A stretch of 29,418 bases of DNA from a virus, in IMG/VR virus record IMGVR_UViG_3300043436_003136, positions 1-29,418 of that record, one strand, 5' to 3'. Below the pieces are notes generated by a model that did no database searches, was not told the origin of the DNA, and saw only the letters and a program-made list of their open reading frames with translations. Below are positions 1 through 29,418 of this stretch, in pieces (position 1 is the first letter of the stretch; the number at the start of each line of letters is the position of its first letter). The position numbers were made by a program, and so were the translations under genes.

Positions 1-1674
1 ATCATCTCCAATCTCTGCAAACCTTTTTGTTTTCACATCGTACACAAAGGGAACTTCTCCCACGCGACCTATGAAAGACCAACGAATCTTTTGGATATTG
101 ATTAGGGTTTGCCCAGATACATAGTCTCGGTAAGCAACAAATCCGTTATCACACTTGTTGAAGAAGTGAGCAGATCCGGCTATGTCATAAAGAGTCGGCA
201 TAACATAAACACCGTTCTCCTTCCTAATCTTTGTAGGGTGAGCAATAACAAACACATGGACTCCGTAACGATCCTTGAATCGTTTAACCTTGGTGAGTGC
301 CTCTGAAATGTATTGCGTCTCACTCATTCCCTTTGGGACCTGGTGTTCAACATAGTTCCAAGGGTCTATCACAAGGCAATTGATTCCGTTACGCTTAACA
401 AGTTCAGCGGCTTTGTCTAGGATACCATCAATGGTCACATCCATCTCATCAATCTTCATGAAGTAAAAGTATTCCTCAACAAAGTCTCTTGCCTTATCAA
501 CTTCCTCTTGACTCATCTTTGCAGTAGGCACAAATGAGAAGAAAGGCTTCCCGATAAATATTTCAGCAAGTTCAGAAAAAAGTATCTCTGTAGGTTGCTT
601 TTCTGGGGAAAACATTGCTATCTTCCACGAATGTTTCGCAGACAATCTGACAAGTAAATTGTTCAGAAAAGTTGACTTTCCCGCGTTGGGTGTTCCTGTA
701 ATAATTGTGAACTCTGAACCTCGGAACGAGATATGCTCATCAAATTGATTAAACCCTGCTTTCAACCCATGAGGAAACCCATTAAGATATATATCAGATA
801 TTTTCTCCTTTACGTCATTTACCTTCTCAATGCCCTCTATTGGAATTTGATAGGCTTCTGCTACAACCTTTTGAAGAAGCTCTACTCCGTAATTAACTAG
901 AATCTCATTAGCATCCTTACACCCATCTGGAATGTTTACATACCAAATCTTCTCCCGACCAAGTCTTCGTGTTAACTCCTCACGAAGAGAGAGACCAGAT
1001 GAATCGTTATCGGTGAAAATGATAACCTTCTCCTTGTCGGCAAATGCGTCAATGCAGTTATCAAGATACTTGAGGTTTTGGTTTCCCTTCGTTGCTCCGT
1101 TAGGAACGCTTACGACAGGGTAAATTTGAGCTTCTTCCAAAGACAGAGCGTCCATTTCACCTTCAACGATTACACACCAATTATAGCCTTCTATGGAGTT
1201 CAAGTTATAGAGGATTAATTCCGCATCCTTAACCATCCGAAAGTTCTTTGCCGCATCTCTGTACTTGATGTTAACCAAGTCACTTCCTCGGAAGTAATTA
1301 AAACATATGGCGTTTCTATTTTCCCCGGCTTGAGGAAAGTAACACTCCTCTTCCGTAACCTTCAGTTTCAGCAAAGTGTTGTTGGAGATCCCTCTCTTCT
1401 CAAACCAAGAGAGAACTTTGTCGCTCACCTTCTGAAGTTTAGATGTTGGGATGAAGTACTCAACCTTTCGGTCCGACTTGTTTACGCTCTTACCCATGAA
1501 GGCTTCGCAGTTTGGGTAGTGACATTTGTACACACCTAACTCGACATTTACTGAAAGACTCTTGTCCTTCTTGTTACTTCTCGTGTCTTTGCAGAACGGA
1601 CAGTTTACTTTTTGTTGTGCCGAGGTATCCTTGCAGACAATTCCAAGGGCAGATAATTTTTGGTAGTTGCTCAT
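1..1674 (-). CDS. Primase-helicase, T7 gp4-like (partial, 3' end outside window)
   Basis: Bifunctional replication enzyme that should prime lagging-strand synthesis and unwind DNA at the phage fork. Reading the minus strand from the ATG at 1672-1674 gives 558 codons without a stop, so the C-terminus lies beyond base 1. Visible in order: an N-terminal zinc-binding site (C25, C28, C51, C56); a TOPRIM primase core with EGEMDAL at about 171-177 and DND at 222-224; then a RecA-like SF4 helicase domain with Walker A GTPNAGKST (327-335, K333), Walker B LVIDP (D437) and an IAHP motif (H479). This zinc finger-TOPRIM-helicase order is that of T7 gp4 and mitochondrial Twinkle. The start overlaps the stop of the upstream initiator-like gene (ATGA), implying translational coupling. 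Family assignment is strong; whether both activities are intact cannot be judged without the missing end. Confidence 0.93.
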   Translation of the reverse strand, partial: MSNYQKLSALGIVCKDTSAQQKVNCPFCKDTRSNKKDKSLSVNVELGVYKCHYPNCEAFMGKSVNKSDRKVEYFIPTSKLQKVSDKVLSWFEKRGISNNTLLKLKVTEEECYFPQAGENRNAICFNYFRGSDLVNIKYRDAAKNFRMVKDAELILYNLNSIEGYNWCVIVEGEMDALSLEEAQIYPVVSVPNGATKGNQNLKYLDNCIDAFADKEKVIIFTDNDSSGLSLREELTRRLGREKIWYVNIPDGCKDANEILVNYGVELLQKVVAEAYQIPIEGIEKVNDVKEKISDIYLNGFPHGLKAGFNQFDEHISFRGSEFTIITGTPNAGKSTFLNNLLVRLSAKHSWKIAMFSPEKQPTEILFSELAEIFIGKPFFSFVPTAKMSQEEVDKARDFVEEYFYFMKIDEMDVTIDGILDKAAELVKRNGINCLVIDPWNYVEHQVPKGMSETQYISEALTKVKRFKDRYGVHVFVIAHPTKIRKENGVYVMPTLYDIAGSAHFFNKCDNGFVAYRDYVSGQTLINIQKIRWSFIGRVGEVPFVYDVKTKRFAEIGDD

Positions 1675-2408
1675 ATTTTATTGAAAAATCCTGGTTCAGC
1701 TTTGTTTATTTCGTCTTGAGTTTTAAAGTGTGTGCTTCCGAATATATCTCTCACCTTTATTTTGCTCTCTTGTATTTTGTATTGGTCTTTAAACCAATTG
1801 TTCCTCATCTTACTCTTCCAGTTTAAAACCTTGTTATCATACGAATCTTTCCAGTCATTCTCTTCATAATGTTTAAATGCCTTTATTGCTATCTCTTCGG
1901 CATAACCATTATCTCTGAAGAATACTTTTACCTCTTCTAATGTAGGCGGCACAAAAATTTTCTTTTTTGGCTTTGCCGATATATTATTATTTGTATTTGT
2001 ATTACTGTATATGTTTAGTGTATCTGGTATTGCTTTGACTTCTTGGTCTAATGGTCTGCCCGATTGGGCAAATGGAGTTTCCATTCGGTCATATGGTTTA
2101 ACAAACTTATTTTCTTCAACAAAAGCATACCATAAAGTCTTATCAATAGCGAGTTTATTGTAGTTGCCTTTTAACAAAACTTTATCTTTAATTAAATGAT
2201 CTATGGCTGTTCTAACTTGTTTCTCTGAAAGGTAATCAAAGTTTTTGGCAAGTTCTTTCAATGAAATATATGTCCAAGTTCTTCCATCCTTGAAATTATA
2301 TTTTTGGTCAATGTTGTGTTCAATCCAAAACTTAAAGTTCTTGATTAAAACCGCTTCTGCTAAACCATATCGTTTAGCGTGTTCAACTTCAAATGAATGT
2401 AAACTCAT
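1671..2408 (-). CDS. Winged-helix replication initiation-like protein
   Basis: A 245-aa protein that probably binds the phage origin and loads the downstream helicase. The first ~100 residues look like the winged-helix domain of phage O/DnaD-type replication proteins (MSLHSFEVEHAKRYGLAEA, then helices with KQVRTAIDHLIKDKVL). A low-complexity Asn/Thr linker follows at about 132-143. The C-terminal part (about 152-210) is a small helical region (PTLEEVKVFF, GYAEEIAIKAF, NWKSKMRNNW) that recurs at the C-terminus of many phage replication proteins. The gene sits between a nuclease-like gene and the primase-helicase, with ATGA overlaps at both ends (2405-2408 and 1671-1674). Position and domain layout support a role in replication initiation. 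The helicase-loading role is inferred from lambda O/DnaD analogy, not seen. Confidence 0.7.
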   Translation of the reverse strand: MSLHSFEVEHAKRYGLAEAVLIKNFKFWIEHNIDQKYNFKDGRTWTYISLKELAKNFDYLSEKQVRTAIDHLIKDKVLLKGNYNKLAIDKTLWYAFVEENKFVKPYDRMETPFAQSGRPLDQEVKAIPDTLNIYSNTNTNNNISAKPKKKIFVPPTLEEVKVFFRDNGYAEEIAIKAFKHYEENDWKDSYDNKVLNWKSKMRNNWFKDQYKIQESKIKVRDIFGSTHFKTQDEINKAEPGFFNKI

Positions 2409-2926
2409 AATAAACCTCCTATTTTTTTTAATAACATTAAATCGTTATTTGTTAAGTCAAACCATTCACCTCTAACCCATTTATCTTTGAAAATTTCATG
2501 TAACATCTTCTCTTGATTTGTTGTTCCTGGGAAAAAAAATAATAGTTCTATTGATGATTTTTGACTAAGTAAAGTAGCCTCTCTTTTTGTTGGACTATCG
2601 CTTCTTCCAATTTTATAATGACCAGTATGATTGTCTATCATTACATACAAATTAGTAGTTCTACTTTTTTTCTTTTTATTTCTTAAATTATAAGCGTTTA
2701 CACTTAATTCAGTTTCTGATTTTTCTTTTTCAATCTTTTCATGAAATTCCAAAATCTCCTTGTTTTTCAAATAAAATTCTTTAGTTCTATTGAGAACCTG
2801 TATAATTTCATCAATTTCATAATCCGTATAAAAAGCCTTCCCATTTGGGACATAAACTTGATTAATAGGTTCAAAGATTAGAAGTTCATGCTCACCGATG
2901 GCTCTAACTATTGTTGTTGTATTCAT
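2405..2926 (-). CDS. GIY-YIG-type (T5orf172/Mug113-like) nuclease domain protein
   Basis: 173 aa. The C-terminal half (about 92-160) matches the T5orf172 branch of the GIY-YIG fold: LYVM (Y94) in place of GIY, YKIGRS (Y104, R108) in place of YIG, a second Arg at 115, EKMLHEIF (E139, H143) and GEWFDL (153-158). The expected catalytic Tyr, Arg and Glu positions appear occupied, so it may cut DNA, although many members of this family have no proven activity. The N-terminal ~90 residues are unrelated to the domain and contain a charged helical stretch (50-70) and a KKKK run (84-87) that could contact DNA or a partner. It is the first gene after the promoter and structured leader at 2940-3065, and is coupled by ATGA overlap to the initiator-like gene. 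A role in replication, host DNA breakdown or homing is possible; the operon position favours replication. Confidence 0.72.
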   Translation of the reverse strand: MNTTTIVRAIGEHELLIFEPINQVYVPNGKAFYTDYEIDEIIQVLNRTKEFYLKNKEILEFHEKIEKEKSETELSVNAYNLRNKKKKSRTTNLYVMIDNHTGHYKIGRSDSPTKREATLLSQKSSIELLFFFPGTTNQEKMLHEIFKDKWVRGEWFDLTNNDLMLLKKIGGLL

Positions 2927-2939
2927 AATTTTTTAAGAT

Positions 2940-2961
2940 AAAAATGCCCCGAAGAATGGGG
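2940..2961 (-). terminator. Weak hairpin plus U-tract (attenuator-like)
   Basis: On the minus strand CCCC (2958-2961) pairs with GGGG (2947-2950) around a 7-base loop, and TTTTT follows at 2940-2944. The stem is only 4-5 pairs, so termination would be partial. It lies before, not after, the operon's second gene, which suits an attenuator. Confidence 0.4.
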
Positions 2962-3028
2962 AGGTCGAGGTCTCACACCATTCAACAGGGCTAATATTTT
3001 TTGTTTATTTTGCTGGCCTCGACTCCAA
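2940..3028 (-). ncRNA. Candidate structured leader or small RNA
   Basis: Between the promoter at 3034-3065 and the nuclease-like gene, about 90 bases on the minus strand carry no ORF but clear secondary structure. A perfect 7-base inverted repeat (GTCGAGG at 2964-2970, CCTCGAC at 3017-3023) extends to about 10 pairs with one bulge using GGAG/CTCC. Immediately 3' is a CCCC/GGGG hairpin followed by TTTTT. The outer stem's CTCC arm shares bases 2960-2961 with the hairpin, so the two foldings compete. It may be a free small RNA ended by the hairpin, or an attenuating leader of the replication operon. I recognise no known RNA family. Confidence 0.45.
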
Positions 3029-3033
3029 CGAAA

Positions 3034-3065
3034 CAAAGATAATAAAAATTACGCTGCTCTCCAAA
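3034..3065 (-). promoter_or_regulatory. Bacteroidota-type sigma-A promoter for the replication operon
   Basis: On the minus strand TTTG (3062-3065) is followed after exactly 20 bases by TATCTTTG (3034-3041), which fits the Bacteroidota consensus TTTG-N19/20-TAnnTTTG. The -33 element lies inside the end of the 71-aa gene. It should start transcripts near 3028 into the structured leader and the three replication genes. This is the best two-element promoter in the window. Confidence 0.68.
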
Positions 3066-3264
3066 CACGAACTCCACCGTCCATTGATCGGGCAGTTAGT
3101 TCGTAGTTCTTCTTTTTCTTTTGGTAGAAAAGTTTAGCAAGGTATTTTGATGTCTCTCCAGGAACGAAGAAAGAATCTCCAACTTCCATATCTGGCAAAA
3201 CATATTCGGTTTTTCTACCTCTCCCACTTGTGCTTGGAATCGGTATATTTTTATCTACGTTCAT
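3049..3264 (-). CDS. Small conserved phage protein (MEVGDSFFVP family)
   Basis: 71 aa, basic at both ends. The core reads GRGRKTEYVLPDMEVGDSFF with VP following (about 14-35), and the end is GGVRVWRAA. Short phage proteins with a 'Y-x-hydrophobic-x-x-MEVGDSFFVP' segment and a terminal G-x-RVWR are widespread in marine and other environmental tailed phages, usually beside replication or nucleotide-metabolism genes. Their function is unknown to me, and the basic character allows nucleic-acid binding. Its own TAnnTTTG box lies at 3288-3295, and its 3' end contains the -33 element of the next promoter. The coding call is good because of the conserved motif and the spacing; I give no function. Confidence 0.72.
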   Translation of the reverse strand: MNVDKNIPIPSTSGRGRKTEYVLPDMEVGDSFFVPGETSKYLAKLFYQKKKKNYELTARSMDGGVRVWRAA

Positions 3265-3287
3265 TTTTGTTATGTGTTAATTATTGG

Positions 3288-3295
3288 CAAATATA
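3288..3295 (-). promoter_or_regulatory. -7 box TATATTTG for the 71-aa gene
   Basis: Perfect TAnnTTTG on the minus strand, 23 bases before the start codon at 3264. No good TTTG lies at the usual -33 distance, so the promoter may be weak or need an activator. Confidence 0.5.
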
Positions 3296-3376
3296 CATTA
3301 TCCAAATCAAAATCCTAAAAATATTTTATACACAACAATGTTAAAAACTATTCGAAGAACCTTTCAATATAATTCA

Positions 3377-3384
3377 TACATTTG
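3377..3384 (+). promoter_or_regulatory. -7 box TACATTTG for the SSB-like gene
   Basis: Perfect TAnnTTTG, 16 bases before the ATG at 3401. Upstream, only a degenerate TTCG (3351-3354) sits near the -33 position. The implied mRNA leader is only about a dozen bases. Confidence 0.5.
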
Positions 3385-3400
3385 TGAAAATTAAATTACA

Positions 3401-3745
3401 ATGAACGTAAAAGGAAAAATCAAATCGGTAGGTAACACCGAACAAAAGAGTGCCAAATTTTCTATTAGAACATTTGTCCTAGAACTAGAGGGTAAGTACC
3501 CAGAGTTAGTAGAGTTCCAACTAATTAACAACAACACCCTTCTTATTGACCCATTTAGTGCTGGAGATGAGATTGACGCTCACTTCAATTTAAAGGGTAG
3601 GGAGTACAACGGAAGGGTTTACAATTCTCTCCAAGTTTGGAAAATAGAAGGGGAGGCAAAACCACAAAATGAACCCACGCCACAACCACAGACAGAAGTT
3701 CCACAGGGGGAGTCAAAAGGCACAGAAGACGACCTCCCATTCTAA
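3401..3745 (+). CDS. Single-stranded DNA-binding-like protein (DUF3127 type)
   Basis: 114 aa. Residues 1-85 form a beta-rich, OB-fold-like domain resembling DUF3127, a family known mainly from Bacteroidota and their phages: it opens with VKGKIKSVG, has FVLELEG and FQLINNNTLLIDPF strands, and closes with YNSLQVWKIE. A Pro/Gln-rich disordered linker (about 88-108) leads to the acidic tail EDDLPF. In bacterial SSBs the acidic DDIPF tip recruits partner proteins, so the tail strongly suggests an SSB role. It would coat single strands at the replication fork made by the divergent primase-helicase operon. It has its own promoter box upstream and a terminator directly downstream, so it is probably a single-gene transcript. 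The function is inferred from fold and tail. Confidence 0.82.
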   Translation: MNVKGKIKSVGNTEQKSAKFSIRTFVLELEGKYPELVEFQLINNNTLLIDPFSAGDEIDAHFNLKGREYNGRVYNSLQVWKIEGEAKPQNEPTPQPQTEVPQGESKGTEDDLPF

Positions 3746-3758
3746 TATAAAAACAAAG

Positions 3759-3783
3759 TCCCCCTTCTTTAGGGGGATTTTTG
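3759..3783 (+). terminator. Rho-independent terminator after the SSB-like gene
   Basis: TCCCCC (3759-3764) pairs with GGGGGA (3772-3777) around a 7-base loop and is followed directly by TTTTTG. An A-rich stretch upstream could make it work on both strands. The T-tract runs straight into the next promoter box. Confidence 0.8.
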
Positions 3784-3791
3784 TATTTTTG
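3784..3791 (+). promoter_or_regulatory. -7 box TATTTTTG for the 117-aa gene
   Basis: Perfect TAnnTTTG, 15 bases before the chosen ATG at 3807 and immediately after the terminator. There is no recognisable -33 TTG, because the terminator stem occupies that position. Confidence 0.45.
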
Positions 3792-3806
3792 GATAAAATT
3801 AACCGT

Positions 3807-4160
3807 ATGTTCTTTAAGTCCAAGAAGAGAAAAGAGGAGGAAGAGGAAAACAGTAAACCACTTCCTGTGCTTTGTGCCACTACCTGCGTAGTATGGAATA
3901 GCGAAGAAGAAATTGAAAGCAATCCTGGACAAGGTCTGTATACGGACTCTGTGCCAATAATATTTGACATAACAAAAGTTGCCGCAATACAAGCAGACGT
4001 AGAATTTCGTAACGATGGTTCAGCGTCTATAGGTTCACGAACCTTAGTATATATCACCGGATCTACAGAGCCTCTAATTATAGACGCTCCATATCAATCA
4101 TTCGTGGAATATTTCACGCTTTTAAAATCTAACGAATTTCATAATAATGCAAACCACTAA
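3807..4160 (+). CDS. Hypothetical protein, 117 aa
   Basis: I do not recognise this protein. I chose the ATG at 3807 rather than the in-frame one at 3669, because 3669 lies inside the SSB-like gene and the longer form would read through the terminator and promoter. The N-terminus is strongly charged (MFFKSKKRKEEEEEN), followed by a compact-looking region with predicted strands (VPIIFDITKVAAIQADVEF, SRTLVYITG) and an amphipathic end (FVEYFTLL). There is no signal peptide or membrane segment. Its end overlaps the metallophosphoesterase start by 14 bases, so the two are likely co-translated and may work together. Confidence 0.65.
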   Translation: MFFKSKKRKEEEEENSKPLPVLCATTCVVWNSEEEIESNPGQGLYTDSVPIIFDITKVAAIQADVEFRNDGSASIGSRTLVYITGSTEPLIIDAPYQSFVEYFTLLKSNEFHNNANH

Positions 4161-5025
4161 GTACGGCAAAAACATTCTAGTTACAGAGTGTTCAACAACA
4201 GACAAGTTTCTTATGATTTCAGATATCCATTGGGACAATCCGAAGTGTAAGAGAGAAACATTAAAAAACCATCTTGACTACGCTGTTAAGAACGGAATAA
4301 AAATCGTAATCAATGGGGACTTCCTATGCCTTATGCAAGGAAAGTGGGACCCTCGGAGAAATAAGAAAGACATTCGTCCCGAACACAATGTACACAACTA
4401 TCTTGACGCTGTAATTGAAGACGCTGTTGACTGGTGGTCTCCTTACGCTGAACATATTTTGTGGATTGGTTACGGAAACCATGAAACGGCAATCATTAAA
4501 AACACAGAGACAGATCCTCTCCAGCGTTTTGTTGACTTGTTAAACTACAAGAACAAGACAAGTGTTTATGTTGGTGGTTACGGAGGTTGGTGGAAACTGC
4601 AAGTTCAGCATAAGAAACACGCAACATTCTCGTTTAACGTGAAATACTACCATGGGACGGGGGGCGGAGGACCGGTCACGAAGGGAACCATACAAAACAA
4701 CCGAATGGGTGTTATGATTTCTGGAGCAGATTGCATTTGGATGGGCCACGTTCACGAGTTATATCATGTGATTGACGGACAAGAATCTCTTGAACACCAT
4801 TCAAAGAGAGGCTACTTTATAAAGCATAGATATGTTCACCATATTAGAACGGCAGCTTACAAAGAGGAATACGGAGTAGGTGACTTTGGATATCACGTTG
4901 AAAAAGGAAGACCTCCTAAACCAATCGGTGGTTACATTCTGTCATTTGATACTGCCTATGAGACAGAGAATGGTAGAGAGGCAATATTGTTGCTCCCTAC
5001 GTTTACACAAGTACGAGATCACTAA
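4147..5025 (+). CDS. Calcineurin-like metallophosphoesterase
   Basis: 292 aa. All five metal-site motifs of the calcineurin-like phosphoesterase superfamily are present in order: D26-I-H28, G57-D58, GNHE (N111, H112, E113), H169 in YYHGTGG, and GHVH (H201, H203). The enzyme is therefore expected to be an active two-metal phosphohydrolase or nuclease. The substrate is not evident. Relatives include DNA-acting (Mre11/SbcD-like), cyclic-nucleotide and protein phosphatases, and this one lacks the extra domains of SbcD. The HGTGGGGP segment (169-176) is glycine-rich and may form a substrate loop. A terminator follows at 5029-5054. It lies between the SSB-like gene and the packaging genes, which suits a DNA-metabolism or host-takeover role, but that is inference. 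Confidence 0.88.
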   Translation: MQTTKYGKNILVTECSTTDKFLMISDIHWDNPKCKRETLKNHLDYAVKNGIKIVINGDFLCLMQGKWDPRRNKKDIRPEHNVHNYLDAVIEDAVDWWSPYAEHILWIGYGNHETAIIKNTETDPLQRFVDLLNYKNKTSVYVGGYGGWWKLQVQHKKHATFSFNVKYYHGTGGGGPVTKGTIQNNRMGVMISGADCIWMGHVHELYHVIDGQESLEHHSKRGYFIKHRYVHHIRTAAYKEEYGVGDFGYHVEKGRPPKPIGGYILSFDTAYETENGREAILLLPTFTQVRDH

Positions 5026-5028
5026 CAA

Positions 5029-5054
5029 AAAATGGGAACCTTTGTCCCCATTTT
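5029..5054 (+). terminator. Hairpin terminator after the metallophosphoesterase gene
   Basis: AAAATGGG (5029-5036) pairs with CCCATTTT (5047-5054), giving 8 pairs with a 10-base loop and a T-rich right arm. An in-frame ATG at 5032 falls inside this stem, which argues against using it as the start of the following gene. Confidence 0.65.
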
Positions 5055-5143
5055 CTGCACACAAATAAAGAACACAATAACAAAAATCAAGCATCAGAAC
5101 GATGCTGTACAAAAGTACATCAATTCACACACAAAAAACACAC

Positions 5144-5153
5144 TTAATATTTT
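5144..5153 (+). promoter_or_regulatory. AT-rich 5' element shared with the capsid gene
   Basis: TTAATATTTT ends 4 bases before the ATG at 5158 and is followed by CAAA. The same 10 bases, followed by ACCAAA, precede the major capsid gene at 12323-12332. Bacteroidota use AT-rich leaders rather than strong Shine-Dalgarno sites, so this may be a translation enhancer. Confidence 0.35.
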
Positions 5154-5157
5154 CAAA

Positions 5158-5784
5158 ATGAAGTATTTGAATTATTTGCCTGTAGTTATGAAATACAAAG
5201 ACCATCTAGCGGATGGTGTTGACGTTGGGGATAAGCGAATTCACATGGTAATACGAAGTGCTTCTGAAGAGGCTGACTACTGGACAAACACAGATTGTGT
5301 AGTTTATAAAGACTACGGAAGGTGGAAAAAAGGAGACGAAGTGTTTGTTAAATATGTAGAGATTAGAGAAGTTGTAGGGGCATATAGTGAGGGTAAAAAC
5401 AAACGCATTATTGACATAGATGATCAGGAAGTTCTTTTGGTAAGACCTGATCTTGTTTATCTAACAATTAGAAATGGTGAACTTATTCCTCAAGATGGTT
5501 GGTGTTTAATAAAACAAGTTCCAGAAAAACCTAAAGAATCTTTGTTATTTATACCCGAAGCATTTGATGAGAAGTTTAAAGAATTTGAGTGGGAAGTAAT
5601 TGCTGTTGGTGGTCCATCACCTGCTCATGAAATAATGTATGGAAAAGACGCTGTACCTCCTGTTGGATCAATCATATTAGGACGTAAGAATTGCGGAATA
5701 CCATTAGAAGCAGGGTTAAATAAAAAGTTGAAAGAAGAATATCATCTCATCAGACATAATGAAATTCTAGCGTATGAAGTTTGA
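5158..5784 (+). CDS. GroES-like co-chaperonin, apparently two GroES-like halves in tandem
   Basis: 208 aa from the ATG at 5158; an upstream in-frame ATG (5032) lies in a terminator. The C-terminal half (112-208) follows the GroES pattern closely: GWCLIKQVPEKP; a mobile-loop-like ESLLFIPE (127-134) with a hydrophobic LLF tip; WEVIAVG; PPVGSIILG; and the closing YHLIRHNEILAYEV, equivalent to the GroES 'eyLimresDILAi' end. The N-terminal half (about 20-104) repeats the second part of that pattern: WKKGDEVFVKY, then IDDQEVLLVRPDLVYLTI. Tandem GroES folds are known in chloroplast Cpn20. Phage co-chaperonins such as T4 gp31 replace host GroES so that host GroEL can fold the large capsid protein. 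Location just before the terminase and capsid genes supports that role. The C-terminal assignment is good; the N-terminal repeat is inferred by eye. Confidence 0.72.
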   Translation: MKYLNYLPVVMKYKDHLADGVDVGDKRIHMVIRSASEEADYWTNTDCVVYKDYGRWKKGDEVFVKYVEIREVVGAYSEGKNKRIIDIDDQEVLLVRPDLVYLTIRNGELIPQDGWCLIKQVPEKPKESLLFIPEAFDEKFKEFEWEVIAVGGPSPAHEIMYGKDAVPPVGSIILGRKNCGIPLEAGLNKKLKEEYHLIRHNEILAYEV

Positions 5785-6439
5785 ACAGAATGAGTTTAAC
5801 AAACTAAAATATCCTATTCATAAAATACCATTAGGCACACCTGTGCTTTTTGAGTTTTCAGACTTATCTAAGTTCTCTATAATATTCTCGGCACCTGATT
5901 TACCTAAGAAGTTAGATCCTGATATCGTTATGCGATATTTGATTTATATGTACGACCTTGGTTCTCCAGGCCAAGGTATTCCCGACTTGAAGAGAAGGAA
6001 AGTTTGGGCGTTACAATGTTTAAACATTGAGCCTCCATACGAGGATGTAATTAAAGATATGCTCAACTGGAAAATCAAAGGTGTTAACAGAAGGGCAATC
6101 TATTTCCTTATGTTGATGGGTGGTGAGCAGTACATGGTTTGGAAGTCTGCGGAAGAGGCCCTCTTGCGTTATACTGAATTAGAGATTAAATTAGAGGCTG
6201 AAGACGAAGTTGCTCAAGCTAAAATAGTTCAAGCGGAAAAGACTCGAAGAGAAATTATTAATATGACGATGTCGCAAATTGCATCCTCAAAAACAGATTT
6301 TCTTCAAGGTGAAAAAAGTAAAGAACTAGAAGACGAGTTAACGGAGTTTACATTGTTAGATTCTCTCGGCATAAGACCCGAAGAGTACATTCGTGAGTTT
6401 GAACAAAATGGAGATGTATTCCCTGATATAGATGCGTGA
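5774..6439 (+). CDS. Helical protein in the small-terminase position
   Basis: 221 aa, overlapping both neighbours (start inside the GroES-like gene, end inside the large terminase gene by 8 bases). The N-terminal ~70 residues hold a hydrophobic beta-like segment (TPVLFEFSDLSKFSIIF). The middle (about 72-130) is helical, and residues 130-205 form a long charged helix typical of a coiled coil. Immediate placement upstream of the large terminase and tight coupling to it fit a small terminase subunit, whose ring would recognise phage DNA. However, I see no clear helix-turn-helix signature, so this stays a positional guess. Similar helical proteins in crAss-like and related phages are annotated only as hypothetical. 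Confidence 0.55.
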   Translation: MKFEQNEFNKLKYPIHKIPLGTPVLFEFSDLSKFSIIFSAPDLPKKLDPDIVMRYLIYMYDLGSPGQGIPDLKRRKVWALQCLNIEPPYEDVIKDMLNWKIKGVNRRAIYFLMLMGGEQYMVWKSAEEALLRYTELEIKLEAEDEVAQAKIVQAEKTRREIINMTMSQIASSKTDFLQGEKSKELEDELTEFTLLDSLGIRPEEYIREFEQNGDVFPDIDA

Positions 6440-8840
6440 AGTAAAATATAAATACAATCAACCCGAGGAGTTCATTGTCGTTAATAACGATGATGAGGAT
6501 TTGTATCCAATAAAAATCAAAGTCCCTTCTCTCGAAGAGTATTATAACTTGCCATATGAAGAGGCAATAAAGAAAGTTGAGGGTTACGGACTTCCTCCCG
6601 AAAAGCAGAAGTTTACTTACCAAGAGATGCCCTCTAAACTATCTGAGATTGAATCTGTGATTCGTAGAAAAAAACAGATGAAGCCGAAAGATGTAGTTAA
6701 GTTAGAAGACATTGATGAGGAATTATTTAACGATGTTTCGTATTACTCCAAAGAGATTCAATGGATTAAGAAACAAATCAAGAGGCATTACAAGGGTTAC
6801 TTTTTCTTTAACAACGGAACGCCAACATATATGCCTGGGTGTCAATATACCTACTTGAACTATTGGCCAATTGGTAACGGAAGAAATACAAAAGGATTAG
6901 CAGAGTATAGAGACAGAGATAGAAGATGGTTCTTGACTGTTATGTATGCATACACAACAAAGGAAGCGTTCTATAAATACAAAGTAGTTTACCTCGAAAA
7001 GAAAAAGAGTTATGTACGCTACTTCAATATGCAAAAAAGTGTAGATGAGTTTAAGGAGAAGCACAGGGATTGTTATGTAGAAAAAGGTGAGTACATTGTA
7101 GACACAGGAGAGAGAACAACTTACGGAGTTATTTACCCAAAACACCGAAGAGAGGGAGCGACATCTCGTGCAGGTTTTATGAATTGGTACATTACGGCAA
7201 CGATGGGAATCCAAAGATTTGGAGGTATCCAAAGTATGTCGGACTACCACTCCACTCAAGTTTTTGTGGATCACATTGCAAAGCGTTTGAGAAGGATGCC
7301 TTTCTTTTTCAAGTTGATGACGGAAGGGTCTTCCGTTCCAAAAGAAGCCATACAATTTACGGCACCAGCAAATAGAACAGCAGGTGGTGTTGGAACAACT
7401 TCTCTTCCTCCACACGAGGGTTGGATTAACCACCGACCATCTGGAGAGAGAGCATATGACATGGAAAAACTTCACTTCATTCACCACGATGAGGTTGGAA
7501 AGATTGACCCTAAGGCAGGTATCAACATTAATGTTGTTGACAGATGGAGAGTCGTTATGAAGTGTCTTGCACAAGGTCCTTACATACATGGTGTTGGACT
7601 ATTGACTTCAACTCTCGGAGAGATGGAAAAGGGTGGTGGTGAGCAGATGAAGAAACTTATCCTTGGTTCTCGTTTCAACGAAAGGAACGATAACGGACAG
7701 ACAATGACTGGTCTACTCACTTTGTTCTTCCCTGCCCACGATGGATTGGATGGATTCATTGATGAGTTTGGAAATTCCATTATTGAAGATCCGGAGAAGC
7801 CGACTAAGAATGTTGACGGAAAGTTTGTTTCGATGGGAGCAAAGACTTATCTCCAAAACAAGCGAAGAGCATTTGAAATGAATGGTGACCAAACAGGACT
7901 TATTGAGGAAATGCAAAACTTCCCAATGACATTAAAAGAGTGTTTTATGTCGGCATCCAAAGACTCTTCTTTCCCTGTATTGAAAATAAGAAAGAGAATT
8001 ACTGAGTTGACGTTTGAAAAACACAAGACTCGTAGATATAACTTTGAGTGGGAAAACGGAAGATGCTCTCGTGTAAAACTTGTTGAAGATGATGAAGGTA
8101 AGTTTAACATCTCATATCTCCCCCCTGCTGGTGCAAGAAATATAAAAGAGTGGGACTCTGAACTAGAGTCTTGGAAGCCAGGGTGGACTGTTATGAATAA
8201 GTTTGTGATGGGAGCTGACCCTGCCAAATACGAATCTCATGAAGTAAGCGGTAAGAAAAAGTCTTACAATGCAGGGGCAATGTATTACAAGAAAGACGAA
8301 CATCTTGATGGTGACACAGGTCTTCTTATTAAACCAAGAGGAATGTGGACATCAGACAAGTTTGTCCTCACTTACAAACAAAGAGATGTTGGAAGGGAGG
8401 AGTATTGCGATGATATGGCAAAGGCTTGTATGTTCTTTGGAGCAATGCTCTATCCCGAGATGAATATCACCTTCCTCTACGAAAAGTTTTTAGAGTGGGG
8501 GTTGAGAGGGTATCTCTTATACGACATGGACGAAAATGGATTCAGAAAACCATTGCCGGGTAGAATTACTACGGATGGATCTAGTAATTCTGCAAAGCAG
8601 GATATCTTTGATAGTTGGGAACATTACCTCAAAAACGGAGTAGAGGGAGAAAATCACATAGAGATTTTGGAGGAGTGTGCGAATATTGACGGTAAGCAAG
8701 AAATGACAAAATACGATTTATTTGCTGCTGGAGGCTATGCACTTTTGGGAAGTAAGTCAGTTTACCCTAAATTTGTAGAATTAAATGAGCAATCTATGAA
8801 TATAGATTCAAAACTTTTTGATACATTTGATTATTATTAA
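6432..8840 (+). CDS. terL: Terminase large subunit (packaging ATPase-nuclease)
   Basis: 802 aa, DNA-packaging motor. The ATPase domain shows the deviant Walker A of terminases (PKHRREGATS, R239, R240, G242, T244), Walker B FIHHDE (D353, E354) and a coupling motif LLTSTLGEM (391-399). The nuclease domain shows the RNase H-like pattern: GADP (D596), a candidate second acid at E676 or E684 (YPEMN, LYEKF), and a last acid in KYDLFAAGGYAL (D762). At 802 residues it is much longer than the usual 450-600, with ~225 residues before Walker A and an insertion between the ATPase and nuclease domains, as in large terminases of crAss-like phages. The start overlaps the preceding gene by 8 bases; the portal gene follows after 3 bases. 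The identity is firm, but the exact nuclease residues need alignment. Confidence 0.92.
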   Translation: MREVKYKYNQPEEFIVVNNDDEDLYPIKIKVPSLEEYYNLPYEEAIKKVEGYGLPPEKQKFTYQEMPSKLSEIESVIRRKKQMKPKDVVKLEDIDEELFNDVSYYSKEIQWIKKQIKRHYKGYFFFNNGTPTYMPGCQYTYLNYWPIGNGRNTKGLAEYRDRDRRWFLTVMYAYTTKEAFYKYKVVYLEKKKSYVRYFNMQKSVDEFKEKHRDCYVEKGEYIVDTGERTTYGVIYPKHRREGATSRAGFMNWYITATMGIQRFGGIQSMSDYHSTQVFVDHIAKRLRRMPFFFKLMTEGSSVPKEAIQFTAPANRTAGGVGTTSLPPHEGWINHRPSGERAYDMEKLHFIHHDEVGKIDPKAGININVVDRWRVVMKCLAQGPYIHGVGLLTSTLGEMEKGGGEQMKKLILGSRFNERNDNGQTMTGLLTLFFPAHDGLDGFIDEFGNSIIEDPEKPTKNVDGKFVSMGAKTYLQNKRRAFEMNGDQTGLIEEMQNFPMTLKECFMSASKDSSFPVLKIRKRITELTFEKHKTRRYNFEWENGRCSRVKLVEDDEGKFNISYLPPAGARNIKEWDSELESWKPGWTVMNKFVMGADPAKYESHEVSGKKKSYNAGAMYYKKDEHLDGDTGLLIKPRGMWTSDKFVLTYKQRDVGREEYCDDMAKACMFFGAMLYPEMNITFLYEKFLEWGLRGYLLYDMDENGFRKPLPGRITTDGSSNSAKQDIFDSWEHYLKNGVEGENHIEILEECANIDGKQEMTKYDLFAAGGYALLGSKSVYPKFVELNEQSMNIDSKLFDTFDYY

Positions 8841-8843
8841 AGT

Positions 8844-11177
8844 ATGAGCGAATATACTATCTTGTGGCCAAAGGATGATATCGATCCTAAAAAGAAAGAC
8901 AATAACTGGTTGTCTCAAATTGGTCGTGCTATTTTTTATCGTTACGAAAATAACAAAACTTATTTTGGTCGTCAAGATATTGCTCGTTTATTTGAAATAA
9001 GAAATTACTCTGAGGGAAGACAAAACCAACAGAAGTATATTGATATGTGGATTCAGCGTGGGGAAGAAAAAGCAAGTGTATCAAGTCCAAACCCACAAGC
9101 ACAACGTATTCGTAGAAAGGGATATGCCAACATGAACTTTGAGATTTTCTCAATCGCTCCCGAACTAAAAAGAATCATTCACTCTGTTGTAGGTACTGAC
9201 AACCAACGAGTTCAAGTTGACTGCATTAACCCAGAGATTAAAAATAAAAAAGCATTAGATAAGGCAACTCTTTACGTTAAGTCTAAGATGGAGCCTTTAA
9301 TGAGAGAGATTGGAATACCTCAAACAGGAGAGGGAGAGTTTTTACCCGAAAATAATGTTGAGTTAGATGTGTTCGAAAGTCTTGGTGGTTTCAAACAAAA
9401 TTTAGAAATTACTTTAGAGAAGTTAATAGAGTTAGGTTTTACAAATAGCGATTGGGGTAAGATTGAGCGTCAGTTAAAAGACGATGCAATTAACTTCAAC
9501 TTTATGGTTTGTAAGGATTACACCGATGCTCACACAGGAATGGCAAAGGTTAAGTACGTTGACGTAACCAAATTTATTTGTGCATGGACCGATGACTCTC
9601 AAGGGGATAATACTCCTTTTGCAGGTCACTTTGAAAAATATAGTATTCCTCAAGTTCGTGACCTCCTTATCCAAAACGGATGGAGCGAAGAAGATACTGA
9701 AAAACAAGTTAATAGAATTGCTAAGTGGGCATTTGATTTAACTTACTCTAATGACAGATATGGTTGGTCTTGGTACGCACAGCGTGACACTATTACAGAC
9801 CGTATGCGTTACGATGACTTCTTTGTAGATGTTCTTGAATTTGAATATATTTCAAAGGACACTCAGTTCTATAAAAAGAAAGATCGTGATGGTATTCACA
9901 CATTCTACTCAGATAAATTTGGGGAATATGTAAATACGGATAAAAAGAAAACTGTTATTGTTGACGCTCACGTTATTTACGAAGGATACTTCCTTCCAGG
10001 GGCAAACATCACAGTAGGTGGTAAGCAAAAAAATATGAAGAGAGTGAGCAAACAAAAGCCTCAAATCTCTTACCGTTTTGAAAAGATTCCGGGTAAGTCA
10101 ATCACAGAAACTGCCATACCTATTTACGACTCTCTTCAAATCAACCACCTTAAATTACAAGCCGCTAAATTAGCCGCTGCTCCAAAGGGTATCGCAATTG
10201 ATATTGGAGCGTTAAACATTAATAGTATCGCAGGTTCAATGTACACACCATTTGACCTCGTTCAAGTATATTCTCACACAGGAAACTTCTTCTATAAATC
10301 TTCTCTCCTAGGAGGTAAGGTTAACACCAACAAATCTTTTGAAGAGTTGGAAGGTGGTATTGGTAAGCAATTGTCTGAATGGATTTTAGCGTACCAACAC
10401 GATGTAGAGAAATTACTTCAGATTACAGGCATCACTCCAACAATGGCTGGGTCTCCTGCAAAGGGAGAGAAGTTAGTTGGTGTCGCAGAAATGGAGGTTG
10501 AAGCAACTAATAATGCTTTGTGGCCATTACAACAAGCCTTGGAGCGTTTGAAAGTTAAGGCAGGTCAAAACATTGCCCTTCGCGCTATGACTACCATGCG
10601 TTTTGATAGAGAGGTAAAGGATTATTATGCGGAAGTATTTGGCAAAACATCTATTGACTATTTAATGCCTGCTGCTGATTTCACTCTAGACGAGTTAGGA
10701 ATCTCTTTAAGTAATAAGATATCAGCAACTCAGAAGTTTAAAATTGCAGAGGCGGCAGAAACGGCTCTCAAAGTAGGTCGCAATGGAATGCCTGAAATTG
10801 AACTCTCTGACTACACTATGATTTTAGAGATGTTAGAGAAGGGTAGATTGAAAGAGGCTACTTGGTATTTGACATACAAGAGTGCAAAGAAGAGAAAGTA
10901 TAACGATGAGATGGCTGCACAAAACCAACAGGCACAAGCACAATCTCTTCAAGAGTTAGAGTTGATGAAACAGAAAGGTGAGATGGAGTTATTGCAGATG
11001 GCTGCAAAGATTGAAGTGGAGAAAGAAGCTGCTCTCTCTAACATTAGAATTAAAGAAAAGCAAATGATTATTGCCGCTGAAACCCAAGGAAGTATTGAGG
11101 AAATTAAAGCAGAGGCATACTTACAGGAACAGACTGGTACTGAAATTACAGGTAAGTTCCGTAAACCAAGCGCATAA
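8844..11177 (+). CDS. Portal protein
   Basis: 777 aa, expected to form the dodecameric portal at one capsid vertex through which DNA enters and leaves. Size, position directly after the large terminase and before the scaffold-like and capsid genes, and overall layout all fit. The N-terminal region has mixed alpha/beta content (wing and stem). A stretch at about 425-450 (SITETAIPIYDSLQINHLKL) resembles the core helix region where portals read 'g..svve...diQ..in'. The C-terminal ~90 residues are long, Gln/Glu/Ala-rich helices (QQAQAQSLQELELMKQKGEM onward) typical of the barrel domain of P22/crAss-like podovirus portals. No frameshift is seen. The call rests mainly on synteny and architecture. 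Confidence 0.85.
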   Translation: MSEYTILWPKDDIDPKKKDNNWLSQIGRAIFYRYENNKTYFGRQDIARLFEIRNYSEGRQNQQKYIDMWIQRGEEKASVSSPNPQAQRIRRKGYANMNFEIFSIAPELKRIIHSVVGTDNQRVQVDCINPEIKNKKALDKATLYVKSKMEPLMREIGIPQTGEGEFLPENNVELDVFESLGGFKQNLEITLEKLIELGFTNSDWGKIERQLKDDAINFNFMVCKDYTDAHTGMAKVKYVDVTKFICAWTDDSQGDNTPFAGHFEKYSIPQVRDLLIQNGWSEEDTEKQVNRIAKWAFDLTYSNDRYGWSWYAQRDTITDRMRYDDFFVDVLEFEYISKDTQFYKKKDRDGIHTFYSDKFGEYVNTDKKKTVIVDAHVIYEGYFLPGANITVGGKQKNMKRVSKQKPQISYRFEKIPGKSITETAIPIYDSLQINHLKLQAAKLAAAPKGIAIDIGALNINSIAGSMYTPFDLVQVYSHTGNFFYKSSLLGGKVNTNKSFEELEGGIGKQLSEWILAYQHDVEKLLQITGITPTMAGSPAKGEKLVGVAEMEVEATNNALWPLQQALERLKVKAGQNIALRAMTTMRFDREVKDYYAEVFGKTSIDYLMPAADFTLDELGISLSNKISATQKFKIAEAAETALKVGRNGMPEIELSDYTMILEMLEKGRLKEATWYLTYKSAKKRKYNDEMAAQNQQAQAQSLQELELMKQKGEMELLQMAAKIEVEKEAALSNIRIKEKQMIIAAETQGSIEEIKAEAYLQEQTGTEITGKFRKPSA

Positions 11178-11196
11178 ACACAAAAAATAACACATA

Positions 11197-12297
11197 ATGG
11201 AAAATCAAGAACAAAGTACGCCTACGAGCATTTTTAATGCCTTAGGTTTGGAGAACCCAACTCCTGCACCGATGCCTTCTGGAGAAGAAGCACCTGCATT
11301 TGAACCAACACCAATAGATAATGGTGGTGAACCTGCTCCTGCACCAGAGCCTACTGTTAATGAGGAGACAACCTTTAAAGCGTCTGACTTAAAGGCAATC
11401 TTCGGAGACTTTGAGTCTATTGACTCAATTAAACAAAAGTATTCTACCTACGAAGAAAGAGCGAGAAAGTACGAAGAGTATGAGCCTCTTATCTCTCAAC
11501 AAGAAACTTTAATCAAAGAGTTAGAGTCTCCATTTGCAAATGAAAGACTTGCTAGTCTTAACTCGTTTATCAGAAACACAGGAGTTAATGACCTAGATGT
11601 AGCCAACAAATTTGTAGGTAAGACATCTGAAGAGATTAAACAAAACCCTATCCAAGTCATGGCACTTGCTCAAGTTATTCAAGAGCCTGATCTTTTGAAA
11701 AATATGTCTTTTGAAGACTTGTGTGAAGCAATCGCTGACGAGAACAACACCTACGCAGATGTTACTTTTGAAGACGCTCCAAAGGTGATGAAGATGAAGA
11801 TTGGAAAAAACATTGCTGTAGTAGAAGAAAAATTACAAAATATTGGACAGAATAAAGATTTTGTTGCATCTTTGCGTAACCAATACAACGAGTCTAAAGA
11901 GACTGTTGCAAAGGCAATCCAGGAATGGAAGCCTACAATTGAAAAACTGACTGATTTGAAAGAGGTGGAGTATGACCTTGAGGGGTATAAAGTGAAGGCG
12001 CAGGTGTCTGCGGAGACCCGAACTCAACTCCAAAAAGAGATTGCTAATATCATCGCTTCAAATCCATCTTTACCAGATGACCAAAGTATTGAGCTTATAA
12101 ACACATATGTTCGGAGCCGAATAGAAAATTTAGAAGCAAAAAATATTTATAAATCTCTTATAACAGCCGCTAAAGGGGAGGCCCTAGAAAAATCGGTTAA
12201 AGAGTTTCATAATGGGTCGCCTGTTGCTAGACCGGAAAAGCAGGGTGGAAGTAATGAGAAGAGTCAATTGTTGCAATACTTTGAAAAACAGTTGTAG
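11197..12297 (+). CDS. Scaffold-like acidic protein
   Basis: 366 aa, between portal and capsid genes. The first ~60 residues are disordered and Pro/Glu/Ala-rich (EPAPAPEPTVNEE), followed by mostly helical, charged sequence with coiled-coil potential (about 75-115 and 205-250). The C-terminus is short and mixed-charge (SQLLQYFEKQL), like the capsid-binding ends of podovirus scaffolds. It has no catalytic motif of a prohead protease, and no protease gene is seen in the capsid block. A scaffolding role in procapsid assembly is inferred from position, composition and helicity. A minor virion protein is the alternative. Confidence 0.6.
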   Translation: MENQEQSTPTSIFNALGLENPTPAPMPSGEEAPAFEPTPIDNGGEPAPAPEPTVNEETTFKASDLKAIFGDFESIDSIKQKYSTYEERARKYEEYEPLISQQETLIKELESPFANERLASLNSFIRNTGVNDLDVANKFVGKTSEEIKQNPIQVMALAQVIQEPDLLKNMSFEDLCEAIADENNTYADVTFEDAPKVMKMKIGKNIAVVEEKLQNIGQNKDFVASLRNQYNESKETVAKAIQEWKPTIEKLTDLKEVEYDLEGYKVKAQVSAETRTQLQKEIANIIASNPSLPDDQSIELINTYVRSRIENLEAKNIYKSLITAAKGEALEKSVKEFHNGSPVARPEKQGGSNEKSQLLQYFEKQL

Positions 12298-12322
12298 AAG
12301 TTAACAAAACAATTTTTACTAA

Positions 12323-12332
12323 TTAATATTTT
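12323..12332 (+). promoter_or_regulatory. AT-rich 5' element before the capsid gene
   Basis: TTAATATTTT, identical to the element at 5144-5153 before the GroES-like gene and placed 6 bases before the ATG. Probably a translation-initiation element. A perfect TAnnTTTG box is absent here, so the capsid gene is likely transcribed from upstream. Confidence 0.35.
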
Positions 12333-12338
12333 ACCAAA

Positions 12339-13799
12339 ATGGCTTTTGGAACATCTTCAAATACTCCAGTAGCGTCTTCAGCAGGTCTGAATGGTTCGTT
12401 ACTATCTTTATTTGACGCGAGTTACACTACAGGCTTATTAGTGCCTCATTACTTGCGTACTCTTAAAAACAAATTCGGTGACAACGGTCTTTCTGACTTC
12501 CAACTTTTGATGGGATTAGGAATGAAGCGTGGTGTGCAAAACGTAACAGGATGGCACTGGGAGAAAGGTCTTTATGACGCTCCAGTTGTTGTTGATGCTA
12601 CTATTGCTGCTCCAGGTGCAGGGTTGCCGTTGACTTTCAACTCTGATATTGTGGCTGGTGGTGCTGTAGCCCCTGCTAACTTGTCTTTCCCATTCGTTGA
12701 TCAACCTGCAACTTACACTTACGCTAAAGTAGGTCAAGTGTTGATGAACACTAGTGTTGCAACTTTACCAATGTATGTTGTAACTGCTGTTACAGGTGTT
12801 GCTGTAACTATTCGCCCACTTCTTTCTACAACTAACTCAGCTGCTACCGCAGGTGATATCTTCGTTGTAGTTGGTTCTGCATGGGACGAAGGAACAGACC
12901 AACCAACTTCATCTCAATCTTTCTGGACTAAGTACACTTGGAAGACTCAAATCTTCAAAGAGACTTATCAACTTTCTGGTACTCAAAAAACTAACGCTCC
13001 ACAATGGATGGAAGTTGAGTACGGAGATGGCAAGACTAAGAAGATGAACGGATTCTTCTACGAAGGTCAAGACGAGGCTGAATATCGTTTGATTAAGCAA
13101 ATCGCTTTATCAATGATTTTCGGTCAGTCTCAAACTAACTCAGGTGTTCCTCAAACCTTCTCTGGTCTTGATGCTGAAATCACTTCTCGTGGTTACACTC
13201 ACAGCGTTGGTGGTGCAGGTAACTTTGATGTTTCTGACTTCCGTACCATTGCTAACGTAATGAGCCGCCGTTATTCAAGTAACTTGTTCTTGGCTTGGTT
13301 GACTACTGAATTGTATTCTGAGTTGAACCAAGATTTGAACAGCGCATCTGGATCTTACATCCAAAACGCTAACTTGGTTAATGCTACAACTCAAAACATT
13401 GCTGATGTATTCTTTGGCGGTAACATGGAGCAAACTGAGACTTTGTTCTCTACTTTCTCTTGGCAGGCCATCAATGTGGACGGTTACAACTTCGCATTGA
13501 AAAACGCTCGTTTCATGCAAGATCCTGCAACTACTGCTGCTAACACAACTTCACAGTTACGCCGCCGCGGTTGGATTATCCCATTGAACAAAGTTCAAGA
13601 TGCTGAAGGAGTTCTTCGCAATCGTATCGAGTTGGTTTACAAGGAAATGGACGGATATAGCCGCTTCATGGAAATCACAGACGATGGTCGTGCTTCTGCT
13701 CGTAAGATTGGACCAACTGACGTTGCTCGTCTTTACTTGTCATCTGACCTTGGATTTGACTTCTTCACATTGGAGCAATTCACTCGTATCACAGACTAA
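12339..13799 (+). CDS. Major capsid protein (HK97-fold expected)
   Basis: 486 aa. The place after portal and scaffold-like genes, the size, and the content rich in small residues and aromatics are those of a major capsid protein. The N-terminal ~45 residues (short Ser/Ala/Gly-rich arm) are followed by a helix and GWHWEKG (71-77); a beta-rich, Val/Thr-rich insertion covers about 80-180. Further on are the spine-helix-like EAEYRLIKQIALSMIFGQ (246-263) and P-domain-like strands near the C-terminus (GWIIPLNKV, RNRIELVYKEMDGYSRFMEI). Codon use shifts visibly toward GCT, GGT, AAC and TTC, as expected for the most highly expressed gene. The fold is inferred, not demonstrated. The long insertion probably makes a surface domain, as in crAss-like capsids. 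Confidence 0.85.
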   Translation: MAFGTSSNTPVASSAGLNGSLLSLFDASYTTGLLVPHYLRTLKNKFGDNGLSDFQLLMGLGMKRGVQNVTGWHWEKGLYDAPVVVDATIAAPGAGLPLTFNSDIVAGGAVAPANLSFPFVDQPATYTYAKVGQVLMNTSVATLPMYVVTAVTGVAVTIRPLLSTTNSAATAGDIFVVVGSAWDEGTDQPTSSQSFWTKYTWKTQIFKETYQLSGTQKTNAPQWMEVEYGDGKTKKMNGFFYEGQDEAEYRLIKQIALSMIFGQSQTNSGVPQTFSGLDAEITSRGYTHSVGGAGNFDVSDFRTIANVMSRRYSSNLFLAWLTTELYSELNQDLNSASGSYIQNANLVNATTQNIADVFFGGNMEQTETLFSTFSWQAINVDGYNFALKNARFMQDPATTAANTTSQLRRRGWIIPLNKVQDAEGVLRNRIELVYKEMDGYSRFMEITDDGRASARKIGPTDVARLYLSSDLGFDFFTLEQFTRITD

Positions 13800-13823
13800 T
13801 CTTAGTCTAAAAATATGTAAAGA

Positions 13824-13847
13824 GGGGAGGGAGGAAACTCTCTCCCC
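13824..13847 (+). terminator. Very stable GAAA-tetraloop hairpin after the capsid gene
   Basis: GGGGAGGGAG (13824-13833) pairs fully with CTCTCTCCCC (13838-13847), with one G-U pair, closed by a GAAA tetraloop. Only AATTTAC follows, not a T-run, so it may protect the capsid mRNA 3' end or pause RNA polymerase rather than terminate fully. Confidence 0.6.
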
Positions 13848-13892
13848 AATTTACTAAACACACACAAAAACAACAATAATAAAAATACAACT

Positions 13893-14759
13893 ATGCTATT
13901 TCAAGATGGCCAAAAATTCATCCTTGATGAAGAGGATTTGAATCAGTTGAGACAAGCGTTTCCTGATTACATGAACAAGAATAAAATTCTTCGAATTACT
14001 TATAACGATGGAGTTGTACAAAAGATTGAAACAAACAATCCGGCATCACCTTTCGTTTTCTCAAAACCAACCCATAACATTTTACTTGTAAACAAGTGGG
14101 TGGATAATGAAACAGGAGAGCAAAGAGAAATTCGTTTCTCAAACCAACCTGCACGATATCGTGGGGATGGATCTTCTTACTTCGCAGAAAAGAATATTGT
14201 AATAGACACATCGTTTATTTTCAAACCATCTGAAGATATTGAACTTCTTTGGTTTTGTTATAACTTCAGTAAGTTATTTGCCAACGGTTTAAAAGGAAAT
14301 GATATTTCTCCATTCCGTTTCTTAGTTCAACACGCTGATGCTACAACTAAAGCAAACGATGTTCTTGCTGAAGCAAATGCTAAAGTTGCATTGTCAAACT
14401 TGTCAATGGACAAATTGATTTCTTTTGCTAAAAACTACGTTGCCCTAGAAGAGGATGATAGTAAGGAGATTATCCTCGCTAAATTGTTTTCTACAATGGA
14501 CGGAAGTAAAAACTTCAAAAACACAGTTATTAAGCAATTCACACAGCATGAGGTTGAATCAGATGCTGAGGGTTTAGTTAACAAGGCAATTGCCGCAGGT
14601 GTTTTGAAGTCTAATGAGGATGGAGATCAGGTGGTTATGGTGCTTAACGGCAAAGAAACCATCGTTGCTGACATTCCTTTTGACGAGAAGGGACTTCTGA
14701 TTACTTACGTCTCTAAGGAGAAAAAGTTATACAATCAACTGAAGAAGGCTTTGTCTTAA
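13893..14759 (+). CDS. Hypothetical virion-module protein, 288 aa
   Basis: I do not recognise this family. The N-terminal ~110 residues are beta-rich (FQDGQKFILDEEDL, KILRITYNDGVVQKI, NILLVNKWVD). The middle has an aromatic helix (LLWFCYNFSKLFANGL, about 116-131). Residues 150-240 are charged and helical (DVLAEANAKVAL, LDKLISF-type turns), and the end is basic (SKEKKLYNQLKKALS). No membrane segment or enzyme motif is seen. It stands between capsid and fibre/neck genes with a strong hairpin on each side (13824-13847 and 14786-14812), so it is part of the capsid transcription block. Candidates are a capsid auxiliary or DNA-interacting virion protein; I cannot choose between them. Confidence 0.75.
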   Translation: MLFQDGQKFILDEEDLNQLRQAFPDYMNKNKILRITYNDGVVQKIETNNPASPFVFSKPTHNILLVNKWVDNETGEQREIRFSNQPARYRGDGSSYFAEKNIVIDTSFIFKPSEDIELLWFCYNFSKLFANGLKGNDISPFRFLVQHADATTKANDVLAEANAKVALSNLSMDKLISFAKNYVALEEDDSKEIILAKLFSTMDGSKNFKNTVIKQFTQHEVESDAEGLVNKAIAAGVLKSNEDGDQVVMVLNGKETIVADIPFDEKGLLITYVSKEKKLYNQLKKALS

Positions 14760-14785
14760 ACAAAAGATATAAATAATCTGAAATG

Positions 14786-14812
14786 GGGTACAGTTTGTAC
14801 CCTATTTTTTTT
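14786..14812 (+). terminator. Strong rho-independent terminator closing the capsid block
   Basis: GGGTAC (14786-14791) pairs with GTACCC (14797-14802) around AGTTT, followed by TA and eight T's (14805-14812). It is the most canonical terminator in the window and ends exactly at the next promoter box. Confidence 0.88.
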
Positions 14813-14819
14813 ATCTTTG
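14812..14819 (+). promoter_or_regulatory. -7 box TATCTTTG for the Ig-like protein gene
   Basis: Perfect TAnnTTTG sharing its first T with the terminator's T-tract, 18 bases before the ATG at 14838. It likely drives the fibre/neck/muzzle block to about 22566. The -33 region lies in the hairpin and has no TTG. Confidence 0.5.
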
Positions 14820-14837
14820 TGTATAATTCGCAAGAAA

Positions 14838-16094
14838 ATGGCAACTACTCTCAGTTTTAATGTTTCTACAAAAAAGTACCAAGGAACAACTTCTCCTTCT
14901 GCAACTATTTACGCAAGGTTGTATGACCCAGCAGGAAATTTAATTTTGAATAAAAGCACATTAGGTAATGCTTTTATTACAGGTTCAACCACTTCTGCTT
15001 TATATAATTTACCACTAGACACTTCGTCTAATGTTTTGCAAGGTGCATATACTTTTGAGTATAGTACAGTTGCTGGAATGGGTTCTGGAGTAACAACCGC
15101 TATATATAATTATTTAGGTGTTGACATTACTTGCCAAGAGTTTAATGTAACAAACGATTGTAATTTTTATCCTAACGGACAGATTACAGCAACAGATACG
15201 ACTAACTATGGCGACTGGACAGTGTCAAGCAAGAGCATTAAATTGTATTTTCCTAATGGTCTTTCTCCTGCTCCAATTGCTCCATATATTGAAACTACAA
15301 CAGCATCAACTCTTGTTGTGAATACATTGGCTACAGGAATGTGGACAGCGATTTTAACGACAAACTTAACAATTACTCAAGACGATGGTTTGGTTGTAGT
15401 TGCTGTGTTAACAAAAACATTGAACCACAACGTAGCGTGTAACTCTCAATTATGTAGCGTGAACTCTGCCCTTGACCAAATCACAGCGGCTTACGCAGCG
15501 GATGTGGCTTGTGGCTCAACGACTCCTCGTTACGCTCAAGAATTAACTTTAGCAAATGCTTACTACACTCAGTATCAAATTGAGAGGTCTTGTGGGGACA
15601 CTCTTGCAGCAGCTACCTACGCTGAAAAAATTACTAACTTGGTTGGCCAAACATCTACTTCTTGTGGTGGTTCTTGCGGTTGTAGCGATTCTAGTTGCAG
15701 TTGCGACAATTCTTGCGGTTGTAGTGGGGAAAATATTACACCTGAGTGGGTTAACAATACGACAAGTGAATCAGGATATAGATCGTATGTAGCCTTAATG
15801 TCTCAAACAGGAACAGCGGCACCAACCGCAACTATTTTAGAAAATAGTTTAGGTGACATTGTTTGGACAAGAAATACAACAGGAATTTATTACGGAACTC
15901 TAAATGGTGCTTTCCCAATAGAAAAAACCTTTACCTTGTCTATACAAGGTGGTGGTTATGATACAGAAGTTTTAAATGGTGGTGGTGGAGATTTATATAA
16001 TTTGGTTAGATTAAATGATAATCAAATTGTACTATCTACAACAGGTGATTCAATTTTCAACTACAGCCCAATTGAAATTAGAGTTTATAACTAA
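14838..16094 (+). CDS. Ig-like/fibre-like virion protein with cysteine cluster
   Basis: 418 aa from the ATG at 14838; an in-frame TTG at 14817 lies inside the promoter box and is not credible. The protein is beta-rich and Thr/Ser/Asn-rich, as expected of capsid-surface fibres or decoration proteins. Residues 1-100 and 110-205 look like two Ig/fibronectin-type modules. A helical segment (about 215-268) carries paired cysteines (CNSQLC and further Cys). A striking knot follows with seven Cys in twenty residues (276, 280, 282, 287, 289, 293, 295) spaced by Gly, Ser and Asp. A final beta module (about 297-418) is Gly-rich (GGGGDLYNLV). Position after the capsid block suggests a head fibre or surface protein, as in crAss-like virions. 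The cysteine region may bind metal or cross-link chains; that is inference. Confidence 0.68.
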   Translation: MATTLSFNVSTKKYQGTTSPSATIYARLYDPAGNLILNKSTLGNAFITGSTTSALYNLPLDTSSNVLQGAYTFEYSTVAGMGSGVTTAIYNYLGVDITCQEFNVTNDCNFYPNGQITATDTTNYGDWTVSSKSIKLYFPNGLSPAPIAPYIETTTASTLVVNTLATGMWTAILTTNLTITQDDGLVVVAVLTKTLNHNVACNSQLCSVNSALDQITAAYAADVACGSTTPRYAQELTLANAYYTQYQIERSCGDTLAAATYAEKITNLVGQTSTSCGGSCGCSDSSCSCDNSCGCSGENITPEWVNNTTSESGYRSYVALMSQTGTAAPTATILENSLGDIVWTRNTTGIYYGTLNGAFPIEKTFTLSIQGGGYDTEVLNGGGGDLYNLVRLNDNQIVLSTTGDSIFNYSPIEIRVYN

Positions 16095-16103
16095 TAGAAG
16101 ATT

Positions 16104-16853
16104 ATGAATCTTAACGACATACTAAATCAAGTATATAACAAGATTGGTAAGGATGCTTACGGAAATCTTATTACCCCCGAAATTTACAACGAGGCGATTG
16201 ACTATGTCAACATAGATAAGATTAATGACTTCTTAGAAGTGTATGAAGAGAATCAAGAAATAACAGATAATCTTCGTCCATTTATAGTTACGTTAGGTGA
16301 TAACGGTTCTACTCCGTTAGCACTTGACTCTTATGGGTACGGTATTCTCCCAGGTGATTACTTGAGATACGGAAGAGCGAGTCGTTATGATTACGAAAAC
16401 ACTTCTACCGGATCTAATCAAATTTATCGTCATATTGAGATGTTGTCGAATAAGGATTTTTCTTATAGACTTTCTACGTCTTTATTTTCACCGAGTTTTG
16501 CCAGACCAATTGCGACTATTCAGAATCAAAAGATTTTAATTAGACCTCAAGGAATTCCGACAATCAATCTAACATATGTTAGATACCCAAACACTCCTGT
16601 GTTTGACTACGATATAATCACAGCCACAGGGATGCCATACTATTTGGCTCCAGGCGCTACTCATAGCAATTCAGCAACATTAACTTGCAATCCAAATTTC
16701 TCTCCTGGTGACCCAAGTATAAGTGTTGAGTTTGAATATACGGATGATGTTTTAAACGATATTATAAACGAGTTGACTAAATACTTCATGATTAACTTGA
16801 AGGATCTTAACTCACTCGCGGTTATAGACATTGAAAAAGGATTAACGCCATGA
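16104..16853 (+). CDS. Neck/adaptor (ring) protein 1
   Basis: 249 aa. It opens with a helical segment (LNDILNQVYNKIGKDAYGNL, about 3-22), continues with Tyr/Asp-rich strands and loops (GILPGDYLRYGRASRYDYEN), and ends in a helix (DDVLNDIINELTKYFMINLK). The LPGDYLRYGR stretch recalls the 'LP.Dy.R...i' turn common in head-tail connector proteins, and the same kind of phrase occurs in the protein encoded at 17443. Three such small proteins sit in a row with ATGA/TAATG overlaps before the nozzle protein, as ring proteins do in the crAss-like virion or gp4/gp11-type adaptors in P22 and T7. Role assigned by synteny; which ring it forms is unknown. Confidence 0.6.
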   Translation: MNLNDILNQVYNKIGKDAYGNLITPEIYNEAIDYVNIDKINDFLEVYEENQEITDNLRPFIVTLGDNGSTPLALDSYGYGILPGDYLRYGRASRYDYENTSTGSNQIYRHIEMLSNKDFSYRLSTSLFSPSFARPIATIQNQKILIRPQGIPTINLTYVRYPNTPVFDYDIITATGMPYYLAPGATHSNSATLTCNPNFSPGDPSISVEFEYTDDVLNDIINELTKYFMINLKDLNSLAVIDIEKGLTP

Positions 16854-17443
16854 CGAAAAGACAACTTATAGAATTAATACAAGAACGTCTTGCATCGGGT
16901 GATGTGCCAAACGATATTTTAGGTCGCTATAAGTACAACACTATTGCTGCTCTTTTGGACATTGTTTTCCAAGAGGCTGCAAGTGCAGACAATGAGTTGA
17001 CTCAAAATATGGCAACACCATATGTTGTGGGAGTTACTTGCGCTAACGGAAACTACACAAGTGTTTTACCTGTATCTCCAATCGCAGGAAACAAAAGTGT
17101 GAAGTATGCTACAGATGATTGTTGCAACAACTACTTTGCTCGTCAAACTGAGGACCAAAACATTTTCTTAAAAACAATTAAGAATATGGCAAAGCCTGAG
17201 TTTTATATTCGTGGTAAACAAGTTAACTGGACAGGCAAACCTCTCTCAGATAACATCACGTTCTACATCATCCCATCCTTCTTGGATTCAGCGGAAGATG
17301 ACGAGGTGGTTATGCCATCGGCTGTAGGTCCTATATTTGCTCGTGTCATTGAATTGATTAAGGCAACTGATGTAAGACCAGAAGAAGTTATTAATAATAC
17401 AGTTGAGGATAACAATCCTCGACCTGCTAATTACTCTGTATAA
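16850..17443 (+). CDS. Neck/adaptor (ring) protein 2
   Basis: 197 aa, start overlapping the previous stop as ATGA and its own stop overlapping the next start as TAATG, so it is tightly coupled with both. The first ~45 residues are helical (KRQLIELIQERLASG, TIAALLDIVFQEA). The core is beta-rich with two adjacent Cys (DDCCNN, about 87-92), and a C-terminal helix (AVGPIFARVIELIKA) precedes a polar tail. No catalytic motif is present. By position it is a small connector or tail-completion protein between portal and nozzle. A tail-completion gatekeeper is an equally good name. Confidence 0.6.
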   Translation: MTKRQLIELIQERLASGDVPNDILGRYKYNTIAALLDIVFQEAASADNELTQNMATPYVVGVTCANGNYTSVLPVSPIAGNKSVKYATDDCCNNYFARQTEDQNIFLKTIKNMAKPEFYIRGKQVNWTGKPLSDNITFYIIPSFLDSAEDDEVVMPSAVGPIFARVIELIKATDVRPEEVINNTVEDNNPRPANYSV

Positions 17444-18189
17444 TGGAAGGCACTCCAATTAAAAATATTGAATACGTTGTTCAATCATCTTTGAACAGGG
17501 TGAAGGGACAGACTGCTGAGATTCCTCGCTTGGAACAGATTGCTATAGAGTGGATGACAGAAGTTGTTCGAGGTACTACTGCTTTCCCTTGTATGAAGGT
17601 TGCTCACTTGCGAGTGAATAGTTTAATGCAGGCTCCTTTGCCTTCTGATTATATGAGATATTCAAAGATTGCCCTTAACTATGGGGGTCGATTAATCACT
17701 TTAGGTTTGGATGTTAACATGAACATCCCAACCACAATGCAGGCAACAAACTTTGAACAGATTAATAACAATACAGAATCTACTAACCAAGGTGTGTTCT
17801 TTATTAACCACACTTGGAGAGGAACTTACTACCCTGCTTTGTTTGCATTGGGAGGTGGCTTTAATGAAGCTTATTACAGAATTGATCCTACTAATACTTT
17901 TATTCAATTAAGTAATGGTGTAGATAGTGGAGAGGTTGTGTTAGAATATTTGAGTACAGGGGTAGATGTAAACGCTCAAACACTTGTGCCGCCTTATTAT
18001 ATTGAGCCAATGCGTAATTATATCATTTGGCAATTAGCAGAATTTGAGCCTCAGAAATATCCTGTTAACGCAAAGGATAGAGAGCGTATTTACACAGAGT
18101 CTATGGCAGACGCAGCAATGGCTCAAGGAAATACAATTGATGAGATTTTGGACGCATACTACTCTGCTCCAGGACTAAAACTACGATAA
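17443..18189 (+). CDS. Neck/tail tubular (ring) protein 3
   Basis: 248 aa. It begins with a helical bundle-like region (NIEYVVQSSLNRV, RLEQIAIEWMTEVV), then APLPSDYMRYSKIALNYGGR (about 64-83) and a symmetric LITLGLDVNMNIP strand. It ends in a long helix (PYYIEPMRNYIIWQLAEF) and EILDAYYSAPGLKLR. The helices plus 'LPSDYmRy.kI' turn are the layout of tail tubular/adaptor proteins (T7 gp11 and P22 gp4 types) and of crAss-like ring proteins just upstream of the muzzle. The start overlaps the preceding stop by one base, and the nozzle gene follows after 3 bases. Confidence is good for a connector role, lower for the exact counterpart. Confidence 0.65.
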   Translation: MEGTPIKNIEYVVQSSLNRVKGQTAEIPRLEQIAIEWMTEVVRGTTAFPCMKVAHLRVNSLMQAPLPSDYMRYSKIALNYGGRLITLGLDVNMNIPTTMQATNFEQINNNTESTNQGVFFINHTWRGTYYPALFALGGGFNEAYYRIDPTNTFIQLSNGVDSGEVVLEYLSTGVDVNAQTLVPPYYIEPMRNYIIWQLAEFEPQKYPVNAKDRERIYTESMADAAMAQGNTIDEILDAYYSAPGLKLR

Positions 18190-18192
18190 GAT

Positions 18193-21100
18193 ATGTATCA
18201 ACAAGGAGTATTTTTTTACGGAGGTATGAATACTGACGATGAAAATCGTCTTATCTCTAATGGAGACTATCGTTCAGCAATGTTTTCTAGGAACTATGGT
18301 GTAAATGCTCCATCAGAGGGTGCTTTACAATCCATGACAGGTAACCTTATACAAAGTAATCCTAACCTATCAGCTGGAACGAATATTATTATCGGAGCTT
18401 GTGAGGACGTTGAGCATAAGGCTTTAATCATATTTGTTTATAACGATCAGGATAACCACTCTATTTGGAGATATACTGTAGAGGATTCTCAGTATGAGCT
18501 AATACTTCAAGACTCAATATTAAACTTCCAAAAAGAGAATCAAATTTATCACGCATCGGTTGTTAATAACTTGCTGTATTGGACAGATAATTTCTTCAAG
18601 AGTTATACTAACAATCAGTTTAACCCTCCTCGCAAGATTAATATCCAAAAGGCAATTCTTTACACCCAGTCGGGCGGAACAGACCTTGCTGGATATTCAG
18701 AAATTACATTTAATAATTTAGATTGGATTAAACACCCACCTCTATTTTCTCCGACATTCACATACGATTCAGACACAACTGAAAACTCAAATAATTTAAA
18801 GAATAAGTTGTTTCAATTCCGTTATCAGTATGTGTATGATGATAACGAGGAGTCTGCATGGTCTCCTATCTCAGAGACTACCTTGCCTACCGCGTCTGAA
18901 TATATTGGTCAAACAGTAAACATAGACCCTTATATTGACAACACTATTCGATTAGAAATAAGCACAGGTTCTTCTATTGTTAGATTAATTCGTGTGGCGT
19001 ATCGTATTGGGAATACAGGAGAATTTTTCTTATATAAAGAGTACGATAAAAGTCAATTAGCCTGGTCTAACTACTCATCGGAAATAATTGACTTCAAAAA
19101 CGAAACCTCTGGGCCTGCAATAAGCAACTCTGAAAGAAATTATGACCTAATCCCTCAGATTGCAAAAACAATCGAATATTTGCCATCTAATGAGTTTGCG
19201 ATAGGCAACTACATCGAAGGGTACGATAAGCAAGAAATAACCGATAGCGATGTTGCTTTTTCTGTTGAAAGGTATGCTATTGATGATACTACTTTTGCGT
19301 ATCCATTAGCGGCTTTTTATTGCGACTACAATGCAGGTTTTAATTATTTGTATATATCATTTAATCCAGTTGCTGATTCATTTACCAAGTATAGATATCA
19401 GGAAGGGGATGTTTTAATATTACAATTAAAAGATTATACAGCAACATTAGGTAATACAGTTGCTCCTGACCCTACAATATATTTTACCATTCCTTTTATT
19501 GATCCTAACGTATACACTACTGATCAATTAAAATTATATGCATTATGTGTCGCGCTTCAGAATTATTTATTACCACTAGGGATAGCTTCAGTTGTTCAGG
19601 CTGCTTCATCTTGGAATCCATCTGTTACTTGGCCAACTTTAAAAATAACTGGAAAAACATGGTATAACAGAACGGCAGCTCAGTTAACTCAAGATACTAA
19701 TGGAAAAATTATTGTGTTAAGAGAAAATAAGTCTACTAGAACTTTCAAATCTGGCGCAAAGCACGAGTTTGCATTTCAGTATTATGACAGAGCGAATAGA
19801 GACGGAACAGTTTTAACAGTTCCTGCTGGTGATGTTTATGTTCCTTTTAATACCGATTTAACCGAAAATCAATTAAATGGTCCAACTGGATTGTTAAAGA
19901 AGCCTTATTACAATAGAGTTAATATCCTATTGTCTAGCACTTTTCAGCCGCCAATTTGGGCAGATACTTATCAAATACTTTATAAGCCGTCTACAAACAT
20001 TTCAAATTTTCAGCAAAGGTCAGTTAAAGAAGTTATATTTAATGCCGACTCTACTGCTAAACTTGTTTTAGAAAATTATTATAAGGGAAATATTTTAGGT
20101 GCTTCAATAAATCAAAATCCATCAAAAGGAGATTTTGTGCGTTTTGTTAGACAAAGAGCAACTTTTGACAAAGCAAAACCTTTAATAAATGCCTTTACCG
20201 CAAATGAAACAAATCAACCAGTCGCTGGAGTTGGTACATACGCATTAAATCTATCCTCTTATATTAGTGAAACATATGACCCAAATGGGAATATGTCAGC
20301 AGGTGTATTTACAGCCCCATCTACAGGTCAATATCAATTTCAAGGTGAAACAATTCTTTCTGTAAATTATACAGTTTCTCCAATCCCAACAGATGCATAT
20401 GGCTACATAAGATTAGTTATAAACGGAGTTACAACTAATGATATTGGGTTTACTTACACAGCACCAGGTAGTGTTCCGTTTTCTTTCCCAATACTTACGG
20501 CAAACGAAACAATCTCTTTAAACGCAGGAGATACAGTTCAATTTTATAGCCTTGTTATATTAAACGGAACATCTCCTGCTATTATAAACATTACTAATCA
20601 ATCAAGTTCATATACTATTTATTCAGTTGGTGCTGACTATGATAATTTTCAGTATTACCCATCTTATGTAGTAAAAGAATCCAACCTTGAGCAAGAACTA
20701 AACGTATTAAGTTATGACCCAGCAGGTGGACCAGCAGGAGAAGAAGTAGTGGTTGTAAATAATTTTGACCCTAATCTACTTGGTCAATATTTAGTTTTTA
20801 GCGGAACAGACACTAATAAGTCAATTTGCACAGGAGGTTTTCAAATTGAAATTTACACGCCTAAGGCAGAAAGTGAGAATGACCCTTGGTATGAAGTAGG
20901 TGTAGAATTTCCAATCATAAACCCTCACACATCGACAAGGTCTCATGGTGGTGATGTAAATCAAGTCTACAATGTAACCGAAGGAGAGGTTTATTTAGAT
21001 TGCGGTGATGTTTATATTCGCCAAAGAGTTATGTCTACAGGTTATGAGTATGTTGGAGGTTCAGCAAATATTGGTGACGCTAATGATAACCTTGGTGCTT

Positions 21101-22566
21101 GGTTCTGTGAAGACCCTCACTACTCTGACTTTTATATTTCCAATTGGAATAATAAAGGTCGACTTGGTTTATACTCTCCATTTGCCAAACAACAACACCT
21201 AAAGGCTTCTATTTATCATACTAACGCCCTTATTGACAACACTCAAATTAACGGATTAAGCCGAATAGAGTTTTTCAACAACGTGGCACTAAAAGATGAG
21301 CATGGGGGAATAAATAAGTTAATCCAAATTGGAGACACTCTCAAGGCTTTTCAAGATAAAAAGGTTACATCTGTTTACATTCAGAAGGCATTTGCTCTTA
21401 ATGGGGACGGAACGAATAATGTAATCCTTTCCGACAAGACATTTGCAGGTGTTCGTCCTCACGATGATGACTACGGATGTATTCACCCAGGATCTGTGTC
21501 TAAGGTTGAAAACAATGTATTCTTCTATGACTTTTACAATGCCGCTGTAGTACAAGCAACTCAAGGTGGATTGATAAATATTTGCGAAGGAGAGAAAAAA
21601 TTCTCTGTAGGTATAAGAGCTTTTACCAACAATATTAGAAATTACGAAAGTACGTCTGGTGAATTAATCAATATAACCTCCCATATAAATCGTTCAAACG
21701 GAGAGTATGCATTGTTTGCAGGAACAAGTATTAACGAAATACCTAACAGCGTTCAGTTTTTAGGGTTTTCTCTTCAAACACCTCAAACGATTCAAATTTC
21801 AGGTGGTAATTACACATCTATCTTTACAGCAGGTATTTCTTTTACTATAACAAACGCAACAAACTCAGGCAATAACGGAACATTTACTGTAACGTCATCA
21901 ACTTATAATGCAGGTATAAACAGGACTGATATCCTTGTTTCACCAGGATTTGTTTCTATTGAGAAACCTTGCCCAGGAGAGTTGACAATAACCCCTAGTG
22001 TTAGTTTGGAGACAGAGGGAATAGTATACTCGTTTAATAGACAGAGGTGGTCCTCTTACACATCTCATCCTGTGATATTTGCAACCCAGTTTGGTAACAG
22101 GGCGTATACAACAGGAGGGCAAAACTTACTAAACATAGGTGAGTTGTTTGAAGAGGACAAGGGAACAGAGTTAACATTCTTTAGCCAAGGTTATACTCAA
22201 GAAATAGAGTTCTTGTTCAACTCAAATCCGACAATCGTTAAACGATTCTTGACTTTTACAACTCAATCAAATCTGCCGTTTAATGTGAGCGTTACAGTTC
22301 CTGCAACAAATCAATACCCAGGAGGAATGACTTCTAATATTTTGATTGCTAACTTTAGAAATCAGGAGTCTTACTACGTCTCTAAATATTTTAGAGATTC
22401 ATCAGACCCTAATCCTTATCTAGCAGGTGTTTTGAAAAGACTAAACGGAAGAGAATTAAGAGGATATGTTTTGAATCACGTTATGACAAACTCTAACACG
22501 ACCAATAAGATGATATTGTTCTCGGCAAACGTCAACTTCGTACCTTCAGAACCTATCATGCAATAA
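18193..22566 (+). CDS. Tail nozzle/'muzzle' (stabilisation) protein, 1457 aa
   Basis: Very large beta-rich protein expected to form the distal end of the short tail and gate DNA release. The N-terminus carries the sentence typical of phage stabilisation/nozzle proteins: GGMNTDDENRLISNGDYR (about 11-27) followed by SRNYGVNAPSEGALQSMTGN. Repeated beta-propeller-like segments follow (ALIIFVYN, SIWRYTVED, NNLLYWTDNFFK). A second signature, FKSGAKHEFAFQYYDRANRD, is at about 518-537. Residues ~676-815 look like an inserted C1q-type jelly roll, and ~1196-1260 like a small Ig-like module. Size and place after three ring proteins match the muzzle of crAss-like virions and, functionally, T7 gp12/P22 gp10. 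The middle third (about 19260-20860) is more AT-rich with many ATA/TTA codons, suggesting mosaic exchange in the host-facing part. Confidence 0.8.
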   Translation: MYQQGVFFYGGMNTDDENRLISNGDYRSAMFSRNYGVNAPSEGALQSMTGNLIQSNPNLSAGTNIIIGACEDVEHKALIIFVYNDQDNHSIWRYTVEDSQYELILQDSILNFQKENQIYHASVVNNLLYWTDNFFKSYTNNQFNPPRKINIQKAILYTQSGGTDLAGYSEITFNNLDWIKHPPLFSPTFTYDSDTTENSNNLKNKLFQFRYQYVYDDNEESAWSPISETTLPTASEYIGQTVNIDPYIDNTIRLEISTGSSIVRLIRVAYRIGNTGEFFLYKEYDKSQLAWSNYSSEIIDFKNETSGPAISNSERNYDLIPQIAKTIEYLPSNEFAIGNYIEGYDKQEITDSDVAFSVERYAIDDTTFAYPLAAFYCDYNAGFNYLYISFNPVADSFTKYRYQEGDVLILQLKDYTATLGNTVAPDPTIYFTIPFIDPNVYTTDQLKLYALCVALQNYLLPLGIASVVQAASSWNPSVTWPTLKITGKTWYNRTAAQLTQDTNGKIIVLRENKSTRTFKSGAKHEFAFQYYDRANRDGTVLTVPAGDVYVPFNTDLTENQLNGPTGLLKKPYYNRVNILLSSTFQPPIWADTYQILYKPSTNISNFQQRSVKEVIFNADSTAKLVLENYYKGNILGASINQNPSKGDFVRFVRQRATFDKAKPLINAFTANETNQPVAGVGTYALNLSSYISETYDPNGNMSAGVFTAPSTGQYQFQGETILSVNYTVSPIPTDAYGYIRLVINGVTTNDIGFTYTAPGSVPFSFPILTANETISLNAGDTVQFYSLVILNGTSPAIINITNQSSSYTIYSVGADYDNFQYYPSYVVKESNLEQELNVLSYDPAGGPAGEEVVVVNNFDPNLLGQYLVFSGTDTNKSICTGGFQIEIYTPKAESENDPWYEVGVEFPIINPHTSTRSHGGDVNQVYNVTEGEVYLDCGDVYIRQRVMSTGYEYVGGSANIGDANDNLGAWFCEDPHYSDFYISNWNNKGRLGLYSPFAKQQHLKASIYHTNALIDNTQINGLSRIEFFNNVALKDEHGGINKLIQIGDTLKAFQDKKVTSVYIQKAFALNGDGTNNVILSDKTFAGVRPHDDDYGCIHPGSVSKVENNVFFYDFYNAAVVQATQGGLINICEGEKKFSVGIRAFTNNIRNYESTSGELINITSHINRSNGEYALFAGTSINEIPNSVQFLGFSLQTPQTIQISGGNYTSIFTAGISFTITNATNSGNNGTFTVTSSTYNAGINRTDILVSPGFVSIEKPCPGELTITPSVSLETEGIVYSFNRQRWSSYTSHPVIFATQFGNRAYTTGGQNLLNIGELFEEDKGTELTFFSQGYTQEIEFLFNSNPTIVKRFLTFTTQSNLPFNVSVTVPATNQYPGGMTSNILIANFRNQESYYVSKYFRDSSDPNPYLAGVLKRLNGRELRGYVLNHVMTNSNTTNKMILFSANVNFVPSEPIMQ
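20218..20637 (+). other. C1q-like jelly-roll domain inserted in the nozzle protein
   Basis: The encoded segment has the C1q/TNF-like landmarks in order: YDPNGNMSAGVFTAPSTGQY (disordered loop, then the F-x-AP-x-x-G-x-Y strand), YGYIRLVINGV (hydrophobic strand plus NG turn), ISLNAGDTVQFYSLV (L-x-AGD-x-V) and a terminal beta strand. Such domains occur on phage tail and capsid surface proteins, where they may bind glycans. Confidence 0.6.
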
Positions 22567-22572
22567 AATTTG

Positions 22573-22580
22573 TATATTTG
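22573..22580 (+). promoter_or_regulatory. -7 box TATATTTG before the ejection genes
   Basis: Perfect TAnnTTTG, 15 bases before the ATG at 22596. No TTG lies at the -33 position, so activity is uncertain, but the distance to the start matches the other boxes in the window. Confidence 0.45.
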
Positions 22581-22595
22581 AATAAAATTTAAGTT

Positions 22596-23255
22596 ATGGC
22601 AGAGACAGGAGCAGGCACAGCATCATTATTAGGAAAGGCAAACCCATATTTACAAGCGGCTGAAATGGCTGGTACATTGGGTATGGGTGTTTACCAACTT
22701 ATTAAAGCCAAGCAACTTCAAAAAAATCTTGGGAACAGACCTGTATACGACTATAAAGAGGCTAAAGCTGCCAACCAAGGTCAACTTGCTTTGGCTCAAG
22801 GGGAGGCTCCGGGACTTGCTCAACAAATGCAAGGGGTAAATCAAAGTTTAGCCAACACCACTCAAAGCATTGCAAACATGGCTCCATCGGGAGCAGCAGG
22901 TTTAGGTGCTTTGGTTCAAGCAGGTGCAGGAACTCAACAAACAGTTGCGGACCTTCTTGCTAATGCGGCTCAACAGAAGTTAGGTCTTCAACAAAATTAT
23001 CTCCAAGGAAAGGCAGGTCTTCAACAGTATGCGGATCAGGCTTTTCAAGTAAACCAAATGGACCCATACGTTCAAAAGCAAAACGAAATTGCAGCGATGA
23101 AACAAGCGGGACTTCAAAATATTGGGGGTGGTGTAAGCGCAGGTGTTGATATGACTTCAGCAGCGGCGGCAGCGGACGCTATGAAGCAAGGCAACACCAA
23201 GGACATGGAGACGATAATGGAATTGCTGAAAAAGCTTAATGAAGGTAAATCATAA
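22596..23255 (+). CDS. Internal virion/ejection protein 1 (T7 gp14-like)
   Basis: 219 aa, Ala/Gln/Gly-rich and almost entirely helical. The N-terminus has an uncharged, membrane-compatible helix (AAEMAGTLGMGVYQLIKA, about 25-42), followed by YDYKEAKAA and long amphipathic heptad-like stretches (SLANTTQSIANMA, ADLLANAAQQKLGLQQNYL), ending in a charged tail (METIMELLKKLNEGKS). Short Ala/Gln-rich helical proteins encoded directly after the nozzle are ejection proteins in T7-like phages (gp14, the outer-membrane pore) and cargo proteins in crAss-like phages. It likely travels inside the virion and helps build the trans-envelope channel. The call rests on composition and synteny, as sequence conservation in this group is low. 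Confidence 0.65.
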   Translation: MAETGAGTASLLGKANPYLQAAEMAGTLGMGVYQLIKAKQLQKNLGNRPVYDYKEAKAANQGQLALAQGEAPGLAQQMQGVNQSLANTTQSIANMAPSGAAGLGALVQAGAGTQQTVADLLANAAQQKLGLQQNYLQGKAGLQQYADQAFQVNQMDPYVQKQNEIAAMKQAGLQNIGGGVSAGVDMTSAAAAADAMKQGNTKDMETIMELLKKLNEGKS

Positions 23256-23260
23256 AAAGT

Positions 23261-24736
23261 ATGGCATTAACACCGGGATTATATGTACCGCAAGGTCAAG
23301 TAGGAACAGGCGCAGCTTATGTGCATGAGATTAAAGATAGGTCTGGATATTTAGAGGCTGTTGCTAAGGCTGCCGAAAAACAAAGGGTTAACCAAGAGAA
23401 GCAGATAGCTAAACTCAAAGGATTCGACTACGGAAAGGTAGTGGATGAAAATATGAAAAAGCATATCTCTCAAAAATATAAAGAGGGACTTGAGACTTTT
23501 TCTAGAATAGTTGCCGCTGGCGGTGAAATTGATAATATCTCCACAGAAGAGGGGATACAATATACCACATGGCAAAATCAAATTAAAGATGAGGCTGATA
23601 CTGCTGCTCTTGCGGAGACTAAAAAACAAGAGTTTAGAAATAAAGTTGATAACCCTCAATATGGTGTTGACCCAGAAATGGTTTATACGGTAATGCAGGA
23701 TTATGATAATGCTCAAACACCTGATGAGAAGTTAGCGGCTACTCAAAGTTTTGACCCAACACTTTTAAGAGACTTTCCGTATAACGACTGGATAAATGAA
23801 GAAATTGATGACGCTGAAAAAGATAGAGAAATTACTGAATTAGGTGAAGACAAAACTAAATACCAAGAAGTTTTTAAAGAAAAATTAAAAGAAATTCCTG
23901 CCTTGTTAGCATCTAAGGACGGATATAAAATTGCTAAAAAGCAATGGGAAATACGCCACAATAAAGGGGAGGTAGGTTTTCAACAAGCATCTTTTGCTGA
24001 TTTTTTAGATGAAAAAATTGAGGCTGAAAGAATTATAAGAGAAAAGAAAACAGAATCTCCTGCGGCTAAAGGAAATAACATTACTGTAGTTTTGCCAGGA
24101 GAGACTCCTAAAAACGCAGTGATAACGCCTACCTCAAACGTACAAGGAATGGCAATAAATATTCCTGACCTTAAAGAGTCGTTTGAAGGAAAGAGTCCAA
24201 ATCACCAAGCGTTTTGGGTAGCAGATCCTAGTAGAAATATACCTAGATTAATATTGAAAGGTAAGGGTGGAGATCCAGCTGCTTATGGAGTTGATGGTGT
24301 TGTGGCTATGCCAGATCCTGAAGATGAGAATAATGGTATTGCAATTAAAGGTGATATGCTATGGAAATTTAGAATACCTACACAAGGCCAAGTTTTCATG
24401 CCTCAAGATAAAGCCGAGTTGTCTACTAAATTTAAAGACGCTAACTATTTTGATGAAAATAGTAAAGTTACAGGGGGGGAACCGGCTGATATGTACCAAG
24501 ACCAATTAGGTAACTTATGGTTAGATTTAACTGACGAAAATGGAGGTCTTAGGCACATTATAGTAGCTGTTGGTGGTTATACCCAAACTTATAAAGATAG
24601 GTACGGCAATGTTTCTGAAAATCCTTTAAAATCAGTAGCTGAAAAAAATCAGGCGGCTATTGAAAAATCGTTAGGTGTAAAGTTTAGTGACTTTGCTAAC
24701 AAGTATTTTTATAACAATATGAATATAACAAAGTAG
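23261..24736 (+). CDS. Internal virion/cargo protein 2
   Basis: 491 aa, 5 bases after the previous gene. The N-terminal ~30 residues are Gly-rich and flexible (LTPGLYVPQGQVGTGAAYV). Residues ~30-270 are charged helices with strong coiled-coil character (SGYLEAVAKAAEKQRVNQEK; repeated Lys/Glu heptads to about 268). After a Pro/Asn linker (ESPAAKGNNITVVLPGETP), the C-terminal half is a compact-looking, mostly beta domain with aromatic strands (HQAFWVADPSRNIPRLIL, NLWLDLTDENG). No catalytic motif is seen. By position between the gp14-like and giant proteins it corresponds to T7 gp15 or a crAss-like cargo protein, which would be ejected into the periplasm. I know no close family; structural role inferred. 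Confidence 0.6.
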   Translation: MALTPGLYVPQGQVGTGAAYVHEIKDRSGYLEAVAKAAEKQRVNQEKQIAKLKGFDYGKVVDENMKKHISQKYKEGLETFSRIVAAGGEIDNISTEEGIQYTTWQNQIKDEADTAALAETKKQEFRNKVDNPQYGVDPEMVYTVMQDYDNAQTPDEKLAATQSFDPTLLRDFPYNDWINEEIDDAEKDREITELGEDKTKYQEVFKEKLKEIPALLASKDGYKIAKKQWEIRHNKGEVGFQQASFADFLDEKIEAERIIREKKTESPAAKGNNITVVLPGETPKNAVITPTSNVQGMAINIPDLKESFEGKSPNHQAFWVADPSRNIPRLILKGKGGDPAAYGVDGVVAMPDPEDENNGIAIKGDMLWKFRIPTQGQVFMPQDKAELSTKFKDANYFDENSKVTGGEPADMYQDQLGNLWLDLTDENGGLRHIIVAVGGYTQTYKDRYGNVSENPLKSVAEKNQAAIEKSLGVKFSDFANKYFYNNMNITK

Positions 24737-24745
24737 AATTAAGGC

Positions 24746-24774
24746 TTGTCTATTAAATGAAATTAGTATATTTG
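24746..24774 (+). promoter_or_regulatory. Promoter for the giant ejection protein gene
   Basis: TTG (24746-24748), 18 bases, then perfect TATATTTG (24767-24774), which fits the flavobacterial TTG-N17-23-TAnnTTTG pattern. The box ends 16 bases before the ATG at 24791. It gives the giant gene its own transcript start. Confidence 0.58.
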
Positions 24775-24790
24775 TATATACAATTTCAAT

Positions 24791-27700
24791 ATGGCAACTT
24801 TACAAGACCTCTTTAACGAAATACAAGCAGACTCTAGAATTTCAAACCCTCCTACATTTGAAGAGTTTCAATCAAAAATGGAAGACCCTGCTTTTGCAGA
24901 AAGAGTAAATGAAATATTGGGTCGTAACGGTTACGATGTAAACGCATACGAAGGCTTAAAAAAAAAAGAGGAGTCTATGGACGAATCTGCTCCGCTATCT
25001 CAGCAGGAGTCAAAGCAGCCAAGCGAAACTACAGAGACAACCCAGACGGTTGGTACTGAGCCTGTAGAAGAAGTTGTAAGTGAAGAGCCACAGGCAGAAA
25101 CAGAGGATGATTTAGACCCACTAAATGCGGACCTTTCTGCTTACAACATGGAGGTTAAAACTCCTGGTTTTTCAAATCAAAACACTCCAATTCAAACCTC
25201 CCCTCAACAACAAGATGTGACGCAAGGTTCGGTTATGGACGAGTCTGTCAATGCACCTAAGCCTGCGAATCAATATAAGAACAATGATATTATTAGTTTA
25301 GCCAAGAACGCTAAAAATAAGTTTATAAGCAAACATATAGAACCTATTTTTGCTCAAGCTAAACAAGCAACGGCTCAATTTGACCAGGAGGTTAAGCCAT
25401 CAGAAGAAACTCTTTCTGAAGTTGAAGACGGAGGTCCAGGCGATCCAAAAAGAAAAGACGTTAAAGGTGCGGCAACCTCTCTATATAATGAGATGGATGA
25501 CCTTAACCACAGAACAGCTTTGCGAGTGTTAGGTGACACTCGTGTTCTTGGCGTTAAAATGGACGGAGACAACTACGAGGTTGTGTTCACTAACAACAAG
25601 ATGGGTGGTGGTGACCAAGGGAGGTCTTACAAGGGTGTAGTTGGAGACGTTACATGGGAAGGATATGTTAGTAATGCCGTTGCTAAATCAGACTTGTACA
25701 AAGACGAAAATGCGTGGGAAGACTTGAAGAGTGCTGTTATTACTCAAGACACATATTCTCCCGAGTTAGAGGGCAAAAAATTAACGCCAAGTTTTAATAA
25801 CAACTTATCTGCACACAAGTCAAAATATTTTCCACAAGGTAGTGTTGGTCAAATTACAGGAACCGTAACTATTCCCAAAGAAAAGAAGGGAGAAGATGAG
25901 GCTTCTTTCGGCACAGATTTAAAGCGTTTTTTCGAAAAGGTTAAGGTTAAGGTTAAGACCCGAGACATCCTAAATAAAGATGACGAGGAAAGGAAGGAAT
26001 ATAACATTGCCGAGGAGACTATTCCTAAGACGGAGTATGTGATGGACACCGAGCAGACTTTCTACAACAGCCTTAACAATACCCCTGAGACAAACGCTAT
26101 CATGCAGGCTAACGCCCTCAACTTTAGCGACATTTTACTTCCATCAAGTAAGAACAAAGAGACTGTGATGGAGGGTATCAAGTTGTTTCTTGCAAAGGCT
26201 GGTTACGATGAGAACGAAATCAATCAGAAGTCAGGTGTTATATACAAACAAATGTTGCGAGACGCTAGATATCATGCAGCGGAGCAATACATTAGACATG
26301 AGATAGAGAACGGAAGTAAGACATATAAGTTTCAAGACATAGACCGACTAAACCAGGCAAAAGAAAAGGGAGTGGACGAGTTAATGGGTGACGAGTCTTT
26401 AGTGATGCAGTCTGATAAAAACTTCGTTTCGAATGTTTGGGACATTAGTTTATCTGACTATATCAACCATTACGATGCTAAGGCAACAGTACGAGGTCGT
26501 AATATGGACATTAAAAACATTCCGGGTAAAGTATCTGCCTATACCGCCCGAATGAATGAATTAGAGGCTCAAATAGAGGCTGAAAAAGTTAAATTGCAAA
26601 TTCCTTCAAAGGAGCAATTATCAGAGACGGTAAAGGGTATTAAAGGGACTATGGATAAGGTTAACGCCTATGACGCTCAGTTGTCTGAAATTGAACAGGA
26701 GATGAACTCACTTCTTGTAGATCAGGACGGCCAAAAGTATTTTAAGGACGAGAATTCAAAAGCAAAATATGAAGCACTTGTTGCTGAATCAGAACTCATC
26801 TTAAGAGAAAGAAATGTTTTAGTAGAACAAAGCAAGGCAGGTTCTCAAGATATTGAAAAAGTAAATCAGTTCCAAAACAATATTTCTCGTCAGTTAAAAG
26901 AATACGAGGCTTTAAGAAAGAAACTTAATTACTACGATGACGATCCTGACTTGTTAGCAATGAGAGGTTTGTCAAACACTTTGACTTCCATTCAAAACTA
27001 CGAAAGCGATAAATTAACAGGAGTAAAAAATGATTTGTATGACTTCCAGGACTATAGAGAGAAGGTAAGAAAAGACGATGAGACTGCTAGAAAGGAAGCC
27101 GAGGATGATAACGTATTAGAGGCTGGTGGCAAAGGATTAATGGGAGGTTTCGCTAACGCCCTTATTGGAATCTCAAAGACAGGTATGTATTTAGGTCAGG
27201 TGTTAACTGACGAGGATTCGGATCAGAAAGAATGGACTGGCGGTGATGAATTATTAGCTGCTACAAGTCAACTACAAGAAAATATAAATCAATGGGCATC
27301 CAATCCTTACTATGAAAAATGGGGAGCGAATTGGTTTTTTAATGCAGGTGCAGGTGCAGTACCAGACTTAGCAGCCGTTTATTTCACAGGAGGTGGTGCA
27401 GGATTTGCAGAATTAGCAACAACGAGAGGAGCAATAGGTGCTTTGGGTAAAATAGCCGTTAGTCCAACAACTGTATACTTCACAATAAGATCTACAGGTG
27501 ACTATGCCGAAAAACTACAAAAGGCAGGGTACTCAACAGGAGAGGCTTTTTTAGGCGGTGGAATAATCGCAGGTACGGAAGCAATGCTCGAAAGTTTGTT
27601 GCCTTCATTTTTCAACACAACAGAAAGCATAAGCGTTAAATCTTTTTGGAAAAAAACCATAGAAGAAGGCATCGCTAAAAAATTAGCTCCTCAAATAATC

Positions 27701-29418
27701 GCTCGTCAACTTACAGAGGGAACCATTGGTATTGGTAGAAACTTCGGAAAAGTAATAACTGTAAAAACATTTAACGAAAAGGTTGAAGAGGGTACTCAAA
27801 CCTTATTTACAGAATCAGCTTTTGCCGCTACAACAGACGAGACCATTCAAATATTTGACCCTAAGACAGGGGGGATGGGAAAGACACTTGAGGCTGTTAC
27901 AGAGTCTGCTGCTATAGGTGGTACAATAGGTTTAGTCGGATCTAGCGTAAAAGGCGTAAGAACTTTAATAAGCGAAAAGGCTAACAACACAACATTAAAG
28001 TTAACCCAGTTACAGATTGGAAGAAAGTATACTGAAATCATTTCTGAAGCGGATAAACTCTCAAAAGATTTTAAAGGTTCTGAAGTAGAGAAGGAATATG
28101 AAAAGATAAAAAAGGAGTATGACAAGTTAAGTTCTAATCCAAATTTTGTTAAATATGACGATGTCGCACAATCAGAAGTTTTAGACAAGTCACTTACTTT
28201 AAATGAATTAAAGGAAGCTCAAAAAAACTATGAAAGTCAAAATATTGTTGACGTTAAACTTAACAATCAAATAACTGAAAAAGAAAAAGAGTTAGCCTCT
28301 ATTATTAATGTTGCTCAGAAAAATACTGATGCAAGAGAAGAGATGAACAAGCAATTAGAAGAAATTGGTGTTCAGTCTTTTACATTAAACGCTAATGGTG
28401 AACTTAATGGAATTACGTTTGACGAGTTTACAACTCAAGATGAACAAGCGGATATTATAAAAAAGGCAACTGATATAATAGGAAAAACATACAAACCAAA
28501 ACCAAAAGAAAATGCCGTACAAAAGTCAAGCACAGGAGAAGTTCTTCAACGCGAACCGCAAGAAACTGGAGAAGCAGGGAGTCAACGTAAAGGAGTGGAA
28601 CCAGTCCTCGAAGGGCAAGGTGTTACCAAAGAAGGTGGGAAGGAAGAAATAGTAGCAACTCCAAAAGAAGCCAAGGAACAAGAGGCGATGCAAAGCGACA
28701 TCGATCAGGTTCAGCAGTCAACAGGCACCGTTATCAATTTAAATGAGGACGGATCTCTTACTATCAACGCTCCTACAAGAGGAGGTCAGTCTAAAAAAGA
28801 TGCCGCCATTGAGAACGCTAAACAAGAATTGGCTAACCTTGGTTACAACGTGGAGAGTCGAGTTATCCCTACTGCTCAACAAGAAGTTGTACAGGAGGAA
28901 GCGCAACCCGAGATTACAGACGAAGAGTTTGACAATTCAATTAAAGAGGCTGAGGGCATGGGCGTTGTAGCCGGAACTCAGTCTATGAATGACTTGCAAA
29001 CTCGTACTGCTCAAGACCCGAAGAAGGGTAAGATTGTTGCCCAAGCATCTCGTGCAGTTAAGGCACTCAAGTCCCTCTTCCCTAACATGAACATTGTCCT
29101 CCATGAAAATGATGAGTCATATAACAATGCGATGGGAACTCTTGGAGGTACTGCTAATACTCGCGGTCAGTTTGTGTACAAGCCTACTGCTGATGGTAAT
29201 ATCCAAGGTGCTGTTCATATCAACCTTGATAGAGCAAACGCAAGAACAATTGCTCACGAGGTTACTCACGCTGCTCTCCTCAAGATGTTCAAAGGAGATG
29301 GAAAGGTGTTCGGAAACTTTAAAGACAAGTTAAAGGACATTGCCAAGAACCAAAAGATGGTTATTACAGACAAGGAGGGCAACCAAGTAGAAACTACATG
29401 GGGTGACGAGGCGGAGAA
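24791..29418 (+). CDS. Giant internal virion/ejection protein with HExxH metallopeptidase motif (partial)
   Basis: The frame is open from the ATG at 24791 to the window end: 1542 codons and counting. Residues 1-60 are a short folded head (LQDLFNEIQADSRI); ~60-170 is disordered, acidic and Gln/Pro-rich. Long coiled coils occur at ~590-720 and ~1060-1120. Between them are Gly/Ala-rich, membrane-active segments (about 777-802, 844-875, 917-938, 1039-1056), e.g. GGFANALIGI and GGTIGLVGSSV. A low-complexity linker at ~1240-1290 leads to a folded region with IAHEVTHAALL (H1489, E1490, H1493), a zincin HExxH; the third ligand would lie further on or outside. This layout matches giant ejection proteins (T7 gp16 analogues, crAss-like cargo) that enter the envelope with the DNA. 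The metallopeptidase could cut cell-wall peptides, other virion proteins or host targets. Virion role likely; peptidase activity plausible. Confidence 0.82.
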   Translation, partial: MATLQDLFNEIQADSRISNPPTFEEFQSKMEDPAFAERVNEILGRNGYDVNAYEGLKKKEESMDESAPLSQQESKQPSETTETTQTVGTEPVEEVVSEEPQAETEDDLDPLNADLSAYNMEVKTPGFSNQNTPIQTSPQQQDVTQGSVMDESVNAPKPANQYKNNDIISLAKNAKNKFISKHIEPIFAQAKQATAQFDQEVKPSEETLSEVEDGGPGDPKRKDVKGAATSLYNEMDDLNHRTALRVLGDTRVLGVKMDGDNYEVVFTNNKMGGGDQGRSYKGVVGDVTWEGYVSNAVAKSDLYKDENAWEDLKSAVITQDTYSPELEGKKLTPSFNNNLSAHKSKYFPQGSVGQITGTVTIPKEKKGEDEASFGTDLKRFFEKVKVKVKTRDILNKDDEERKEYNIAEETIPKTEYVMDTEQTFYNSLNNTPETNAIMQANALNFSDILLPSSKNKETVMEGIKLFLAKAGYDENEINQKSGVIYKQMLRDARYHAAEQYIRHEIENGSKTYKFQDIDRLNQAKEKGVDELMGDESLVMQSDKNFVSNVWDISLSDYINHYDAKATVRGRNMDIKNIPGKVSAYTARMNELEAQIEAEKVKLQIPSKEQLSETVKGIKGTMDKVNAYDAQLSEIEQEMNSLLVDQDGQKYFKDENSKAKYEALVAESELILRERNVLVEQSKAGSQDIEKVNQFQNNISRQLKEYEALRKKLNYYDDDPDLLAMRGLSNTLTSIQNYESDKLTGVKNDLYDFQDYREKVRKDDETARKEAEDDNVLEAGGKGLMGGFANALIGISKTGMYLGQVLTDEDSDQKEWTGGDELLAATSQLQENINQWASNPYYEKWGANWFFNAGAGAVPDLAAVYFTGGGAGFAELATTRGAIGALGKIAVSPTTVYFTIRSTGDYAEKLQKAGYSTGEAFLGGGIIAGTEAMLESLLPSFFNTTESISVKSFWKKTIEEGIAKKLAPQIIARQLTEGTIGIGRNFGKVITVKTFNEKVEEGTQTLFTESAFAATTDETIQIFDPKTGGMGKTLEAVTESAAIGGTIGLVGSSVKGVRTLISEKANNTTLKLTQLQIGRKYTEIISEADKLSKDFKGSEVEKEYEKIKKEYDKLSSNPNFVKYDDVAQSEVLDKSLTLNELKEAQKNYESQNIVDVKLNNQITEKEKELASIINVAQKNTDAREEMNKQLEEIGVQSFTLNANGELNGITFDEFTTQDEQADIIKKATDIIGKTYKPKPKENAVQKSSTGEVLQREPQETGEAGSQRKGVEPVLEGQGVTKEGGKEEIVATPKEAKEQEAMQSDIDQVQQSTGTVINLNEDGSLTINAPTRGGQSKKDAAIENAKQELANLGYNVESRVIPTAQQEVVQEEAQPEITDEEFDNSIKEAEGMGVVAGTQSMNDLQTRTAQDPKKGKIVAQASRAVKALKSLFPNMNIVLHENDESYNNAMGTLGGTANTRGQFVYKPTADGNIQGAVHINLDRANARTIAHEVTHAALLKMFKGDGKVFGNFKDKLKDIAKNQKMVITDKEGNQVETTWGDEAE

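Follow-up and report, generated by a model that had tools for sequence, protein, structure and literature searches.

Some RNAs that control transcription by intrinsic termination, whether attenuators or riboswitches (e.g. the purine riboswitch), combine in a 5′ leader a loop-loop tertiary pairing with an intrinsic terminator placed before the gene. Fully pairing loops of 7-8 nt are also found in the RNAs that control plasmid replication, RNAI/RNAII of ColE1 and CopA/CopT of R1, where the loop sequence is variable and the frame is constant. The phage phi29 encodes a structured RNA, the pRNA, with complementary loops that pair between molecules for packaging. In phage HK022 the put RNA, ~70 nt with two stem-loops, follows the early promoters PL and PR; its fold includes a minor-groove triplex, and the paper describing it reports no kissing interaction (PMC9378689). 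In phage T4, hairpins at the start of homing-endonuclease genes limit their expression; in seg43(25) a stable hairpin lies immediately 5′ of the ribosome binding site (PMC2988022).

The RNA analyzed here lies in a virus record of 29,418 bases (the window), the plus strand of which carries terminase and portal genes. The minus strand reads in order a 71-amino acid DUF7303-like gene, an RNA of ~90 nt (about 3029-2940) and a replication operon (Table 1). A sequence-only reading had proposed a minus-strand promoter that is followed by ~90 structured bases instead of a gene, and by replication genes. The promoter is present, of a conserved Bacteroidota type and overlapping the 3′ end of the 71-amino acid gene, no ORF lies between it and the terminator of the RNA, and the operon 3′ of the RNA comprises a GIY-YIG-like gene, a replication initiator and a primase-helicase-like gene. 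The ATG of the GIY-YIG-like gene is 13 nt past the U-tract, and the open-ended ORF at the end of the window reads as a putative zinc finger/TOPRIM/helicase protein. The Pfam DUF7303 score of the 71-amino acid protein was just below the cut-off.

Table 1. Features of the RNA and its gene neighborhood in the window, followed by the loop pairs of the corresponding RNAs of other phages
Feature	Position	Strand	Sequence or basis
Promoter, TTTG (3065-3062)-N20-TATCTTTG (3041-3034)	3034-3065	minus	sequence
5′ hairpin H1, GUUGG (3029-3025)/CCAGC (3016-3012), 8-nt loop A-GUCGAGG	3012-3029	minus	minimum free energy and consensus fold
Predicted kissing loop 1, GUCGAGG	3017-3023	minus	complementary to loop 2 in all homologues
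Single-stranded A-rich linker between H1 and H2, ~20 nt	2992-3011	minus	
Terminator hairpin H2, GCCCUG-UU-GAAUGG-U-G-U-GAG/CUC-C-CCAUUC-UU-CGGGGC, loop A-CCUCGAC	2946-2991	minus	
Predicted kissing loop 2, CCUCGAC	2964-2970	minus	
Intrinsic-terminator U-tract, UUUUU	2940-2944	minus	sequence
DUF7303-like gene, 71 aa, 5′ of the RNA	3049-3264	minus	phrog_7597, 4.5e-5
GIY-YIG-like protein (MUG113/T5orf172), 173 aa, first gene past the leader	2405-2926	minus	Pfam PF13455, 6e-10
Replication initiation protein	1671-2408	minus	phrog_11233, 5.7e-34
Primase-helicase-like gene, open-ended 558-aa ORF leaving the window	1-1674	minus	motif reading, no HMM hit
elemoA 7-9A loops			UGAGAGC/GCUCUCA
elemoA 2-5C loops			GUGAGAUG/CAUCUCAC
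Olleya phage Harreka_1 loops			GUGGUGG/CCACCAC
FCV-1 loops, two copies			GUAGUGC/GCACUAC and GUAGAGAG/CUCUCUAC
sniff9-2 loops, two copies			GUCGUCG/CGACGAC and GUGAGACG/CGUCUCAC
snusmum9-1 loops			GUGGAACG/CGUUCCAC
FCL-2 loops			CAUCCAC/GUGGAUG
Polaribacter P12002L loops			GUCGUAG/CUACGAC
Lessievirus loops			UUGGCGG/CCGCCAA

Relatives of the 71-amino acid protein occur in >150 viral stretches, many of them from other phage groups. A DUF3127 gene adjoins the RNA or the replication module in the window (3401-3745, plus strand), in sniff9-2 (L300 13071-13418) and in Riemerella phage RAP44 (L307 38824-39180), the last of which lacks the RNA. After the DUF3127 gene of the window there is a strong bidirectional terminator-like hairpin (CCCCCTTCTTTAGGGGG, 3755-3781). 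In the phage carrying the divergent homologue L010 the primase-helicase (L010:5984-8614) has an insertion absent from the protein of the window, with intein-like ends (CFHPSAEVLTQYGW... to ...GCISISGN|C).

The calculated minimum free energy of the element is -26.7 kcal/mol, with z = -2.53 relative to shuffled sequences, so that it folds beyond chance. The thermodynamic fold comprises two hairpins, and the family consensus likewise folds into H1 and H2. The stem of H2 has 16 bp, interrupted by a UU/UU internal loop and small bulges. GUCGAGG and CCUCGAC are predicted to be the apical loops of H1 and H2, forming a 7-bp kissing helix. This is a pseudoknot, and hence beyond what the secondary-structure program used can draw. 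By a geometric estimate the ~20-nt linker of the window should be long enough for the kiss to form within one molecule, but the loops may instead pair between molecules. The sequence-only reading had correctly seen that the two segments are complementary, but had taken them for the arms of an outer stem extendable to ~10 pairs; the helix is instead most probably loop-loop, and the extension is not conserved. A GC hairpin followed by TTTTT had also been recognized, but this is the 16-bp stem that encloses CCCC/GGGG, and not a 4-bp hairpin. The CCCC/GGGG mini-terminator on its own was rejected as it shows no covariation and cannot form in the L010/L013 homologues.

The kissing helix is compatible with both stems, and therefore, contrary to what had been suggested, the GTCGAGG/CCTCGAC pairing does not weaken the terminator. 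All of the conserved helices are mutually compatible and no conserved antiterminator helix was found, so that an attenuator based upon competing folds is not supported and was rejected. The best helix of the 5′ arm of H2 with H1 and the linker is mostly of 5-7 bp including G-U pairs, at a site that differs from family to family. A classical attenuator switch is therefore not visible, and any switching would have to be effected by a trans-acting factor, by the polymerase or by the kinetics of kissing. A leader-peptide attenuator was also rejected, because there is no conserved short ORF in the leader; the mini-ORF ATG GTG TGA to which attention had been drawn is absent in 13 of the 21 homologues (GAATAGGTGAG).

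Relatives were first gathered via the 71-amino acid gene, and thus blind to the RNA. The RNA lies directly after this gene in every close relative with enough sequence. The gene is 5′ of the RNA in all members of the window family, but not in L010-L013, and its more distant relatives (L067-L108) gave no confident match to the RNA, so the RNA is not tied to this gene family. A pattern scan of viral sequences placed RNA of the window type on 37 contigs. In 19 of 19 records the contig had a single copy. Every member of the window family has UUUUU after H2. The promoters mostly keep the frame TAnnTTTG with variable nn (TATCTTTG, TACATTTG, TACCTTTG, TATATTTG, TATGTTTG); a few copies (L049, L055, L062) depart from it at one position.

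Covariation was analyzed in 21 distinct homologous RNAs. The base pairs are kept at 98.8%, with a covariation score of 0.270 compared with 0.125 ± 0.010 for shuffled and ≤0.058 for slid controls. All seven pairs of the kissing helix can form in all 21 sequences with none broken, and three of them exhibit changes on both sides, in 9-10 of the 21 sequences (C-G/A-U, A-U/C-G and G-C/A-U). Such compensatory changes had been named beforehand as support for pairing of these arms. The alleles of loop 1 are GUCGAGG, GUAGAGG, GUCGCAG, GUAGCAG and GUAGCGG. H1 has double compensatory changes at three of its six pairs, and in H2 all 16 pairs are kept in 21/21 homologues, with one A-U/G-C compensatory pair. 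In the window family the stem columns of H2 have a pairwise identity of 94%, compared with 62% for third codon positions in the neighboring gene, and the kissing columns one of 78%. The frame of the RNA is nearly fixed while the loop code varies, which hints at specificity. G-U pairs are kept in both hairpins, indicating that RNA rather than DNA is the selected molecule.

A covariance model was built from H1 and H2 with the kiss left out. This matched divergent homologues in L010-L013 with 47-49 bits and E of about 1e-7. In L010/L013 the kiss is still complementary at 7/7 positions with new sequences (GUAGCGG/CCGCUAC and GUAGCAG/CUGCUAC), and H2 has further compensatory changes, including GAG/CUC to GUG/CAC. 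On this comparison the molecule appears to have what characterizes a kissing-loop RNA, i.e. fully complementary hairpin loops that are kept by covariation.

Isolated phages of Flavobacterium, Olleya, Polaribacter and Burkholderia share the architecture, in which at least 17 different pairs of matching loops are seen (Table 1). The covariance model gave a weak match (15.5 bits, E 0.73) 5′ of the replication protein of Flavobacterium phage elemoE, where the site on reading contains the promoter TATCTTTG, H1 with loop GUGGAGG, H2 with loop CCUCCAC, a terminator and then the operon. The loop UUGGCGG is invariant in the Burkholderia phages BcepMigl, BcepIL02, DC1 and CSP3. The RNAs of snusmum9-1 (GUGGAACG/CGUUCCAC) and sniff9-2 (GUGAGACG/CGUCUCAC) differ at two kissing positions, with the partner loop changed to match, and are near-identical elsewhere. 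Genomes with two copies have loop codes without cross-pairing (at most 4 nt). Near the HNH gene of Polaribacter P12002L, on its 5′ side (L301:13050-13190), TCGTAGC and GCTACGA are complementary without a clear H1 or terminator; this could be a degenerate variant, a translational variant or chance.

A structural descriptor found 39 distinct matches, mostly alleles of the window family with a few due to chance, compared with three in dinucleotide-shuffled DNA of the same size. In 18/18 representatives the two loops of an RNA are complementary to each other over 7-8 nt, compared with a mean of 1.1 and a maximum of 7 when loops were permuted (20,000 trials); note that the kiss itself led to P12002L, BcepMigl, the FCV-1 replication copy and the L157/L199/L224 type, and that the window family, L010/L013, elemo, Harreka_1, snusmum9-1, FCL-2 and the FCV-1 HNH copy were identified by homology or position. 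The internal loop beside the kissing stem is AGUA/GAA in L157, L199, L283, L297, L296 and L305. This type includes L157, L199, FCV-1 HNH, FCL-2 and Harreka_1, whereas the window type has UU/UU instead. We take AGUA/GAA to be the consensus of the sarcin-ricin (bulged-G, loop E) motif, and it may mark a site of protein binding or packing.

That no described RNA family corresponds to the element, as had been stated, agrees with our search of Rfam 15. The window had no match there at family gathering thresholds, and the element none with E up to 10 (the sole snoRNA match being unrelated and outside the element); the homologue loci matched only tRNAs, with no RNA family at the element. No RNA of the window type was found by pattern scan of 84,980 bacterial and archaeal genomes, and a replication-protein scan of those genomes gave no match. 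An alignment-based viral scan returned nine loci, every one on an already known contig, and blastn of the RNA against named phages gave chance matches only. As negative controls, the element is absent from the gap 5′ of the primosomal gene of RAP44 and from that 5′ of an HNH gene of a crAss-like phage, and so it is not universal. No description of the element was found in the open-access literature.

The element is found in two settings, replication operons and, separately, HNH and GIY-YIG homing-endonuclease genes. In the window family alone it precedes several unrelated types of initiator (MSLHSFEV-, MNTGQIV-, MKYQEDE- and MSELMTY- proteins), and in other families DnaD/O-like or primosomal proteins. 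In L199 a GIY-YIG gene and in L157 an HNH-type gene are preceded by near-identical RNAs, and related RNAs lie 5′ of HNH genes in L224, L180, FCV-1 and sniff9-2, where the nuclease types at the L loci are a reading of the translations. Among L031-L065 the gene right after the RNA alternates between unrelated replication proteins and GIY-YIG-like proteins with the RNA constant. There is probably a recombination joint at the terminator.

The ATG follows the U-tract at a distance of 0-22 nt in nearly all families (two have 29 and 43 nt), and no TAnnTTTG sequence lies between them in the families compared. The promoter is mostly 8-15 nt from the first loop (21 nt in L010), and the spacing between the loops is 40-56 nt, mostly 42-47 nt, across unrelated families. 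In L010/L013 a single leftward promoter was seen for the replication initiator, and transcription from it would pass through the RNA and its terminator; because the upstream gene is divergent, no other way into the initiator gene is visible. The layout of an attenuator, i.e. a promoter, terminator hairpin and U-tract 5′ of a gene with no second promoter, is seen most cleanly here.

We consider it probable, if by no wide measure, that the RNA is a portable cis-acting leader, an attenuator that would gate the downstream replication operon via a loop-locked terminator. RNA polymerase would start at H1 or a few nucleotides before it, and H1 would fold at the extreme 5′ end of the transcript, displaying its 7-nt loop. 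As H2 emerges its loop would pair with that of H1, and the RNA would become a compact pair of kissing hairpins with an intrinsic terminator at its end. Transcription would mostly stop at this point, and the gene just past the U-tract would be made solely from transcripts that read through. The replication genes have no other visible promoter, and therefore read-through must happen. The fraction of read-through would be set by whatever stabilizes or disrupts the kiss, whether this is a protein of the phage or host, another RNA or RNA polymerase itself. Sequence comparison shows how the RNA folds and that its loops pair, together with the promoter, the form of the terminator, the spacing to the ATG and the re-use before unrelated genes. 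We infer that termination is incomplete or under regulation, that control is exerted at the kissing fold and that a signal exists.

The sequence-only reading had offered an attenuator or riboregulator, or else a small RNA. The order of promoter, structured RNA, terminator and operon stands, but the mechanism of competing folds does not. The main rival of the leader is a stand-alone ~90-nt phage small RNA that acts in trans, e.g. through binding to another RNA or to a protein of the host or phage, with the downstream gene passive. The RNA also looks like such a small RNA in having a promoter to itself, a hairpin at the 5′ end and a terminator, with structure at both ends, and the fold is conserved more strongly than a terminator alone needs. 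The single copy per contig in 19 records would be in keeping with this, and the downstream gene varies even within the window family, as it would for an independent unit beside a recombination joint. Yet unrelated families keep a same-strand start codon within 0-22 nt with no other promoter, and a replication or endonuclease operon is always 3′; a free small-RNA gene needs no such placing. Position and spacing favor the cis leader, and we regard the small RNA as possible but unlikely.

A further proposal, which we think rather doubtful, extends the cis leader. The kissing loops would be a self/non-self code, and the released RNA would also act in trans on leaders being transcribed from its own phage or from a co-infecting one, lowering read-through into the replication operon as genome copies rise. 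This would amount to plasmid-style copy control or superinfection exclusion, exerted by an RNA with both of the complementary loops, and homing endonucleases would have captured the device with private loop codes.

It is distinctly improbable that the leader modifies the polymerase in the manner of HK022 put, with the nascent kissing RNA binding the elongating enzyme so that its own and later terminators are ignored. A ~90-nt RNA with two hairpins just past a promoter that is early, as judged from gene content, would suit such a role, but put has no terminator of its own whereas H2 has its U-tract in all families, and neither sequence nor Rfam connects the two. It seems very unlikely that the element is just a leaky terminator of the ordinary kind, damping expression while H1 and the kiss only stabilize the RNA; the terminator is well formed and low expression is often needed for replication and endonuclease genes, but a plain terminator needs no upstream matching loop kept compensatorily in many families. 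Inverted repeats acting as DNA, at a replication origin or as initiator-binding sites near the initiator gene, would explain the proximity to replication genes in one of the two settings, but this reading is already disfavored and highly improbable given the copies 5′ of endonuclease genes, the conserved G-U pairs, the TAnnTTTG promoter 8-15 nt ahead of the first loop and the U-tract on one strand only.

The regulation of Bacteroidota phages is largely uncharted, and the element is testable and present in several isolated phages. It sits at the decision point for replication of the DNA, selfish endonuclease genes have put it to use as well, and it provides a search model for the class in genomes outside the coverage of Rfam. 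The use of the terminator's own loop as the partner in a tertiary contact would be an unusual design for an attenuator.

The leader shares with those of the purine-riboswitch type its position 5′ of the gene, a loop-loop pairing and a terminator ahead of the gene. It differs in that the loop of the terminator hairpin is itself the kissing partner, and in having no separate aptamer core, cross-family ligand pocket or alternative antiterminator helix. With HK022 put it has in common a length of ~70-90 nt and two hairpins, right after an early phage promoter and before early genes, where 'early' is judged from gene content; unlike put it has its own terminator, and no sequence relation was seen. 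A variable loop code on a kept frame and a link to replication recall the plasmid copy-control RNAs. Those are pairs of RNAs from opposite strands, whereas both loops here are in one transcript. Both loops are also on one RNA in contrast to phi29 pRNA, and the leader heads replication operons and ends in a terminator; its position with replication genes argues against a role of the pRNA type. Like the hairpins of the T4 endonuclease genes it appears to guard endonuclease expression, but those are single and mostly sequester the ribosome binding site, whereas here there is a two-hairpin kissing RNA with a promoter and a terminator. The element would work like an attenuator and is a member of no named family, and it looks like an undescribed phage RNA switch.
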